A stretch of 64,000 bases of DNA, from assembly GCF_003019675.1 (NCBI RefSeq), contig NZ_CP028105.1, positions 1 through 64,000 on the forward strand, read 5' to 3'. Below, piece after piece: positions 1 through 64,000 of this stretch. A program made the translations under genes and the position numbers. The notes under the pieces were generated by a model. The model saw only the letters and a program-made list of their open reading frames with translations. It had not been told where the DNA came from and ran no database searches. Each line of letters opens with the position of its first letter. The stretch's first letter is position 1. This stretch comes from Fusobacterium ulcerans (GTDB lineage Bacteria > Fusobacteriota > Fusobacteriia > Fusobacteriales > Fusobacteriaceae).

Positions 1-819
1 TCATTCTTTCTCCTTTGGTATAATGACTAAAACTTCACTGAGATTCAGTACATCTATATCAGTTTTTATTTTAATACTTCTAAATATTTCGCTTTCATCT
101 TGATCTATTTCTGAAATATAACCAATGTACAATCCCTTTGGATAGATGTCACTGATTCCTGAAGTATATACTTTTTCTCCTGATTTTATAGTATTTTCAA
201 AAGTATTTGGTTCAAAGTAGAGTTCTCCATTTCCTTCATTACTTCCTTTTGCTATTCCAAGCATACTATTTTCAGTCAAAGCACTTATATTGAAATTCTC
301 TCCAGTTACCATATCTACCATTGAATAATCATCATAAACCTTTCCTATTTTCCCTATTAGATTCTTACCAGAAAGTACAATCATATCTTTTGCCATACCA
401 TCTTTTTTACCCAAATCTATATAGAATCTTTCATAAAGATTGCTTGGAGTTCTAAAATTAACTCTTGCTACTCTCAGATCTTTTTGACTTTCCTCTTTCA
501 TTTCTAAAAGATTTTTTAATCTTTCATTTTCCTCTACAAGAGTAACATTAAATTCTGTAACCATATCCAATTTTACATTTTCAGTTTTCAGCCTCTTATT
601 TTCTTCTAAAATATGTTTATATTCTGTAACAGCATATGAAGTTTCTTTAAAGTAATTTCCAGTATTATAGATTGATTTCTGAACTGGAAAAAAAAGATAT
701 CCCACACCATCTATAATATGATTAAGAGCTCCTCTAAAGAAAAAGAGGAGCAGTATAATCCCTATAAACAAAAATAATATTTTATTCTTCTTGCTAGAGG
801 ACTTATCTTTTCTTATCAT
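1..819 (-). CDS. mreC: Rod-shape determining protein MreC
   Basis: MreC is a bitopic inner-membrane protein whose periplasmic part organises the elongasome with MreB, MreD and PBP2. The 272-residue product has a short basic cytoplasmic start, one strongly hydrophobic helix at about residues 13-31, a coiled coil at about 65-110 and then the MreC beta-domain pair with the typical 'SGKNLIGKIGKV' stretch. The stop codon is at bases 1-3, so the gene is complete. Its ATG overlaps the TGA of the upstream peptidase gene (ATGA), which implies translational coupling. The family call is firm; the partner genes mreB and mreD are not visible. Confidence 0.93.
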   Translation of the reverse strand: MIRKDKSSSKKNKILFLFIGIILLLFFFRGALNHIIDGVGYLFFPVQKSIYNTGNYFKETSYAVTEYKHILEENKRLKTENVKLDMVTEFNVTLVEENERLKNLLEMKEESQKDLRVARVNFRTPSNLYERFYIDLGKKDGMAKDMIVLSGKNLIGKIGKVYDDYSMVDMVTGENFNISALTENSMLGIAKGSNEGNGELYFEPNTFENTIKSGEKVYTSGISDIYPKGLYIGYISEIDQDESEIFRSIKIKTDIDVLNLSEVLVIIPKEKE

Positions 820-1928
820 TTAGATAATTCCTTTGAAACTTCAAGAATCAATTTTGCTGTATCTACCATATCTTTTATCTCAATAAATTCTTCTTTAGTG
901 TGAACTTTGCTCATTCCTACTGCAAGGTTTACAGAAGTAAATCCTTTTGCGTTATAGACATTAGCATCGCTTCCTCCTCCAGAAGATTTTTGCTTGCACT
1001 CTAACCCTGTATTTGCACAAGCTCTAGCAAAGCATTTTAATATTTCTGCTTCAGAGTCCAGTGTAAATCCATCATAACCCTTTTTAACATCATTTATAAA
1101 CTCTGCTCCAAATTCTTTGGCTGTAGCTTCAAATATATCATTAGTCTCTTTTAAAAGATTATCTAATTTTTCTCCTTTGAAACTTCTTGCTTCATACATT
1201 ATAGAAAGTTCAGGCATTACTATGTTAACAGCTTCTCCTCCTCTTACTATACCAATGTTAGAAGTAGTTTCACTGTCTATTCTTCCTAGCTTTATTTTAG
1301 TTATAGCATGTGAAGCAACAGTCAATGCATTTATTCCGTTTTCAGGAGAAATTCCTGCATGAGCTGGTTTTCCTATTATTTTCATTTCACCCTTTGCTGA
1401 ATATGGAGCCTGTATAATTGCTTCTCCAGGTTTTCCACTTGAATCAAGAATGAACGAGTAATCTGGTGAATATTTTTCTATATCAAAAGCTCTTGCTCCA
1501 CGTAATCCTATTTCTTCTGCTATTGAGAATACAACTATGATTTCTGGATGATCAAGGTTATTTTCTTTTATTACACTGATCATTTCAAGGATTGCAGCTA
1601 TTCCACCTTTATCATCTCCACCAAGAACAGATGTTCCATCACTTTTGATGATCCCATTCTCAATGATTGGTGTAACTTTATCGCAAGGAAGTACAGTATC
1701 CATATGTGCACTAAATAAAACTTTTTTCTTTCCTGGGGCTTTCAATACTCCAATAATATTTCCACAGTTTCCACCATGAACTTTTCCAGCATTGTCTTCA
1801 TAAGCTTCCATCCCAAGTTCTTTTAATGCTTTTAGTAAGTAATCTCCAACTTCTCTCTCTTTTAATGATGGTGATGAAATGCTCGCCATGTCAATAAAAG
1901 TTTGTACCAATCTGTTTTCCTTTACCAT
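816..1928 (-). CDS. PepT-like M20 family metallopeptidase
   Basis: The 370-residue protein has the M20 zinc-peptidase ligand pattern: H75 and D77 in 'SAHMDTVLP', the bridging aspartate in 'GGDDKGG' (about 105-106), the general-base glutamate pair in 'IAEEIGLRGA' (about 138-139) and a late 'GGGSDAN' motif. This pattern matches the PepT-like subgroup rather than true tripeptidase PepT, which is encoded separately at 18518-19759. It probably cleaves small peptides in the cytoplasm. It is the first gene of a two-gene unit with mreC and has its own promoter at 1970-1998. The exact substrate cannot be read from the sequence. Confidence 0.88.
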   Translation of the reverse strand: MVKENRLVQTFIDMASISSPSLKEREVGDYLLKALKELGMEAYEDNAGKVHGGNCGNIIGVLKAPGKKKVLFSAHMDTVLPCDKVTPIIENGIIKSDGTSVLGGDDKGGIAAILEMISVIKENNLDHPEIIVVFSIAEEIGLRGARAFDIEKYSPDYSFILDSSGKPGEAIIQAPYSAKGEMKIIGKPAHAGISPENGINALTVASHAITKIKLGRIDSETTSNIGIVRGGEAVNIVMPELSIMYEARSFKGEKLDNLLKETNDIFEATAKEFGAEFINDVKKGYDGFTLDSEAEILKCFARACANTGLECKQKSSGGGSDANVYNAKGFTSVNLAVGMSKVHTKEEFIEIKDMVDTAKLILEVSKELSK

Positions 1929-1969
1929 GATTCCTCCTATTTTCGTTTTTTAATACTTTCTTTCCTATA

Positions 1970-1998
1970 ATTATAATACATTGGTCTTTCTTTGTAAA
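1970..1998 (-). promoter_or_regulatory. Sigma-70-type promoter for the peptidase-mreC unit
   Basis: On the minus strand a TTTACA -35 box (1993-1998) is followed after exactly 17 bp by a perfect TATAAT -10 box (1970-1975), about 40 bp before the ATG at 1928. A GGAGG-like ribosome site lies between. Confidence 0.75.
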
Positions 1999-2055
1999 GC
2001 ATAAGTAGTATAAATCTTAAAAAATAATAAAAAAAATGCCATTTTTTTATTATAC

Positions 2056-2083
2056 AAAAAGGACAGCATCTCTGCCGTCCTTT
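2056..2083 (-). terminator. Rho-independent terminator after fba
   Basis: Inverted arms AAAGGACAGCA / TGCCGTCCTTT with a TCTC loop pair with one mismatch; on the minus strand the stem is followed by a T run. It lies about 28 bp beyond the aldolase stop codon. Confidence 0.85.
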
Positions 2084-2110
2084 CATTCAGCCTATTTTTA
2101 GGCTCTTTTC

Positions 2111-3088
2111 TTATTTTGTTCCTTTTTTATAAGCCCCTTCAGAACCAAACACATCTACTATTTTAGTTTTGTAATAAGCTTTCATTTCATCTTTTGCAGC
2201 TCCAAGATATTTTCTTGGGTCAAATTCTTTTGGATTAGTTCCAAGAACTCTTCTGATAGCAGCTGTGAATGCAAGTCTTCCGTCAGTATCAACGTTAATT
2301 TTTGCAACTGCTGATTTAGAAGCTTTTCTTAATTCAGCATTAGGAATTCCTATTGCATCTTTAACTTCTCCACCAAATTCTTTTATCATATCTGTATATT
2401 GCTTAGGTACAGCTGATGATCCGTGAAGTACGATAGGGAATCCTGGGATTCTTCTTTCGATTTCTTCTAATATATCAAGTCTTAATTTAGGATCTTCACC
2501 TGGTTTAAATTTATGAGCTCCATGAGAAGTTCCTATAGCTATTGCTAAAGAGTCAACCCCTGTTTTATTTACAAATTCTTCTACTTCATCAGGATTTGTA
2601 TAAGTATGGCTTTCAGCTTTAACATCATCTTCGATACCAGCTAGAACTCCTAATTCAGCTTCTACTGTTACATCAAATTTATGAGCATATTCCACTACTT
2701 CTTTTGATACTTCTATATTTTTTGCAAAATCATAGTGAGATCCATCAATCATTACTGATGAGAAACCAGATTCAATACAAGTTTTTACAGTTGCAATATC
2801 AGGTCCATGATCTAAATGAAGAGCTACTGGAATATCTGATCCCATATTTCTTGCTCTGTCTACAGCTGCTTTACCTAATAAAGGCACTACATCAGCTCCC
2901 ATGTAGCTAAGAGCTCCTTTTGAACATTGAAGGATTACTGGTGAACCCATTTCAGCACATGCTTCTACTATAGCAAGAGCCATTTCCATATTATTGAAGT
3001 TAAATGCAGGAACTGCATACCCTTCTTTATTAGCTTTAGCAAACATTTCTTTAGTATTAGAAAGTCCTAAATCTTTATAATTGTACAT
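2111..3088 (-). CDS. fba: Class II fructose-bisphosphate aldolase
   Basis: This is the zinc-dependent glycolytic aldolase that interconverts fructose 1,6-bisphosphate with dihydroxyacetone phosphate and glyceraldehyde 3-phosphate. The 325-residue protein has 'HLDHGPD' near residues 91-97 (catalytic aspartate and first zinc histidine), the 'MIDGSH' strand, 'EAELG', and the phosphate/zinc-binding 'GTSHGAHKF' and 'VLHGSSA' segments. Length and motif order fit the class IIB family. It is a single-gene transcript with a promoter at 3121-3149 and a terminator at 2056-2083. Confidence 0.95.
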   Translation of the reverse strand: MYNYKDLGLSNTKEMFAKANKEGYAVPAFNFNNMEMALAIVEACAEMGSPVILQCSKGALSYMGADVVPLLGKAAVDRARNMGSDIPVALHLDHGPDIATVKTCIESGFSSVMIDGSHYDFAKNIEVSKEVVEYAHKFDVTVEAELGVLAGIEDDVKAESHTYTNPDEVEEFVNKTGVDSLAIAIGTSHGAHKFKPGEDPKLRLDILEEIERRIPGFPIVLHGSSAVPKQYTDMIKEFGGEVKDAIGIPNAELRKASKSAVAKINVDTDGRLAFTAAIRRVLGTNPKEFDPRKYLGAAKDEMKAYYKTKIVDVFGSEGAYKKGTK

Positions 3089-3120
3089 TTATAGCCTCCT
3101 TGAAATTTTGTATATACTTA

Positions 3121-3149
3121 ATTCTACCAGATATTTAAAATAAAATCAA
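3121..3149 (-). promoter_or_regulatory. fba promoter
   Basis: Minus-strand TTGATT (-35, 3144-3149), 17-bp spacer and TAGAAT (-10, 3121-3126) lie about 30 bp before the aldolase ATG, with an AGGAGGC-type ribosome site in between. Confidence 0.7.
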
Positions 3150-3161
3150 TTCTATAATAGA

Positions 3162-3635
3162 TCATATTTTTACTCTTATTTGTTTTAAAATATGCCTAAA
3201 AAACCATTTTATCTTCATTCTCTTTTTTATAAGGAGAAGTGCTTGAGGTACCAGATCTATGACATTCTCTATGACATGCTGATATCTGTTGAATTTTCCA
3301 CTGATTATTTTCTTTGCACTCACTATCCAAGATATGAGCAGCAAGTTAAATATTCTTAAAAAATTTAATAAGAAATTAAACGCTCCCTCTTCAGTTACAT
3401 AAAAACTTCCTATTTTAAATAAAACTCTTCCTTCCTGTGTATAAAAAAGCTGGACAAGACATGTACTAAAATACAGAAAAAATAAAAATTTCATTTTTCC
3501 AATATTCTTTTTTAAATCTTTGTTCAAAATAAGGTTCATCACAAAAAGAATGACAGTTATTCCAAACATTATTTTTATATTTCCAATGAATATATTACTT
3601 AGAAGCAGTATAAATAAACTACTTTTTAATAACAT
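3162..3635 (-). CDS. Small integral membrane protein, possibly EcfT/CbiQ-like
   Basis: The 157-residue product has several hydrophobic helices (about 1-40, 48-62, 85-105) and a basic C-terminal tail rich in Lys and Arg. The '[19 protein letters not shown]' stretch loosely recalls the cytoplasmic coupling helices of ECF transporter T components, but the protein is shorter than a full EcfT and no ECF ATPase lies nearby. It overlaps the 3' end of serS by 17 bp and is probably cotranscribed with it. The function is unknown; the EcfT comparison is only a suggestion. Confidence 0.6.
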
Positions 3636-4890
3636 CTATTCCACCCATATATGGAACTAGAGCTTTTGGAATAAGGAATGATCCATCTTCCTGTTGATAG
3701 TTTTCCATAATAGCTACAAAAGTTCTTCCTACTGCAAGTCCTGATCCATTTAATGTATGACAGAACTCACTTTTTGAACTTCCATTAGGTCTGTATTTAA
3801 GTCCCATTCTTCTAGCTTGGAAATCTGTACAGTTAGAGCAAGAAGAAATTTCTCTGTATTTATTTTGAGATGGAAGCCATACTTCTAAGTCATAAGTCTT
3901 AGCAGCTGAGAATCCTAAGTCTCCAGTACATAGTTGAATAACTCTGTATGGAAGCTCAAGTCTTTGAAGAACCTCTTCAGCATTAACTACCATTTTTTCT
4001 AATTCTTCATAAGAAGATTCCTGAGTTGCTATTTTTACCATTTCCACTTTATTAAATTGGTGTACTCTGATGATTCCTTTAACATCTTTACCATATGATC
4101 CTGCTTCTCTTCTGAAACATGGAGAATAAGCTGTATAATATTTTGGTAATTCTTTTTCATCCAATATTTCTTTTCTATGGATATTAGTCATTGTGATTTC
4201 TGAAGTTGAAATAAGGAACATATCATCAGTAGTTCTATACATATCATCTTCGAATTTAGGAAGCTGTCCAGTTCCTTCACATATTTCTCTTTTTACCAAG
4301 AATGGAGTTATGTGCTCTGTATATCCATGTTCTGTAGTATGCATATCAAGCATAAAGTTAATAAGAGCTCTTTCTACTCTTGCACCCATTCCTCTATATA
4401 GTACAAATCTTGATCCTCCTAATTTTGATCCTCTTTCAAAATCAAGTATTCCAAGATTTTCTCCTATTTCCCAGTGAGCTTTTGGTTCAAATGTAAATTC
4501 TCTAGGTGTTCCCCATCTTCTTACTTCAACATTTGATTCTTCATCTTTTCCTACTGGAGTTCCTTCTTGATACATATTAGGAATTACCATTTGGAAATAA
4601 GTAAGTTTCTCATCTACTTCTGCTAATTTTGCATCAAGCTCTTTTATTTGAGCAGAAACTTTTCCCATCTCTTCTATTATTTGAGAAGCATCTTGTTTTT
4701 CCTTTTTTAATCTTGCGATTTCAGCAGATTCAGTATTTCTTTTTTGTTTTAAAAGTTCTACTTCACCTAGTATAGTTCTTCTCTCTTCATCAAGTTTGTC
4801 AAATTCTGCAAGGTCAATACTGCTGTTTCTATTAGCAAGCATCTCTTTCACAAGTTCTCTGTTCTCACGAATAAATTTTAATTCTAACAT
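3619..4890 (-). CDS. serS: Seryl-tRNA synthetase
   Basis: This is a class II synthetase that charges tRNA-Ser. The 423-residue protein has the N-terminal antiparallel coiled-coil arm (about 30-105) that contacts the tRNA variable loop. The catalytic core follows, with motif 2 ('[10 protein letters not shown]'), the serine-recognition 'TSEI' region and motif 3 ('[18 protein letters not shown]'). The length is normal for a bacterial SerRS. It sits downstream of the DUF2344 gene and the outer-membrane cluster on the same strand. Confidence 0.96.
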
Positions 4891-4921
4891 ATTTATCCCC
4901 TCTCTAAATTATTTATTATTT

Positions 4922-5515
4922 TTAAGAATTTATTTTATATCCACATCTTTTTATTTTTACATCCTGCTGCTCAATACCTACAAGCTCAAGATAGGAATTA
5001 GGTGAAGTGTTTATTATTTCCATTGTGATCTTATTGTTATCTCTTTTAAAAGACTTTATTCTTACTTTAAGATCTCTTGTGGCAATTTTTCCCTTCTTCT
5101 CCTTTACCTCTACTATTTCATCTCTGTTCAAAAGTTCTTCTAACTTTGAGATATCTTCTTCACTGCCTTCAATCTCATATATCATGACAGTATATTCTTC
5201 CATTATGGAGGATTTTCTAGGTACTTCCTCAACTTTATTTACTCTGAATCCTACAACATTGCTGCTATTAAGTCTTTTAAATACCTCTTCATTTGACATT
5301 GGAGTTTCCAATTCAAAATCCATCAGTTCATCATACGCTTCTGTTCCCAAGGACACAGGACTTCCAAAAGACATTTTAGGTCTTGGGTGGAATCCTTGAC
5401 TGTATTTTACAGGAATCTGAGATTTTTTTAAAAGTCTGTCAAAAAATCTGAGCAAGTCTAGGTGAGAGATGAATTTCATTTCTCCAAACTTATCAAAATA
5501 CACTCTTTTTTTCAT
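4922..5515 (-). CDS. DUF2344 (TIGR03936) family protein
   Basis: The 197-residue protein opens with the diagnostic 'KFGEMKFISHLDLLRFFDR' and 'YSQGFHPRPKMSFG' segments of the DUF2344 family. In many bacteria this domain is encoded next to, or fused with, a B12-binding radical-SAM protein. No radical-SAM partner is present within this window. The biochemical role is unknown; the conserved surface resembles RNA- or nucleotide-handling proteins, but that is speculation. Confidence 0.8.
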   Translation of the reverse strand: MKKRVYFDKFGEMKFISHLDLLRFFDRLLKKSQIPVKYSQGFHPRPKMSFGSPVSLGTEAYDELMDFELETPMSNEEVFKRLNSSNVVGFRVNKVEEVPRKSSIMEEYTVMIYEIEGSEEDISKLEELLNRDEIVEVKEKKGKIATRDLKVRIKSFKRDNNKITMEIINTSPNSYLELVGIEQQDVKIKRCGYKINS

Positions 5516-5598
5516 TTTTACCTCTGATAATATTTATTTTGTATTCTGTCATTTTACCACTTTATTCCAGATAGTTCAAACATGTTTTTAATTTCTTT

Positions 5599-6609
5599 CT
5601 ATTTTTCTTCTAATTTTTTTTCTATGGCTCTTACTCTTTTTAACAGCTCAGGAAGTTTTTTCCAAGAAACTCTTACTTTCAAATCCTCTTTGTGATCCAT
5701 TAGAGGATATCCAGAAAGCATTTGATTATCTGCCACATTTCCACTTACTCCTGATTTGGCAGCTATGACTACATTACTTCCTATCTTTAAGTGTCCTGCC
5801 ACTCCTACCTGTCCAGCAAGTGTAGTGTTATCTCCAACTTCTACACTTCCTGCTATACCAACTTGAGATATAAGAAGACAATTTTCTCCAATTATATCAT
5901 TGTGAGCTATTTGCACTAGATTATCTATTTTGGTAAATTTCTTAATAACGGTATTTCCAATAGTTCCTCTGTCCACAGTAGTATTAGCTCCAATTTCTAC
6001 TTCATCTTCTAATACAACATGTCCTATTTGATCTATCTTAGTGTTATTTCCATTGATTTTTATAAATCCAAATCCATCTGATCCAATTACTGCTCCTGGC
6101 TGAATTACACATTTTTTTCCAATTATGCAAAATTCTCTAATAGTTGCATTGGAATAAATAACTGTTCCTTCTCCTATTGTTACTCCTTCTCCTATTGTTA
6201 CATTAGGATGAATAACTACATTGTCTCCTATTACAGTATCATGTCCTATGTAAACATTTGGTGCCAATCTGACATTTTTACCTATTTTGCTGGAATCTTC
6301 TATCATTTTTTCAAAAGGTCTAGTTTCCCTCTTGAAAAAATTCAAAAGTTTTGGCATAAGTGTTCTTGGATTTTCTTTAACTTTCAAATATATTTTTCCA
6401 ATATTTTCTGGTAAAGGAATATCTGGTACTATTATTACTTTTGCTCTAGTTTCATGCAGCTTTTTTAAAAATTTTTCATCTGATGCAAATGTCAGACTGT
6501 CCTCTTGTGCTTGAAAAAAGGGAGCAAGCCCAGAAATATTTTCTAGACTTAAATCTCCCTTTACTTCACAACCAAGGAGGGCAATCAAATCAACTAACTT
6601 GTAGTTCAT
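5599..6609 (-). CDS. lpxD: UDP-3-O-(3-hydroxyacyl)glucosamine N-acyltransferase
   Basis: LpxD adds the N-linked hydroxyacyl chain in lipid A synthesis. The 336-residue protein has the N-terminal uridine-binding domain (about 1-100), a long left-handed beta-helix of hexapeptide repeats ('[16 protein letters not shown]' type) and the catalytic histidine in '[11 protein letters not shown]'. A C-terminal amphipathic helix rich in Lys, Arg and Leu completes the fold. It follows the Skp homologue with a gap of about 20 bp, the order bamA-skp-lpxD known from many diderm bacteria. It is direct evidence for an LPS-type outer membrane. Confidence 0.95.
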
Positions 6610-6629
6610 GTTACCTCCTTAAAATATTT

Positions 6630-7109
6630 CTATTTTTTGTTTTTTTCCATAGTGCTTAATACTTGGTCAGTTATATTCTCTCCACCAAATTTTACTGCTC
6701 CAGCTTCAAATACATAATCATATTTTCCAGCTTTAGCTACTTGTGAAATTGCATTATTCATTGTAGTTTCAATAGCTTGGAATCTTGTGAATTCCTCTTT
6801 GCTCAATTTAGTTTGAGAATCTTGTATAAATTTTTGGAAAGCTTTTACTTGTCCTTCAAAAGCTGTTTTTTCTTTATCAGTAACTTTTGCTCCTTTTGCC
6901 TGAAGTTCAAGTTGTGCCTTCTGAAGCGCTACTTCTTTTTGTTTGATTTCATTTTCAAGTCTAGTCTTTTCTTTGTTTAAATTGTCCTGAACTGTTTTAG
7001 TTTGAGAAAATTTAGCAAAAGCCTCTTGTGAGTTAACATATCCAACCTTCATAGCAAATGCGGATACTGACAGCATTAATGCCATTGCTGGTATTAATAT
7101 TTTTTTCAT
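6630..7109 (-). CDS. OmpH/Skp family periplasmic chaperone
   Basis: The 159-residue protein has an N-terminal signal peptide (about 1-19, 'MKKILIPAMALMLSVSAFA') and a long charged coiled-coil region (about 30-115), as expected for the Skp tentacles that hold unfolded outer-membrane proteins. The 'VGYVNSQEAFAKF' start of the mature part is typical of OmpH. It sits between bamA and lpxD, the conserved position for this gene. Confidence 0.9.
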   Translation of the reverse strand: MKKILIPAMALMLSVSAFAMKVGYVNSQEAFAKFSQTKTVQDNLNKEKTRLENEIKQKEVALQKAQLELQAKGAKVTDKEKTAFEGQVKAFQKFIQDSQTKLSKEEFTRFQAIETTMNNAISQVAKAGKYDYVFEAGAVKFGGENITDQVLSTMEKNKK

Positions 7110-7138
7110 GTGCGATACCTCCGTTACTTTATATTATG

Positions 7139-9220
7139 TTAAAATGATTGTCCCATATTGAAATAGAACTCCATTCCACTATCCATTTTGTCTCCTACTG
7201 GCCATCCAAAGTCAAATCTTAATGGTCCGATAGGTGTATTAAGTCTCAATCCTACCCCTGCTGTTGTAGCAACTTTATCTGGGAAGTCTGCATCTTGATT
7301 ATATTCCAAGTCTCTTCCATTTTGTTTCCATGCTCTACCTGCATCAAAGAATACAACAACTCCAAGAAGTTCATTAAGCTGAGTTCTGTTTTCAACAGTA
7401 CCAACAAGTTTTTGAGTACCTTTAAAGAATCCTCCATCGTATCCTCTAAGTGTACTTCCTCCACCTACCCAGAATCTTTGAGCTTCTTTAGTAGAATCAG
7501 TCATGATTCCTCCAACAACTTTATAAGCAAATGTATTATTTTTAAAGAATCCTCTGTGATATTTTCTAAGTTCTAATGTAATGTTTCCAAAAACATCTCC
7601 ATCATAACCACCAGCATATCCACCTTCTAATTGAAGTTTAGCATATTCTCCTGCTGTAGGATTCCAGAAATGGTTTCTTGTATCATAAGTTAAAGATGGG
7701 AATAAACTCCAGATAAAATAGTCATCGTCCATACCTTTAACTACATCTCCATTATACCAGATATATTCTCCTGCTGAATTTTTACCAAATTTACTTTTAC
7801 GAGCTTTCTCTTCTACATATTCAAATTTAGTTCCAAGGCTCAATCTTACATTTTTAGTAAGTCCTTTACCTATATTAAATTTAGCTCCAATAGTATCTAT
7901 TTCATGGAATAATTTACTATCATCATCTTCATAACTGTTTTTGTATAAGCTCCATCCCCATGAAATTCTATCTGTATCTTTGATCCAAGGGTCATAGAAG
8001 TTAATAGAGAAGCTTGTATAGTCTTCATCTGATTTCTCAAATGTAAATCCAAGTTCCTGACCTTTACCTTTCCAGTTAGTATCTTTTATTGAAATAGTTC
8101 CCAATAAACCTATTTCAGAACCATAAGATATTGCTCCTTGAAGTATAGCTGTTCTTTCTTCATCAAGAAGAAGTACTATAGTTTTTCCATCTGGATCTCC
8201 AGGAATATCTCTTGATTCATATTTAACATTTTTAAAATGTCCTAATCTCATTAGATTTTTTACAGTTTCATCATATTTATTCGAATTAAATATTTCATCT
8301 TTAGAAAATTCAAGTTCTCTCTCTATTACATATGATTTTGTTTTTAAAACATCATCAGTAGGTTTTCTTCTAGCACCTTTTTGCTTTGTTACCATTTTTT
8401 TGAATTGAATATCTCTTACTGTTCCTTCACTTAAGTAAATTTCAAGCTCAAGATTTCCATTGATTCCAATATCAGTAACATCAGTAAGTGTATAACCATC
8501 ATCTTGATATTTCTTCAAAATTCTGTCTCTATCTTCTCTGATAGTATTAATATTGAATATTTTTCCAGGTTCAGTTTTAATAACTTTCATTAAATCTTCA
8601 GTTGTATAAACAGTGTTTCCTATGATATTTACACCATTAAGAATTGGGTTTTCCATAACTTCATATATTACTTTTACCCCTTTTCCACTCTTTACAGCAT
8701 CAGGTATAACATCTCTAAAGTATCCACTTTCAATAAGATTTTTATGCCCTTCTATAACTTTATTCTTAGAAAAATAACTTCCAACTTTAACTGGAACTTC
8801 TTCCATAAGTTCTTTAGTACTTATATAATGGTTTCCAATAAATTCAATTGAATTTACCAGTAGAGAAGTATCAACTTTTCCTCTTTCTGATAGAGGAATA
8901 ATCCCTTTTTTCTCAAGCATAGATTTTGCATCTCTTTTTTCTGTTATATCAACAGTTAATTTTATTCCACCATCGTAAACTGTTGGCTGAATAGAAACAT
9001 CCTCTACATATTCTAACCCTTTGATATTTTTGTAATCTTCAATCATATTATCTGTTACAAAATTCTCTCCCTCTTTTGATCTCATATTCTCCAAAATGAT
9101 TTCAAAAGGAATCTCTCTATTATTTATAACCTCCACTTTTTTAATGCTGTAATTAGATTCAGCACCAAAACTGCAAAGTCCTAATAGAAAAATCATTAGT
9201 ACTATTAATTGTTTTCTCAT
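7139..9220 (-). CDS. bamA: Outer-membrane protein assembly factor BamA
   Basis: BamA inserts beta-barrel proteins into the outer membrane. The 693-residue precursor has a signal peptide (about 1-20), several POTRA domains up to about residue 365 and a C-terminal 16-strand Omp85 barrel. The barrel contains the lid-lock motif in the form 'LRGYDGG' and ends in the aromatic 'FYFNMGQSF', a canonical barrel-insertion signal. It lies directly between tamB and skp with gaps of under 30 bp, so cotranscription is likely. Confidence 0.95.
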   Translation of the reverse strand: MRKQLIVLMIFLLGLCSFGAESNYSIKKVEVINNREIPFEIILENMRSKEGENFVTDNMIEDYKNIKGLEYVEDVSIQPTVYDGGIKLTVDITEKRDAKSMLEKKGIIPLSERGKVDTSLLVNSIEFIGNHYISTKELMEEVPVKVGSYFSKNKVIEGHKNLIESGYFRDVIPDAVKSGKGVKVIYEVMENPILNGVNIIGNTVYTTEDLMKVIKTEPGKIFNINTIREDRDRILKKYQDDGYTLTDVTDIGINGNLELEIYLSEGTVRDIQFKKMVTKQKGARRKPTDDVLKTKSYVIERELEFSKDEIFNSNKYDETVKNLMRLGHFKNVKYESRDIPGDPDGKTIVLLLDEERTAILQGAISYGSEIGLLGTISIKDTNWKGKGQELGFTFEKSDEDYTSFSINFYDPWIKDTDRISWGWSLYKNSYEDDDSKLFHEIDTIGAKFNIGKGLTKNVRLSLGTKFEYVEEKARKSKFGKNSAGEYIWYNGDVVKGMDDDYFIWSLFPSLTYDTRNHFWNPTAGEYAKLQLEGGYAGGYDGDVFGNITLELRKYHRGFFKNNTFAYKVVGGIMTDSTKEAQRFWVGGGSTLRGYDGGFFKGTQKLVGTVENRTQLNELLGVVVFFDAGRAWKQNGRDLEYNQDADFPDKVATTAGVGLRLNTPIGPLRFDFGWPVGDKMDSGMEFYFNMGQSF

Positions 9221-9235
9221 CCTTACCTCCGTTTT

Positions 9236-12200
9236 TTATTGCTTTCTGAAGATATCTAATAGAGTATCATATTTTTTCTCAAATTTGAAGTCAATATGAT
9301 AATTTATAGAATTTTTTGAATTTTCGTCGGCTTTAGTTTTAGCCTTTCTAGGAAGTTTTCCTGCTCCTATTCCAATAGATTGTCCAGGTTTAAATCTGTA
9401 CTCTACTGAAAAGTCGTATTCCTCAAATGCTCCACTGTTTCTCTCGTTATTATTTTCTGCGTTATCATCCCCCAGTAAGGTACCTCTCGCTACCCAATAT
9501 AATTTATCTTTGTAAATATTATCTTCTGCTTCTATTACTGCTCCTAAACGCAGTCTATTATCCTCAGCATTAGGATTTTGATTTTCACTTGTTAAAATAT
9601 TTGATTTTATTCTAAACTTTGATATATTCAAAGTATTTTTTATAAGATTTGAAACTGGTCTGAATATTGTCTGCGACAGCTGACTTCCTATAACAGTTTT
9701 AAATAGTGTTGCTGAAGCACTGTCTGAAAATTCCTCATCTCCTATCAATAAAGATGACAGATTACCACTGGCACTTCCATTTTTAGATGTAATTGTAAAT
9801 CTAAGGGCATCTAATTCACCATTTATACTCATTCCTAATTCATCATTCTGTACTTTTACTCTAGAATCTATGACTAATGTAGGATTTACAGTAGGAAGAT
9901 AATCTTTTCTGTCATTGAAGATTATGAGTGCTTTATCTAGTTCAAATGTATTTCCATTTATTGCTAATGAACCATCTTTAATTTCAGCATCTCCTAAGAA
10001 GACAAATTTTCCATTTTTCCCAGAAAGTCTTCCTCCACCTACAACTATTCCTTCTACATCTCCAACAAAAATATTAACATCTTGTATATCAAGTTTTATT
10101 CCCTTATCTATTTTCAATGTCACATCTAATTCCAGAGATTTTTCAAAAATAGTATTAATTTGAAAGTCTTTTCCTAGGTCTTCACTTTTATTTACTATTG
10201 ACGATGAAGATTTAAATAGGAAATTTTTAATTATTTGAAATAATGACTTAGAATTACTTGGTATATTCTCCACTTCTCCATCTATAATATTGATGCTTCC
10301 TAGCAGCTTATTATTTTTTAAATTAAATTTTGTATCAAACATTACTCTGAAGTAGTCACTATATTTGTAGTTTACTCCCTTCGTATCCAATGAAACATCA
10401 TAATCTAAATCTTCCATATAGTAAGGATTTTCTAATATCTCTGTTATACTTGGTAATTCCAGATATCCTTTTAAAGTGGTATCTCCATCATTTAATTTTC
10501 CTTGAAAATTTTCTATATAAAGACGTTTTTTATCAAGTTTGATTGTACTATTAAAGTTGTTCATATCAATAAAAAAATCTTTAGATTTCATTCCAAAATT
10601 TTTCAAATTAAAATATCCGCTGTTTCCATCATCTTTCAAATCTAAATTGAAGGCTGCAATTCCTTCTATATTAGTTATACCATATTTTTCTAAAAAAATG
10701 TTTAAAAAATCTAAATTTATTTTAGAAGAATTTACTAAAAAATTATATTTTTTATTATCAAGTGTTATATCCCCTTTAGAATAGAAGGAGTTATCAAGGT
10801 ATTTAAATGAAAACTCATCTAAAAATACTTTATCAAGATTTCCATTTATTTTTATTAAAAAATTTTTAAATTTTATTTTTTCTACTGAAATAAGATCACT
10901 GTTTATTTTCATATCATATTTCAAATCTTCTATTTTTCCAGAAAGCTTTCCATTAAAAATAAGATTTCCATTTACAATCTCTTCCTTGGTATATTCTTTC
11001 AAAGTACTTAATTTAACTATCTGATTGTTTATTCCAGCAGTTATTTCCTTTGTCTGTAAATTATATCCAGCTGTTAATTGAAGAATATCCTGCATTTCAC
11101 TATTTGAAAGAACTATTTTATTAAATTCAATAGTTCCATCTGGAATATTGTCAGTTTTGTATCTTCCTTCAATGTATATATTTGGAAGCTTTGTCCCTCT
11201 CATGTAAATTTTATCTATTGTAGAATTTAATCTGGCATCTATTTTCTTATCTTCACCATCTATTTTTAAAGTTCCTATTACTCTATACTTTAAGTTTGTA
11301 TCAGAGTAATATTCAGATGGATCATCCTCTATTATATTTAAAACTGCACTATATTTTTTATCCTTCAAGTTATATTTTCCATTAAAAATATTATTATTTA
11401 CATAAACTTTATTTACATTCACAAGTGATTTATAATAATTTATATTCCCATGAACAAGAATATCTCTTTTTTCATCACCTATATCCAGCCTTATATCATT
11501 TACCTTTACATCTATTTTAGGATCATTTATTTTCCCGCTTATTTTACCATTTACATCATTGATATAAAATTTAGGAAAGTCTATGTTGAATTTTTCAAAA
11601 TTCAGATCTTTTACTGAAAAATCAATATTTGAAGCTAAATTTTTCAAATTTATATTTCCAGCTATATCCAGTATCCCGTTTCTGAAATCTCTTATCTCAA
11701 ATTTATCATCTTTTATTCTCATTGCAAAGATAAATCCATTAAGATCATAGTCATTATATTTTATCTGCCCTATGCTCCCTTTAAAATCCCCATAAATTTT
11801 TTCATCTTTCCTAAATTCAAATTTTCCAGCTATATTATTAACTTCAGCTAAATATTTAAAAGTTAAAGACTTCACATCTATGGAAGCTTTTATATTTCCT
11901 TTTTCTCCTGATACATTTCCATTGAGAGAAGCGTTTAAAAGAGCATCCTCATTTAAAATATTTCTCTCTATATTCAATTCTTCTGCATCAAAGTTCAAGT
12001 CATAAGACATTTTACCGATATCAGTTTCTCCAGTAAGATTAAAAGTTATCTTATCCTCATCTTTATCATGTGCTGTAAGGCTTTCTATTGTTATTTTATT
12101 ATTCTCTGCTATAAAGTCTAAAGCGAATTTAAGGTTGTATAGATTAAAATCTACTACTCCGCTTCCTCTCTCCAGATTCTTGTTTTTCAAATCATAATCC

Positions 12201-13678
12201 AATGAGAATTTACCTGCTCTGTATAAATTTATCTTATTTATATTTGAATAATATCTTCCTCTTAGCTTTATAATATTTGATAGAAAATTGAAACTGAAAT
12301 TTTTATTCTTTGTTTCAAAATTAAATACTCCATCAATATTAGGAATATAGTTATTTATTGATTCATTTCCTTTTATATCAAATTTTAAAGCACCTTCTTC
12401 TTCAAAATAATCAAGTGACAATGCTATTTTCTTTTTAAAAAGTTCCTCTTTCATTTCCTTGTTCCATAATGAAATGTCTGTGTTAAAATCATTTATATGT
12501 ATTCCGTTGATGTCGTAAACGAATGTTCCTTTAGTATTTTTCAATTCTAAGTCATTCAGACTAAAATCTTTACTAAAAAAATCTATTGTTACTTTAAATT
12601 CTCTTGCTGGATTTAGATTAAGATTAAATTTTACATCATTCACAACTAAACTTTCTAAAGGAAGATTAAGTTCCTTTGCTAAAGAATATTTTTGTATTTG
12701 AGCATATGTTATATCTTTAGCTGCAAAATCTATATTTAATTCATCATCAGCATATGTCAAAAGAAATTTATCTTTTTTATCAAATACTTCATAATCTGCT
12801 TTTACTACTACATTTTTTCCTTGAAAATCTACTGTTCCTCCAGACACTTTTATATCAGTATCCAGTTCTTTATATCTCACAGTAACATCTTTAAAATCTG
12901 CATTTCCAAATAACCCTTTAGGAGAGATTGAAAGGTCTAAATTTAGTGTCCCTCCATTATATGATACTTCGTCTCCATCATAAGCATACTGAAGCAAATC
13001 TGTTTTCACAGCTATATTTTCAAGTTTTATATTCATATCATATGGCTCTTTATTAGTATTAAGGGCATATGTATATATCTGATCCTCATTTTTTCCTTTA
13101 AATATCAGATTAATTCCTTTTTCTTTACTAAAAGTAAGAAATCCACTTGTTCCATAAGCTGTTTCCTGTATAGGATTTCTATAGGAAAGATCTGTAAAAT
13201 TAGTGGTAGCATTTATAGCTGTTATCCTGTCTATAGGTACTCCTATCCCAGGTTTATATTCTTTTTCTTTTTTTACTTCTGTATCAGTACTTTCTTCCTT
13301 GCTACTTCCAGTAAATGCAGCTACTATATTTATATCTCCATTTTTTTCTCTAGTTATATTTGCTGTTCCATCATATATTATTATCTCTTCTATTCTTAAT
13401 TTTTTAAGAGATTCTTTTGAATAAAGCAATTCAACCTTAGGAGCATCAATAATAGTTTTCTTATTACTTACTAGTTTAAGATCTTTTATTTCTATTAACC
13501 CATATTTTTTAAATTCAATAGAGCTGCTTGAAATTTTAGGTCCTAAAGCTATCTGAAGTATAACTTCAACTGTTTTTGATAGATGATATCTTACAGACCA
13601 ATATCCTCCTGCCAAAATGAAAAGGAGGGAAAGTCCAGTTATGATTTTTTTCTTATTATTTCTGTAAAATTCTTTCAT
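9236..13678 (-). CDS. TamB-like translocation/assembly module protein (AsmA/TamB family)
   Basis: The 1480-residue protein is anchored by one N-terminal transmembrane helix (about 13-30). A very long beta-rich repetitive region full of short 'D-hydrophobic' strands follows, and the C-terminal DUF490/TamB domain has 'VVGGGRLSGKNGKFVFLGD' and 'LTSENQN'. The family is thought to form a periplasm-spanning hydrophobic groove that moves phospholipid or helps outer-membrane assembly. Adjacency to bamA (15-bp gap) supports the call, as does a C-terminal segment (about 1400-1480) resembling an outer-membrane barrel remnant. The first gene of the outer-membrane cluster follows rsmG. Confidence 0.88.
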   Translation of the reverse strand: MKEFYRNNKKKIITGLSLLFILAGGYWSVRYHLSKTVEVILQIALGPKISSSSIEFKKYGLIEIKDLKLVSNKKTIIDAPKVELLYSKESLKKLRIEEIIIYDGTANITREKNGDINIVAAFTGSSKEESTDTEVKKEKEYKPGIGVPIDRITAINATTNFTDLSYRNPIQETAYGTSGFLTFSKEKGINLIFKGKNEDQIYTYALNTNKEPYDMNIKLENIAVKTDLLQYAYDGDEVSYNGGTLNLDLSISPKGLFGNADFKDVTVRYKELDTDIKVSGGTVDFQGKNVVVKADYEVFDKKDKFLLTYADDELNIDFAAKDITYAQIQKYSLAKELNLPLESLVVNDVKFNLNLNPAREFKVTIDFFSKDFSLNDLELKNTKGTFVYDINGIHINDFNTDISLWNKEMKEELFKKKIALSLDYFEEEGALKFDIKGNESINNYIPNIDGVFNFETKNKNFSFNFLSNIIKLRGRYYSNINKINLYRAGKFSLDYDLKNKNLERGSGVVDFNLYNLKFALDFIAENNKITIESLTAHDKDEDKITFNLTGETDIGKMSYDLNFDAEELNIERNILNEDALLNASLNGNVSGEKGNIKASIDVKSLTFKYLAEVNNIAGKFEFRKDEKIYGDFKGSIGQIKYNDYDLNGFIFAMRIKDDKFEIRDFRNGILDIAGNINLKNLASNIDFSVKDLNFEKFNIDFPKFYINDVNGKISGKINDPKIDVKVNDIRLDIGDEKRDILVHGNINYYKSLVNVNKVYVNNNIFNGKYNLKDKKYSAVLNIIEDDPSEYYSDTNLKYRVIGTLKIDGEDKKIDARLNSTIDKIYMRGTKLPNIYIEGRYKTDNIPDGTIEFNKIVLSNSEMQDILQLTAGYNLQTKEITAGINNQIVKLSTLKEYTKEEIVNGNLIFNGKLSGKIEDLKYDMKINSDLISVEKIKFKNFLIKINGNLDKVFLDEFSFKYLDNSFYSKGDITLDNKKYNFLVNSSKINLDFLNIFLEKYGITNIEGIAAFNLDLKDDGNSGYFNLKNFGMKSKDFFIDMNNFNSTIKLDKKRLYIENFQGKLNDGDTTLKGYLELPSITEILENPYYMEDLDYDVSLDTKGVNYKYSDYFRVMFDTKFNLKNNKLLGSINIIDGEVENIPSNSKSLFQIIKNFLFKSSSSIVNKSEDLGKDFQINTIFEKSLELDVTLKIDKGIKLDIQDVNIFVGDVEGIVVGGGRLSGKNGKFVFLGDAEIKDGSLAINGNTFELDKALIIFNDRKDYLPTVNPTLVIDSRVKVQNDELGMSINGELDALRFTITSKNGSASGNLSSLLIGDEEFSDSASATLFKTVIGSQLSQTIFRPVSNLIKNTLNISKFRIKSNILTSENQNPNAEDNRLRLGAVIEAEDNIYKDKLYWVARGTLLGDDNAENNNERNSGAFEEYDFSVEYRFKPGQSIGIGAGKLPRKAKTKADENSKNSINYHIDFKFEKKYDTLLDIFRKQ

Positions 13679-13695
13679 TTCCTCCTCCTGCGGTT

Positions 13696-14397
13696 TTATA
13701 GAGGCCTTTTCAAAGGTATCCCTGCTCTTCTTGGATACTTTTTATCATTAAAATCAATTTTTTCAATTCTTATAACCACTCTTGGATCTTTAGAAAAAGG
13801 CAGCTGCAAATTATATATTTCAACTATTTTACTTTGCAGTATATTTAAAGCATTTTCTGCTTCTGTTTCTTCTCCAGTCCCTTCCATTTTTTGTGATAAG
13901 AACTCACCATTTACCTTTAAAAAAGGAATTATGTACTCTAGAATAGTACTGAGCTTAGATACCCCTCTGCACAGTCCTAAATCATAAGTTTGTCTATTTC
14001 CATCAGTTATGTAATCCTCTGCTCTGGAAGTTACTACATTGACATTATCCAGTCTCAGATTTTCTTTTACCAGTTCAAGAAATTTAGTCTTCTTTCCAAT
14101 AGAATCCATTAATGTAAATTCTATATCAGGATTGAATATTGCCAGTACCATTCCTGGAAATCCTGCTCCTGTACCAATATCTATTGCTTTTTTACTTTCA
14201 CGTTTAATAAGATTCTGAAGTAAAAGAGAATCTAAAAAATGCTTTTCTATTATACTTTTTTCATCTCTCAATGCAGTAAGGTTAGTATGTGAATTATATT
14301 CAGTTAATAATTCCAGATACTTTATAAGATTATCTACTTTTTTATCTGTATATTCAATATTTAATTTTTTTATTCCTTCTAATAGGAATTCTCTCAT
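13696..14397 (-). CDS. rsmG: 16S rRNA (guanine-527 N7)-methyltransferase
   Basis: RsmG methylates N7 of G527 in the 530 loop of 16S rRNA using SAM. The 233-residue protein shows the SAM-binding 'AIDIGTGAGFPGMVLA' motif, the 'MDSIGKK..FL' strand and the 'CRGVSKL' region typical of GidB/RsmG. Its ATG lies two bases from the mnmG stop, the classic gidA-gidB arrangement. Confidence 0.94.
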   Translation of the reverse strand: MREFLLEGIKKLNIEYTDKKVDNLIKYLELLTEYNSHTNLTALRDEKSIIEKHFLDSLLLQNLIKRESKKAIDIGTGAGFPGMVLAIFNPDIEFTLMDSIGKKTKFLELVKENLRLDNVNVVTSRAEDYITDGNRQTYDLGLCRGVSKLSTILEYIIPFLKVNGEFLSQKMEGTGEETEAENALNILQSKIVEIYNLQLPFSKDPRVVIRIEKIDFNDKKYPRRAGIPLKRPL

Positions 14398-14399
14398 GA

Positions 14400-16286
14400 T
14401 TAATTACCTCTCGTTTTTAAATATATTAATAATACTTGAATATCTGCTGGGGAAACTCCTGATATCCTTGAAGCCTGACCTATATTATATGGTCTCACTG
14501 CTTTAAGTTTATCCTTTGCCTCTTTTGGTATATTTTCCAAAGAATCATAATCTAGGTCTTCAGGAAGTTTTTTATTTTCCAGACTTTTATGCTTTTCTAT
14601 CATTTTCATTGACCTTTCTATGTATCCTGAATATTTTACCTGAACTTCTACTTGATATTCTGTATCTTTAGAATAATCTCCCAACTCTAAATCTGAAAGC
14701 TCAGCTATGTATTTTATGTCAGAATATTTTACATCTGGTCTTCTTAAAAGTTCAAAATATGTAGTTCCATCTTTTAATTCAGCTTCTCCATATTTTCTCA
14801 ATACTTCATTTACTCTTGGATTGCTAGGTCCTACATAGTTTCCTTTTAATTTTTCTTTTATTATTTCTACATCTTTACCCTTTTGTACTACTCTCAAATA
14901 TTCCTCTTCTGGAAGAAGTCCCACTTCATATCCAATCTTTGAAAGTCTCAAGTCTGCGTTATCCTCTCTCAAAGCCAGTCTGTATTCACTTCTTGCAGTA
15001 AACATTCTATATGGTTCGTTAGTTCCCTTAGATACCAAATCATCTACAAGCGTTCCCATATATGAGTCTGCTCTATCTAATATTATAGGCTCTTTCCCCT
15101 GTAATTTTCTTACTGCATTTATTCCTGCTAAAAGCCCTTGTGCTCCTGCTTCTTCATATCCAGATGTTCCATTTATCTGTCCAGCTAGAAATAGATTTTC
15201 TACTGTTTTACTTTCAAGTGTATATTTTATCTCTTGTGGAGGAACATAATCATATTCAATTGCATATCCATATCTCATAATATGGGCATTTTCCAATCCT
15301 ACTATATTTTTTACCATCTCATCCTGTACATCTGTTGGAAGGGAAGATGAAAGCCCTCCTAAGTATATTTCTGTTGTATCATACCCTTCTCTTTCAAGAA
15401 AAAGATGGTGCTGGTTTTTATCTCCATATCTGAATACTTTATCTTCTATAGATGGGCAGTACCTAGGCCCAGTTCCGTGAATAGTTCCATTGAATAATGG
15501 CGATCTTTCTCTATTATTTTTAATTATATCATGCACAATTTCATTTGTGTGAGCTATATAACATGAAATCTGCTTTCTTCCTTCCAGTTCTTCATTTGGT
15601 GTTCTAGTAGAAAATTTTAATATGTCATCAGTTTCTCCAGGCTGCTCTTCAATCTTGGAGAAATCTACTGTTCTGGCATCTATTCTCGACGGTGTTCCAG
15701 TTTTAAATCTGGCTAATTTCAATCCTGCTTTTTCCAAAGATAAAGGTAAATCATCTGAAGAAAGTTCTCCCATTCTTCCACCACTAAAGTGTTTGTCTCC
15801 AATGTGAATAAGTCCTCTCAAGAAGGTTCCAGTGGCTATAATTACAAATTTCGCTCTGTATTCCACTCCCTCTCTTGTTTTTACTCCAATTACCTTTCCA
15901 TCTTCAATTATAATATCAGTTACCATTCCCTGAATAGTAGTTAAATTATCACAATTTTCAATAGTTTTTTTCATTTCTTTACTATATCTTACTTTATCTG
16001 CCTGAGCTCTTAAAGATCTTACAGCAGGCCCTTTTTTAGTATTAAGTATTCTTATTTGGATGTATGTTTTATCAATGTTTCTTCCCATCTCTCCACCTAG
16101 AGCATCTATTTCTCTTATGAGATGTGACTTTGCTGGTCCTCCAAGGGAAGGATTGCATGACATTACTCCTATATTATCCAAAGTTATAGTAAAAATAGCT
16201 GTTTGAGCTCCCATTCTGGCAGCAGCTAATCCAGCTTCACATCCTGCATGTCCTGCACCTACTACAATGACATCAAAATTTTGCAT
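14400..16286 (-). CDS. mnmG: tRNA uridine-5-carboxymethylaminomethyl modification enzyme MnmG
   Basis: MnmG (GidA) is a FAD/NADH enzyme that works with MnmE to install the cmnm5U34 modification in tRNA anticodons. The 628-residue protein starts with the dinucleotide-binding '[19 protein letters not shown]', then has '[12 protein letters not shown]', '[11 protein letters not shown]' and the C-terminal helical MnmE/tRNA-binding domain. The length is normal. It is followed by rsmG and preceded by ktrA. Confidence 0.96.
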
Positions 16287-16313
16287 TTGTTCCTCCTAAA
16301 TATATAAATTAAA

Positions 16314-16970
16314 TTATTTTAAATTCTCTAAATAATCAGCAGTTTTATTATCAGTAATAACTAACAATACATCACCTTTCTCTATTAGAGTGTCTGCTGA
16401 TAGGTTTGGTCTAAAAGATTGATCTTCTTTTTTTATTCCAACTACGTTTACATTATATTTTTTTCTAATATCTAATTCTACCATAGTTTTTCCCCAGAAA
16501 ACAGATGGAGCTTTTACTTCTAATAATAAAAATTCTGAAGAAAATCTCAAATGTTCTATCATATTAGGTTCCATAGCCAGTTGAGCTACCCTTCTTCCCA
16601 TATATTCCTCTGGATAAATTACTTTTGTAGCACCTATTTTAGCCAAAACCTTTCCGTGACTTTTACTTACAGCCTTCGCTATTATTTTTTCTATTCCAAG
16701 TTCTTTCAAGTTTAGAGTTATCATTATACTTGGTTCTATATCCCCAGTACATACAAATGCTATATCATAGTTGCTCACTCCCAGCTCTTTTAAACTTTTT
16801 ACATCAGTTGCATCCATTACAACAGCATTATCTACAATATTGCTGTTTATTGCTTCCTGAACAAGTTCTTCATCTATGTCTAAAGCTAAAACTTCTTCGT
16901 TAGATTCATATAAAGTCTGTGCTACACTTGTTCCAAATCTTCCAAGACCTATAACTAAATACTGTTTCAT
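16314..16970 (-). CDS. ktrA: Potassium uptake regulatory protein KtrA/TrkA
   Basis: This is a cytoplasmic RCK gating-ring subunit for the adjacent channel KtrB. The protein has an N-terminal Rossmann RCK_N domain with 'VIGLGRFGTSVAQTL', 'ALDIDEE' and 'DATD', and a RCK_C domain from about residue 135. I place the start at the second in-frame ATG (16970; 218 aa) because a strong GGAGG lies 5 nt before it. The longer reading from 16982 would put that ribosome site inside the coding region. The gene follows ktrB with a 26-bp gap. Confidence 0.9.
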   Translation of the reverse strand: MKQYLVIGLGRFGTSVAQTLYESNEEVLALDIDEELVQEAINSNIVDNAVVMDATDVKSLKELGVSNYDIAFVCTGDIEPSIMITLNLKELGIEKIIAKAVSKSHGKVLAKIGATKVIYPEEYMGRRVAQLAMEPNMIEHLRFSSEFLLLEVKAPSVFWGKTMVELDIRKKYNVNVVGIKKEDQSFRPNLSADTLIEKGDVLLVITDNKTADYLENLK

Positions 16971-16996
16971 TGTATCCTCCATTTATTTATGATTAA

Positions 16997-18334
16997 CTAC
17001 CCAACCAGAATATTTTCTTTTGGATATTTAGATAAAGCTTTTTTCTTTGTTTCTCCAATGGCTAAAGCAAATGTCATTGGTCCCAATCTTCCTATAAACA
17101 TAGTTACTATTAAAAGAAGTTTTGAGAAAGTTGTAAGGTCTGGAGTTATTCCTAAAGTTAATCCTACTGTTCCAAAAGCTGAAATAACTTCAAACATTAT
17201 CTCTTCTGGACTAAAGTTTTCGGCTATCAGCATAAGCATTATTACAATAATTACATAAGTTATTGCAAGAACCAATATAGCCAGTGCTCTGTTCATTATT
17301 TCCCAGTCAAGCCTTCTGTTGAATATCTCTACATTTTCTTTCTTTTTCACTATTCCTATGACATAAAATAATATTACCCCAAAAGTTGTAGTTTTTATTC
17401 CTCCTCCTGTTGACCCTGGAGAAGCTCCTATAAACATCAAAATACAGCACATAAAAATTGTTGAATTTCTAAGTTCTCCAAGAGGAATAGTATTAAATCC
17501 TGCCGTTCTCAATGTAACACTTTGGAAATATGAAGCCAGTACCTTTTGGACAAAATTCAAATCTCCTAAAGTTGCTGGATTTGAATATTCAAGTACAAAG
17601 AATAAAATCATTCCTCCAAAAGTTAAAATTACTGACATTATAATAGCAACTTTTGATGTTAAGTTAAATCTGTCTATTCCTCTTCTTATTACCATAATAA
17701 CTGAAGTAATTACTGCAAATCCTATCCCTCCAAGAGTTATTAGATAACCGATAGTAAGATTTATAACAGGATTAGCTTTATATGCTTCCAGATTATTGGA
17801 GAAAAGGGCAAACCCAGCATTACAAAATGCTGAAATCGAATGAAATATTCCATAAAATACTGCTTTATTCAATGGCATTTCTTTAGAAAATTCCCATGTG
17901 AGAATTATTGCTCCTATACTTTCTATAATAAAGACTGTGAGGAGAAGTTTTTTTATAAAACTTGATATCTCTCCACTGCTGTCTGCGTTTCTTTCCTCTT
18001 TTAAAAGTTCCCTCTCATAAAAAGTCATTCTTTTTCCCATTACCAGAAAGAGAATTGATGAAAATGTCATTACTCCAAGTCCACCTAACTGTATAAAAAA
18101 TATTATTATCAAATCTCCTGCTGGACTGAATACCTTACTTACATCTACCACTGTCAATCCCGTTACACACACTGCTGATACAATTGTAAACAAAGAAGAT
18201 AAAAAGTTTAATTTTTCCCCTTCTCTAAGCGAGAAAGGCATCATTAAAATAAATGTTCCTAACAGTATTGCAAGTAAAAATCCTAATATCAGCTTCCTTG
18301 AAGGTGATAATTTTTTAAAATAATCGATATTCAT
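16997..18334 (-). CDS. ktrB: TrkH/KtrB family potassium transporter
   Basis: This is the ion-conducting subunit of a Ktr-type K+ uptake system, with four M1-P-M2 repeats. The four pore loops carry the filter glycines in 'VCVTGLTVVD', 'FCNAGFALFS', 'LRTAGFNTIPLG' and 'FGTVGLTLG'; all four glycines are present. The more likely start is the ATG at 18334 (445 aa), with GAGG 7 nt upstream; the ATG at 18340 is too close to that site. A good promoter lies at 18401-18429, and the unit ktrB-ktrA-mnmG-rsmG is tightly packed. Confidence 0.92.
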   Translation of the reverse strand: MNIDYFKKLSPSRKLILGFLLAILLGTFILMMPFSLREGEKLNFLSSLFTIVSAVCVTGLTVVDVSKVFSPAGDLIIIFFIQLGGLGVMTFSSILFLVMGKRMTFYERELLKEERNADSSGEISSFIKKLLLTVFIIESIGAIILTWEFSKEMPLNKAVFYGIFHSISAFCNAGFALFSNNLEAYKANPVINLTIGYLITLGGIGFAVITSVIMVIRRGIDRFNLTSKVAIIMSVILTFGGMILFFVLEYSNPATLGDLNFVQKVLASYFQSVTLRTAGFNTIPLGELRNSTIFMCCILMFIGASPGSTGGGIKTTTFGVILFYVIGIVKKKENVEIFNRRLDWEIMNRALAILVLAITYVIIVIMLMLIAENFSPEEIMFEVISAFGTVGLTLGITPDLTTFSKLLLIVTMFIGRLGPMTFALAIGETKKKALSKYPKENILVG

Positions 18335-18400
18335 AACCATGCCTCACAATTTCGTTCTATATTTATTTTTCTCAAAAAAATATTTTTCCATATCTTATTA

Positions 18401-18429
18401 ATTATACATTATTTTATCCCCCCTTTCAA
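18401..18429 (-). promoter_or_regulatory. Promoter of the ktrB-ktrA-mnmG-rsmG unit
   Basis: Minus-strand TTGAAA (-35, 18424-18429), 17-bp spacer containing six G, and perfect TATAAT (-10, 18401-18406), about 65 bp before ktrB. Confidence 0.72.
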
Positions 18430-18470
18430 TCTTAAAAAAAACTACTTTACAAAATAATGTAAAATTAAAA

Positions 18471-18505
18471 GAACCTGCATCTAATTATACATTAGACTCA
18501 GGTCC
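18471..18505 (-). terminator. Terminator after pepT
   Basis: Imperfect 15-bp arms GAACCTGCATCTAAT / ATTAGACTCAGGTCC pair around a TATAC loop; on the minus strand the stem is followed by TCTTTTAATTTT. It lies 13 bp beyond the pepT stop codon. Confidence 0.7.
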
Positions 18506-18517
18506 TCATTTTCTTTT

Positions 18518-19759
18518 TTATTTTTCTTCAAAATTCATTTTTGCTAAATTTTCAGCTATTTTTACAATAAGATCTCTGGCTTTTTCCATTGATTGAATAC
18601 ACACATATTCATATTTCCCATGGAAATTATGTCCACCAGTGAAAAGATTTGGACAAGGAAGTCCTTTATAAGAAAGTCTTGCACCATCTGTTCCACCTCT
18701 TATAGGTTTGATACAAGGTTTGATATTAAGCTCTTCCATTGATTTATGAGCAAGATCTATAACATACATTACTGGCTCTATCTTTTCTTTCATATTATAA
18801 TAACTGTCTTTTACTTCTATTTCTATCTCTGCATCTTTATATTTTTTTGCTAAGTATTGTACAGCATCTTTTATAAGGATTTTTTTCTCATTGAATTTTT
18901 TCATTGAATGATCTCTAATTATGTAGTTCATTGAAGTGTCTTCCACTGTTCCTTTCATATCATTTAACAGGAAGAACCCTTCATAATTTTCAGTATATTC
19001 TGGTCTTTGTTCCACTGGAAGCATTGAATTTAATTCCATTCCAATAAGGATTGAGTTTATCATACTGTTTTTAGCTGTTCCAGGATGAATATCTCTTCCT
19101 TTTATTTTAATTACAGCAGAAGCAGCATTAAAGTTTTCATATTCTAACTCTCCTATCTCTCCTCCATCTACTGTATAGGCAAATTTACAATCAAATTTCT
19201 TTACATCAAAAAGATTTGCTCCTCTTCCGATTTCTTCATCTGGTGTAAATCCTATTTTTATCTTTCCATGCTTAATTTCAGGATGATCCTTTAAATATTT
19301 TATAGCTTCTATTATCTCTACTATTCCAGCTTTATCATCTGCTCCTAATAAAGTTTTTCCATCTGTAACTATAAGGTCTTGCCCTATATAGTTTTTTAAA
19401 TGTTCAAAATCTTTTGGAGAAAGGATTATTTCCATTTCTTTATTTAAAATGATATCTTCTCCATTATAATTTTCTATAATTTTTGGATTTACTCCTCTTC
19501 CATTGTAAGTAGGTGCTGTATCCATATGTGCTATAAACCCAATTGTAGGAATGTCTAAGTCACAGTTTGCTGGCAGTGCTGCCATTACATATCCGTTTTC
19601 ATCTAATGATATTTCTTCAAGCCCCAATTCTTTCAGATCTTCTATTATCACTTTTGCTAAGTCCCATTGTATATTGCTGCTTGGACATGCTTTGCTTGAA
19701 GGATCTGAATCTGTATCAATTTTTACATACTTTAAAAATCTTTCAACTAAATTATTCAT
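18518..19759 (-). CDS. pepT: Peptidase T (tripeptide aminopeptidase)
   Basis: This is a dinuclear zinc M20B exopeptidase releasing N-terminal residues from tripeptides. The motifs are 'HMDTAPTYNGRGVNP', 'LLGADDKAGI', 'TPDEEIGRGANLFD', 'TVDGGEIGELE' and 'RGGTDGARLSYKGLPCPN', in canonical order. The start is placed at the ATG at 19759 (413 aa) with AAGGAG 9 nt upstream. An in-frame TTG at 19768 sits directly against the ribosome site and is unlikely. The length is normal for PepT. Confidence 0.95.
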   Translation of the reverse strand: MNNLVERFLKYVKIDTDSDPSSKACPSSNIQWDLAKVIIEDLKELGLEEISLDENGYVMAALPANCDLDIPTIGFIAHMDTAPTYNGRGVNPKIIENYNGEDIILNKEMEIILSPKDFEHLKNYIGQDLIVTDGKTLLGADDKAGIVEIIEAIKYLKDHPEIKHGKIKIGFTPDEEIGRGANLFDVKKFDCKFAYTVDGGEIGELEYENFNAASAVIKIKGRDIHPGTAKNSMINSILIGMELNSMLPVEQRPEYTENYEGFFLLNDMKGTVEDTSMNYIIRDHSMKKFNEKKILIKDAVQYLAKKYKDAEIEIEVKDSYYNMKEKIEPVMYVIDLAHKSMEELNIKPCIKPIRGGTDGARLSYKGLPCPNLFTGGHNFHGKYEYVCIQSMEKARDLIVKIAENLAKMNFEEK

Positions 19760-19836
19760 TAATAACAACTCCTTATATAATTTTAGTATCTTTATTTTAG
19801 TACTTTTTTGAAATTATTTCAATCTCTATTTCTTTT

Positions 19837-21225
19837 TTATTTTTCACTTGCCAATATAAGTTCTTCTTCTCTAGCTATCTGAAGCTGTTTTAATTGTTTC
19901 ATTTCTCTTTTTATCAGAATAAATGTCAACATAGTTGCAATAAGGTCAGCTGTTGGAGCGGCAAACCATATTCCAGTCAATCCAAACATTCTAGACATTA
20001 TTATTATACAAGGAATTAAAACTATTATTTGTCTTGAAAGACTTATAAACAAGCTTAACTTAGGTTTTCCTACTGCCTGGAAATATACTGAAGATATTAT
20101 CTGGAATCCTATTATAGGAAACATCATTGTATTTATTCTAAGCCCATGGGCTGCTATGTCCAATAACGCTTTTTCTCTTGTAAATATAAAGATAAAATAT
20201 TTTGATAAGAATTGAATAGTTAAAAAATCTATCATACATATTATAGAAGCCCCAAGTATAGCTTTACGAAGTGCTTCTCTTACTCTCGAATAAAGTTTCG
20301 CTCCATAGTTATACCCTAATATTGGCTGAACTCCCTGATTAATACCAAATATAGGCATAGCAAGGAATATAGTTATTGCCTGAATAATTGCCATTGCTCC
20401 TATGGAATTATCTCCACCATATATTTTTAATGTACTGTTAAAAGTATAATTTACTAAACTTGATCCCATTTGTAATGCAAATGGAGATGAACCTAAAGCC
20501 ATTATATTTTTAATTTTTTCCCATTGCAGTCTCATATTTTTAAAATGTAATTTAAGACCACTGAAACTTGATTTAAAATAGAAAATAGTCCAGGCTGCTG
20601 AAATATACTGAGAAATAATAGTAGCCCAAGCTGCTCCTGCCACTCCCATGTTCATTCCAAATATAAAGATAGGGTCAAGCACTATATTTATTATAGCTCC
20701 AATCAGCAAAGTTACCATTGACATTTTTGGATTACCATCTGAACGAATAGCTGCATTGGCTACATAACCAACTATAGTTGCTGGAAAACCATATGCTACT
20801 ATCCATAAATATTCTCTTGTATATCTGCTTGTATTTTCACTTCCACCTAATATCTCAACTAACTTATCCATATAAAGCAGCACAAATACTGCTATAACCA
20901 AAGAGATGATTATTCCATATCCGATTCCATTACCTAAATATTTTTCAGCTTCATCTTTTTGTTTTCTTCCAAGACTCAAAGATATATTCGTTGCTCCTCC
21001 AAGTCCTATCAGTACAGCGAAGGCAAATACAAAGATTGTAACTGGAAAAGTAAGTCCTACCCCAGCTATTGCAAAGTGCCCCACATCTTTTATATTTCCA
21101 ATATATATTCTATCAACTATACTATACAAAGCATTTACAAGCATTCCAATTATAGCTGGAAGTGAAAATTGTACTAAAAGCTTTGTTATTTTTTCCGTTC
21201 CCATAAATTGATGTTTATTTTTCAT
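19837..21225 (-). CDS. MATE family multidrug efflux transporter
   Basis: The 462-residue protein has twelve predicted hydrophobic helices in two similar halves, with MATE signatures such as 'GMLVNALYSIVDRIYIG', 'NAAIRSDGNPK' and 'IFGINQGVQPILGYNYGA'. It resembles the NorM/MepA type, exporting cationic drugs with Na+ or H+. It is 37 bp downstream of a marR gene on the same strand, and a palindromic operator covers the promoter of the pair. This is the arrangement expected for a repressor-controlled pump of the MepR-MepA type. Confidence 0.92.
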   Translation of the reverse strand: MKNKHQFMGTEKITKLLVQFSLPAIIGMLVNALYSIVDRIYIGNIKDVGHFAIAGVGLTFPVTIFVFAFAVLIGLGGATNISLSLGRKQKDEAEKYLGNGIGYGIIISLVIAVFVLLYMDKLVEILGGSENTSRYTREYLWIVAYGFPATIVGYVANAAIRSDGNPKMSMVTLLIGAIINIVLDPIFIFGMNMGVAGAAWATIISQYISAAWTIFYFKSSFSGLKLHFKNMRLQWEKIKNIMALGSSPFALQMGSSLVNYTFNSTLKIYGGDNSIGAMAIIQAITIFLAMPIFGINQGVQPILGYNYGAKLYSRVREALRKAILGASIICMIDFLTIQFLSKYFIFIFTREKALLDIAAHGLRINTMMFPIIGFQIISSVYFQAVGKPKLSLFISLSRQIIVLIPCIIIMSRMFGLTGIWFAAPTADLIATMLTFILIKREMKQLKQLQIAREEELILASEK

Positions 21226-21262
21226 TTACTCCTCCTAAAACTTCTCTGTTACATTTTAAATT

Positions 21263-21697
21263 TCACCATTTCTCCAAAAGTTTGGACATTATCCTTTTTA
21301 AAGTATCTATCTCATCTTTTTCCAGTATTTGTTCTACTTTTCTATGAAATATCTCTGATACATCAAAAATAACTCCTATTACTTCTTCTGCTCTCTCTCC
21401 CAATTCTAAGTGCATAACTCTTCTGTCTTTAGAACAAACTCTTTTTCTAACATACCCTTTCTTTTCCAGCTTATTTACAAGAATAGTTACTGTTGATTTA
21501 TCTTTTGATATTTTCTCAGTTATTTCCTTCATAGAAAGAGTTTTAAAAACATATAACACTATCATTATCCTTATATGAGAATAACCTAAGTCTGTTATTC
21601 CCTTTTTTCTCAATTCTTCATCCATAAAAATTCTGCTTCTATGATGAGCTCTAGACAGATAACTGTACAATGAATTTCCAAAAGCTTCATTTTTCAT
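21263..21697 (-). CDS. MarR family transcriptional regulator
   Basis: The 144-residue protein has the MarR winged helix: recognition-helix region 'ITEKISKDKSTVTILVNKLEKKGYV' and wing 'RKRVCSKDRRVMHLELGERA', flanked by dimerisation helices. It is the first gene of the marR-MATE pair and probably represses both. A 26-bp near-palindrome at 21721-21746 overlaps its own promoter. The inducing ligand is unknown. Confidence 0.9.
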   Translation of the reverse strand: MKNEAFGNSLYSYLSRAHHRSRIFMDEELRKKGITDLGYSHIRIMIVLYVFKTLSMKEITEKISKDKSTVTILVNKLEKKGYVRKRVCSKDRRVMHLELGERAEEVIGVIFDVSEIFHRKVEQILEKDEIDTLKRIMSKLLEKW

Positions 21698-21717
21698 TTT
21701 TTCATCACCTGCCTTTT

Positions 21718-21746
21718 AATTTAACACAAAATTAGTTTTATGTCAA
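21718..21746 (-). promoter_or_regulatory. marR promoter with overlapping palindromic operator
   Basis: Minus strand: TTGACA-type -35 (21741-21746), 17-bp spacer, TAAATT -10 (21718-21723). Superimposed on it is an inverted repeat of 11-bp arms (TTAACACAAAA at 21721-21731 and TTTTATGTCAA at 21736-21746, 9 of 11 positions complementary, 4-bp centre). That is the size and placement of a MarR dimer site. Confidence 0.75.
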
Positions 21747-21890
21747 ACTATTATTTATCTCTATATATGCAATATTTCTATGGAAGGCAGATATTTTCTT
21801 GTATTTTTATAAATATTCATTTTTATTATATTTTAATTAAAAATATGATTATTTTTTTAAAGCTGCTTTACATACAGGCTTTGTAAAAAT

Positions 21891-21915
21891 ATTGTTAGTT
21901 GTTTGTTAGCTATAA
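21891..21915 (+). repeat. attL core (25-bp direct repeat)
   Basis: The 25 bp starting ATTGTTAGTTG and ending TTAGCTATAA are identical to 58986-59010. The flanking bases differ on both sides (T versus A before, C versus A after). The copy lies between marR and the holin end of the prophage. Confidence 0.93.
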
Positions 21916-21949
21916 CAATGTTTTAAATCATATAAAATAACACTTTGGG

Positions 21950-21965
21950 CGTGATATAATACAAA
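21950..21965 (+). promoter_or_regulatory. 16-nt motif shared with the int leader (extended -10 or Int/Xis site)
   Basis: CGTGATATAATACAAA here is the exact reverse complement of 57869-57884. It contains TGATATAAT, an extended -10 box on the plus strand, and lies 34 bp inside attL. It could be a promoter or an accessory recombination-protein site; the sequence alone does not decide. Confidence 0.45.
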
Positions 21966-21991
21966 AAAAGGAAGCCTTTTAGCTTCCTTTT
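21966..21991 (-). terminator. Terminator of the late operon
   Basis: Perfect 10-bp arms AAAAGGAAGC / GCTTCCTTTT with a 6-nt loop; on the minus strand a T run follows. It closes the long minus-strand late transcript 14 bp after the last holin gene. The symmetry also lets it work in the plus direction. Confidence 0.85.
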
Positions 21992-22005
21992 CACTTAATT
22001 TTTTA

Positions 22006-22476
22006 TTATTCCCTCTGCTTATCTTTTTTTATTTCTTGTTTATCTCTACATTGTTCTAACATATTTTTTAATTGCTTTGGTACTGGTAAACCTGCATTTA
22101 TTACATTTTCCAAAATACTTAGCCCTTCATTAGCAAAATAAAAACATATAACTAAGTATCTACAATTGTATTTAAAGCCTTTTGTTTCTAGTATTTCATC
22201 CGCCAATGCTGCAAGAGCAACAACACAAAACATTGCAGCTTTTCTTGGAATTCCTTTAAATCCTACCTTACTGTTAGTAGAACCACTTTTTGTAGATTTA
22301 AATATACCTGTTATAAAATCTATAACCATTGCTCCAAAGAGACAATAAATAAATTTGTCCTTTCCACCTACTGCATAAAAAAACCAAGAAACCAGCATCC
22401 CTACCACTATAACTCCTTTATCTACAAGTATTTTGATTACTTCTACAAACATATTCCATATTTCTTTACATTCCAA
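22006..22476 (-). CDS. Phage holin, toxin secretion/phage lysis (holin_4) family
   Basis: The 156-residue protein has an N-terminal hydrophobic helix (about 17-36), the family hallmark 'FGAMVIDFITGIFKS' followed by 'KVGFKGIPRKAAMFCVVALAALAD', and a charged C-terminal tail. Such holins permeabilise the inner membrane at the time of lysis. It is the last gene of the late operon, directly after a second, unrelated holin-type gene. Confidence 0.85.
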   Translation of the reverse strand: MECKEIWNMFVEVIKILVDKGVIVVGMLVSWFFYAVGGKDKFIYCLFGAMVIDFITGIFKSTKSGSTNSKVGFKGIPRKAAMFCVVALAALADEILETKGFKYNCRYLVICFYFANEGLSILENVINAGLPVPKQLKNMLEQCRDKQEIKKDKQRE

Positions 22477-22489
22477 TTTTAACTCTCCT

Positions 22490-22978
22490 TTATAACTTAA
22501 TCCCTGCTTTTACTCCACCAACTAAATTAGAGTTTCCTTTAAAATCAGTTCTTCCCTCCAGATATCCCTCTACAAATCCTTTTCTATTAATATCTTTCTG
22601 CATTTGCCCTGCTACTTTTAATATATCCTTTGTAGCTCCTGTGGTTGCTGTTTTAAGGATTTCATTCACAATTGTGAGTTGTTTATCCTTTGTGCTTTTA
22701 AAAGTCTTTTGAAGTGTTTTTAGAGCTTCTTCTATTAAAGAAATTATAAATTTTTCTGATATAAGCCATGACAAATAAAAAGGTATTTTCTTTTTAAATT
22801 CCTTTATTGCATATTCTAGCTTTTGTTTTCCCTGTCCTGCTATAAACTCTTCTTCTGCTCTAGTTACCACATAGCAGGCTATTACCCACAAACTTTCTTT
22901 TTTATATCTATACAAGTAATAGATTCCAGCTATAGATAAAATAATTGTTATTATTAAAAGTATTGTTTCTCTATTCAT
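22490..22978 (-). CDS. Phage holin, LLH family (holin superfamily 6)
   Basis: The 162-residue protein has one N-terminal transmembrane helix (about 5-24) followed by a soluble alpha-helical region with 'ACYVVTRAEEEFIAGQGKQKLEYA', the typical segment of LLH-family phage holins. It could act as the holin proper, with the neighbouring holin_4 protein as modulator or antiholin. The roles cannot be separated from sequence. Confidence 0.75.
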   Translation of the reverse strand: MNRETILLIITIILSIAGIYYLYRYKKESLWVIACYVVTRAEEEFIAGQGKQKLEYAIKEFKKKIPFYLSWLISEKFIISLIEEALKTLQKTFKSTKDKQLTIVNEILKTATTGATKDILKVAGQMQKDINRKGFVEGYLEGRTDFKGNSNLVGGVKAGIKL

Positions 22979-22990
22979 TTAGCACTCTCC

Positions 22991-23563
22991 TTATTTCCAG
23001 TTATTTTCTATATTGTTATATCTTCTTTTAACATCCTGTGGCTGTTCTCTTCCCCATTTTGTTTCCTTTAACTTGAAGTTTAAAATATCTTCAGATTTTA
23101 ATATTTTTTTACCTTTTATAAATCTGTGCATAAGCCCATTTTTACTAAGATTATATTGATTATGATAATCTACCAAATGTACAAAAGTTTTTTCATTTTC
23201 AAATTCTGGCATTCCTTCCAATGAAGCCACATAATTTACCATCTGGTTTATATGTTCTTTATCCAGTTTATCTATATGTGTTCTAAATAACTTCAATCTT
23301 TCATTAAGATATCCTATATCTTTATCAAGCTTTAACAACTTATTTATATCATAATCCGAAAATCCACAGATATTCTTTAAGAAATTTCTTGCCTTTATAT
23401 TATGCTTCACATCAAACTGGCTTCTTCCGAAGCTATACCCTGATTTCCCACCTGCATAACTAAATTTACAGATCACATTTTCATTTCCTGATATTTCGTT
23501 TAAAGATATTACATACATAATTTTTTCTAAATTTATATTTTCCATTATCTGTCTTATATTCAT
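22991..23563 (-). CDS. Putative endolysin
   Basis: The 190-residue soluble protein is encoded just upstream of the two holins, the normal place for the lysis enzyme. An early glutamate in 'SLNEISGNE' and the 'SYAGGKSGYSFGRSQFDV' segment look like the catalytic glutamate plus 'SFG-Q-D' cleft motif of phage lysozyme- or transglycosylase-like peptidoglycan hydrolases. No signal peptide is present, consistent with holin-dependent release. The exact glycosidase family is not certain. Confidence 0.6.
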   Translation of the reverse strand: MNIRQIMENINLEKIMYVISLNEISGNENVICKFSYAGGKSGYSFGRSQFDVKHNIKARNFLKNICGFSDYDINKLLKLDKDIGYLNERLKLFRTHIDKLDKEHINQMVNYVASLEGMPEFENEKTFVHLVDYHNQYNLSKNGLMHRFIKGKKILKSEDILNFKLKETKWGREQPQDVKRRYNNIENNWK

Positions 23564-23606
23564 TATAACCCCCTTAAAAATTATTTTTTAAACTGAATAA
23601 TTTCCA

Positions 23607-24131
23607 TTATAAAGCCTTTATTTTCTCTTGTAGGTTATTTATATCAACCTCTAAAATAGCCATTCTTTCTGTTATTGCTTTTATTTCCTCATCAATGGGA
23701 AATTTAGAGCCTTCTAATATTCTTTTCTCATCTTCCAGTTTATAGTATTCTAAAATTTTATTTTTTCTTATTTCTATCAGTTCTGCTTTTTTCATTCCCT
23801 CTTCCCAAATATTCAATTCTCTATTCCAGTTGGGTCTTAGTAAATCTTTGGGAGCTTCTACATAAATTATTTTCCCATCTTTTGCATACTCTCCATTTCG
23901 TAAAAGATCTAATCTATTATTTAATAAAATAAGTTCTCCTCTAGTCTTTTCTCTAAGAACTCCATTATCTAAAATAGGATGTTCTATTTTTTTGAAAGAA
24001 TAGTACATCTCACTTCCATTCCAAGAAGGATAGAATTTCGCTGGATTTTCTTTAAATTCCATTTCTCCTAATATATATGGAATACCTATTACTTCTAAAT
24101 TTTTATTATAAATATATGCTAATGTTGACAT
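23607..24131 (-). CDS. Phage protein of unknown function, possible tail-fibre accessory
   Basis: I do not recognise the family of this 174-residue protein. The first half is globular and aromatic-rich ('KFYPSWNGSEMYYSF'); the C-terminal third (about 110-174) is a charged coiled coil. The position between the tail-fibre gene and the endolysin is where tail-fibre assembly proteins are commonly encoded, so that role is plausible but unproven. Confidence 0.5.
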   Translation of the reverse strand: MSTLAYIYNKNLEVIGIPYILGEMEFKENPAKFYPSWNGSEMYYSFKKIEHPILDNGVLREKTRGELILLNNRLDLLRNGEYAKDGKIIYVEAPKDLLRPNWNRELNIWEEGMKKAELIEIRKNKILEYYKLEDEKRILEGSKFPIDEEIKAITERMAILEVDINNLQEKIKAL

Positions 24132-24203
24132 TTTATCATCCCCTTTTTGTTATTTTGTTTTCTATTTTTTACTATGTATAAATTATTCAATTTCATCAAA
24201 AAT

Positions 24204-24911
24204 TTAATTTGCAGCTACATAAATAATTTGACCAGTGTATAACGCTTTTTGTGATATGTCACTAACAAACCACTCAAATCTATTGTCTGGATACATGTAC
24301 ATTTCCCCAGTTGCTTCAAGAGGGTCATCACCGCAGAGTGCTCCGCCACCTGTAGTTAAAGGAACGCACCAAACTGGGAAATTTGAAAATTGACCAGTCT
24401 TAGTATTAGGAGTGTTGGAAAGAATCGAAAGGATACATGTTTTACCAATTCTTTCGATTGTCACGTCCAAACCATAATAACTAAACGTTTGTTTGTTGTA
24501 ATAAAATAAGGTGTTTAACTTTAATAATAAATCATCATTTGATATTGCTACATATTTCGTATTTTCTGGATAATATAAGTTATTGTCTACTAAACACTTA
24601 TAAATAGATTTACTTACATTGTCCCAGTATGCTTTTCCAGCTTGCTTAAGATTATTATTATTTAGCTCTCCTCCGTATTCTAACCCTAAAATTTTAATCA
24701 AGTTAAGATCTATTTCTGTTTTTAAATCACTTGCTTTTCCTGAATATGTGCCTTTATCAAGTTTATTGTTGCCTAAATCAATTAATGTCTTGTTAGTTGT
24801 TTCAGCATTTTGGTCTAATTTATCATAATTTTCAGAAATATGTTTCGCTACATCAACAAAATCATTCGGTTCTGGTTTTAGCAATTTCAAAAAATTTGTT
24901 AATATCCCCAT
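24204..24911 (-). CDS. Putative tail fibre / receptor-binding protein
   Basis: The 235-residue protein starts with an N-terminal 'KPEPNDFVDVAKHISENYDKLD' segment of the kind that attaches fibres to contractile-tail baseplates. A helical linker and a beta-rich, Gly- and aromatic-rich C-terminal domain (about 115-235) follow and may contact the host surface. It lies directly after the last baseplate gene. It is short for a fibre, so it may form a short spike-like adhesin. Confidence 0.6.
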   Translation of the reverse strand: MGILTNFLKLLKPEPNDFVDVAKHISENYDKLDQNAETTNKTLIDLGNNKLDKGTYSGKASDLKTEIDLNLIKILGLEYGGELNNNNLKQAGKAYWDNVSKSIYKCLVDNNLYYPENTKYVAISNDDLLLKLNTLFYYNKQTFSYYGLDVTIERIGKTCILSILSNTPNTKTGQFSNFPVWCVPLTTGGGALCGDDPLEATGEMYMYPDNRFEWFVSDISQKALYTGQIIYVAAN

Positions 24912-24923
24912 TAGTTCCCTCCT

Positions 24924-25475
24924 TTATTCTATTCCTGCTTTTTGGTAAATTTCATCCCAAGTAAATGGCTCTAACTCTTCCCATTTGTAAGGTGATAATT
25001 CTCCCCAAGTTCTATATCTAATTCTTATTTCATAAGTCAGGTGTGCTGGCTTGATAATTTCTATTATTTGTCTGAAATCGTCCATATTAGGTGGAATCCC
25101 TATTATGCCTGTAAAAATTATTTCAAATAAATATTCTTCGTTGTGTTCTACAACTTGCACATCCCCATTTGTAAAAGCATTCCCAACCCTCACAATCATT
25201 TCTTTTGTTGTAGTTCCATAACTTCTAAGTTTAGAAATTAAATTTTCTCTTCGTTCTTGTATATTGGTAGTTTCATCCCCAACAGGTAGTCCGAAAATTC
25301 TTTCCCAAATTGGTAGTGACCAGGTAGCAGTATAAATAAAGAATTGTTTTAGTACATCTTCACTTGTAAAATCAATAACTTCTAGTTCACTTTGAATAGT
25401 TTTTTGCAATACTATTATTTCTGCTATAGTTCTATAATATTTTGGCATATGCTGCATAAGTCTTTTGGCCTCCAT
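24924..25475 (-). CDS. YmfQ/DUF2313 (Mu gp48-like) tail protein
   Basis: The 183-residue protein carries the family features: an N-terminal 'LMQHMPKYYRTIAEI' segment, 'LPIWERIFGLP' and the C-terminal 'KPAHLTYEIRIRYRTWGEL'. In Mu and PBSX-type phages this protein joins the baseplate periphery to the tail fibres. It abuts the baseplate J gene (stop and start one base apart). Confidence 0.85.
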   Translation of the reverse strand: MEAKRLMQHMPKYYRTIAEIIVLQKTIQSELEVIDFTSEDVLKQFFIYTATWSLPIWERIFGLPVGDETTNIQERRENLISKLRSYGTTTKEMIVRVGNAFTNGDVQVVEHNEEYLFEIIFTGIIGIPPNMDDFRQIIEIIKPAHLTYEIRIRYRTWGELSPYKWEELEPFTWDEIYQKAGIE

Positions 25476-26534
25476 CTATATCACTTCCTTCTGTAAAGTT
25501 ATTGATGCAAGCTCTGGTATCTCTTCTTCTTGTAAATCGATATTTAATACCCCATCATTTAACTGCAAATCACTATAATCTACTACTCCCTGTACATTTA
25601 AAAGTGTATTTCCTACCTGTGCATAACTAACATAATTTTGATTAAACCCAATTTTTTTAAAGTATTCTCTAACCTCTTCCTCAAATTCTTTTTTTACTTC
25701 TTCAAAATCAACATTTTTAGAAATTTTCACAATTCCTGTAATTGCTATTCCTTTATTTATGGCACTTTTAACTGTTACAGTTGCCCCAATTGGTCGTACT
25801 TCTTCTAAATAGTCTCTTACTCTTTGCTGTAATTCCTCATCTGCTGCTTGGATATCTATATTTACTATAACCACTTTCACTGTTCCTGGTCCTGCCCAAA
25901 GTGGAAAAACCCTAACTCCCCCAACCCCTTCTACTTCTAGGCACCATTTTTTATAATGATAAATATTTCCTGATGTAACTGGCTCCCTTACTTTAAAATA
26001 ATACCTTTCTCGCAGTTCATTGTCTTTCTCTCCATCATACCCATCTGTAGTTGCTAGCTTATTTGTAACTCTTTGTAACCCTGGAATTGTAACTGGAAAA
26101 TTTACTATAGTACCTATTGGTACATTGTATTCTGATCCAGCTTTTTCACTTTCAATAGGTACTAATATTTCTCCTTGCTCTGGAATTTCTTTTTCTTCTG
26201 TAGTTAAGTAAATATATGTATCTGAAGCAACTTTTGTTCCTATTGTAATCACAGTTCCTATTGTTCCTTTTATTGTTACAAAACCTTTACTCTTTGTAGG
26301 TTGTCTTCTGAAAACCCCTACCTCTTTAGCTATATTATCCAAATATTCCCCTTCAGCAGTTTCCGCAAAAGAATTGAGAAAGATATAATCTAATTTTTGA
26401 TAGAGTTCTTCTAATTCTATGCTTACTGGTGCTAAATTATCATAAAACAGCCCCCCTTCTGTTCTATCATATTCCTCATTTACATTTTTGAGCATTCTAT
26501 CTAATATCTCTTTTTGTTCTTTTTTTATTATCAT
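25476..26534 (-). CDS. Baseplate J/gp47 family protein
   Basis: This is a wedge component of the contractile-tail baseplate. The protein has the gp47/J core with 'AEGEYLDNIAKEVGVFRRQPTKS', 'TDGYDGEKDNELRERYYFKVREPVTSGN' and the 'VEGVGGVRVFPLWAGPGTVKV' strand pair. The start at 26534 (352 aa) is preferred because GGGAGGG lies 6 nt upstream; a reading from 26549 would include the ribosome site. It overlaps the stop of the preceding gp25-like gene by four bases. Confidence 0.9.
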   Translation of the reverse strand: MIIKKEQKEILDRMLKNVNEEYDRTEGGLFYDNLAPVSIELEELYQKLDYIFLNSFAETAEGEYLDNIAKEVGVFRRQPTKSKGFVTIKGTIGTVITIGTKVASDTYIYLTTEEKEIPEQGEILVPIESEKAGSEYNVPIGTIVNFPVTIPGLQRVTNKLATTDGYDGEKDNELRERYYFKVREPVTSGNIYHYKKWCLEVEGVGGVRVFPLWAGPGTVKVVIVNIDIQAADEELQQRVRDYLEEVRPIGATVTVKSAINKGIAITGIVKISKNVDFEEVKKEFEEEVREYFKKIGFNQNYVSYAQVGNTLLNVQGVVDYSDLQLNDGVLNIDLQEEEIPELASITLQKEVI

Positions 26535-26983
26535 AAATAACCCTCCCACTCAAATTCTTGGAAGTCCTTTAACACTACTGTAAATTTAGTTTCCAATGTA
26601 TGTTTTATTAGTTGTATATCTATGTTTTTTATTTCAATAATTTGTTTATTTTTTAATATTGTTTCTTTCAGCTCTCTTATGAATTCACTATATAAAACAG
26701 GAGTTGGAAATCTTTGCCCTTGTAAATTGGCTTTATAAGTCATTCCATATTGATTAATTCCATTACTTTTATAAATATTCCATTTATATTTCTCTGTCAA
26801 AAGTACTTTTTCTAGCCACATCCTTACAGCTCTTTCATCATCTGTTTTAATTAGTTTTCCATTTTTTCTTAGCATCTTCCCTTTTTTGAAATCAATTAGA
26901 AAGGTTTTTCCATTTGTCTCTTTTTGAATCTCTGCTACTTGTTTTGAATAAACAATAAAATTTATTTCTGGTAATATTCCCAT
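26531..26983 (-). CDS. DUF2634 / gp25-like baseplate protein (XkdS type)
   Basis: The 150-residue protein has the DUF2634 pattern ('FLIDFKKGKMLRKNGKLIKTDDERAVRMWLEKVL', 'YGMTYKANLQG'), corresponding to XkdS of PBSX and gp25 of T4, the conserved baseplate wedge/sheath initiator. Its place between the DUF2577-like and J genes is conserved in PBSX-type tails. It overlaps the genes on both sides. Confidence 0.82.
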   Translation of the reverse strand: MGILPEINFIVYSKQVAEIQKETNGKTFLIDFKKGKMLRKNGKLIKTDDERAVRMWLEKVLLTEKYKWNIYKSNGINQYGMTYKANLQGQRFPTPVLYSEFIRELKETILKNKQIIEIKNIDIQLIKHTLETKFTVVLKDFQEFEWEGYL

Positions 26984-27516
26984 TCAAGGCTCACCTCCGG
27001 AGCATAATTAAATACATCAACTACAAAAAATTTATCTTCCTCATAATTAGGTATTACTAAAACATACATTCCCGGAATTAAATTGAATACAGTCTGTAGT
27101 ATAAATTTTCCTTTAGTTTTATTTTCCTTTTCATTATGGAATGCTGGTATTTGCATAGACTCTATAGAGCCGCTTTGAGATAAAGCTAGAACCGCTCCAC
27201 CTTTTTCCGTACTTCCAGTTCCTGATGTAGAAAGGTTATCTATATTAACTTCAGAATTAGTTTTTCCTGAGATAAATGTATTATCTTGACTTTCATAATC
27301 TTTCATAGTACATTCTATAGCTAATCTATTTGTGATAGCATTAGAAAGATAAATCTTATCTGCATCTAATATCCCATAACCGCCCAATAATTCAATTGAT
27401 ATATCAGGAAGTGGCCTTAAAATTTTTCCTAAGACTGCTCCAATAGGCTTTGGATTATCTCTTTCTTTAAATTTTTCTGCCATGGCTATATCCCAAGCTT
27501 TTTGATTATCACTCAT
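26962..27516 (-). CDS. DUF2577-like (XkdR-type) baseplate protein
   Basis: The 184-residue protein occupies the XkdR position between the hub and the gp25-like gene. It shows an OB-like 'GAVLGKILRPLPDISIEL' opening and a C-terminal 'LIPGMYVLVIPNYEEDKFFVVD' strand pair, as expected for the spike-proximal DUF2577 family. It is longer than many DUF2577 members because of a Gly/Ser/Thr-rich insertion at about 85-115. Confidence 0.65.
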   Translation of the reverse strand: MSDNQKAWDIAMAEKFKERDNPKPIGAVLGKILRPLPDISIELLGGYGILDADKIYLSNAITNRLAIECTMKDYESQDNTFISGKTNSEVNIDNLSTSGTGSTEKGGAVLALSQSGSIESMQIPAFHNEKENKTKGKFILQTVFNLIPGMYVLVIPNYEEDKFFVVDVFNYAPEVSLEWEYYQK

Positions 27517-28490
27517 TCCTGATACACCTCCAGTTTTAATTCTGATTTATGAATCCCATTTTGTACTGTATGATTACTTTCTTTTATTAAATATTCTCCT
27601 TTTAAATTAAAAAATGGCAAGTTCAAATCTATCACTCTGCCACTTTTGACTTTATCATCCCCTAAGATAGTGATAGAAAAATTTTCAGTAATTCTATTTA
27701 ATTTTTTTAACTCATTCTTTGCCACAAGTTTTGCTTTTTTATATTCCTTTTCATCAAGTATTACAACCTCTTGCAACATTCCATACTTTTTAATACTTTC
27801 TTGATCCTGTTCTTTTCCTACTGTTCTTACAGCTTCTTTATCTGCTGTTATTACCAAGACAGAGTTTTTCATATCAATAATAGATTTATTTAAAGAAACA
27901 TTACCTACAAAATCAGCCACATTAACAAAGTGATTTTTATGTAGCTCATACTGCCCTGTTACCTTTATTTTTTTAAAAGGCCCTACTTTCAATATCCCTT
28001 TATCCATTTCAATAAAAAATTTCTTGGAATTGTGTTGTGAACATTGATTAATAATGTCATAAATCACTTCTGAAACAGCTTTATCTTTATATATTTTATC
28101 TATCTTAGTATCTAACCCAGAAACTTCAACTTTAATTCCAATTTCTTCACATAAAGATTTTACACATTCATTTCCTATCATTTTTTTAAATTGCCTGATA
28201 ACTGTAGATTTATTCAAGTACCAAGCCATATCATATGCCACAAAGTTTGTTGTTTTTTCATTTAAGTTTTCTGATACAATAATAGCTTGAAGCAAACTTT
28301 CACCTTTATCATTTATAAGTTGTACACTATCCCCAAGTGTGATATCCCAAAGAAAGGAAAAGTTTTTATCATATCTATTTACTGCCACATCAAAATTTAA
28401 CTCTGCTCCTAATGTATCAACACTATCACGCCAATTTAGATTAGCTGTATAAGCTGTTATATCCTTATCTTTTACAATAATTTTATACAT
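27513..28490 (-). CDS. Baseplate hub protein (XkdQ / gp27-like)
   Basis: The protein matches the XkdQ/gpD hub family: beta-barrel start with 'WRDSVDTLGAELNFDVAV', 'IVSENLNEKTTNFVAYDMAWYLNKS' and the C-terminal 'KSGRVIDLNLPFFNLKGEYLIKESNHT'. It would form the trimeric hub below the tube. The start at 28490 (325 aa) has a better ribosome-site distance than the in-frame GTG at 28499. The hub overlaps the next gene start by four bases. Confidence 0.82.
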   Translation of the reverse strand: MYKIIVKDKDITAYTANLNWRDSVDTLGAELNFDVAVNRYDKNFSFLWDITLGDSVQLINDKGESLLQAIIVSENLNEKTTNFVAYDMAWYLNKSTVIRQFKKMIGNECVKSLCEEIGIKVEVSGLDTKIDKIYKDKAVSEVIYDIINQCSQHNSKKFFIEMDKGILKVGPFKKIKVTGQYELHKNHFVNVADFVGNVSLNKSIIDMKNSVLVITADKEAVRTVGKEQDQESIKKYGMLQEVVILDEKEYKKAKLVAKNELKKLNRITENFSITILGDDKVKSGRVIDLNLPFFNLKGEYLIKESNHTVQNGIHKSELKLEVYQE

Positions 28491-28923
28491 TATTATCACT
28501 TCTTTGGATTGGTAAAATATATTCTTTTATTTCAAGTGTGTATGGAATATCTCCAACTTTATCTCTTAATGTATAAGTAAAGTTATATCTACAAAGCATA
28601 TTTAAAACTACTTTATATCTATCTACTATGATTATCCTGATTGGGATTTTTAAATCTCTATATTTTTCTAAATAATCAATATATTCTTGTGGGTCTCTAT
28701 ATTTCAACCAACTTATAAAATTATATTTTTTACTAGGAAAAAAAGAGGAAAAGGAAAAATTTCTTAATCCTTTCCCTCCTATTAAATTTAAAACAGATCC
28801 ATTTATTGTTTGGAATTCTTCATCTGTAGTTTCACAAACAATTGGCTCAATTCCCTGAACTACAGGAATTGTGATTGTTTCTTGTTGGTCATTTTCATTT
28901 TCTGCTATAAATATAATATCCAA
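28483..28923 (-). CDS. Tail/baseplate protein, XkdP-like N-terminal domain
   Basis: The 146-residue protein has the pattern of the XkdP N-terminal domain ('GKGLRNFSFSSFFPSKKYNFISW', 'IRIIIVDRYKVVLNMLCRYNFTYT', 'GDIPYTLEIKEY'). It lacks the LysM domain that many XkdP relatives carry. It sits between tape measure and hub, as in PBSX. Confidence 0.75.
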   Translation of the reverse strand: MDIIFIAENENDQQETITIPVVQGIEPIVCETTDEEFQTINGSVLNLIGGKGLRNFSFSSFFPSKKYNFISWLKYRDPQEYIDYLEKYRDLKIPIRIIIVDRYKVVLNMLCRYNFTYTLRDKVGDIPYTLEIKEYILPIQRSDNNV

Positions 28924-28936
28924 ACCCTGTACCTCC

Positions 28937-30808
28937 TTACATATTACCTATTGCTGCTATAACTTTTCTTCCTGTATATTCTGCATAACGTTCCATGTGT
29001 TCTCTTTCTCCAATAAAATTTCCACTAATATGAACATGTACTTCTACTTTTTGATTAGATTTTCCAATCATAGTTTTACTTTGTTCATGGCTCATTACTT
29101 TTGTTCCTGCTGGTAAGATAGCCGTTTCTGTTCTGCCACCTTCATTTATTTGTGTTTCACCACCTTTAAAATAACTTGTTCCAAGTGCTTTTCTTCCAAT
29201 TGTTCTAGTTTTAGATTTATCTGAAGTTTTATTCTCTGTAATATTAATAGTTTTATCTTTTATTTCTGTATTATTCCAAAATTTAAGTTTATCAATAAGC
29301 CCACCAATAGCATTCTTAGCTGTATCTACTGGATTTTTTATCATTTCTAAAATAGGAATAAACTTATTTTTTATTACATCCCAGTTATCATAAATATTTT
29401 CTTTTAACCACAAAAATAAATTAATGGCTTGCCCTATAGGATTCCCAAACTTAATAAACCATTTAATCACACGTCCAATTGGATTATTGTCTAGCATTTC
29501 CCAAAGTTGTAAAGTTTTTGCTTTTACTATATCCCAATTTTTATATAACATCCAACCAATCCCAACCAGTGCAGCTACTGCTGTAATTACTAATCCAATT
29601 GGATTAGCATTCATAGCCATATTGAGAGCAATTTGTTGTATTGTAAGCCCTTTGGTTCTAGCTGCTTGTATACCATCCCATATAGTTTTCAATTTCATTG
29701 CCCCAACCATAGCTAAAGTGTAAGTTGATGAGATAAACATAACTGTCTTATATGCTGCCAGTGCCCCAACTACCGTATAAACTATTGGACTTATCCTATC
29801 CCAATTGTCAATAATGCTTTGTGCAATATCTATAGCCTGTCCTGCTCCTTCCAATAATATATTTTTAAATTCTTCAAGTGCAGGTTTTCCTTTATCCCAT
29901 AAGCTACCAAACAACTGCTTGATTTTTTCAATATAAGGTTCTGCTTTGGAAATCATTTCTGATATTTTATCCACAGTTCCTAATAATAGCTCTTGAATAG
30001 ATGGAATCTTTGTTTCAAACCAAGAAGCGAATTTGCCTAAATAAGGTAATAACTTTTTCCCAACTTCTTCTTTCATATCTCCCCACGCATTATTAGCTGC
30101 AACAATTTTTCCTTCATCTGTCTCACGTAAAGCTTTATTTGTTCCGCCAATAGAAGCTGTCAATTTTTTACTAATAAAATTAAGTTTTTGCTCTTGTTTC
30201 ATTGTTTTAAAAACTTTTTCTTCTGCTGCTGTCAGTTGAACTCCATATTTTAACAACCCTTTTGTTTTGCCAGCCATAGCTTTTCCTATAACATCTGCCA
30301 TACCTATACTGTCTTCTTGGGTTCCATTAAACCCCTTTTCTTTTGCTAGCATATCATTTAAATTGGGCATAAGTTTTTTTATTTGATCGGATTTCAACCC
30401 ATACACTGCCAATTGTGAAGCTCCTGCAAGAGCGACTTCATCTCCGACTATACCCAAACCTTGAAGAGCACTTGCTTCATCTTTAATTGCTTGTATTTGG
30501 GAGGCAGAAGCGTTACTAGTTCGCTTCATATTTGTTTCTAACATTTTTTCAACTTTCAATTGAACTTTAGCTCCGTCAATAGATTGTTTTGCAAATAACC
30601 CTGCCGCTGCGGTTAATGCACCAAATCCTATAGCTGTATATTTTGCTGCTGTCTTCATAGATTCTTTTGTCGCGTTTCCAAAAGCTTTTACTTTATTACT
30701 TGCTTTCTGCAAATGTTTATCCATTGCTTTTGTATTTTTAGTTGCATTTTGTAATGGTTTTGTAAATTGATCTTTCAAGCTCAATAAAACATTTATATTC
30801 TTTGCCAT
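28937..30808 (-). CDS. Tail tape measure protein
   Basis: The 623-residue protein has an N-terminal helical region, a long coiled part, hydrophobic segments at about 340-365 and 395-425 that can cross the host membrane during ejection, and a C-terminal 'EGGRTETAILPAGTKVMSHEQS' segment common in tape measures. By the usual rule of about 0.15 nm per residue the tail would be roughly 90-95 nm, which is an estimate. It follows the tail-assembly chaperones as expected. Confidence 0.9.
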   Translation of the reverse strand: MAKNINVLLSLKDQFTKPLQNATKNTKAMDKHLQKASNKVKAFGNATKESMKTAAKYTAIGFGALTAAAGLFAKQSIDGAKVQLKVEKMLETNMKRTSNASASQIQAIKDEASALQGLGIVGDEVALAGASQLAVYGLKSDQIKKLMPNLNDMLAKEKGFNGTQEDSIGMADVIGKAMAGKTKGLLKYGVQLTAAEEKVFKTMKQEQKLNFISKKLTASIGGTNKALRETDEGKIVAANNAWGDMKEEVGKKLLPYLGKFASWFETKIPSIQELLLGTVDKISEMISKAEPYIEKIKQLFGSLWDKGKPALEEFKNILLEGAGQAIDIAQSIIDNWDRISPIVYTVVGALAAYKTVMFISSTYTLAMVGAMKLKTIWDGIQAARTKGLTIQQIALNMAMNANPIGLVITAVAALVGIGWMLYKNWDIVKAKTLQLWEMLDNNPIGRVIKWFIKFGNPIGQAINLFLWLKENIYDNWDVIKNKFIPILEMIKNPVDTAKNAIGGLIDKLKFWNNTEIKDKTINITENKTSDKSKTRTIGRKALGTSYFKGGETQINEGGRTETAILPAGTKVMSHEQSKTMIGKSNQKVEVHVHISGNFIGEREHMERYAEYTGRKVIAAIGNM

Positions 30809-30853
30809 TTTTCACCTCCTGTGTTCTACTATCTACTTGTATAACTCATTTAG

Positions 30854-30897
30854 AAGCCTTTCTTGATATTTTACTCATTGAGCAAATAGAAAGGCTT
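30854..30897 (-). repeat. Perfect 10-bp inverted repeat before the tape-measure gene
   Basis: AAGCCTTTCT (30854-30863) and AGAAAGGCTT (30888-30897) can form a 10-bp stem with a 24-nt loop in the leader between the small membrane gene and the tape measure. No T run follows, so it looks more like an RNA-processing or translation-control hairpin than a terminator. Confidence 0.6.
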
Positions 30898-30916
30898 TAA
30901 AATCAATTTTACAAAG

Positions 30917-31063
30917 TTATCTCTTTTTAACTTTTGGTTGCTGTGTTGCTGGTCTGTTATTATTTACTGCTGAGTTATATTTTTTCTCTTTTCTTCTAAA
31001 ATATAAATAAGTTCCACATACACCAATTATCAATCCTAAAAACCAATATCCTGCTATAGTCAT
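30917..31063 (-). CDS. Small single-span membrane protein (48 aa)
   Basis: The ATG at 31063 follows GGAGGGG with a gap of about 5 nt and gives 48 residues: a hydrophobic helix (about 2-20, with Gly-rich 'GLIIGVCGTYLYF'), then a basic, Asn- and Gln-rich tail ending in KKR. The start lies 2 bp beyond the stop of the frameshifted chaperone extension, so it is translated from the tail operon. I do not recognise the family. Confidence 0.7.
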   Translation of the reverse strand: MTIAGYWFLGLIIGVCGTYLYFRRKEKKYNSAVNNNRPATQQPKVKKR

Positions 31064-31065
31064 AA

Positions 31066-31224
31066 TTACCCCTCCTTATTCATTCTTTCAATTTCTAATT
31101 CCATTGTTGCAAGCATAAACATTTTTTCGGTTATATTTAAATTTAATAAGTAATCTATTTTAAATCCTTTCAATGTATAAAAAGAGAGGAATGCAATTTC
31201 AGCATCCCCCAATATTAGTTTTTT
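31066..31224 (-). CDS. -1 frameshift extension of the tail assembly chaperone (gpGT-like)
   Basis: A canonical slippery heptamer A AAA AAC (plus strand 31218-31224) ends directly at the zero-frame TAA of the chaperone. Slipping by -1 opens about 50 further codons ('LILGDAEIAFLSFYTLKG' onwards) that run to a stop at 31066. The extension has the helical 'AFLSFYTLKGFKIDYLLNL' and 'MELEIERMNKEG' character of gpT/XkdN-type extensions and lacks its own start codon and ribosome site. Programmed frameshifting at this point is conserved in long-tailed phages. Confidence 0.8.
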   Translation of the reverse strand, partial: KKLILGDAEIAFLSFYTLKGFKIDYLLNLNITEKMFMLATMELEIERMNKEG

Positions 31225-31628
31225 ATTTCTTCAACCTCTTCTTCAATTAAATTTGATTTCTTCTTTTCATCCGCTAATCCATAAATCCCCAGTATTTTCT
31301 CTGCTAGTTTTCCAATTTCTCCCAAATTTTCATCAAAAACTTTAATCACTAATTCGTGAGGTTCTGCTACTCCATAAGCTGTTTGTAATTCTTTTTCTTT
31401 AAAGATTGGACAATGTTTTAAAATTATCTTGCAATTCATTTCATTTGAAGCTTCCATACCTCTTTCGTCTGTACTGTCCATGATTTTCATAATATCTCTT
31501 GCTTTTTGTTTTACAATTTCAATATTTCCTCCCAGAACTTCTGAATTAAAAAGAAATACTTTCATTTTATCATTTTCTGATTGCTGCTTTCTTGTAAGCA
31601 ATGTTTCCAAAGTTATATTTTTAGTCAT
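31215..31628 (-). CDS. Tail assembly chaperone (XkdN-like, gpG-like)
   Basis: The 137-residue zero-frame product is encoded between the tail tube and the tape measure, the fixed place of the tail assembly chaperone. It has 'TLETLLTRKQQSENDKMKVF' at the N-terminus and an acidic helical end 'NLIEEEVEEIKN'. Its last two codons before the stop are part of the -1 slippery heptamer, so part of the ribosomes would make a longer gpGT-like fusion to 31066. Confidence 0.82.
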   Translation of the reverse strand: MTKNITLETLLTRKQQSENDKMKVFLFNSEVLGGNIEIVKQKARDIMKIMDSTDERGMEASNEMNCKIILKHCPIFKEKELQTAYGVAEPHELVIKVFDENLGEIGKLAEKILGIYGLADEKKKSNLIEEEVEEIKN

Positions 31629-31646
31629 TTTATGTTCCCTCCTAAA

Positions 31647-32081
31647 TTATTTAATCATATCAACGAATCTATAGCCTGAAAAAGAAAATGGAACTTCTTC
31701 TTCTCTGATTTCCTTATTTGCCCATTTTAAAGCCATTAGTTCATTTATTGTTACTCCAGTGAATTCTACACGTTCTGCCCCATATGCTGTAGGATCTTCT
31801 AATTTTCCAACTAACTTTATATCAGGAAGATCTCCAGTTTGAATTCCCTCATGTAGTAGTTCAGCAATAGAAGAATCTATTTTATGTAATGTCATAGTTC
31901 CTTCACCTGTAAAGCCCATATATCTTTTATGCTTTCCTAAATCTCCTACAATATCAATATCTTCATATTCTAAGTTTATCTTAGCTTCAAAAGATTTTGC
32001 TGCTCCTAGTTCATCATTGTTTAGCCAGACAGCCCCAAAAGAACCACGCAATATTTTATTTTTATCCATTTTTTTTGCCAT
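31647..32081 (-). CDS. Phage tail tube protein (XkdM-like)
   Basis: The 144-residue protein forms the inner tube of the contractile tail. The N-terminal 'ILRGSFGAVWLNNDELGAAKSFEAKINLEYEDI', the 'GFTGEGTMTLHKIDS' strand pair and the 'FTGVTINELMALKWANK' segment match the DUF2001/XkdM family. It directly follows the sheath gene. Confidence 0.88.
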   Translation of the reverse strand: MAKKMDKNKILRGSFGAVWLNNDELGAAKSFEAKINLEYEDIDIVGDLGKHKRYMGFTGEGTMTLHKIDSSIAELLHEGIQTGDLPDIKLVGKLEDPTAYGAERVEFTGVTINELMALKWANKEIREEEVPFSFSGYRFVDMIK

Positions 32082-32093
32082 TTATCTACCCTC

Positions 32094-33158
32094 CTAAAAC
32101 ATATCAATGGTAAATATAAAGTCTTCTACTGCATTCAATATTTTGATTTGTGCCATCATAAATACTTTTTTCTTAAATGTCAGTTTTTTAATTTCTTCAT
32201 CTTCCATATCCTCAACTTCTGTTTTTCCAACTGCTAACCATGCTAACCTTTGAGCTTCAACATCAACCTCTGAATAATTGTTATACTCTTTATCCAAGAT
32301 ATCTTCTCGAGCCAATTCTTTAAAATATGCATTAATCGCAGAAAAGAATAAAACCTGATTATCATATTTATTTTTATACTTTCCTGTCCATCCTTTAAAC
32401 GTAGAGTAAATATCATCCCTCATTAGGTCCATAGACTCAATAATGATAATATCTTTCATGTCTTCTGTTTCATTCTGTGTGATTTCCTGTAGTGATGTAC
32501 AAGCTCTTGCAACTCTAATATCTCCTTCGTCTTTATGTAAACAAAATCCTCCTTTATCAATGACATCATCAATGTCATCAAATAAAGATACTTCTTTTAA
32601 ATTACTACATAAAAAACTTGTTGCAGATCTTGTCATTGGAAGTCCTGCCAGCATTCCTAAAATAGATGGGATATATTGCCATCCTTCTACTTCTCCACGA
32701 CTGTCAACAAATGTAACTTTTTCATTCATTAAATTAACTATCCCTTTATTATCTGGTTTAGTAGCTTTATGAACTACTGCTTTATAAGTTTTTCCTGCTT
32801 TTCTCATTGATTTTATCCATGAAACAAGTGTTGCTGTATCAGCTTCTGTTCCATCATATCCTAATCCTAACCAGTTAATTCTTTCTTGAGCTACCAATTT
32901 TAATATATTTGCCAAAGTTCCATCTTTTATATTAAATATAACAACTTTAGCTGGAGTAAATTGAAAGCAGTCTTTTACTAATTGTAAAAAACTCTCTGTA
33001 TAATCTCCATCTTTAATATCTGTTATGATTTTATATTCTTTTCTTGTCCAATCTTTTGTTGAATCTTTTATAATCAATCCCACAATTCCTAATTGACTTC
33101 TTTTTACAGCAGTAATTGCCTTCTGTTTAAAAATAATATCAATAGTTGGTCTACCCAT
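32094..33158 (-). CDS. Phage tail sheath protein (XkdK-like)
   Basis: This is the contractile outer sheath. The protein starts 'MGRPTIDIIFKQKA' and contains the sheath core with 'WLGLGYDGTEADTATLVSWIKSMR', 'YIPSILGMLAGLPMTRSAT' and the C-terminal 'IKILNAVEDFIFTIDMF'. I take the start at 33158 (354 aa), with GAGGAG 7 nt upstream; the ATG at 33173 would place that site inside the reading frame. The presence of sheath and tube makes this a myovirus-type phage. Confidence 0.9.
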   Translation of the reverse strand: MGRPTIDIIFKQKAITAVKRSQLGIVGLIIKDSTKDWTRKEYKIITDIKDGDYTESFLQLVKDCFQFTPAKVVIFNIKDGTLANILKLVAQERINWLGLGYDGTEADTATLVSWIKSMRKAGKTYKAVVHKATKPDNKGIVNLMNEKVTFVDSRGEVEGWQYIPSILGMLAGLPMTRSATSFLCSNLKEVSLFDDIDDVIDKGGFCLHKDEGDIRVARACTSLQEITQNETEDMKDIIIIESMDLMRDDIYSTFKGWTGKYKNKYDNQVLFFSAINAYFKELAREDILDKEYNNYSEVDVEAQRLAWLAVGKTEVEDMEDEEIKKLTFKKKVFMMAQIKILNAVEDFIFTIDMF

Positions 33159-33603
33159 TAGTTTTCTCCTCATTTTTAAAATTAAATTCTAATTCTTCTA
33201 TCATATTTTCTGTAATATCATTTTGAATCTCTGCCATTATATAACTGTCAATACTTGCTATTACTACCCCATCTGTTTCCTCAAATTCAATTTCTTCCGT
33301 AGGAATAGCAAAACTTTCATTTATCCAAAGAGTACCCAGAAAAGCTTCTTCTAAATCATCTATCATTTTTAGTCTTTCTATTCTTGATTTTCCAATATTT
33401 TTAGGGAAATAGTAAATTCTGATTGTTAAATTTCGTTCTTTATAAGTTGTCATAAAAGCACTTGTTTTTAACCCTTCTAGCTCTGTACGAAAGCTAGGCC
33501 GATTAAATTTTTCTGCTATATCTTTACTATCTATTTCAACTTTAGGGAAGGTTTCTGCAAGTTTACTATTCACAGCATTTAAAATCTCGCTTAATTTAAC
33601 CAT
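33151..33603 (-). CDS. Tail terminator/completion-like protein (DUF6838-type)
   Basis: The 150-residue protein lies between the gp10-like gene and the sheath, the position of tail-terminator proteins such as YqbJ/XkdJ. It has the 'RNLTIRIYYFPKNIGKSRIERLKMIDDLEEAFL' pattern of phage tail completion proteins. It overlaps the sheath ATG by 8 bp. Confidence 0.65.
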   Translation of the reverse strand: MVKLSEILNAVNSKLAETFPKVEIDSKDIAEKFNRPSFRTELEGLKTSAFMTTYKERNLTIRIYYFPKNIGKSRIERLKMIDDLEEAFLGTLWINESFAIPTEEIEFEETDGVVIASIDSYIMAEIQNDITENMIEELEFNFKNEEKTNG

Positions 33604-34022
33604 TAAAAACCTCCGTTTTTGATAATTTCATCAATTAATCCATCAGCATTCTTTATAAATTCATCTTGAAATTCTGCTCTTGCTTCCTCTAAAATCCTAT
33701 ATCCTTTTTTAAACCCATGTTCTTTCTCTGTCTTGTCTTTAATTATATGGCCGTGCTCAATTAGATGAGCATGTGACATATTATTATAAACTCTTACAGT
33801 ATCTTCTTCTTGATTGTATTTATAAACTTTCCCACGTTTAAATCCTTTTAGATAGTTTCCACTTTTTTCTTTTAATTTGGATTTTGCTTTCTTTTTTACT
33901 CTCGCTTTCAACTTATTTCCTTGACTTTGTAAAAATTTCTTTGTTTCTTTTGGGTATTTTTTTGCAAGTCTTAAAACTTCTCTCTCCAAATTTTCTAAAT
34001 CCCTTGAGCTAAATCCATCCAT
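33603..34022 (-). CDS. HK97 gp10 family head-tail protein (XkdI-like)
   Basis: The 139-residue basic protein has the gp10 pattern: N-terminal helices, 'ARVKKKAKSKLKEKSGNYLKGFKRGKVY', 'NNMSHAHLIEHGH' and the C-terminal helix. The family forms part of the connection between portal neck and tail. Confidence 0.82.
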   Translation of the reverse strand: MDGFSSRDLENLEREVLRLAKKYPKETKKFLQSQGNKLKARVKKKAKSKLKEKSGNYLKGFKRGKVYKYNQEEDTVRVYNNMSHAHLIEHGHIIKDKTEKEHGFKKGYRILEEARAEFQDEFIKNADGLIDEIIKNGGF

Positions 34023-34027
34023 AGTTT

Positions 34028-34363
34028 TTACTCCTCTATTCTTTTACAAAATACCTCAATGAATTGATTATCTTTAAAGTCTCGGTTGAAATAGACAACT
34101 TCATATTTTTCTTTCTCAAATATAAAAAACCAGTCTTTTTGAATTCCTTGAACTGATTTTCTTCTAAATGTGAATTTAAATTGATGTTCGTTGCTCTCTG
34201 TTTCTGCCTGTCCCTGTTTCACACTAGAATTTTGAGGAACAATTTCACTAAAAGCATTTTTAAATTTTTCTGGTATTTTTTCATTCTCTCCCAGTTCATT
34301 TTTACCATCTATCATATGCCATACTTCTACAGAATGTCTTAATCGCTTTGTTATATTTTCCAT
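34028..34363 (-). CDS. Phage head closure protein (gp16/gp9-like)
   Basis: The 111-residue beta-rich protein has the 'RLRHSVEVWHMIDGKNELGE...KNAFSEIVPQ' start of phage head closure (SPP1 gp16-like) proteins and the conserved 'EKEYEVVYFNRDFKDNQFIEVFCKR'-type end. It stops up the portal ring before tail joining. Confidence 0.78.
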   Translation of the reverse strand: MENITKRLRHSVEVWHMIDGKNELGENEKIPEKFKNAFSEIVPQNSSVKQGQAETESNEHQFKFTFRRKSVQGIQKDWFFIFEKEKYEVVYFNRDFKDNQFIEVFCKRIEE

Positions 34364-34642
34364 TTAGCCACCCGCTTGTAATTGTGTCATCATGCTTCTT
34401 ATTGTATAATTAAAGTCCTTGCTTTCCCCTGATTCACGATTATCATACCAATCCTGAATAATTACATACATTAGAATTTTGGCTCTTTCTTTAAATTTTT
34501 CTTCCTTCAAACGTTCTTCCAAATTGCATATAGCATCATTTAAATAATTTTCTGCTGCAACCATTAAAGATTGCAGCAAATTATCATCTTCATCATAATC
34601 AATCCTGAGATAGTTCTTTACTTCTTCTGTTTTTAAAAGCAT
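34364..34642 (-). CDS. Head-tail connector protein (HK97 gp6-like)
   Basis: The 92-residue, mostly helical protein starts 'MLLKTEEVKNYLRIDYDEDDNLLQSLMVAAENYL', the signature of gp6-like phage connectors that form the ring under the portal. It lies directly after the capsid gene and before the head closure gene. Confidence 0.85.
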   Translation of the reverse strand: MLLKTEEVKNYLRIDYDEDDNLLQSLMVAAENYLNDAICNLEERLKEEKFKERAKILMYVIIQDWYDNRESGESKDFNYTIRSMMTQLQAGG

Positions 34643-34653
34643 AAGCTATCCTC

Positions 34654-35766
34654 CTAAGCAGTTGTACCTACCTCTAAATATACCATCGCTTTTCCATCTA
34701 CTTTTTTAACATCAAATCTTTCTATGGCTCTAATTAAAGTAGCATTCTTAGTGAATCCAGCTTCACTAGATACTGCAAGTTCTAACCCTTCTCTGTCAAA
34801 GAATGTTGCAAACTCTACCATATCCCCAACAAATACAGGAGCTTTCGTTGCTTTCATTGGTAGTAATGTGTCTAAAAGTACTATAATTGGTCTACCTTTA
34901 AAAAGTTTTTTAGTTTCATCTTGCAAACTAACTGTTAAAAGTGGTCTTCCTTGTTTATCTTCCATTTGATCTAATATATCAAAATATGTTTGATTTGTAA
35001 TTATGACTGCATTTTGAGAAATTGCAGGATCTAAATCTTTATTTAAAGTTGTAATAATACCTTTGTAATCAGTAACAGGTTTAGCAGTCAGTGTATTTAA
35101 TAAAGCTATAATCTTTTTATTCTCAGTATTAACAGCTTTTTTATTAAATCTTTTTCCTATGTATGATATTAGGTTAGCCTTTTCATCTGCTAACAAAGTA
35201 TTAGATATAGGAATAATATCTCCATAGTCTGCTGTATTGTATGCAACTTGTGCAAAATCAACATCTGATTGATCTATTTCATTTAATTCCTCAAATGCAA
35301 TTAATTCTCCTGTTCCATCTTTTTCAATAGGCATTGTACCTTTAAAAGATGTTACTGGAACAATATTACACAAAGTTTTTAAAGAAACTAAAGTTCTTCT
35401 TAATTCTTTGATTTGTGTAAATTGCTCAGTAGGAACTAAATATCCCCCCTTTCCATCTGTAGCTTCTACTTGTCCTGGTGTTCCTGCGGCATTTAAAAAA
35501 GCCATTTCTTCTTCTGAAACTGACTTTCCGAGTAATACTCTGTTATAAATTCTATTTATGTTCATTTCTTTTTTATTTACCAATGGTTTCTTATTTCCTC
35601 CTGCATCTAAACTTTCTTCTAACTCTGCTTCTCTGATTTTATTTTCAATATCTTTTAAACTTTGCAATAATCCATGTGCTTCTTCAATTTTATTTTCTAG
35701 TTTTAAATTTTTGATTTTGTTTCTCATTGCTTCTGCGTCTTTTCTTAATTCTACCGATTTTTTCAT
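34654..35766 (-). CDS. HK97-fold major capsid protein
   Basis: The 370-residue precursor has an N-terminal charged coiled-coil delta domain (about 1-60) acting as scaffold and removed by the upstream protease. The HK97 core follows: 'GGYLVPTEQFTQIKELRRTLVSLKTLCNIVPV', 'PISNTLLADEKANLISYIGKRFNKKA' and the 'GRPIIVLLD' strand. It lies just downstream of the ClpP-like protease, as in the HK97 head module. Confidence 0.92.
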   Translation of the reverse strand: MKKSVELRKDAEAMRNKIKNLKLENKIEEAHGLLQSLKDIENKIREAELEESLDAGGNKKPLVNKKEMNINRIYNRVLLGKSVSEEEMAFLNAAGTPGQVEATDGKGGYLVPTEQFTQIKELRRTLVSLKTLCNIVPVTSFKGTMPIEKDGTGELIAFEELNEIDQSDVDFAQVAYNTADYGDIIPISNTLLADEKANLISYIGKRFNKKAVNTENKKIIALLNTLTAKPVTDYKGIITTLNKDLDPAISQNAVIITNQTYFDILDQMEDKQGRPLLTVSLQDETKKLFKGRPIIVLLDTLLPMKATKAPVFVGDMVEFATFFDREGLELAVSSEAGFTKNATLIRAIERFDVKKVDGKAMVYLEVGTTA

Positions 35767-35768
35767 AA

Positions 35769-36509
35769 TTAAATCCCTCCTAAGGCTAATGTAATTTCAA
35801 TTTCTTTACTTAAATTTTCCAATCTTGCCACTTCTTTTGCTTTTAATTCGTCATTTTTATGAACTGCTTTATTTAGAATTTCTTTTGGAGTATTTTTGAA
35901 TTTCTGATTTGTTCCCACATAATTTACAAAGTTAGTTCCTTGACCTACAATCACATTGAAAAACTTAGCAGCTTCCTCTCCTGTAAACCATGTCTCTTCT
36001 TTCATAAGGTTTAAAATATCTTCTCTTGTTACTCCCTCAACTGCTTTTTCCTCATAAGTATTTGCAATTCCATCTTCCAGTTTTTCCAAAACTTCAATTT
36101 GAGTTCTTAAATCATCTGCATTTCCCCAAATACCACAACTTACTCTGTGTATCATAAGGTATGCATTATTTGGAATAATAACTTCATCACAACCAAAAGC
36201 AATTATTGATGCAGCACTTGCAGCTAGTCCATCTACATAAGCAACTGTTTTCCCTTTATAATTTTTTAGCATATTGCAAATAGCTACTCCTGCAAAAACT
36301 TCTCCACCATAGCTGTTGATATGAACATGAACTTCTTTATTATTTGCCTCAGCCAAAGCTTTTTTAACTTCTAACGGATATACATTGGTATCTTTCAAGC
36401 CGAACCATTCCATGATGCCATCATTGTATGCATCATTTTCTATATCTCCGTTGATAAAAATTTCTGTAATTTCTGCTTGATTTCTAATTTCTAACCATTT
36501 TTTACTCAC
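35769..36509 (-). CDS. ClpP-like head maturation protease
   Basis: This is an S14-type serine protease that trims the capsid delta domain. Motifs are 'HVHINSYGGEVFAG', catalytic serine in 'VDGLAASAASIIAFG' and catalytic histidine in 'AYLMIHRVSCGIWG', followed by 'LEKLEDGIANTYEEK' with the acidic residue. I choose the GTG at 36509 because GGAGGTG sits 6 nt before it. The ATG at 36524 lies immediately in front of that site. It overlaps the portal gene end. Confidence 0.88.
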   Translation of the reverse strand: MSKKWLEIRNQAEITEIFINGDIENDAYNDGIMEWFGLKDTNVYPLEVKKALAEANNKEVHVHINSYGGEVFAGVAICNMLKNYKGKTVAYVDGLAASAASIIAFGCDEVIIPNNAYLMIHRVSCGIWGNADDLRTQIEVLEKLEDGIANTYEEKAVEGVTREDILNLMKEETWFTGEEAAKFFNVIVGQGTNFVNYVGTNQKFKNTPKEILNKAVHKNDELKAKEVARLENLSKEIEITLALGGI

Positions 36510-37722
36510 TCTTTTCACCTCCATTTTCGTATGCTGCTCCTAATTTTTCTAAAGGTACATAACTTCCGTTTAATATAATCACGTCTCCTCCTTCGACTTC
36601 AGGCATCCCTGCACGTTTTCTTGCCTCATTTATTGTGTAAATTCCTCCAGAAACATATTTATTCAAACATTCCGCCTGTGTCTTTAAGTCTCCTCTTAAA
36701 ATACTTGCAACATTAAATTCAAAATGTAATCCTTGTGTTCTTTCTTTTTCTGTCAGCAGTTTCAAATTGAATTCTTCTTCATACAAAGTCAGAATATATA
36801 AAAGTGTATCAATATAAAAAGTCAAGTTTTGCATTTCTGAATTTGCATAACTTGACTTATCATAATTATTTAAATGGTTAGGCTTTACTCCATAGGCGGC
36901 TGCAACTTGTAATGCTGTGAATTTTTTTAATTCAAAGAATTGGCTATCTGTTAGTTTAAGATCCAAAGGAACAACATCCATTCCAGGAGGTAGTGGCATA
37001 ACTCCAGTAGGATTGGTTTTTGAATTGATAAAATCTTCAATTTTTTCCAGTAGTTTCTTTTGCAAATCTTTATTCAAATCTCCTGTATATCTTAAAATTG
37101 CTTTAGCAGTCAATCCTCTGTCATAGAGATTATTGAGGTACTGTTGGCTGGCTTTTACCCCTCGAAGTGTTGTAGCAAGTGTTTCACGCACTGACATACC
37201 TACTATTCCATCTTTACTGAGTCCTCCTTTCAAGTGTAAAATCTCATCTTTACTAAAAAAATATGACTTCCCATCTTTGTTATATTCATACCAAAGTGTT
37301 TCTGTACCATTAAAAAGTCCTGTATTATCTATCCAAATTCTCACACATTGTGGATCCAATGGATATATTCCAATTAATTTTCCATTAAGGTCATAACTAA
37401 GATATGCATAAGCATTTCCATAATGATTTCTCCAATATTCTAATAAAGTTTTAAATGTGCTTGATGTCATAAAAGGATTTACTCCATTTTTTAATCGCTG
37501 TAATGCATCATGGTTAGTAATCCTATTATTATCACTGTCTTTTAAATGTAGTGATAACTTTCCTAGGCTCTCTGAGAGTACTTTTAAGCAGGTGAAATAA
37601 GTAACTTCTGATAAATCTGTTCCTGTTTTCAAGCCAAAAAAATCTCCAAAACTCATTCCTGTTATTCTTGTACTTTCTGTTTTTGTTGCAGCTTTATTGA
37701 AAAATCTTTTTATAATTCCCAT
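36502..37722 (-). CDS. Phage portal protein (HK97 family)
   Basis: The 406-residue protein shows the HK97 portal pattern 'DLSEVTYFTCLKVLSESLGKLSLHL', 'LEYWRNHYGNAYAYLSYD', 'KPNHLNNYDKSSYANSEMQNLTFYIDTLLYIL' and the C-terminal 'YTINEARKRAGMPEVEGGD'. It forms the dodecameric DNA channel. It follows the large terminase by 22 bp. Confidence 0.93.
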   Translation of the reverse strand: MGIIKRFFNKAATKTESTRITGMSFGDFFGLKTGTDLSEVTYFTCLKVLSESLGKLSLHLKDSDNNRITNHDALQRLKNGVNPFMTSSTFKTLLEYWRNHYGNAYAYLSYDLNGKLIGIYPLDPQCVRIWIDNTGLFNGTETLWYEYNKDGKSYFFSKDEILHLKGGLSKDGIVGMSVRETLATTLRGVKASQQYLNNLYDRGLTAKAILRYTGDLNKDLQKKLLEKIEDFINSKTNPTGVMPLPPGMDVVPLDLKLTDSQFFELKKFTALQVAAAYGVKPNHLNNYDKSSYANSEMQNLTFYIDTLLYILTLYEEEFNLKLLTEKERTQGLHFEFNVASILRGDLKTQAECLNKYVSGGIYTINEARKRAGMPEVEGGDVIILNGSYVPLEKLGAAYENGGEKSE

Positions 37723-37744
37723 ATTTCACCCCCTTTATAATTTC

Positions 37745-39451
37745 TTATCCCATCAACTCCAACCAATCCTTTACAGATTCGTTGATGTCAACATCTTCTT
37801 TTTTATTTAGCAACATAATTTTCCAGGCATCAATAATTGCATCTACAGGGTCAATTCTATTTTTTTGTGCTTGTTTATCAATCTTAATTTCTCCAAAGCT
37901 ATTACTTGTTGTTGTTGCATTTGCAATTGACCATTTCAATAAACTATTTCTCTTGTCATAAAGTACTTGTATTGCTTTTACAGATAGAGCAAAATCAATT
38001 GTTGCATCATTTAAAGATTTTGCTGATTGTTTCACTTCTGTTAAATCACAATCTAAAAATTCTAAGTCACTTAAAAAAGACCCTGCATTATGAGCATCAT
38101 AACCACATTCTAGGATTTCAATTTCATACTTTTCTATAATTTCTTTTAAATGTGAAATAATAAACTTATAGTCTGTCTTTACCCCAAAACCGCCAGTTGT
38201 AAGTGTTAAAAGTCCTTCTCTTACCCAAATTCTATAAGGTACATCATCTGTTTTTTCATGTTCCGCTAGTCTAAGTTCAGGCATGAAAGAGTGACTATAG
38301 ATATAAACCTTCTCTTCTTCCATAGGAAAAATAAGAGCTATGCTAGTTAAATCCCCACCTTTGGAAAGGTCAAAACCTAAATAAGCTTTTCTTCCCTTCA
38401 TGTCTTTCAATGTAAGTTCGCTTTCACAACTTTTAAACTTTGCTAAATCAATGTATTGACCTCCTTTTGCAGTAACCCACATATTCAACTGTTTTGTTAA
38501 AAAATTGGTGAGATCTTCTCCACCTTTTTCTTTTGCATCAATTGCTTTCTCTGCATATCTGGCTAGTTTCTTTTCATTTATTGTCCCATCTTCATTGAAA
38601 AGGAAATAAGGATTTGCTTTTAGCCAATTTTTAGGTTCCCAAATATCATCATCTTTATCCATTTCACAAATAAAAATAAAAAGAGACTCCTTATCCACAA
38701 GTCCCTCCAATATTTTCTCACAAAATTGATAGTGTTCATAACAAAAGCTATTTAAGTTAAAACCTGCTGTTGTAATTGCTAAAGTTAAAGCATTATCAAC
38801 ATCTGCTTGTCCATCTAATAAAAGCTTATACATTTGGTTATTTGGATGTGCATGCAGCTCATCACAAATAGCTAGAATATTTCCAAAACCATCCATTGAT
38901 TTTGTATCTCTACCTAAAGACTTAATAACTGTATCTGTAATTAAACTTTTTATGGTTCTATCATGTTCTTTTACTTTATATAATTCAATCAAATCCACAT
39001 CTGATTCTATAAAATTACGAATATCATCCCACACTATATTAGCCTGTTCTTGCTTTGTTGCTGCACAAAATATCCTATCTTTCATTCCCAAATAGCTGCT
39101 AAAGAATGTTGCCTGTTCTCCAGATAAAAAAGATTTCCCATTTCTTCTACCTACTTGAATATATGCTTCCCTGAAACGTCTTTCTTTTGTTCTTTTTCTT
39201 CTCCATCCATGTAAAGAACCAATAATAAAATCTTGAAAACCTCTTGTTTTTAAAGGTTCTCCATTCTTCATAATGAGAGTATTTGCAAAATCAATAGCAA
39301 ATTCTGCCTCTTCAACATCAAATTTGAATTCAAATTTCTTTCTTTTTAAATCATCAAGATGTCTTTTACATGCTAAAAATTCTTTTCTTCCAGCTATTTT
39401 TTTACCACTAACTACCAACTTTGCATATGATGTTGTTCTATCTTGTCTCAT
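37745..39451 (-). CDS. Terminase large subunit
   Basis: The 568-residue packaging motor has the ATPase Walker A region 'YIQVGRRNGKSFLSGEQA', a Walker B-like 'NILAICDELHAHPN' and a C-terminal RNase H-like nuclease with 'YLGFDLSKGGDLTSIALIF' and a late 'DPVDAIIDAWKIM' acidic cluster. It belongs with the HK97-like or P27-associated TerL proteins. It follows the small subunit with a 3-bp gap. Confidence 0.94.
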   Translation of the reverse strand: MRQDRTTSYAKLVVSGKKIAGRKEFLACKRHLDDLKRKKFEFKFDVEEAEFAIDFANTLIMKNGEPLKTRGFQDFIIGSLHGWRRKRTKERRFREAYIQVGRRNGKSFLSGEQATFFSSYLGMKDRIFCAATKQEQANIVWDDIRNFIESDVDLIELYKVKEHDRTIKSLITDTVIKSLGRDTKSMDGFGNILAICDELHAHPNNQMYKLLLDGQADVDNALTLAITTAGFNLNSFCYEHYQFCEKILEGLVDKESLFIFICEMDKDDDIWEPKNWLKANPYFLFNEDGTINEKKLARYAEKAIDAKEKGGEDLTNFLTKQLNMWVTAKGGQYIDLAKFKSCESELTLKDMKGRKAYLGFDLSKGGDLTSIALIFPMEEEKVYIYSHSFMPELRLAEHEKTDDVPYRIWVREGLLTLTTGGFGVKTDYKFIISHLKEIIEKYEIEILECGYDAHNAGSFLSDLEFLDCDLTEVKQSAKSLNDATIDFALSVKAIQVLYDKRNSLLKWSIANATTTSNSFGEIKIDKQAQKNRIDPVDAIIDAWKIMLLNKKEDVDINESVKDWLELMG

Positions 39452-39454
39452 AAG

Positions 39455-39946
39455 CTATCCTTGTTTTCGATTTCTTATCAATTCTATAAACTTATTTTCT
39501 TTTGGATCTTCTTTTGTTGGAACAATCAACTTTAGTCTGTCTGTTGTAGCTAGTCCAAGCTTTGTAGAACACTGCATTATTTGTTTTACATATTTTTCTT
39601 GAACTATTAAAAGAGGATGCACTGTTTCATAGTCATCATATTTAGTTGTTCTCATCCCAAGATAGCCGTTTTCCTGAATTAATTTAGAAACATCAACATA
39701 GCAGGAATATGCGTTGCAATAAATTGCAAGTATCCCCAAATCCAAATTATCCAAGATATCTATTTTCCCTGCTTCTTCAACAACTCTTTCAAATTCTTCT
39801 TTAGCCTCATCTCTAAGCCATTCAGGAGCTTTCAATTGTTCTCTTCCAAGTTTTAATTTTTCTTCCTGGATTTTTCTATTTTTAATTGCTTCTTTTCCAA
39901 TTTTTCCTGTTGAAATATCAATTACTTTTCTTGGTCTTCCTGCCAT
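39455..39946 (-). CDS. Phage terminase small subunit, P27 family
   Basis: The 163-residue protein begins 'MAGRPRKVIDISTGK', has the P27 core 'APEWLRDEAKEEFERVVEEA...LDNLDLGILAIYCNAYS' and the conserved 'STKLGLATTDRLKLIVP' end. P27-type TerS usually pairs with an HNH nuclease gene just upstream and with cos-type packaging, as here. Confidence 0.92.
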   Translation of the reverse strand: MAGRPRKVIDISTGKIGKEAIKNRKIQEEKLKLGREQLKAPEWLRDEAKEEFERVVEEAGKIDILDNLDLGILAIYCNAYSCYVDVSKLIQENGYLGMRTTKYDDYETVHPLLIVQEKYVKQIMQCSTKLGLATTDRLKLIVPTKEDPKENKFIELIRNRKQG

Positions 39947-40010
39947 GATAACACCTCCTTTTTTATTTTGATTTTATTGAAATTTCATTTCTGGCATTTT
40001 CTTGGGAAAA

Positions 40011-40066
40011 TATGGGGGATGCGGTATTACGAACCTTTACCCAAAACTTTTTTTATCTCCCCCATA
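40011..40066. other. Candidate cos region
   Basis: TATGGGGGA (40011-40019) and TCCCCCATA (40058-40066) form a perfect 9-bp inverted repeat around 38 bp between the HNH and TerS genes, where cos sites of P27/HNH phages are usually found. The interior holds a GC-richer GCGGTATTACG stretch. The right arm lies in the last codons of the HNH gene. Confidence 0.4.
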
Positions 40067-40468
40067 GGTATATTTTTTTATAATTTTAAATAATATTTCT
40101 TGCATCTTCTCTTTAGCTTCTGAACTCTTTTCATACTCTGCATGTATAAGGGCATGTGTCCTATCCCCCACCCATATGAGATTATTAATATCTAAAGCTC
40201 TTCCTCTATTATTCTCCAGCTCTTCTATGTGATGTGTCAGACTACCTTTAACTATTTTTTTATTTATCTCAAGCTCATATAGATCTAATCCATTTGCTCT
40301 AAGCTTACACAGTGCAGTCATCCTTTTCCACTCTCTGCTATTATAAAACTTAGCATTTACTTTATTTCTATTCTCCCTATCATACCCCCTCCCCCTCTTC
40401 TTTCTACAAGAACAAATCTCATCATGTTTTATTTTATTTCCACAGCTACCACATATTTTATATAACAT
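40037..40468 (-). CDS. HNH endonuclease
   Basis: The protein has an N-terminal zinc-binding cysteine set ('CGSCGNKIKHDEICSC') and the HNH core: 'GSLTHHIEEL', 'NNRGRALDINNLIWV' and 'HALIHAEY'. Such HNH proteins act with terminase at cos sites in HK97-type phages. The ATG at 40468 (143 aa) is preferred over the TTG at 40471, which abuts the GGAGG site. It is the first gene of the late operon and follows a terminator at 40483-40518. Confidence 0.88.
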   Translation of the reverse strand: MLYKICGSCGNKIKHDEICSCRKKRGRGYDRENRNKVNAKFYNSREWKRMTALCKLRANGLDLYELEINKKIVKGSLTHHIEELENNRGRALDINNLIWVGDRTHALIHAEYEKSSEAKEKMQEILFKIIKKYTYGGDKKSFG

Positions 40469-40482
40469 CAATCCTCCAATAA

Positions 40483-40518
40483 ATAAAAAAGAGAATCAAA
40501 TCAATGACTCTCACTCTA
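40483..40518 (-). terminator. Terminator in front of the late operon
   Basis: On the minus strand GAGAGTCA and TGATTCTC pair (8 bp including one G-U) and are followed by TTTTTTATTT. It lies only 15 bp upstream of the HNH start codon, so genes beyond need antitermination, readthrough or a promoter in the hairpin region. Confidence 0.7.
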
Positions 40519-40618
40519 TTTCATCTTGCAGTTTTTATTAAAAAGCTGAACTGCTAACAGCCGAATGGTAGCTTGTGCTTTCCTAGGTCACTCCTACCTG
40601 ATAGTTTTATAAATATAA
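40483..40618 (-). ncRNA. Candidate structured leader RNA between two terminators
   Basis: The 136 nt hold no credible ORF and are less AT-biased than their surroundings. On the minus strand I can draw a GGTAG/CTACC stem around a GTG/CAC pair and CCTAGG, a GCTG/CAGC stem, and a GCAGTT/AACTGC stem; the segment ends in a terminator. It resembles a short terminated leader transcript of the late operon. I do not recognise a known RNA class. Confidence 0.45.
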
Positions 40619-40620
40619 AA

Positions 40621-40650
40621 AGGCCAAAAGGATAATATTCCTCTTGACCT
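40621..40650 (-). terminator. Terminator after the late-regulator gene
   Basis: On the minus strand AGGTCAAGAGGA and TCCTTTTGGCCT form a 12-bp stem (two G-U pairs) around TAATAT-type loop bases, followed by TTTTATATTT. It ends the early transcript 54 bp after the regulator gene. Confidence 0.8.
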
Positions 40651-40703
40651 AATTCTATATTTTATATATTATCACAGACCCATAGTAACATTCCATAACA
40701 TTT

Positions 40704-41114
40704 TTAAAAAAATCTAAAATTTTCTAAAGCTTTTTTATGTATCCTGTGTGTCTGCATAACTGAATAGCCTATTCTTTCTGCTATCTCTTCCCAAGTAAGA
40801 TTTAAAATATATCTGCTTCTCATAAGAATTTGTTCTGTTGGTTCCTTCAACATCTCTATTTCCTGATACAATTTAGCCTGAAAAGCTTTCAATTCTCCTA
40901 TTTTTCTATATATTTCTTGCTCTATTCTAATAATTTTATCTACTTTTTCAATAAATTTACTATCATCTTTAACAGGGCCACCTTGTAGTTTTTCTGAATT
41001 ATGCAAGGCCTGAAGTCCATCTAAATTCTCTCCTAATTCCTTTAGCACTTCTTCTTCATTTTTGATTGACATTCTTATTTTATATCCTTGTCTAAGATAT
41101 TCCTTCTTTGTCAT
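40704..41114 (-). CDS. DUF1492/ArpU-like phage late transcription regulator
   Basis: The protein has a coiled-coil first half and a C-terminal sigma-region-4-like helix-turn-helix, 'QILMRSRYILNLTWEEIAERIGYSVMQTHRIHKKAL'. Proteins of this type (ArpU, DUF1492) switch on late genes in Firmicutes phages. Its position as last early gene before the late leader fits. The start at 41114 (136 aa) has GGAG 5 nt upstream; the ATG at 41141 does not. It overlaps or abuts the previous gene's stop at 41117. Confidence 0.78.
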   Translation of the reverse strand: MTKKEYLRQGYKIRMSIKNEEEVLKELGENLDGLQALHNSEKLQGGPVKDDSKFIEKVDKIIRIEQEIYRKIGELKAFQAKLYQEIEMLKEPTEQILMRSRYILNLTWEEIAERIGYSVMQTHRIHKKALENFRFF

Positions 41115-41116
41115 TA

Positions 41117-41368
41117 TTACTCCACTCCTCTTGGTAAACATTCCACAGTTATTTTAAATTTTGATTTATATTGTGGTAAATCTATTACATAAGGTTTTTT
41201 AAAACTATCTGTTTTAGACACATCGTTTAAATATAACAACATGGCATTCTCAAACATTTCTTTAGGTATATCATCAGCCCTTTCACTTACTGTTCCATCT
41301 TTATTTATTTTCCCATAAAAAATATCTCCACTCAATATTCTTACGGCTAAAGTCTTTTCATTTTTCAT
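41117..41368 (-). CDS. Hypothetical phage protein (83 aa)
   Basis: I do not recognise this small beta-rich protein ('AVRILSGDIFYGKINKDGTVSE', 'YVIDLPQYKSKFKITVECL'). It is translationally coupled to the gene before it (4-bp overlap) and precedes the late regulator. A typical early-region accessory protein. Confidence 0.6.
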   Translation of the reverse strand: MKNEKTLAVRILSGDIFYGKINKDGTVSERADDIPKEMFENAMLLYLNDVSKTDSFKKPYVIDLPQYKSKFKITVECLPRGVE

Positions 41369-41889
41369 TTTTTCACCTCTTCCAGCATTTTATAGAATTC
41401 ACTCATTTTCATTCTTTTCCCACACTCGATAATATCTTTTGAGATTTTTTCTTCCACTCCTACAACATATAGATATTGCTCTATCTCTATGTATCTATAT
41501 GCACCTCTTAAAATCCTACTCATATTATCTTTTGTAAAATCATATTCTAAATCTCCCAATATTTGTTTGAATTGTTTATATAATTTTGTATTTCTTTTCA
41601 ATGTTCCAAATTGTCCTCTGTAATTCCCATCATTGTCTTTTACTTTCCAGTCATCAGACCCAAGAATGCTAATCATATTTTCTATACCTAATTCTTTTGC
41701 AAGATAACTACCTATACAAAAATCAAAATGAGTACTAAAGGTCATTTCTTTTTCTTTACTTAAATCTATTTTATACTCTTTTATTATTATATTTTTCATT
41801 TCTTCAAAAGCTTTTTTAACTCTGTTTTCTCTTTCAAAGTATTCTTTTAATAACTTAGAATTTTTTGGTATTTTATAGCATATTTCCAT
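41365..41889 (-). CDS. Hypothetical phage protein (174 aa)
   Basis: This soluble, charged protein has long helices ('YFERENRVKKAFEEMKNIIIKEY') and a basic middle ('GQFGTLKRNTKLYKQFKQIL'). No known domain is evident to me. It overlaps the downstream gene by 4 bp and follows a 59-residue acidic protein within the same early operon. Confidence 0.6.
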   Translation of the reverse strand: MEICYKIPKNSKLLKEYFERENRVKKAFEEMKNIIIKEYKIDLSKEKEMTFSTHFDFCIGSYLAKELGIENMISILGSDDWKVKDNDGNYRGQFGTLKRNTKLYKQFKQILGDLEYDFTKDNMSRILRGAYRYIEIEQYLYVVGVEEKISKDIIECGKRMKMSEFYKMLEEVKK

Positions 41890-42069
41890 CTATTCCACCT
41901 GCCCTACTATATCAATTATCACTCCATCACTATCATCATAAACTTCACATTCATTATATTCAGATAATTCAAACTCAGTTATTTTATTATCCTCATCTTT
42001 ACATCTTACAAAAACTAATCTGTCACCATCAAAATCTTTTAATTTATTCATCAATTCACTAACTGTCAT
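41890..42069 (-). CDS. Small acidic phage protein (59 aa)
   Basis: The ATG at 42069 overlaps the TGA of the preceding small gene (ATGA), with a CTGGAGGAAA ribosome site inside that gene. The product is strongly acidic (for example 'CKDEDNKITEFELSEYNE', 'YDDSDGVIIDIVGQVE'). Its acidic, DNA-mimic-like composition is notable but function is unknown. Confidence 0.65.
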   Translation of the reverse strand: MTVSELMNKLKDFDGDRLVFVRCKDEDNKITEFELSEYNECEVYDDSDGVIIDIVGQVE

Positions 42070-42185
42070 TGATTTTCCTCCAGTTTATTTTCAACTTTTG
42101 CATTTTCACAAGCTGCTTTTCCATTTAGATAACAAATTTTTGTTTTTCCAGATTTTCTACACTCTTCACATTTTTTATTATCCAT
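42066..42185 (-). CDS. Small cysteine-containing phage protein (39 aa)
   Basis: The ATG at 42185 follows a GGTGGAAAT-type site. The product begins 'MDNKKCEECRKSGKTKICYLNGKAAC' with CxxC plus two further cysteines, the arrangement of a miniature zinc knuckle. It lies between the methylase and the acidic protein with overlapping stop and start. Confidence 0.55.
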   Translation of the reverse strand: MDNKKCEECRKSGKTKICYLNGKAACENAKVENKLEENQ

Positions 42186-42195
42186 ATTTCCACCT

Positions 42196-43134
42196 CTATA
42201 TAATTTTTATCTTAGTAAATAAATCTTCACCAATCCGGCCAACTGCAATATCAATATATTCTCTTTTCAACTCAATTCCTATTCCATGCATATTTAAACT
42301 TTTTGCTACTTTTAAAGTAGTTCCACTACCAAGAAAAGGATCTAAAACCATTCCATTCTCTGGACAGCCACTATCTAAACATCTTCTTACTAATTCTTCT
42401 GGAAAGATAGCAAAATGCCCCTCTTTAATTCCTTTAGTTGCTATGTTCCATACTGTTCTCATGTTCCGGCCATTCTCATTATAAACAGCTTTCCATTCTC
42501 TTCCTTCTCTCATTCCTGCTTTACTTTCTCCTGGATTTAATCTTTTTGTATTATCGGGCATTATTCCATTTCCAAATCCAGTTAATGTTTTATTGGAATA
42601 AGGCTCATACTGTTTTTTAAAGTAATACTTTTGTTCTTTGGAAAAAAAGAATACTTTTTCAAAATCATTAGTAAATCTATCATTTACTGATTCAGGAAGT
42701 ATATTGGGCTTTTGCCAAATAATCTCATTTCTTAATATCCACCCAGATTCAATCATTTTTATTGCTAATCTTTCAGGAATCATCATTTTAGATTTTCTCT
42801 TTATATTTGTTTTTCTTGGAACTGTTTTATATCCATTATTCTTTCCATGTCTTTTATTATTTGTTCCTCCAGCTAATTTAGCATTTACATTGCTGTAAGT
42901 ATCTCCCATATTCACAAATAAAGTTCCTGTTTTTTTTAATACTCTATTGACTTCATCAAATATATCCATAAGTTTTTCAAGAAATTCATTTACATCACTT
43001 TCAAGTCCTATCTGGCCGGAAACACCATAATCTCTAATTTGCCAATATGGAGGAGATGTTACAACACAATCTATACTTTCATCTTCTAAAGTTTTTAATA
43101 CTTCCAAAGAATTTCCATGCATTATTTTTATCAT
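42196..43134 (-). CDS. Phage DNA methyltransferase, beta class (m4C-type motif)
   Basis: The 312-residue SAM-dependent enzyme carries catalytic motif IV as 'TSPPYW' (26-31) near the N-terminus and motif I as 'VLDPFLGSGTT' near the C-terminus, the beta-class order. SPPYW favours N4-cytosine methylation, although some N6-adenine enzymes are similar. No cognate endonuclease is adjacent, so it is probably an orphan methylase protecting phage DNA. The middle region (about 80-160) is rich in Lys and Arg and may recognise the target. Confidence 0.87.
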   Translation of the reverse strand: MIKIMHGNSLEVLKTLEDESIDCVVTSPPYWQIRDYGVSGQIGLESDVNEFLEKLMDIFDEVNRVLKKTGTLFVNMGDTYSNVNAKLAGGTNNKRHGKNNGYKTVPRKTNIKRKSKMMIPERLAIKMIESGWILRNEIIWQKPNILPESVNDRFTNDFEKVFFFSKEQKYYFKKQYEPYSNKTLTGFGNGIMPDNTKRLNPGESKAGMREGREWKAVYNENGRNMRTVWNIATKGIKEGHFAIFPEELVRRCLDSGCPENGMVLDPFLGSGTTLKVAKSLNMHGIGIELKREYIDIAVGRIGEDLFTKIKII

Positions 43135-43890
43135 TTATCCTCCTAAACAAGCTCTCAGCATCATATAGGCATCTGCACTATCATCACTGTCAGCTTCAAC
43201 TTCAGTATATTCAAAAAACTTTTTCATCATAAATTCTTTTTGCTCCTGCCTATGAGTAGGCACTCCCTCAATTCTGTGCTTCCAAAGTACAGCAGGTACA
43301 AGAAGTAAATCTAAATTTAATTTTTTAATATGATATGTCAGCATGCCTCTAACTTCACTCAACTTAGTTAAAACATCAGAATTCAATCCCAGATATACAT
43401 CCTCAAGAATTACAACATCAATCATTCCTTTCTCCAGTATTTCCACTAGCTGCTTAACTATTTCTAATCCTCTTTCTCTGAAATCAATATAATCAGACTT
43501 GATAGTCTTCCATCTAACTATAGTTCCATTTTTACTATATGCTATTCCAGTTGATGTAGTAGAAAGATCTATTGATAACACATTTTTATATCTCAAATTA
43601 TTAGGTATCACACAAGTATTTTTAGCTTTATTTACTAATCTAGTTCTTTCTCTTAACTGCAACTCTGTCTTTATTCTTTTTAGTTTTTTTCTCTCAAGCA
43701 AATCAAAACAAGTATTATTTCTTATTTGGTTAAGAGTTGCCATTTGAAGATTCCCAGTTCCCATAAATTCAATATCAAAACAGTAATTAAGCTTTTCTTT
43801 AAACAAATATTTTAATACCTTGTACCTTTCCCCAATTTTATTAACAAATTCCTGTCCTACATATTCCTCTGGATTAATTTTTTTGCCCAT
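43135..43890 (-). CDS. RuvC-like nuclease with N-terminal AP2-like domain
   Basis: The C-terminal part (about 100-251) is an RNase H-fold resolvase: D108 in 'VLSIDLSTTSTGIAYSK', E163 in 'VVILEDVYLG', and D237/D240 in 'DSDDSADAYMM'. All four acidic residues of the active site are in place. The N-terminal 65 residues ('VGQEFVNKIGERYKVLKYLFKEKLNYCFDIEFMGTG...LNQIRNNTCFDLL') resemble the small DNA-binding domain that precedes HNH domains in many phage nucleases. It probably resolves branched replication intermediates. It abuts the methylase gene. Confidence 0.78.
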   Translation of the reverse strand: MGKKINPEEYVGQEFVNKIGERYKVLKYLFKEKLNYCFDIEFMGTGNLQMATLNQIRNNTCFDLLERKKLKRIKTELQLRERTRLVNKAKNTCVIPNNLRYKNVLSIDLSTTSTGIAYSKNGTIVRWKTIKSDYIDFRERGLEIVKQLVEILEKGMIDVVILEDVYLGLNSDVLTKLSEVRGMLTYHIKKLNLDLLLVPAVLWKHRIEGVPTHRQEQKEFMMKKFFEYTEVEADSDDSADAYMMLRACLGG

Positions 43891-44080
43891 TCTCCACCTC
43901 CATTCTCTTTAAATTTCTATACATCTGCCTAAATTGCTCTTGTATTTCAAAATTCATTCTATCAAAATACCATCTATTTAATTTCACATAAGCTGCCAAA
44001 TCTTTAGAATTCATAATTGACAGTCCAGTATAATAAAATTCTATAAAAAAAGCCCCTCTATCTAATTTTAGATTTTTCAT
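43874..44080 (-). CDS. Hypothetical phage protein (68 aa)
   Basis: This small basic, helical protein ('DRGAFFIEFYYTGLSIMNSKDLAAYVKLNRWYFDRM') has no recognised family. The ATG at 44080 follows AGAGG at 5 nt; a GTG at 44086 is in frame but too close to the site. It is the first gene after the iteron region and overlaps the nuclease start by 17 bp, so the iteron region may also contain its promoter. Confidence 0.6.
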   Translation of the reverse strand: MKNLKLDRGAFFIEFYYTGLSIMNSKDLAAYVKLNRWYFDRMNFEIQEQFRQMYRNLKRMEVENGQKN

Positions 44081-44102
44081 AGTCACCTCTTATTTAATTA
44101 TT

Positions 44103-44526
44103 GTAGTCACTTTGTAGTCAAACTATTAAAAAATACTATTTCTTATAAATCCTTATATTATAAGGCTTTAAATATTTTATGTAGTCAAGTGTAGTCACTT
44201 TGTAGTCATTTACATATTTATTATAAAAATAGAATTAAAGATATTTTTATTTATATTTTTTTAACTTTGTAGTCAAAAAAATATTTTATCTCTTAGTGAA
44301 ATTTTTTTGTAATATATTTTTATTTTTTATACTCAAATATTTTTTTATAGACATATACAACTTTTTTTTGACTACTTGACTACAAATCTTTCTAACACTG
44401 ATAAAATCATTATTAGAGAAAAATATATTTGACTACACTTTTGACTACAAATTTATTTTTTTTTATTAAAAGTATTATTTTTTCTAAGTTTAAGAAAAAT
44501 ATTATTGACTACAAAACTATGACTAC
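44103..44526. other. Iteron array, probable phage replication origin
   Basis: Twelve copies of a 7-bp word are arranged symmetrically. Six GTAGTCA lie on the left (starts 44103, 44114, 44181, 44191, 44202, 44269). Six TGACTAC lie on the right (starts 44369, 44377, 44430, 44442, 44506, 44520). Several neighbours are 10-12 bp apart, one helical turn. The centre (about 44276-44368) is almost pure A/T, suited to unwinding. A CCTTATATTATAAGG palindrome lies at 44151-44165. The last copy overlaps the stop codon of the primase-helicase gene. No ORF is present. Confidence 0.75.
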
Positions 44527-46835
44527 ATTACAAAAATATCATTTAATTGAAATTCTTCTGCTTTTATTGGAATAGTTTCATCTGTAAAATCATCTTTAGG
44601 AAACCTTATATTTATTCTTGTATTCAGAATAAACTTATTCTCTATTAATTGTTTTTTTAGAGTTCGCATATCTAACAACTCTAAGGTGCTATTAGTTCTG
44701 AAATGCTCCTCAGCTATTGCCTTATATAAGATATTAAATCTTACATAATGCTTATTATCTCTTATCTGATAAAAAGTCTTAGTTTCTTTCCCAGATTCTG
44801 CAACTAATTCTAGCAATTCTAAGAAATTGCTTACTACATCATATTCATGTGAAAGCTTTTGATTTAAAAATTTTATAAATTCTACTGATATATTATTTTC
44901 TATTTCAATTATTTCATTTAAAACTTTAAACCCTATGATAATACACCTTCCATTGTATAATTGTCTTTCATCTTTAACTTCATGTAAAAATTCTTTTATT
45001 TTAGATATTGAAATATCTAAAATTCCTGTATTTATTCTTTTTTGAAGTGCTGCTTTTCCTATTTTTTCTAAAAGCCTTGTATTCTTTAATTTAAAAAATA
45101 CCTCATCACTACTCTTATTATCTTTGGTCAAGTCTGTACTTATCATTCTATTTTTTATAGATACATCACTTAGTTCTGTTTCTCCAGATATAATTAAAGG
45201 AGTACAAAGCTTGAATTCTGTCAGCTTGGCTGTTAGGTTTCCTTGATTTAATGTTTTATTATCATAAACTGCCCTTATAGTTGAGTATAGTTCTATTGCC
45301 TTTTCCCTTAAATCTTTTCCAGTAATCTTAACTTCATCTATTACCCAAGGAGTTATGTTAGAGCAACTTGATAAACTCCTTATTTGATGATTAGTTAAAG
45401 TAGTAAAACTCTTTATATTTTCCTTATTTCCAAAGAGCAGCCTTGATATAAATTCTACATATTCTGTTTTTCCAATACTGGTAGTTCCTGATACTTCTAA
45501 AATAGGATAACTTTCATGTATATGAAATCTTCCTAAAGCCCAGCATATTCCTAATAAGCTTTGATTTGGATCACTTCTCAGATAAATAAGATTCTTATTC
45601 AGCCAATCTTTTTCTTCAGCTGTTAATGGTTCAATTTCATCTAATTTCTGAATCTTTAAATCTTCCTTGCTGCAAATTACCTTAGAACTTTCATCATAAT
45701 ATATTCCATCTATAATTCCATAATGTGGTATCTCAAGTAAAAACTGCTCTCCATTTTCTTCAATTATCCAGCTCCAAAACTTAGGAATTGATTGTGTACT
45801 TCCTAAGTAATAGCCTAGATGTTCAAGGATGCCACTCTTAGTTAATAACTCTGTTTTCTTTGCTTTAAATTCTCTTTCTCTTCCTGTACTGGTAACTATT
45901 CCAACTATATAATTATCTGAATATCCTGTTATTTTTACTGTAAAATCTGTTATCTTTACATAGTTATCTTTCTGCCATGTATAATATCCATCTGCTTCTT
46001 GATAAAAAGGAGTAAAGCCAAATCCTACTCTATCTGCTGCTTGAATAACTTTAATTATTCCATCTGTTCCTTCAGCCATGAGAATTTCATTAAAATCTTT
46101 ATATTTTCCCATTTCAACTGTGTAGAGCTTACTTTTTATAGAACTTAGTTTATCTATAATCTGATTTTTACATTCTATTCCAGGAACATCATTATCAACT
46201 GCTAAAATAATCTTTGAAAAACTTTCTATCCATTTCTTTTGGTTATCTATGCACTTTAAATTTTTGCAACCAAATGGAATAGAAACCACATTATCATATC
46301 CAGATTCAACAGCACTTAAAAGATCTATTTCTCCCTCAACTATAATAAGATAGCTTTTATTTTCTACATTCTGCCAATTAACAAAATAATCAGAACTGCT
46401 TCCTGTTTCGCAGCTTAATTTTTTGTCTATGGTCCTGTATTTTATAGCTACAACCTTTTCTCCATCAGTTATTGGAATCATCATTGTATTATTTTTCCCA
46501 AGCCTACAAAACCTATTTAAACCTTTCTCAGATATACTTCTTCCTTTTAGATAAGAGAGCCAATCACCACCTAAGTGATGATCAGCTCTTTTCTTAAATA
46601 ATTCACTAAAATCTATATCTTTTTTTCTTGGCTTCTTTTCTTTTATCTCTGGCAGCTTAAACTCAAAATTATCAAGTTCTTTTATGTTTCCACCTTTCCC
46701 AGTAGTATGACAGATATAATTTCCAGTCTTGATATTTACAGAAAAGCAAGGATTTTCTTTTTTCTCTTTATTACAAATTGGACAAAAATCAAACCTTAAT
46801 TCATCTCCATATTGTTTATAACTATAGTTTTTCAT
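44523..46835 (-). CDS. Phage primase-helicase
   Basis: The 770-residue replication protein has three parts. Residues about 15-50 are a CHC2-type zinc finger (C18, C21, and C42/H43). Residues about 160-260 are a Toprim domain with E167 in 'LIIVEGEIDLL' and D214/D216 in 'ILAVDNDVPG'. Residues about 420-620 are a P-loop helicase with Walker A 'GTTSIGKT' (450-457) and 'WVIDEVKI' as Walker B (D500/E501). The DUF927-like organisation suits a fused primase and replicative helicase. It ends inside the iteron array at 44103-44526. Confidence 0.88.
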   Translation of the reverse strand: MKNYSYKQYGDELRFDFCPICNKEKKENPCFSVNIKTGNYICHTTGKGGNIKELDNFEFKLPEIKEKKPRKKDIDFSELFKKRADHHLGGDWLSYLKGRSISEKGLNRFCRLGKNNTMMIPITDGEKVVAIKYRTIDKKLSCETGSSSDYFVNWQNVENKSYLIIVEGEIDLLSAVESGYDNVVSIPFGCKNLKCIDNQKKWIESFSKIILAVDNDVPGIECKNQIIDKLSSIKSKLYTVEMGKYKDFNEILMAEGTDGIIKVIQAADRVGFGFTPFYQEADGYYTWQKDNYVKITDFTVKITGYSDNYIVGIVTSTGREREFKAKKTELLTKSGILEHLGYYLGSTQSIPKFWSWIIEENGEQFLLEIPHYGIIDGIYYDESSKVICSKEDLKIQKLDEIEPLTAEEKDWLNKNLIYLRSDPNQSLLGICWALGRFHIHESYPILEVSGTTSIGKTEYVEFISRLLFGNKENIKSFTTLTNHQIRSLSSCSNITPWVIDEVKITGKDLREKAIELYSTIRAVYDNKTLNQGNLTAKLTEFKLCTPLIISGETELSDVSIKNRMISTDLTKDNKSSDEVFFKLKNTRLLEKIGKAALQKRINTGILDISISKIKEFLHEVKDERQLYNGRCIIIGFKVLNEIIEIENNISVEFIKFLNQKLSHEYDVVSNFLELLELVAESGKETKTFYQIRDNKHYVRFNILYKAIAEEHFRTNSTLELLDMRTLKKQLIENKFILNTRINIRFPKDDFTDETIPIKAEEFQLNDIFVM

Positions 46836-46852
46836 TGTCCACCTTCCTTACT

Positions 46853-47461
46853 TTAAAATGGAAATTCTTCCTCATCATCTTCTGTTATAATATTTTTATC
46901 TGTTTCATATGGTAAAGGGTACCCCTTCTTTCCTTGTTTAGGTTCCTCTTTAGCAAATCTTTCTTTAAAGAAAGCTACTGTTGTTGCCTCTGTTTTATTT
47001 ATAATTTCATCTGTTGTTTTCCCAGTTCCTATATCATAAAAATCTTTTAAATTTATATTGTAATTATCCCCTTCTTTTTTTACTTCTAAAATCATTCCTA
47101 CTTTTTTACCATGTAATTCTGGTAGGAAAGTTCTATCAACTTCATCTCCACTAAATAGTTTTACTTTTTTAGTTTCTTGTTTTAATTTATCTACTTTCAA
47201 TTTTGCTAGATATATAAGCCTATTTAAATATTTCTCTGCTGATTCATTAGGCTGTCCATCCCCTTTTAAATACCACAAACTAAACCATCCATATGATTCA
47301 TCATTTGAAAAATTTAATGTAACTCCTTTAGCATTTGATTTAGTTGAATCTGTTAAATATGCCTCGTTTATTTCTACTTCATAAACTCCACTAACTGTTA
47401 TTTTTTCTTTAGTTCCTGTTTTTTTAGTTAAATCCTCTTGATTAGTTCTCCATAATGCCAT
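46853..47461 (-). CDS. DUF669-type single-stranded DNA-binding protein
   Basis: The 202-residue protein has an OB-like first half ('GVYEVEINEAYLTDSTKSNAKGVTLNF', 'GWFSLWYLKGDG') and an acidic tail ending EEFPF, the partner-recruitment tail typical of SSB proteins. DUF669 proteins stand beside Sak4-like recombinases in many phages, as here (15-bp gap). Confidence 0.82.
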   Translation of the reverse strand: MALWRTNQEDLTKKTGTKEKITVSGVYEVEINEAYLTDSTKSNAKGVTLNFSNDESYGWFSLWYLKGDGQPNESAEKYLNRLIYLAKLKVDKLKQETKKVKLFSGDEVDRTFLPELHGKKVGMILEVKKEGDNYNINLKDFYDIGTGKTTDEIINKTEATTVAFFKERFAKEEPKQGKKGYPLPYETDKNIITEDDEEEFPF

Positions 47462-47476
47462 TTATACCATCTCCTT

Positions 47477-48109
47477 TTAATTAAAATATTCTTTTATAGT
47501 TTTATTTATTAAAGTTAAATCATTTTCTATTTCATCTGCTTCAAACATTTCCATTGGTGTTTTAGCTGGATCTATTCCATTAACCTTAAATTTGTAATCT
47601 CCCTCACTACCTAATGCAAGAATTACCATAGAAAATAAACCTTCAATTACTACTTTGTCATCAAGAAATTTACCAATTGTTTTCATTGACAATTTTCCAT
47701 CTTGATCCTTTTGAGTATGAGCCATTACATATACAATGAGATCATTTCTCATAGTATCTATCTTTGAAAAAATATCTATTATTCCAAAAGCTAACGTTTC
47801 AAATTTTTGATATCCCTTTTCTACAGCTTTTTCTTTATAACCAAAAGTCAGCAGATAATTAAAGTCATCTATGATTAAAGTTTTTACCTTTGAGTTTTTC
47901 TCTATTCTATCTAACATTGACAAAACACTACTTATTTTTTGAGTAGTAAATATATTTTTATTCTCAGAATTATATAATGTTTCTGATTTCTTGAAAGGTA
48001 GCTGTTTTTCAACTGCCTTTATAATAAAAGTTTCATCAGGATTTAAGTTTCTTATTGATGTAGATTTTCCTGTTCCACTACTTCCAAGTATTAAAACTTT
48101 ATGCGCCAT
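47477..48109 (-). CDS. Sak4-like RecA-fold ATPase
   Basis: The 210-residue single-domain ATPase has Walker A 'GSSGTGKST' (9-17), Walker B 'VKTLIIDDFNYLL' and 'IVYVMAHTQKDQDG' as the sensor strand. This AAA_24/Sak4 group supports phage strand annealing together with its SSB, which is encoded next to it. It lacks the L1/L2 complexity of full RecA. Confidence 0.82.
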   Translation of the reverse strand: MAHKVLILGSSGTGKSTSIRNLNPDETFIIKAVEKQLPFKKSETLYNSENKNIFTTQKISSVLSMLDRIEKNSKVKTLIIDDFNYLLTFGYKEKAVEKGYQKFETLAFGIIDIFSKIDTMRNDLIVYVMAHTQKDQDGKLSMKTIGKFLDDKVVIEGLFSMVILALGSEGDYKFKVNGIDPAKTPMEMFEADEIENDLTLINKTIKEYFN

Positions 48110-48113
48110 TTCA

Positions 48114-48686
48114 TCACTTCCTTATTAGTTTGGCAATTTTAAATATAAGCTCCTTTGTTGCTTTTATATCTTCCAAACTGTCATGTGCTTTAAATCCAAT
48201 CCCAAAGTATTCACACCAAGTTTCTAATTTATTATTTTTCAATTCTGGAAGTACTTCACATAACTGAAGCATTCCTATACAAGGTAATGGATCAAGTACA
48301 CTTGAACTTATATAAGAAAATAAAAAATTATCTCCATTTCTCTTGAAAAAACTTTGCAGCATATCTATATCAAACTTTACATTATAGCCTGCTACTATGA
48401 ATTTATCTGTTTTATCATACTTATCTATATATCTATCCAATATCTTTTTAAAGTCTGTATAGACTTCTTTCTCAGGTCTGTACTTCTCAGTTTCCAGTTC
48501 TTTCTCTGTTCTTCCTTGTACTTCTAATGCTTTTGCATTAACTTCACTCTCAGCAAAAGGCTTAATAAAAAAGTTAAATTCCTCAACATCTTTTTTATCT
48601 ATCCTTACTATCCCAGAAAGTTGAATGAGTGCTGATTCTTTAGGATTTAGCCCCCCAGTTTCTGTATCTATAAATAATATTTTCAT
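48114..48686 (-). CDS. DnaQ-like 3'-5' exonuclease
   Basis: The 190-residue protein has the DEDDh exonuclease motifs: ExoI 'FIDTETGG' (D7, E9), ExoII 'GYNVKFDIDML' and ExoIII 'HDSLEDIKAT', with the histidine of the DEDDh type. It could proofread or trim ends during recombination. It overlaps the previous gene's stop by four bases. Confidence 0.88.
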   Translation of the reverse strand: MKILFIDTETGGLNPKESALIQLSGIVRIDKKDVEEFNFFIKPFAESEVNAKALEVQGRTEKELETEKYRPEKEVYTDFKKILDRYIDKYDKTDKFIVAGYNVKFDIDMLQSFFKRNGDNFLFSYISSSVLDPLPCIGMLQLCEVLPELKNNKLETWCEYFGIGFKAHDSLEDIKATKELIFKIAKLIRK

Positions 48687-48859
48687 TCCTTCAACTCCTT
48701 TTTGAAAGTCTCTATTTCACTTTCTAGCTGCTTTACTCTTTCCTCAAATCTTAGCCATCCTTCTTTATATGTCATAGGATATTTTTTATCAAATTCTCTA
48801 CTCTTCAATTCCTTTATAAGTTCAGCTAAAGATAACATTTCTTTTACAGTATCTTTCAT
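48683..48859 (-). CDS. Small coiled-coil phage protein (58 aa)
   Basis: This highly charged helical protein is mostly coiled coil ('EGWLRFEERVKQLESEIETFKKELKE'). The ATG at 48859 is likely, but the in-frame GTG at 48871 cannot be excluded because both have weak ribosome sites. It is coupled to the exonuclease gene by a 4-bp overlap. Function unknown. Confidence 0.6.
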   Translation of the reverse strand: MKDTVKEMLSLAELIKELKSREFDKKYPMTYKEGWLRFEERVKQLESEIETFKKELKE

Positions 48860-48863
48860 AGAA

Positions 48864-49136
48864 TCACCCACAGCTTACAGAGGTATAAGCTGCATTTAAT
48901 TCATCTATAAATTCATTTTCTTCTTTCACACTCTGCCAATATTCTTTTTCTGCCTTTTTTATTCTTTCAGCTATAGTTTTATAGTCTTCAATTCCACAAC
49001 TATCCTGCTCTTCAAAACTATTTATTTTAAAACTAAATTCTATCTCCTCTTCATCTATAAGATTATATTTTGTTATAATATTTTGCTTTTTTAAAAATAC
49101 AAGACTTTTTATAGCTTTAATTAATAGTTCCTCCAT
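48864..49136 (-). CDS. Hypothetical phage protein (90 aa)
   Basis: This acidic helical protein is rich in Glu and Lys ('EQDSCGIEDYKTIAERIKKAEKEYWQSVKEE') and ends 'VSCG'. No family recognised. It belongs to the early operon and overlaps the next small gene. Confidence 0.55.
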   Translation of the reverse strand: MEELLIKAIKSLVFLKKQNIITKYNLIDEEEIEFSFKINSFEEQDSCGIEDYKTIAERIKKAEKEYWQSVKEENEFIDELNAAYTSVSCG

Positions 49137-49148
49137 ATTCCATCACCT

Positions 49149-49322
49149 CTATTTTTTAAACTTAAATTTAGAAAATTCTGATGCATTATATTGCATATAT
49201 GAAAAAAGATCTTTTATCCTCAATTCATTTTCTATCTCTTCAATTTTGAGACCTTTACCTAATAATTTTTTTACCATAAACATTTTTGTTGCATCTTTTG
49301 CCATCAAGTCAATCTTTTTCAT
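49149..49322 (-). CDS. Small basic phage protein (57 aa)
   Basis: The ATG at 49322 lies behind an AGAGGTGAAACTTT-type site within the gene before it. The product starts 'MKKIDLMAKDATKMFMVKKLL', is helical and ends in a Lys/Phe-rich tail. It fills an otherwise unexplained gap between two coupled genes. Function unknown. Confidence 0.6.
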   Translation of the reverse strand: MKKIDLMAKDATKMFMVKKLLGKGLKIEEIENELRIKDLFSYMQYNASEFSKFKFKK

Positions 49323-49527
49323 AAAGTTTCACCTCTATAAATTTAATTCTGGTTTTGTCTTCTCTAAAAATACTTGAACACCGACCAATTATCTCTGCAT
49401 GCTTTGCACAAAGATACTTGTGATCTGCATCTCTAGAATCAAGTGCACAATCCTCACAACTACTTCCTCCCACACATCTATATTTTTTACCTTCAATCTC
49501 TATAATTTCTCCTATTTTTCTATCCAT
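49309..49527 (-). CDS. Cysteine-rich small phage protein (72 aa)
   Basis: The product has 'CVGGSSCEDCALDS' and further 'LCAKHAEIIGRCSS' cysteines and histidine, a likely zinc-binding fold, followed by a basic beta strand. It overlaps the PAPS-reductase-like gene by 16 bp. No family recognised. Confidence 0.6.
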   Translation of the reverse strand: MDRKIGEIIEIEGKKYRCVGGSSCEDCALDSRDADHKYLCAKHAEIIGRCSSIFREDKTRIKFIEVKLYEKD

Positions 49528-50225
49528 TTATCTACCTCTTTTTCAAATTTCTTTTCTAGGTCTAAAATAGAATAATCAGCCCTAAATTTTCTATATGTTT
49601 TTGAATCCCATTCTTTTAACTTTTCCCAGTATTTTGGATATTCTTTATAAATAACTTTTAGTTCTTTAAGATTTTTAAGTGGACAGCACCAACAAGATAC
49701 TCTATCAAATTTTTTATATAGCCCATCCCAGTCAAAGCCTTTGTTATAACAATATTCAAGTGCTTCTTTTTCAATTATTCCCCATTCTGCCAGAGGGTAT
49801 TTTATATTTTTTTCTCTATTTTTTACAAGTCTCTTTGTTTCATCAGCAGCTATGCCATGATATTCTATAATTTCAATATTTTTATATTTCTCTTTTAAAT
49901 ATCTATTCATTACTTGCTTTTTTAAATACTGGGTACACCATCTATTTCTAAAATCAGCCCAGCTATATCCTTTTTGCCCTTTATTTTTCCCTTTTTTCTT
50001 CGCATAATCAAACATCATAAATTCATAAGTATTTTCTGCCTTCAATTTTGTTATAGGTCTTTTTATATATCTTTCTACCCTTGCTATGTGTTCATACATT
50101 TCAGGGAATTCAACCCCAGTATCAAGAAATATTATTTCATCTATTTGCATTCCTTTTTCTATCATCAATAACAACATAGCTGAGCTGTCCTTTCCTCCAG
50201 AAAAAGATACTATATGCTTTTCCAT
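49512..50225 (-). CDS. PAPS reductase-like PP-loop protein
   Basis: The 237-residue protein has the adenylating PP-loop 'SFSGGKDSSAML' (7-18), 'FLDTGVEFPEMYEH' and a C-terminal cysteine cluster (C178, C180, C181 in 'SCWCCPLKNL', plus C97). This resembles phosphoadenosine-phosphosulfate reductase-like proteins, including the DndC branch that moves sulfur, but no dnd genes are near. It could activate a nucleic-acid or thiol substrate. It may take part in nucleotide or tRNA thiolation for the phage; this is inference. Confidence 0.78.
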   Translation of the reverse strand: MEKHIVSFSGGKDSSAMLLLMIEKGMQIDEIIFLDTGVEFPEMYEHIARVERYIKRPITKLKAENTYEFMMFDYAKKKGKNKGQKGYSWADFRNRWCTQYLKKQVMNRYLKEKYKNIEIIEYHGIAADETKRLVKNREKNIKYPLAEWGIIEKEALEYCYNKGFDWDGLYKKFDRVSCWCCPLKNLKELKVIYKEYPKYWEKLKEWDSKTYRKFRADYSILDLEKKFEKEVDKWIEK

Positions 50226-50408
50226 CTATTCCTCCATCGCTATCCACATATGTAGCATTACAGGTATCAAGGGGACAAGTATTTCTCCACCTAGTGCAAA
50301 GTATCCTCTGCACTCATATGCCAGCTGTACAGTCAACACTGTTATGAATACAGATAAAACATATATTTCTGGTAAATTTCTTCTAATAAATTTTTTAATT
50401 GTCATCAT
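50226..50408 (-). CDS. Small membrane protein (59-60 aa)
   Basis: The product has two hydrophobic stretches (about 14-30 and 38-56) separated by a short charged and glycine loop. The second ATG (50405) is slightly better placed relative to AAGGAG than the first. It is first in the operon with the PAPS-reductase-like gene and directly downstream of a tandem-repeat region. No family recognised. Confidence 0.55.
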   Translation of the reverse strand: MMTIKKFIRRNLPEIYVLSVFITVLTVQLAYECRGYFALGGEILVPLIPVMLHMWIAMEE

Positions 50409-50415
50409 AGTCTCC

Positions 50416-50428
50416 TTATGCTATAATT
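50416..50428 (+). promoter_or_regulatory. 13-bp extended -10 element, copy 1
   Basis: TTATGCTATAATT here recurs exactly at 50772-50784. Both copies hold TGCTATAAT, an extended -10 box on the plus strand, and the two copies bracket the small toxin-like gene. This copy could start a long leader transcript toward 50648. Confidence 0.4.
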
Positions 50429-50435
50429 TAAAAAC

Positions 50436-50484
50436 GATTTAAAACACTTTAAAAGACTTAAAACACTTTACAAAACTTTAAAGC
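50436..50484. repeat. Five tandem ~10-bp repeats (ACTTTAAAAC type)
   Basis: Units at 50436, 50446, 50556-equivalent spacing (50456), 50465 and 50475 read GATTTAAAAC, ACTTTAAAAG, ACTTAAAAC, ACTTTACAAA and ACTTTAAAGC. A period of one helical turn suggests cooperative protein binding on one DNA face, for example an operator array for the minus-strand operon or the divergent toxin leader. Confidence 0.5.
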
Positions 50485-50526
50485 CATGATAAAATGAATT
50501 ATAAGCATCAACCCAATGGGTTTATT

Positions 50527-50633
50527 AAATAAAGTATAAAAAGTTCTGAATGATATAAGCACTCACTAGTTGGGTGCTTATTTCATGTATATCAAGTCCT
50601 CAGAACTCTTGGTATATAGTAGATACTTTATTT
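50527..50633 (+). ncRNA. Structured leader RNA: three-way junction with possible pseudoknot
   Basis: On the plus strand P1 pairs 50527-50537 with 50623-50633 (11 bp, perfect). P2 pairs 50555-50565 with 50571-50581 (11 bp, one U-G, loop CTAGT). P3 pairs 50586-50596 with 50608-50618 (11 bp, two G-U). The P3 loop contains TCAGAACT (50600-50607), perfectly complementary to AGTTCTGA (50542-50549) in the P1-P2 joint. All three non-Watson-Crick pairs are G-U only on the plus strand. P1 ends four bases before the GGAGGTG of the toxin-like gene. Confidence 0.68.
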
Positions 50634-50647
50634 AATGGAGGTGCGGT

Positions 50648-50731
50648 ATGAGTTTTCTAAAAGAACTAGCCTTGCAGGTTGTTGCCGGTGTACTAGCTAG
50701 TATTATCTGCAAGTGGTTAGATAGAAAATAG
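50648..50731 (+). CDS. 27-aa hydrophobic peptide, type I toxin-like
   Basis: The ATG at 50648 follows GGAGGTG at 4 nt. The 27 residues form one membrane helix with a charged C-terminus; the core 'VVAGVLASIICKWLDRK' resembles the short Fst/holin-like peptides of type I toxin-antitoxin modules. It reads opposite to its neighbours, has its own terminator and follows a long folded leader. No antitoxin RNA is obvious, so the toxin role is inference from size and composition. Confidence 0.68.
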   Translation: MSFLKELALQVVAGVLASIICKWLDRK

Positions 50732-50742
50732 CATCACACCTC

Positions 50743-50761
50743 GCCCATTGGGGCTTTTTTT
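50743..50761 (+). terminator. Terminator of the toxin-like gene
   Basis: GCCC-ATTG-GGGC hairpin followed by seven T, 11 bp after the stop codon. Confidence 0.7.
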
Positions 50762-50771
50762 ATTTAAAGTT

Positions 50772-50784
50772 TTATGCTATAATT
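50772..50784 (+). promoter_or_regulatory. 13-bp extended -10 element, copy 2
   Basis: Exact repeat of 50416-50428 with TGCTATAAT. In the plus direction it would drive an antisense transcript into the excisionase-like gene at 50805-51056. An adjacent TTTAAAGT matches the tandem-repeat core. Confidence 0.35.
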
Positions 50785-50804
50785 CAAGTAATGTGATTTT
50801 TATA

Positions 50805-51056
50805 CTATACGTTTGCACTTGTTGAATCTGACCATTCAGCGAGTGCTTTTTTAATTAATTCCAGGTCACTACCCTTTTTCCATAATTCATACCGCTCTCT
50901 GTTGATGTATATCTTAGTTCTTGCTTTTCCCTCTTTCATCCCAATAGCCCAAGCAAAATATTCAAACTTACCTTCTTTTATTGCTTCTCTTGCCATCAGA
51001 ACAGTTAATCCCATATCGTATGCAAATTCATCTACACTCATACTTTTATTTTCCAT
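50805..51056 (-). CDS. Excisionase/MerR-like small DNA-binding protein
   Basis: The 83-residue protein opens with a winged-helix-type pattern 'SVDEFAYDMGLTVLMAREAIKEGKFEYFAWAIG' and 'TKIYINRERYELWKKG', similar to excisionase or MerR-type DNA-binding domains. It could be the phage excisionase (Xis) or an early regulator of the tandem-repeat operators. It is the first early gene leftward after a group of small regulators. Confidence 0.6.
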   Translation of the reverse strand: MENKSMSVDEFAYDMGLTVLMAREAIKEGKFEYFAWAIGMKEGKARTKIYINRERYELWKKGSDLELIKKALAEWSDSTSANV

Positions 51057-51068
51057 TTGTCACACCTC

Positions 51069-51233
51069 CTATGCTATATTTTGTCTTGGAGTTTTTTTCT
51101 CCAATAACAATTTTTTCAATGATTCTTTTTCTTTTAATTGTGTTCCTAGTTCTTTCATTCTTTCTAAATTAGCTTGATTTTTTTCTCTTATCTTTTTTGC
51201 TCTTTTCTTTGCTTCGCTCTTGCCTCTACCCAT
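51069..51233 (-). CDS. Small basic phage protein (54 aa)
   Basis: The start at 51233 has AGGAGG 5 nt upstream; a longer reading would include the ribosome site. The product is very rich in Lys, Arg and Glu ('GRGKSEAKKRAKKIREKNQ'), a single charged helix. Function unknown. Confidence 0.55.
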   Translation of the reverse strand: MGRGKSEAKKRAKKIREKNQANLERMKELGTQLKEKESLKKLLLEKKTPRQNIA

Positions 51234-51243
51234 GGTTACCTCC

Positions 51244-51438
51244 TTATTTAACAAATTTTTGTATCTCAGAAACTATATTTCCAATATATTCCCAAAAAAC
51301 TTTTGGATCAGGTTCTACTCTTAAAACTCTTTTAACATAATCCCAAGTCTCTCCTGGGTTACAACATCTATCTTGAAGCCCCATTTGTTTCACAATATTA
51401 ATCAAATATGAAGCCATTAATCTTTTTATAGTTATCAT
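51244..51438 (-). CDS. Hypothetical phage protein (64 aa)
   Basis: Helical protein with 'GLQDRCCNPGETWDYVKRVLRVEPDPKVFWEYIG'. The ATG at 51438 follows AAAGGGG. No family recognised; it is part of the early leftward operon. Confidence 0.5.
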   Translation of the reverse strand: MITIKRLMASYLINIVKQMGLQDRCCNPGETWDYVKRVLRVEPDPKVFWEYIGNIVSEIQKFVK

Positions 51439-51451
51439 CACACACCCCTTT

Positions 51452-51769
51452 CTAAAGCTTTTCTAATAACATTGTTATTCTTTTTCCTATATCTACTCTT
51501 TCACTAGGACTGACAGCTCTAAAATCCTCCATATAAATATCTATCATTTCTGTTATGACTTCTTTTTTATATGAGCTCTTTTCTACTGGTGGTTCTTTTA
51601 TAACCTCGTATCCACCATCTTCCAGCTCTTTTATCTCTCCTTTTTGCTTAGCTCTACACATATAAGTTTTGGCTACATCATAAGGAATTCCAGCATTCTC
51701 TTCTAGTTCTTTATATGAGGCCTTTGGATTTTCTCTTAAATATTCAAACATTTTCTCTTTTAATGTCAC
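51452..51769 (-). CDS. Winged-helix phage regulator or replication accessory (105 aa)
   Basis: The N-terminal half forms a winged helix ('ENPKASYKELEENAGIPYDVAKTYMCRAKQKGEIKELEDGGYEVI'). A helical tail follows. It starts the early leftward operon just opposite the plus-strand DUF4145-like gene (starts 55 bp apart). Confidence 0.6.
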   Translation of the reverse strand: MTLKEKMFEYLRENPKASYKELEENAGIPYDVAKTYMCRAKQKGEIKELEDGGYEVIKEPPVEKSSYKKEVITEMIDIYMEDFRAVSPSERVDIGKRITMLLEKL

Positions 51770-51786
51770 TTGATTTCCTCCTTTTA

Positions 51787-51795
51787 TGTTATAAT
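51787..51795 (+). promoter_or_regulatory. Promoter of the DUF4145-like gene
   Basis: TGTTATAAT, a perfect extended -10 box, lies 29 bp before the ATG at 51825 and in front of a TGAGGTGAT ribosome site. This gives the gene its own promoter. Confidence 0.6.
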
Positions 51796-51824
51796 GAAAA
51801 TAAAACTCTATGAGGTGATTACAT

Positions 51825-52478
51825 ATGATTAATAAAAAAATAAAATTAAAAAATTCATTATTAGATTTTGAATTTGAAGTTGAAAATTGTTGTCCACATT
51901 GTGGCGTCTACAATGACCCTGTAAAAATTAATGATTTACAAAATTTTTCTGATAAAGATGGTTTGATCATTTTCGCCTTGATTTTTAAATCCTCTTGTTG
52001 CCAAAGACTTTTTTCATCATTTTATATTTTTGATCAGCTCAATCGTAGAACCAAACACATCTTCACTTATCCCAGTGTAAAACCCCATGTTTTTGATAAA
52101 GGTTTACAAGAAGTGTCGCCAAACTTTATAAAAATTTTCAATCAGTCTAAAGCAGCAGAAGATCTTGGGAATTTTGAACTTGCTTGCATTGGATATAGAA
52201 CTTCTATAGAATTTCTTTTAAAAGATTTCTTAATTAGAGTCAGAAAAGAAGATGAAAACAAAATATCTAAGATGAAACTATATGATGTTATATCTCTTTT
52301 TGAAGAAAAAGAAATTTCTATATCAGCTGATGTAGTTCGTGCTTTTGGAAATGATAAAACTCATTATATTGCTAAATATGACTTTGAAATATCACAAGTA
52401 AAAACTTATTTAAAATTTTTAATAGATGCAATTGTTAAAGAGATTTATCTTGCAAATCCGCCGATAAAAGGTCGTTAA
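51825..52478 (+). CDS. DUF4145-like zinc protein (lysogenic moron candidate)
   Basis: The 217-residue protein has an N-terminal zinc ribbon (C23, C26 in 'CCPHCG', then C58/C59) and a helical C-terminal domain ('ACIGYRTSIEFLLKDFLIRVRKED', 'VVRAFGNDKTHY') typical of DUF4145. That domain is HEPN-like and frequent in restriction and other defence proteins. The gene is on the plus strand among leftward early genes with its own promoter, the pattern of a moron expressed in the lysogen. Its 3' end overlaps the convergent gene by 44 bp. Confidence 0.65.
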   Translation: MINKKIKLKNSLLDFEFEVENCCPHCGVYNDPVKINDLQNFSDKDGLIIFALIFKSSCCQRLFSSFYIFDQLNRRTKHIFTYPSVKPHVFDKGLQEVSPNFIKIFNQSKAAEDLGNFELACIGYRTSIEFLLKDFLIRVRKEDENKISKMKLYDVISLFEEKEISISADVVRAFGNDKTHYIAKYDFEISQVKTYLKFLIDAIVKEIYLANPPIKGR

Positions 52479-52632
52479 CTTCTAGTTCGAGGAATATTTT
52501 ATTTTTAGCCAATTCATCTATAAGTGATTTGGCTTTTTTTAATGCTTCATTCAGTTCGTTTAATTTTTCAATAGTATCATGTAAGGAATGGGTATCTATT
52601 TTTAAAGTTACCCCTTTTAATTCTTTTTCCAT
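52435..52632 (-). CDS. Hypothetical phage protein (65 aa)
   Basis: This amphipathic, helical protein ('LHDTIEKLNELNEALKKAKSLIDELAKNKI') has no family I recognise. It lies behind the Cro-like gene and has a repressor-type operator at 52673-52687 just upstream. Its 3' end runs into the convergent DUF4145-like gene. Confidence 0.5.
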   Translation of the reverse strand: MEKELKGVTLKIDTHSLHDTIEKLNELNEALKKAKSLIDELAKNKIFLELEVNDLLSADLQDKSL

Positions 52633-52672
52633 CTTAATTCACCTCACTTTTAATTTTGTTCAATTTTTTTCA

Positions 52673-52687
52673 GACACTTAAAGTGAC
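52673..52687. promoter_or_regulatory. Operator O1 (CI/Cro type)
   Basis: GACACTTAAAGTGAC is a 15-bp palindrome with one mismatched pair. The CACTT half-site recurs at the cI/cro promoters (52949-52961 and 53008-53021). Confidence 0.6.
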
Positions 52688-52691
52688 ATTA

Positions 52692-52895
52692 TTAGTCAAA
52701 AAAAATTAAATCCCTCTCTTCTTTAGATATAGATAATAATTCTGATAATTTCATAATTTCAGAAGCTTTAAACTCATTTTTATTTGAGATTTTTAATCTT
52801 AATCCACATGGAGTAAGTTCTATACTTTTTGCTATAAAAGATTGTTTATAACCACTTTCATCTATTTTTTTTCTTAATAATTCCGATTTTATCAT
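52692..52895 (-). CDS. Cro-like helix-turn-helix protein
   Basis: The 67-residue protein has a HTH region 'KQSFIAKSIELTPCGLRLKISNKNEFKASEIMKLSELL', as in small Cro/Arc-like phage regulators. It reads away from the S24 repressor across a shared 160-bp promoter region with operators, the classic cI/cro arrangement. Confidence 0.75.
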   Translation of the reverse strand: MIKSELLRKKIDESGYKQSFIAKSIELTPCGLRLKISNKNEFKASEIMKLSELLSISKEERDLIFFD

Positions 52896-52925
52896 AAAAA
52901 CACCTCCTTTTTTATTTTGTTCCTT

Positions 52926-53027
52926 TTAAGTGTCTAAAATATTTATACCACTTTCGACACTATAAGTCAACTATTTTTTTTAAAAAGAAATATTTTTGTT
53001 GCTTTTTAGTGACTCAAGTGATATAAT
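52926..53027. promoter_or_regulatory. Lysis-lysogeny switch: cI and cro promoters with operators
   Basis: Minus promoter for cro: TTGACT (52965-52970), 17 bp, TATAAA (52942-52947), with operator CACTTTCGACACT (52949-52961) in the spacer. Plus promoter for cI: TTGCTT (52999-53004), 17 bp, TATAAT (53022-53027), with AGTGACTCAAGTGA (53008-53021) in the spacer; its complement matches CACTT-N2-G-W-CACT. A half-site AAGTGTC lies at 52928-52934. One repressor can thus block cro and control itself. Confidence 0.8.
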
Positions 53028-53058
53028 CCACATATAGAATAAAGCTTGGAGGAAAAAG

Positions 53059-53697
53059 ATGACCATTGGTGAAAGAATAAAGAAAAAAAGAGAAGAACTA
53101 AAATTATCTCAAGAACAACTTGCTGAAATTATGGGTTATAAATCTAAAACATCTATCCATAAAGCTGAACAAGGGATTACAGATTTACCTCAATCAAAAA
53201 TAATAGAATTCGCTAGAGCACTTAAAACTACTCCTTCATATTTGATGGGGTGGGAAGAAAAAATAGAAAAATCAAATGCTGTTATTCTTGATAAATCTCA
53301 ATTTATATATGTCCCAGTGTATGGAAAAGCTTCTGCCGGAAATGGATATATCAATATGGATACTGTGCTTTATGACAAACTAATACATATTAATGGCTAT
53401 TCTCATGATAGCTTTTTGATTGAAGTATCAGGAGACAGTATGGAACCAACTATTTTAGATGGTGAATTTGTATTAGTAGATCCTACACGCACTGAAATTT
53501 GTGAAGGGAAGATTTATGTAATTACTTACAACAATGAAACTTACATTAAAATGATAGAAAAGCATGAAGAAGATGAAATTGTTCTGTTGAAAAGTGTAAA
53601 TCAAAAATACAGAGATAAAGTAATTAAAAAAGAAGAATTTGAGAATGTAAAAATAGAAGGCAGAGTTGTAAAAGTTATTTCAGAAAGAAATCTATAA
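53059..53697 (+). CDS. CI-like repressor with S24 (LexA-type) peptidase domain
   Basis: The 212-residue prophage repressor has an XRE HTH (about 1-60, 'LSQEQLAEIMGYKSKTSIHKAEQG'), a linker with the probable self-cleavage site A93-G94, and an S24 domain with S127 in 'SGDSMEPTILDGEFVLVD' and K164. RecA-stimulated self-cleavage would connect DNA damage to induction. It is the first gene of a rightward operon that runs on into cargo genes. Confidence 0.93.
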   Translation: MTIGERIKKKREELKLSQEQLAEIMGYKSKTSIHKAEQGITDLPQSKIIEFARALKTTPSYLMGWEEKIEKSNAVILDKSQFIYVPVYGKASAGNGYINMDTVLYDKLIHINGYSHDSFLIEVSGDSMEPTILDGEFVLVDPTRTEICEGKIYVITYNNETYIKMIEKHEEDEIVLLKSVNQKYRDKVIKKEEFENVKIEGRVVKVISERNL

Positions 53698-53742
53698 TAT
53701 GTATAAAACATATATAAAAATAAACTACTGGAGGAAAGAAAT

Positions 53743-54132
53743 ATGAAAAAGAAAATTTTAATCGGAATTGCAGCAGTAATTATTGTTTTAGGAGCACCAA
53801 GCACAATGTTTGGAGAGGATGCAACACCTGCTGAATATGTGGCTGCTTTAGGAAAAGCAACTCTGTATGCAAATCAAATGCATATGTCTAAAAAGGCTCT
53901 ACATGAACAATTGATTTCTGAGTTTGGAGAGCAATTTACAGAAGAAGCTGCTGATTATGCTGTTGAAAAAGTAAAAGCTAATTGGAAAGAAAATGCTTTA
54001 AGTAAAGCTAAAATGTATCAGAAAGAAATGAATATGTCAAGAAAAGCTGTTTATGATCAACTAATATCTGAATATGGAGAGAACTTTACAAAAGAAGAAG
54101 CAGACTATGCTTTAGAGCATTTGCCTAAATAG
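53743..54132 (+). CDS. Secreted Ltp-repeat protein, putative superinfection exclusion
   Basis: The 129-residue protein has a signal sequence (about 1-24) and two tandem Ltp (host-cell-surface lipoprotein) repeats: 'ALGKATLYANQMHMSKKALHEQL' and 'ALSKAKMYQKEMNMSRKAVYDQL', each followed by a 'FTEEAADYA' or 'FTKEEADYA' helix. Ltp of phage TP-J34 blocks DNA entry of related phages from the same genomic position next to the repressor. There is no lipobox cysteine here, so the product is either released to the periplasm or held by an uncleaved signal helix. Confidence 0.8.
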   Translation: MKKKILIGIAAVIIVLGAPSTMFGEDATPAEYVAALGKATLYANQMHMSKKALHEQLISEFGEQFTEEAADYAVEKVKANWKENALSKAKMYQKEMNMSRKAVYDQLISEYGENFTKEEADYALEHLPK

Positions 54133-54170
54133 AAAAAAATCTATAAAAATAAACTAAAGGGGATGAACTG

Positions 54171-55292
54171 ATGTTAGAAAAAAATATTAATTTAGAAGAC
54201 TATTTAGAAAATTTATCTAGATCTAAAGATAAAGATAGTTATTCTATGAGTATAAGAGAATTAGGAAGTATGTATAAAGAAGGATTAATAAATCTTTCTC
54301 CTGTTTACCAAAGAAAATTTCGTTGGGATAATTTAAAAGCTAGTAAATTAATAGAATCTATTTTTCTATCTATTCCCTTACCACCAATTTTCGTTTCTGT
54401 TAGAAATGGAAAATGGGATGTTGTTGATGGAGTTCAAAGAATTTCAAGTATTCTTTGGTTTTGTGGTATCTTAGATGAAACTACTGATAAAAGAGAAGAA
54501 TTAGAACTTATAGATTTAGAAAAATTAGAGCTATTAAATGGTAAAACTTATAGTTTTCTCAAAGATAAATATTCAAAAGATATTTTTAAATATTTTGATA
54601 TGAAAAGGCTAGATGTTACATTATTAACTTCTAATGATGTTGAATCAGAATATGATTTATTTAGCAGATTAAATACTGGTGGCTTAAATTTATCTTCACA
54701 AGAAATTAGAAATTTCTTGATTGTAAAATTAGACCCAATCTTATATGATGAACTTTTAAAAATTAGTAAAAATGAAGATATTACAAAACTTTTAGGAATT
54801 AGTAAAAAGCAACAAGATGAAGATTATGGAATGGAGCTGTTAGTGTATTTTATTATTATTTCAAAAACTAATAATAAATTTAAAAACCTAAAAAATCATG
54901 ATACCATAAAAGGAATTGATTTATATAAAGAATATGCTTCTAAACATCCTTCATCTAGAAGTAGATTCATTGATAAATGTATTGCTGATGTATTATATGA
55001 TGGAATCAATGTTGATGAAGAAATTCTAAATTTAAAAAAAACATTTAAAAAGATTGAAATAGAATTAGGTAATTCTCCTTTTTCTAAAGGACGAAAGTTT
55101 TCTCCTTTTATATATATTTGCTTAATTTCCTATCTTTGTAATAATTCTGATAAAACAAAAAAACTTACAGATATTCTTGAATTAATTCAGAAAAATGAAC
55201 TTTATAAAAAAAGTGCTGACAGAGGAGCAAATGTTGTTAAACAATTTATTACTGGAATAGAGATAGGGAGAGACATTTTAAAAGATGAATAA
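54171..55292 (+). CDS. DUF262 family protein
   Basis: The 373-residue protein has the DUF262 motif set: 'NLSPVYQRKFRWD' (about 41-53), 'SIFLSIPLPPIFV' and 'VVDGVQRISS' (D86-R90), the ParB-like nucleotide-binding signature. DUF262 is the GmrS-like half of type IV restriction enzymes and is common in defence islands; the nuclease DUF1524 half is absent. The stop overlaps the next (HEPN) gene start, so the two are probably expressed and act together. Confidence 0.8.
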   Translation: MLEKNINLEDYLENLSRSKDKDSYSMSIRELGSMYKEGLINLSPVYQRKFRWDNLKASKLIESIFLSIPLPPIFVSVRNGKWDVVDGVQRISSILWFCGILDETTDKREELELIDLEKLELLNGKTYSFLKDKYSKDIFKYFDMKRLDVTLLTSNDVESEYDLFSRLNTGGLNLSSQEIRNFLIVKLDPILYDELLKISKNEDITKLLGISKKQQDEDYGMELLVYFIIISKTNNKFKNLKNHDTIKGIDLYKEYASKHPSSRSRFIDKCIADVLYDGINVDEEILNLKKTFKKIEIELGNSPFSKGRKFSPFIYICLISYLCNNSDKTKKLTDILELIQKNELYKKSADRGANVVKQFITGIEIGRDILKDE

Positions 55293-55947
55293 AGACATGT
55301 TACTTTCACAAATTCAAATTTCTTTACAAAATAGAAAAAAAGAATTATTAGATTTTTTTATATTTATAAAAACGCAACAATCTGAAACTATTGAAGAAAC
55401 AATTAATAAATCATATATTCTTCTTCTATATGCTCATTGGGAAGGATTTATTAAAGAAACCTCTATCAAATATTTTTCATTTATTTGTTCTCAAAAACGT
55501 CAAGTTAAAGATTTGACCAATAATTTTTATTTAATATATTTTAAGGATATTTTAAAAAATTATCAAATTTCAAGAGCTATTTCAATAGAAAAAGAAATTT
55601 TAACTAAAACTCTTGATAAAAATAAAAAATTTAAAATAGAAATAGATAAAGAACACTTTCAAAAATATGTTCTTGGAATTGAAGATAATCTAAAATTTAA
55701 TAATTATAAAAATATTTGTGAAATACTTGATTATGTTTTAGAAGATCTTACAGGAAAATTTAATATTATTTTAGAAAAATTAGTTCATAATCGTAACTCT
55801 ATTGCTCATACAGGCATAAAGGCTGATGAAAATACTTACACAGATATTGCTGATATTGAAGATATGAAAAATGCCATTATAAAAGAAATGGATAATTTTT
55901 ATCTTTTTGTTGAAAGTAATATAAAAAATGATAGATATTTAATATAA
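55285..55947 (+). CDS. HEPN-domain protein (MAE_28990/RiboL-PSP-like)
   Basis: The 220-residue helical protein has the HEPN signature 'LVHNRNSIAHTG' with R170-x4-H175, the catalytic pair of HEPN ribonucleases, and 'LLLYAHWEGFIKE' in its first half, typical of MAE_28990-like HEPN proteins. It overlaps the DUF262 gene by 8 bp. HEPN proteins of this type are thought to cut RNA in abortive infection or to form toxin-antitoxin pairs with their neighbour. Activity here is inferred. Confidence 0.75.
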   Translation: MNKDMLLSQIQISLQNRKKELLDFFIFIKTQQSETIEETINKSYILLLYAHWEGFIKETSIKYFSFICSQKRQVKDLTNNFYLIYFKDILKNYQISRAISIEKEILTKTLDKNKKFKIEIDKEHFQKYVLGIEDNLKFNNYKNICEILDYVLEDLTGKFNIILEKLVHNRNSIAHTGIKADENTYTDIADIEDMKNAIIKEMDNFYLFVESNIKNDRYLI

Positions 55948-55976
55948 AATACTATATTTCAATTTGAGGAGAACAA

Positions 55977-56744
55977 ATGATTTTATATAATTGTGATGTT
56001 ATTGATGGATTAAAAAAAGTAGAAAATGCATCAGTAGATTTATTATTTATTGATCCCCCTTATAACTTAGGGAAAAAATATAAGGGAACTATTGATCATT
56101 GGAAAACTGATGAAGAATATTTAGAATGGTGTTATAGTTGGTTAGAGGTAAGTCTTCAAAAATTAAAACCCAATGGTTGTTTATATTTTATGAGTTCAAC
56201 TCAATATGGAGCATATTTTGATATTTATTTAAGAGAAAAGATGCATATTCTCTCTAGAATTATATGGGAATATGATAGTTCTGGGGTTCAAGCAAAAAAA
56301 CATTTTGGTTCTTTGTATGAACCTATCATCTTTGCTGTAATGAATAAAAAAAACTACACTTTTAACTTTAAAGATATTATGGTTGCAACTAAAACTGGAG
56401 CACAAAGAAAATTAATTGATTATAGAAAAAATCCTCCTGTTCCTTATAATGAAGAAAAAGTACCTGGAAATGTGTGGTATTTTCCACGAGTAAGATACAG
56501 AATGAAAGAATATGTTGAACATCCTTCCCAAAAACCTGAAGCTTTATTAGAAAGGATTATAAAAGTTAGCACTAATGAAACAGATACTATATTAGACCTT
56601 TTTGCTGGTTCTTTTTCTCTAGGAATGGTTTGTAAACGTCTTAATAGAAAATATATAGGAATTGAAAAAAGTAAGGAATATTACACAGTTGGAATTGAAA
56701 GATTAAAAGATAAGAAGGAAGTACTAAATGAATGTGATTTATAA
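55977..56744 (+). CDS. DPPY adenine-specific DNA methyltransferase (YhdJ-like)
   Basis: The 255-residue enzyme has catalytic motif IV 'FIDPPYNLGK' (25-34) near the start and motif I 'ILDLFAGSFSLGM' near the end (beta class). The middle 'WEYDSSGVQAKKHFGSLYEPI' and late 'HPSQKPEALLERII' segments resemble YhdJ-type N6-adenine methylases. It follows the HEPN gene by 29 bp and overlaps the GNAT gene, within the repressor-linked operon. The second methylase of this prophage; no restriction nuclease is adjacent. Confidence 0.87.
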   Translation: MILYNCDVIDGLKKVENASVDLLFIDPPYNLGKKYKGTIDHWKTDEEYLEWCYSWLEVSLQKLKPNGCLYFMSSTQYGAYFDIYLREKMHILSRIIWEYDSSGVQAKKHFGSLYEPIIFAVMNKKNYTFNFKDIMVATKTGAQRKLIDYRKNPPVPYNEEKVPGNVWYFPRVRYRMKEYVEHPSQKPEALLERIIKVSTNETDTILDLFAGSFSLGMVCKRLNRKYIGIEKSKEYYTVGIERLKDKKEVLNECDL

Positions 56745-57147
56745 TGGCATTAAATATTCTACTTTTAAAAAAGAAATAGAAAATATAAATATTTCTGAAA
56801 TAACTATTGAGATTGTAGATGACAGCCTCCATTGTTTAAAAAATAATTTTGTCCATATTTATAGTTTTTATTCCACAAAAGAAAAACAAGGTTATGGAAG
56901 TAAAGCTTTAAAAGAAATCATAAAAATAGCTAACAAATATCAAGTTAATTTATATCTTTTTCCAGCTGGAACCAGTGAAAGATTTTATAAAAAATTTGGA
57001 TTTATTTATCCTGAAAATTCTAAAAATTATTATATCCCTATGAAGTTATACTTTTTGTGCAATGAATATAGCCCAATATACCAAAAGATAAAATCAGTTA
57101 AAATTATGTCTTTATTAAAAAAAATAAAACTTTTTTTATTTAATTAA
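56728..57147 (+). CDS. GNAT-fold acetyltransferase-like protein
   Basis: The 139-residue protein has the acyl-CoA loop 'QGYGSKALKEIIKIA' (Q54-x-Y-G57 motif A) and 'FYKKFGFI' in motif B, as in GNAT enzymes. It overlaps the 3' end of the adenine methylase by 17 bp, so both are likely made together. A small GNAT next to a DNA methylase recalls Mu Mom-like base modification, but peptide or small-molecule acetylation is equally possible. The C-terminus is strongly basic and hydrophobic. Confidence 0.65.
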   Translation: MNVIYNGIKYSTFKKEIENINISEITIEIVDDSLHCLKNNFVHIYSFYSTKEKQGYGSKALKEIIKIANKYQVNLYLFPAGTSERFYKKFGFIYPENSKNYYIPMKLYFLCNEYSPIYQKIKSVKIMSLLKKIKLFLFN

Positions 57148-57339
57148 TAAAAAATAGCTATTATTTCAATAATTTAAGATTTTGGGAAAGGGAGAAACAA
57201 TTTAATAAAGTCTAGATTTAAAAAACTTCGTTTATTAAAAAGGAGATTTTCAACAAGTACAACAGGTTGTTTATTTCCATGTGTTATTCTTGTGGTAATT
57301 TTAATATTTTTATAAAAATAAAAGGGAGATTTTAAAATT

Positions 57340-57795
57340 ATGAAAAAAAATTTCAAAGATACTTTTAGCCATTACTTTAACTTTCATCTTAATCACATGT
57401 GGGACTTCTGAAGCTCAAAAATCCCTCGAAAATACTTTAAAAGATGTTAAAACTGGAAAAATTTTAGATCCATCTGATAAAAATTCAGCAATTACAGTAG
57501 CTATTTTTAAAAAAATGGCTTACCAAGTGAAAAAACAACTGAAAATGGTAATATTGCTGATATAGAAGTCAGTATAAAGGCTGTTGATTTAAGCTTATAC
57601 ATGAAAGAATATATGACTTTGATGATACCTCTTTCCTTTGCTGGAGCAACTGATGAAGAAATAGAAGAAGATGCAACTAAATTTTTTACAGCTCTAGGAA
57701 CTCGTAGTGATTTAAAATATATAGAAACTAATATTGTTATTAGAGAAGAGGTTATGGATGTAATAACTGGGAATGTTTCAAAAATATTCAAATAA
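57340..57795 (+). pseudogene. Frameshifted lipoprotein gene
   Basis: The ATG at 57340 (after AAAGGGAG) opens a frame that stops after 23 codons. The next frame gives a clear lipoprotein signal ('LLAITLTFILITCGTS', lipobox L-I-T-C). A further shift at the 7-A run near 57510 is needed to join 'NGLPSEKTTENGNIADIEV' and the 64-codon C-terminal part that ends at 57795. Both breaks lie in poly-A tracts (8 A at 57343-57350 and 7 A). Either the gene is decayed, phase variable, or the assembly has homopolymer errors. Corrected, the protein would be about 150 residues. Confidence 0.72.
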
Positions 57796-57867
57796 AAAAA
57801 CAGCTCCTACGCCAAATAGGAACTGTTGAACATATGCACAACTAAAGTCATGCGATATATAATAGGT
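57793..57867 (-). ncRNA. Candidate small RNA antisense to the int leader
   Basis: On the minus strand an extended -10 box TGATATAAT (TATAAT complement at 57874-57879) would start a transcript near 57867. About 40-75 nt later a terminator is met: AACAGTTCCTA/TAGGAGCTGTT (57799-57827, 11 bp with one U-G only on this strand) followed by seven T. No coding potential. The match of promoter, spacing and terminator suggests a short RNA of about 75 nt. Confidence 0.45.
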
Positions 57868-57890
57868 ATTTGTATTATATCACGACTTTG
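57844..57890. promoter_or_regulatory. Inverted-repeat control region of int
   Basis: AAAGTC (57844-57849) and GACTTT (57884-57889) bracket facing TATAAT boxes at 57858-57863 (plus, toward int) and 57874-57879 (minus). The motif TTTGTATTATATCACG (57869-57884) is shared, in reverse, with 21950-21965 by attL. It may be autoregulated by integrase or excisionase, or control int by overlapping convergent promoters. Confidence 0.5.
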
Positions 57891-57936
57891 GTTATTTTGC
57901 TATACCTAGAAATAACAGAAAGGACGTGATTTTTTT

Positions 57937-58962
57937 ATGCGTAATGCTAATGGATATGGCAGTGTATATAAGCTGTCTGGAAAAAGGAGAAGACCTTATG
58001 TTGCAGTTAAAACTGTAAGTTTAAAAGGAGGGATACAAAAAAGAGTTATCCTAGGGTATTATGAGGGTAGTAAAGAAGCTAAAATAGCTTTAGCAGAGTA
58101 TAACAGGGATCCTTATGACCTAACAGCTGCTAAAATAACATTTTATGAAGTATATGAGAAAATGATGAAACAAGATATTGAAAAAGTAACCTCTAAAACT
58201 TATAGCTTCAAAAAATCTCTTGTTAAATTTTTTGAACCTGTCTACAACACACCAATAAAAGATATCAAATTAGCTATACTACAGCAATTATTTGATTCAA
58301 ATAAATCATATTCTTATGGAACTCTAAGCCTAAAAAAATCTTTATGTATACAAATTTTTGATTTTGCATTAAAAAGAGAGTTGGTAGAAAAAAATTATGG
58401 TATACTTATAGATATTAATAAGAAAAATGAAAAAGTTATTCAAAGAAAAATATTTACTTCTGATGAAATTGATAAATTGTGGGAATTGTCAGGAATACAA
58501 GATGTAGATATAATATTAACAATGATTTATACTGGTTTAAGAATAGGCGAATTATTAGAGTTAAAAATATCAAGCATTAATCTAGAAGACAGATATTGTA
58601 TAGCAGGATCAAAAACAGAGGCTGGAAAAGACAGATTAATTCCATTCAATTATAGAATTTTACCTGTAATAACAAGATATATTTCAACTGAAAAAATATA
58701 TTTGTTCCAGAGTATTAGAAATAAAAAAATAAAATATACTAATTGGAGAGCAACAAAATTTATTCCTTTAATGGAAAAAATCAAGATGGAACACACAATA
58801 CATGATTGTAGGCATACTTTTGCCAGTCTACTGAGTAACGCTGATGCTAATACTACAGCTATAGCTAAAATTATTGGACACAGTAATTATGATATGACTG
58901 AAAAGATTTATACTCATAAGGATATTGAAGAGCTTAAAAAAGCAGTTGATAGAATTATATAA
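57937..58962 (+). CDS. int: Tyrosine-family site-specific integrase
   Basis: The 341-residue phage integrase has an AP2-like arm-binding N-terminus (about 1-60, 'NGYGSVYKLSGKRRRPYVAVKTV'), a SAM-like core-binding domain (about 68-155) and the catalytic domain with R202 ('TGLRIGELLEL'), the beta-hairpin lysine, H289-x2-R292 ('HDCRHTFA'), H315 ('GHSNYDMT') and nucleophile Y325. All catalytic residues are present. It lies 23 bp before attR with AAAGGACG as ribosome site. Confidence 0.95.
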   Translation: MRNANGYGSVYKLSGKRRRPYVAVKTVSLKGGIQKRVILGYYEGSKEAKIALAEYNRDPYDLTAAKITFYEVYEKMMKQDIEKVTSKTYSFKKSLVKFFEPVYNTPIKDIKLAILQQLFDSNKSYSYGTLSLKKSLCIQIFDFALKRELVEKNYGILIDINKKNEKVIQRKIFTSDEIDKLWELSGIQDVDIILTMIYTGLRIGELLELKISSINLEDRYCIAGSKTEAGKDRLIPFNYRILPVITRYISTEKIYLFQSIRNKKIKYTNWRATKFIPLMEKIKMEHTIHDCRHTFASLLSNADANTTAIAKIIGHSNYDMTEKIYTHKDIEELKKAVDRII

Positions 58963-58985
58963 AATAACAATATGGGGGTTGTATA

Positions 58986-59010
58986 ATTGTTAGTTGTTTG
59001 TTAGCTATAA
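58986..59010 (+). repeat. attR core (25-bp direct repeat)
   Basis: Identical to 21891-21915. It lies 23 bp after the int stop codon, the normal place for attP-derived sequence, and marks the right prophage boundary. Confidence 0.93.
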
Positions 59011-59105
59011 AAATTTTTATAAAAAAATTTTAAAACAATTAACTTTTTCACTGCCTGAATTAGAGCTATTTAAACGATTTTATAACTATTAATAAAATAT
59101 CTGAA

Positions 59106-59132
59106 ATATTTTAATTAAAAATATGATATAAT
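59106..59132 (+). promoter_or_regulatory. Promoter of the winged-helix regulator, with a repeat also found left of attL
   Basis: TGATATAAT, an extended -10 box, ends at 59132, about 40 bp before the ATG. The 22 bp 59106-59127 (ATATTTTAATTAAAAATATG...) are repeated exactly at 21828-21849 in the left flank and form a near palindrome around TTAATTAA. It may bind a regulator common to both flanking genes. Confidence 0.5.
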
Positions 59133-59172
59133 TCACTGTATACAATAATTTAATTTTTGAAGAGGTAATTTG

Positions 59173-60459
59173 ATGAAAATAGCTATAATTGGATCTCCTG
59201 ATTCTGTTGAAAAAATATATTCTATCCTTTCAAAGGAATATACTCATATTAAATTTATAAAATATTCTAAAATAAAAGTTAGAGAACTTTTAGAAATAAC
59301 TCAAAACATAGAAAATGAAGTTGATGGAATCTATCTTACAGGGATTGCAGTATATTCATTTTTAAGTAAAAATCTAGAATTGACTAAACCGATTGTTTTT
59401 ACCAAAAGGGGACAGATTGGAATGTTAAAATCTTTTTGGGAATTAAAAAATGATGGTATCCAATTGGAAAATCTTAAAATAGGTATTGATGTAGTTGAAG
59501 AAAAAGATATTTTAGAATTTTTTGAAGAATTTGAAATCAGCATAAAAGATTTTTATCTTCAAAAATATGACTTTTCTCTCTCTGAAGAGGAATATCTTCA
59601 AAACTTTTTAACTAAATATGAAAATAAAGAAATAAATTGTATTCTTACATCTTTTGGACATATCTATTATCATTTGAAAGAAAAAAACATACCTGTTTAT
59701 AGAATTCAAGCTACTAAATTTGAAATCAAGGAGGAGTTTAAAAATCTTATCAATACTATAAAATACAAAAAAATAGAAAAAAGTTTAATCTGTGTTCAAA
59801 TAATTAAATTAATTGAATCTTCTAATCAAAATAGAGTACAGGGAAATCTTTTACAAAATAAAATAGAATTTGAAAAAGACTTATTAGATTATTCAAAAGA
59901 AATGGAAGGAAATATTCAAATAACTGCTGACAACGAATACTTAATTCTTTCAAATAAAGGATTAGTATACAATAAGGAAAATCTTAAGACTATCAATTCT
60001 ATTGTTTCTAAAAAATATAAAAAAGCTTTTCTAATTGGAATTGGAATTGGAGAAGGAGCCACTATTCATCAATCTGAAAAAAATGCTAGAAACGCTTTAA
60101 AATTAAGTATCAGTGAAGGAAAAAACAATATTTATTTTTATGATGGTCTTGAAATAAAAGGACCTTTAATGAATGAAAAAGAAATAAATTATGTAAATTC
60201 CATAGATAAAAATATTGCTGACTTATCAAAAAAAATTGGCATCAGTTCTTCTTATATAGAAAAAATTAAATCAATAATGAAAAAGCTTGAAAAAGACACT
60301 TTTACCAGTGAAGACTTAGCCGATTTTCTTAATATAACTGAAAGAAGTGTCAATCGTATATTAAAAAAAATAATAGAAAATGGCTATGCAGAGGAAAGTA
60401 AATTTGAAAATCCTACTGGAGCTGGAAGACCTAGACGTGTAATAAAAATCAATTTTTAA
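59173..60459 (+). CDS. Transcriptional regulator with C-terminal winged helix
   Basis: The 428-residue protein has an N-terminal region resembling a response-receiver or Rossmann-like fold ('KIAIIGSPDSVEKIYSIL'), a middle domain with 'FLIGIGIGEGATIHQSEKNARNAL' resembling a degenerate GGDEF, and a C-terminal winged helix ('FTSEDLADFLNITERSVNRILKKIIENGYAEE'). I choose the ATG at 59173 with GAGG 7 nt upstream rather than the TTG at 59170. It likely controls the DUF3100 operon downstream. The signal is unknown. Confidence 0.7.
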   Translation: MKIAIIGSPDSVEKIYSILSKEYTHIKFIKYSKIKVRELLEITQNIENEVDGIYLTGIAVYSFLSKNLELTKPIVFTKRGQIGMLKSFWELKNDGIQLENLKIGIDVVEEKDILEFFEEFEISIKDFYLQKYDFSLSEEEYLQNFLTKYENKEINCILTSFGHIYYHLKEKNIPVYRIQATKFEIKEEFKNLINTIKYKKIEKSLICVQIIKLIESSNQNRVQGNLLQNKIEFEKDLLDYSKEMEGNIQITADNEYLILSNKGLVYNKENLKTINSIVSKKYKKAFLIGIGIGEGATIHQSEKNARNALKLSISEGKNNIYFYDGLEIKGPLMNEKEINYVNSIDKNIADLSKKIGISSSYIEKIKSIMKKLEKDTFTSEDLADFLNITERSVNRILKKIIENGYAEESKFENPTGAGRPRRVIKINF

Positions 60460-60480
60460 TTTAATAACTTTTTAACTCTT

Positions 60481-60516
60481 CGTATGTAAGTTCAAAAAAT
60501 TACATACGTTTTTTTT
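60481..60516 (+). terminator. Terminator after the regulator gene
   Basis: Perfect 9-bp arms CGTATGTAA / TTACATACG with a 10-nt loop and a run of eight T. Confidence 0.85.
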
Positions 60517-60570
60517 ATTTGCATCAAATTATAAGTACTATTAATACTTTTTTCGAAAAAAACCATTTTT

Positions 60571-60613
60571 TTCCAAACATTTAATTGACAAAATTATTTT
60601 TTTGGAATATACT
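60571..60613 (+). promoter_or_regulatory. Strong promoter of the DUF3100 operon with flanking inverted repeat
   Basis: Consensus TTGACA (60585-60590), 17 bp, TATACT (60608-60613). TTCCAAA (60571-60577) and TTTGGAA (60601-60607) form an inverted repeat around the -35 box, a likely operator. A TTTTTTCGAAAAAA palindrome lies just upstream (60548-60561). Confidence 0.72.
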
Positions 60614-60679
60614 TGCTTTAAATAAAGTCCTATTTAAGACAAAGACTTAAAATGTAAAATTATTTAAGGAGGAACAACT

Positions 60680-61492
60680 ATGAAAAATTCTTTATTAAAA
60701 GTAATAATAACTTCTTTAATCATTGTTATTATTTCTGAGATGATTGGAAAAATTGCTATTCCTGTATGGAAAGTAAGTATCATCTTATTTCCTATGCTTT
60801 ATGCTGTTGTTATCGGATTATTTATTACTCCTGATCTACTTGGGAAAAAAATAAAAGCCTTGAGAAAGCTGGTAGACCAAGAAGAAATAGTTCTTGCTGG
60901 AGAACTGGTAGGAATGGGATTATTAATCCTTGGTGTTAAATATGGTACTCTTGCAGGACCTAATATACAAAAAATCTTAACTGCTGGACCAGCATTTTTA
61001 GCTCAAGAATGTGGACATCTGCTTTCTCCATTAGTTGCTCTTCCTTTAGCTTTATTACTTGGAATGAAAAGAGAAGCTGTTGGGGCAACATCTAGTATCA
61101 GTAGAGAACCATCACTTGGAGTTATCAGTGAAAAATATGGTATAAACTCTCCTGAAGGAAGCGGAGTTTTAGGAACTTATTTAATTGGAACAGTTATTGG
61201 TACTATTATATTTGGTATTCTTGGTTCTGTTTCTATTTACTCTGGAATTCATCCTTATGCTTTAGGAATGGCTTGTGGAGTAGGAAGCGGAAGTATGATG
61301 ACTGCTGCTGCTGCCGCTTTGACAGAAGTTGTTCCACCTGATATGAAAGATACTGTTCTCGCATATGCAGCTACTAGTAATATGCTTTCAGGAATTACTG
61401 GAGTAAACTTTTTAATCTTTGTAACATTACCTTTAACTAATAAAATGTATTCTGTTTTAGAACCAATTTTAGGAAGAAGAGGAGGAAAATAA
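60680..61492 (+). CDS. DUF3100 family membrane protein
   Basis: The 270-residue protein has about eight hydrophobic helices and Gly-rich loops such as 'GMACGVGSGSMMTAAAAALTEVVP', matching DUF3100. The family is probably a transporter. It starts an operon with a second small membrane protein (1-bp gap) and an M20 amidohydrolase, so the likely cargo is a small amino-acid or peptide-like compound that the hydrolase then cleaves. This is an inference from context. Confidence 0.8.
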   Translation: MKNSLLKVIITSLIIVIISEMIGKIAIPVWKVSIILFPMLYAVVIGLFITPDLLGKKIKALRKLVDQEEIVLAGELVGMGLLILGVKYGTLAGPNIQKILTAGPAFLAQECGHLLSPLVALPLALLLGMKREAVGATSSISREPSLGVISEKYGINSPEGSGVLGTYLIGTVIGTIIFGILGSVSIYSGIHPYALGMACGVGSGSMMTAAAAALTEVVPPDMKDTVLAYAATSNMLSGITGVNFLIFVTLPLTNKMYSVLEPILGRRGGK

Positions 61493-61494
61493 AC

Positions 61495-61959
61495 ATGACA
61501 ATAAATTTACCAAGACTAAAGAAAAACACAGGACTTTTATTTATTGCAGGAATGCTTGTTCTTTTAACACAGAAAATAGGATTGAATATGCCGATTATTG
61601 ATGCTATTCCTGGAATGATAATTATTATTGCTGTAGCTATGATAGCTTTGATTATAAGAGATTTGTTTCCAAAATCTATATTTCCTGCTTTTGGATGGGT
61701 TACTATTTTAGGATTTATTTTCAGTATGCCTTATAATCCTTTATCTTCAACATTTATGCACTATACTGATAAGATTAATTTCATGGCAATTACAACTCCT
61801 TTACTTGCTTTCGCTGGACTTTCTGTTGGAAACAAAATAGATGATCTGAAAAAAATGTCATGGAAAATTATCCTTATTTCAATAATTGTTTTCATCACTA
61901 TATTCTTTGCTTGTGCTCTTATTGCTGAAACTGTTTTAAAACTAAGAGGAGATATTTAA
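61495..61959 (+). CDS. Small membrane protein, probable partner of the DUF3100 protein
   Basis: The 154-residue protein has four or five transmembrane helices and the loop 'TPLLAFAGLSVGNKIDDLKKMSWK'. It follows the DUF3100 gene by two bases and precedes the amidohydrolase. It probably forms one transport unit with the larger protein. No firm family name. Confidence 0.65.
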   Translation: MTINLPRLKKNTGLLFIAGMLVLLTQKIGLNMPIIDAIPGMIIIIAVAMIALIIRDLFPKSIFPAFGWVTILGFIFSMPYNPLSSTFMHYTDKINFMAITTPLLAFAGLSVGNKIDDLKKMSWKIILISIIVFITIFFACALIAETVLKLRGDI

Positions 61960-62042
61960 ATTTTAAAGCATTGAAATACTGTTAAATAAAAAGTATAATT
62001 TAGTTATAAAGCTATGTCTAAAAAGGGTCTAAGGAGGATCAA

Positions 62043-63362
62043 ATGAACAAAAATGAATTAAAAGAAAGAGTACTTGCAGCTATTGAAGAAAATAAAGCCA
62101 CTATCATAACAGCAGGAAGAAAAATATATTCAAATCCTGAATTTGGATATAAAGAATTTGAAACAACAAAAACTGTTAGTGAATTTTTTAAGAATGAACT
62201 GGGATTAGAAGTTGAAGATAAAATAGCTTATACAGGATGCAGAGCTAGAATAAACGAAGATAAAAATGGGCCTAAAGTAGCTATACTTGGAGAATTAGAT
62301 GGAATATCTTGTTCAGAGCATCCTGATGCCAACAGCATTGGCGCTTCTCATACTTGCGGTCACAATGTGCAGATAGCTGGAATGCTTGGAGCTGCTGTAG
62401 GACTTATCAAATCTGGTGTTTTCAAAGACCTTGATGGAAAAATAGATTTCATTGCAACTCCTGCTGAAGAGTTTATCGAACTTGCATACAGAAGCAAACT
62501 AAAAGCTGAAGGACATATCAAATATTTTGGTGGAAAACAAGAACTAATCAGAAAAGGTGCTTTCGATGATGTAGACATGAGTATAATGTTCCATGTGCTT
62601 GATACTGGAGATAAAAAAGTACTTGTAGGACCTGAAAGCAATGGATTTATAGGTAAAGAAATTAAATTTATAGGAAAAGAGGCTCACGCAGGTTCTGCTC
62701 CATATGAAGGAATAAATGCTTTAAATGCAGCTATGCTTGCTATTAATAATGTAAATGCTCAAAGAGAGACTTTCAAAGAAGCTGACAGAGTAAGATTCCA
62801 TCCTATTATTACAAAAGGGGGAGACATTGTAAATGTGGTTCCTGCTGATGTAAGAATGGAATCATATGTAAGAGCTAGAACTATTGACAGTATGATAGAT
62901 GCTAACAAAAAAGTCAACAGAGCTCTTATTGCTGGAGCTATGGCTGTTGGAGCTGAAATAGAAATAACTGAACTTCCAGGATATCTTCCTATTTTAAAAC
63001 ATGATGATATGGAAAATGTTCTTAGAGAAAATCTTCATTATATAGGATTGACAGATGAAGATATCATAGATGGAGGAGATTTCACTGGATCATTCGATTT
63101 TGGTGATGTATCTCATATCATTCCTACTCTTCACCCTATGTTTGGTGGAGTAAAAGGTGCTCTTCATACTAGAGGATACTCTATTGTAGATGAAGAATAT
63201 GCTTATCTTGCTCCTGCTAAATCTATGGCTCTTACAGTTGTAGATCTTTTATTTGATGAAGCTAAAACAGGAAAAGAAATTCTTAAAAACTTCAAACCTG
63301 TTATGACAAAAGAAGAATATCTTGCTTTCATGGAATCTAATGATAAAACTATAAAAGCATAA
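62043..63362 (+). CDS. M20 family amidohydrolase
   Basis: The 439-residue metal-dependent hydrolase has the M20D pattern: 'RKIYSNPEFGYKEFET', 'HTCGHNVQIAGMLGAAVGL', the acidic pair 'TPAEEFIEL', 'FIGKEAHAGSAPYEGINALNA' for the lid domain, and a late 'SHIIPTLHPMFGG' histidine. It probably deacylates or deaminates a small amide substrate brought in by the DUF3100 proteins. A LysR-type gene lies convergent on the other side of a shared terminator. Confidence 0.88.
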   Translation: MNKNELKERVLAAIEENKATIITAGRKIYSNPEFGYKEFETTKTVSEFFKNELGLEVEDKIAYTGCRARINEDKNGPKVAILGELDGISCSEHPDANSIGASHTCGHNVQIAGMLGAAVGLIKSGVFKDLDGKIDFIATPAEEFIELAYRSKLKAEGHIKYFGGKQELIRKGAFDDVDMSIMFHVLDTGDKKVLVGPESNGFIGKEIKFIGKEAHAGSAPYEGINALNAAMLAINNVNAQRETFKEADRVRFHPIITKGGDIVNVVPADVRMESYVRARTIDSMIDANKKVNRALIAGAMAVGAEIEITELPGYLPILKHDDMENVLRENLHYIGLTDEDIIDGGDFTGSFDFGDVSHIIPTLHPMFGGVKGALHTRGYSIVDEEYAYLAPAKSMALTVVDLLFDEAKTGKEILKNFKPVMTKEEYLAFMESNDKTIKA

Positions 63363-63368
63363 TTTAAG

Positions 63369-63407
63369 AAAATGAGGACAAATCAATATATTGATTATCC
63401 TCATTTT
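63369..63407. terminator. Bidirectional terminator
   Basis: Perfect 10-bp arms AAAATGAGGA / TCCTCATTTT with flanking T and A runs on both strands. It lies between the convergent amidohydrolase and LysR genes. Confidence 0.85.
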
Positions 63408-63408
63408 T

Positions 63409-64000
63409 TTATTTCTCAAGTTTTTTACACATATCAATAAAAGACATTGCTGATGAACTTAAATATTTATTTTTATGGTGAATAATATTAAATTTTCTCA
63501 CAAATTTTATATTTTTTATTCTTACTCTTGATACTATTTTTTTCTCAAGCTCCTCTTTTACAAGATAATATGGCAGTACTGCTATTCCTATATTCTGCTG
63601 TACAGCAATTACTAAAGCTCTTGTACTAATACTTTCCCACAGAGGTTCTATAGTTATTCCTCTTGAAAAAAGTATACTGTCAAACAATTCTCTTGTACCG
63701 CTTCCCCTCTCTCTTAAAAGGAAATTCTGGTTTTTTATCTCTTCCAGAGAAACAGTTTCCTTTTCTGCCAAAGGATTTTTAGGACTGCATATTATTACAA
63801 GCTTATCATCTAAGATAGGCTCGCTTATTATATTTTCCGAATGTATTATTCCATCTATTATAGCTAAATCCAGTTCATTTGTCAGAAGTTTATTTTCTAT
63901 TATTTTCGAATTTTCTATATATACATTTATTTTAACTCCAGGACATATTTCAGCAAATTTCTCTACATATTTTGGCATAAAGTATGTTCCTGTTGCAATA
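63409..64000 (-). CDS. LysR-type regulator, C-terminal part (cut by window end)
   Basis: The visible part (about 197 residues) is the periplasmic-binding-like effector domain: 'ATGTYFMPKYVEKFAEICPGVKINVYIEN', 'ELDLAIIDG', 'FLLRERGSGTRELFDS' and 'AVQQNIGIAVLPYYLV'. The reading frame stays open to the window edge, so the DNA-binding N-terminus lies outside. It may regulate the convergent operon or an unrelated target. Confidence 0.88.
   Translation of the reverse strand, partial: IATGTYFMPKYVEKFAEICPGVKINVYIENSKIIENKLLTNELDLAIIDGIIHSENIISEPILDDKLVIICSPKNPLAEKETVSLEEIKNQNFLLRERGSGTRELFDSILFSRGITIEPLWESISTRALVIAVQQNIGIAVLPYYLVKEELEKKIVSRVRIKNIKFVRKFNIIHHKNKYLSSSAMSFIDMCKKLEK

Follow-up and report, generated by a model that had tools for sequence, protein, structure and literature searches.

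A recurrent DUF262-HEPN-adenine methylase cassette downstream of the repressor of a Fusobacterium ulcerans prophage

Three neighbouring genes in a prophage of Fusobacterium ulcerans, coding for a DUF262 protein, a HEPN protein and an adenine methylase, form a recurrent unit that is separable from the Ltp-repeat and GNAT genes on either side of it, and that has intact catalytic motifs. The genes lie in a stretch of 64,000 nucleotides (contig NZ_CP028105.1, positions 1 to 64,000), which we call the window. The original prediction described a non-structural operon of five genes behind the prophage repressor; we find support for such an operon, but the real unit is smaller than five genes. We see about an even chance that the trio is an anti-phage cassette in a temperate-phage lysogeny operon, in which methylation would mark self, the DUF262 NTPase would sense unmarked DNA, and the HEPN RNase would cut RNA.

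Results

The position of the six genes (repressor included) inside a prophage is confirmed. A perfect direct repeat of 25 bp, of which none is expected in shuffled sequence, flanks the 37-kb element, its right copy stands directly behind the integrase gene, and the gene content includes terminase, portal, major head, and tail sheath (Table 1). Re-checking of the open reading frames returned the six genes with the coordinates, the common strand, and all the gaps originally given (45, 38, -8, 29, and -17 bp in the order repressor, Ltp, DUF262, HEPN, methylase, GNAT, so that the methylase and GNAT frames overlap by 17 bp). Pfam bears out the calls of repressor, Ltp, DUF262, HEPN, and methylase, while the GNAT call stands in part, as an Acetyltransf_1 match is present but falls below the Pfam cut-off. 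The absence of a terminator or strong promoter between the genes, also proposed earlier, holds as far as promoters are concerned, with promoter-like sites at chance level (41 versus 36 ± 5), and is qualified by one terminator-like match, a 5-bp stem inside the methylase gene. Since this is the sole such match between the genes and the promoter-like sites are at chance level, a single transcript including the repressor is plausible from the sequence; the repressor is the probable first gene of the operon, and the cassette is probably made together with it. An Rfam search of the stretch gave no match.

Table 1. Coordinates of the six-gene stretch and of the prophage features around it, as positions in the window.
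Feature	Position	Strand	Evidence
Prophage repressor (HTH_3 + S24 peptidase)	53059..53697	+	Pfam PF00717, PF01381; phrog_4
Ltp-repeat exported protein	53743..54132	+	PF07553 5.5e-42; phrog_4980
DUF262/GmrSD_N (ParB/Srx-type NTPase sensor), trio gene 1	54171..55292	+	PF03235 3.6e-24
HEPN protein, predicted RNase, trio gene 2	55285..55947	+	PF18735 7e-23; PF18737 3e-21
Beta-class N6-adenine DNA methyltransferase, YhdJ-like, trio gene 3	55977..56744	+	PF01555 (N6_N4_Mtase) 1.2e-54
GNAT-like protein	56728..57147	+	PF00583 (Acetyltransf_1) 0.0012, under Pfam cut-off
Tyrosine integrase, end of lysogeny module	57937..58962	+	PF00589 2.6e-24
attL candidate, left attachment-site repeat, 25 bp	21891..21915	+	perfect copy at 58986-59010
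attR candidate, right attachment-site repeat, 25 bp	58986..59010	+	perfect copy at 21891-21915

The trio is found again in a prophage of another Fusobacteriota family (L003/L014), at 53, 60, and 72% identity for DUF262, HEPN, and methylase, between repressor and integrase, without the GNAT and without Ltp. It is also found right behind the repressor of a viral contig (L099), again a Fusobacteriota prophage, at 43–65% identity to the window trio, and the three DUF262 proteins form one clade (support 100). These three loci are the only known ones with exactly the beta-type trio; three adjacent genes of this kind occur in L014, L099, L176, and further loci, unrelated hosts included. Of 55 non-redundant viral loci, 11 have a repressor directly before DUF262. 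Chance is an unlikely source of the gene order, given that overlap and order of DUF262 and HEPN recur in 103 loci and that two independent relatives have the DUF262-HEPN-YhdJ trio. We also find support for the earlier proposal that DUF262 and HEPN are a response module which goes together with a methylase.

Between the viral contig L099 and another prophage (L016, in genome G021), the repressor regions are 94% identical; the likeness ends just past the repressor stop codon (position 5859 in L099, 5593 in L016) and returns past the cassette (8476 and 10135, respectively) at 86%. The differing stretch of L099 consists of DUF262, HEPN, and the beta methylase only, and that of L016 codes for another DUF262 protein, an R-x4-H protein of 209 aa, and a methylase of Eco57I type, and also has a single gene on the reverse strand. 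Profile comparison gives no support for HEPN in the L016 protein at the HEPN position. The trio is exchanged whole, as a cassette, between prophages with matching flanks. A Terrisporobacter phage, TVCOM_ph1, has the order regulator, protease, DUF262, HEPN, Eco57I methylase, integrase; in its annotation, DUF262 and HEPN are hypothetical proteins and the methylase is a methyltransferase.

Ltp and the GNAT had both been counted with the set. A four- or five-gene system that includes them is rejected, as the GNAT is missing from both trio relatives (among 98 Fusobacteriota genomes it has only marginal matches), and another genome of the genus (L170) has an Ltp of 91% identity that stands alone after a repressor, with no trio. 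Free variation of the neighbours, named in the original prediction as an argument against it, is therefore true of Ltp and the GNAT and false of DUF262, HEPN, and methylase. The Ltp protein has two Lipoprotein_Ltp repeats (PF07553) and, by eye, an N-terminal signal peptide, the features of a known phage superinfection-exclusion family; a lipobox cysteine is absent, as is cysteine from the entire protein. We infer that Ltp is an independent neighbour of the trio with an exclusion role of its own at the envelope level, and that the GNAT is an accessory passenger not kept with it.

Among PADLOC models, the DUF262 protein matches NsnA best (PDLC03877, 1.2e-41), ahead of PD-T4-2_A (PDLC04027, 9.9e-26). 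Like GmrSD, BrxU, and SspE, it is a DUF262 NTPase bearing the DGxQR motif (DGVQR, D86-R90), and its structural model (pLDDT 89.7) aligns with BrxU at Z 8.0 across residues 21–373, domain by domain and not as one rigid body (rmsd 14.1 over 281 residues). ParB with a CTP analogue (Z 6.7), SspE, and DndI are further matches. BrxU and SspE each couple their DUF262 NTPase to a nuclease responsive to DNA modification (PMC10952713). In contrast, Pfam finds no DUF1524/HNH nuclease in the window protein or its neighbours, and the trio has a separate HEPN protein in its place. Because the nuclease domain is missing and HEPN follows in an overlapping frame, DUF262 may, by analogy, gate HEPN.

The HEPN protein has the R-x4-6-H and Ex3[KR] motifs of its kind, as R170-N-S-I-A-H175 and E53-x3-K57. 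Across 51 sequences R170, N171, H175, and E53 are invariant and K57 is present in at least 90%. Its model (pLDDT 91.5) is closest to the HEPN structure 4nqf (Z 10.5, rmsd 3.6 over 139 residues), followed by HepT toxins and Csm6; since helical bundles easily reach middling Z scores, the assignment rests on the sequence profile and the motifs. A search of PDB sequences with the HEPN profile gave nothing convincing. On these motifs the protein is predicted to be an RNase.

The methylase scores 383 bits against the PRK11524 equivalog (cut-off 292), is 56% identical to Escherichia coli YhdJ over 236 residues with a conserved central block, and carries the DPPY and FAGSF motifs of a type II restriction-modification (R-M) methylase. 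No classical restriction endonuclease (REase) domain was found in any of the six genes with Pfam and PADLOC. YhdJ methylates ATGCA*T (PMC9239280), and because of the homology we predict ATGCAT as the target of the window methylase. Avoidance of ATGCAT in the prophage gives no clear signal (11 observed versus 11.9 expected under a higher-order model), and the 13 sites in the window versus 23.6 in dinucleotide shuffles show a result that depends on the null model. E. coli yhdJ is chromosomal, between fis and yhdU, whereas the trio methylase is tied to DUF262-HEPN. On an E. coli plasmid, a YhdJ relative is the neighbour of a gene annotated as a type II REase.

Phages often carry orphan methylases, and in this one another methylase, unlike that of the trio, is encoded at 42196-43134. 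Both points would suit a methylase whose role is to protect phage DNA against ATGCAT-cutting host enzymes, with DUF262-HEPN as a separate exclusion pair. We regard this explanation as very improbable, as the trio methylase belongs to the lysogeny operon, is encoded on the other strand from the structural genes, and accompanies DUF262-HEPN in three prophages.

The pair was followed further with HEPN-anchored scans, which gave 80 genome loci and 27 viral loci, and a second, DUF262-anchored scan, which gave 53 viral loci with HEPN adjoining in most. Scans of viral contigs with single proteins recovered no relative, whereas alignment queries did. DUF262 precedes HEPN in 103 pairs with a median overlap of 4 bp. 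An R-N-x3-H-type motif is present in 103 of 103 HEPN relatives and DGxQR in 101 DUF262 proteins, a conservation that is partly selected, the sample having been picked by similarity to the window HEPN.

A methylase lies at most two genes from the pair in 36 of 106 loci. Methylases make up 37 of 389 near genes versus 1 of 487 far genes with a profile seeded from the near genes, and 45 of 364 versus 5 of 253 (p 8e-7) with a neutral motif detector untrained on these loci. On the DUF262 tree, a quick tree with some long branches, the methylase trait changes 7 times versus 30 when shuffled. The linkage is strongly enriched and clade-stable. No methylase is found nearby in the other 70 of 106 loci, and since these are two thirds of the sampled pairs, the pair can work without one. 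DUF262-HEPN might then respond on its own to modified phage DNA or to some other signal from the phage, in the manner of a type IV enzyme and like PD-T4-2, with the methylase loosely linked, and BrxU and SspE, which are among the nearest solved DUF262 proteins, do read modified DNA (PMC10952713). The enriched, clade-stable linkage and the exchange of the trio as a whole argue against this, and we consider it improbable.

The methylases at pair loci are of the beta, Eco57I-type, and C5 classes. A BsuBI/PstI REase is also present in 16 of the 36 methylase loci and in no locus without a methylase; in these 16 R-M loci DUF262-HEPN looks like an add-on. The counts come from final profiles made without iteration, iterated methylase and REase profiles having merged via fused M-R proteins. 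The window, L014, L099, L030, L049, and others have no REase. One locus (L018) encodes a candidate HEPN-methylase fusion of 691 aa, in which the Eco57I domain is real. Its N-terminal part has the position and R-x4-H of HEPN, with a negative profile comparison (probability 2%), and 98 genomes held no second fusion, so that we treat it as a lead only; according to a published account, HEPN is not fused to methylases (PMC3710099).

Discussion

The original prediction held the gene set not to be a known one, yet parts of it are already known. Table 1 of Anantharaman et al. 2013 places the MAE_28990 HEPN family in operons with ParB nuclease and DNA methylase genes, the same three domain types as in our trio (PMC3710099). 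In the accessible part of that source, the report is one table line, without methylase classes, phylogenetic stability, lysogeny modules, cassette exchange, or experiment. DUF262 with a PF18735-type HEPN is also the content of PD-T4-2, which has been proven to defend E. coli against T4 (Vassallo et al. 2022, PMC9519451; PMC10952713). The window locus shares both components, with a component A match weaker than that to NsnA, but the PADLOC model PD-T4-2_B does not match the window HEPN (E up to 1) or five relatives (E up to 10), and the descriptions, so far as available, mention no methylase (PMC9519451, PMC10952713).

The PADLOC model that the DUF262 protein matches best, NsnA, points to another likeness. 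The partner of NsnA, NsnB, is an OLD-type AAA ATPase, and such an ATPase adjoins DUF262 in L009 and L012; in the window, HEPN and the methylase adjoin DUF262 instead. We take PADLOC NsnA/NsnB to be Menshen. In the literature searched we found no experimental description of the DUF262-HEPN-methylase trio, nor did we find described its standing as a lysogeny-operon unit, its exchange as a cassette, the clade-stable methylase partnership, or a YhdJ-type version with a testable target.

Because the methylase link is stable, also at loci without a REase, the input to the system would be either the methylation state or the methylase itself, and we favour the reading of a mark over the guarding of the methylase. 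In the favoured mechanism, the methylase would mark ATGCAT sites on host and prophage DNA. DUF262, as an NTPase sensor like BrxU and SspE minus the HNH nuclease, would meet incoming unmarked DNA and then release or activate HEPN, whose cleavage of RNA would abort the infection. Phages lacking the mark would thereby be excluded by the lysogen, and the prophage would bear it, as would its progeny. A point against self-marking is that one sensor family would have to read the marks of methylases with different specificity.

The interchangeable methylase classes and the R-M operons with DUF262-HEPN keep a second explanation alive, in which the methylase protein or its R-M system holds DUF262-HEPN inactive, a phage that inhibits or removes it causes firing, and the methylase is bait and not a marker of self. 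No single sensor for many marks would be needed, 16 of the 36 methylase loci are full BsuBI/PstI-type R-M operons plus DUF262-HEPN, and R-M-linked HEPN RNases have been proposed to act in this way (PMC3710099). The comparable case is PrrC with EcoprrI, where a HEPN RNase is likewise associated with DNA modification, though there an ABC ATPase and an R-M system of type I are involved. On the other hand, the loci named above have no REase to guard, and very different methylase folds would all need to contact DUF262 or HEPN. We judge such guarding to be unlikely, though deserving of attention.

More tentatively than the self-marking cassette itself, we suggest an R-M-like class with RNA cleavage as output, in which a swappable methylase would set self, the DUF262 NTPase would read it, and the HEPN RNase would execute. 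With the exchangeable cassette placed immediately after the repressor, the immunity region of temperate phages would combine repressor immunity with methylation-based exclusion. If true, this would explain a frequent, uncharacterised gene neighbourhood and would join DNA methylation marks with RNA-cleaving abortive infection, defences that are usually kept apart. Since yhdJ allows ATGCAT methylation to be turned on or off in laboratory E. coli, the predicted specificity would open the self/non-self model to a direct test there. The lysogeny operon would then offer a slot in which temperate phages swap whole exclusion cassettes.

Methylases and restriction-modification genes associated with DUF262-HEPN

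DUF262-HEPN is added to BsuBI/PstI-type restriction-modification operons, spread over several phyla, in L022, L026, L035, L040, L050, L053, L055, L092, and L123, and the methylase and restriction endonuclease are fused into one protein in L034, L038, L063, and L101. In prophages of other bacteria (L100, L105, L109, L110, L112, L117, and L121), a convergent N6 methylase of 416–439 aa lies opposite DUF262-HEPN, and in several of these a repressor precedes DUF262. In L018, the 691-aa protein downstream of DUF262 carries RNKYVHG in its N-terminal part and is possibly a HEPN-methylase fusion, a candidate that profile comparison did not support.

The prophage itself encodes a second DNA methylase, on the same strand as the phage structural genes, whose similarity to the methylase of the DUF262-HEPN-methylase trio is only local. 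The whole window contains no CTGCAG site, against 10.3 expected, and has fewer GATC sites (93) than the 164 expected.

Features of the prophage and of comparison loci
Feature	Locus	Coordinates	Strand	Remarks
Second DNA methylase, 312 aa	window	42196-43134	-	SPPY motif; phrog_67
DUF4145 protein, HEPN-related family	window	51825-52478	+	phrog_1305
Small lipoprotein-like gene	window	57341-57797	+	GNAT-integrase interval
691-aa protein	L018	3551-5626		C-terminal Eco57I methylase
C5 methylase beside a DUF262 protein and a nucleotidyltransferase-like protein	L172	2649-5707		Fusobacteriota genome

Flanking prophage genes and cargo before the integrase

The DUF4145 gene lies upstream of the repressor region, with the early genes around it on the minus strand, and has a relative in phage phiHugo (67% DNA identity). 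The lipoprotein-like gene is decayed, since its reading frame is split across two frames.

Among other Fusobacteriota, the L172 locus has a DUF262 protein without HEPN. In related prophages of this phylum (L153-L170), the stretch preceding the integrase, which holds, for example, single proteins of 644–704 aa, is a cargo hotspot, because its genes differ from one prophage to the next, and it may contain unknown defence genes.
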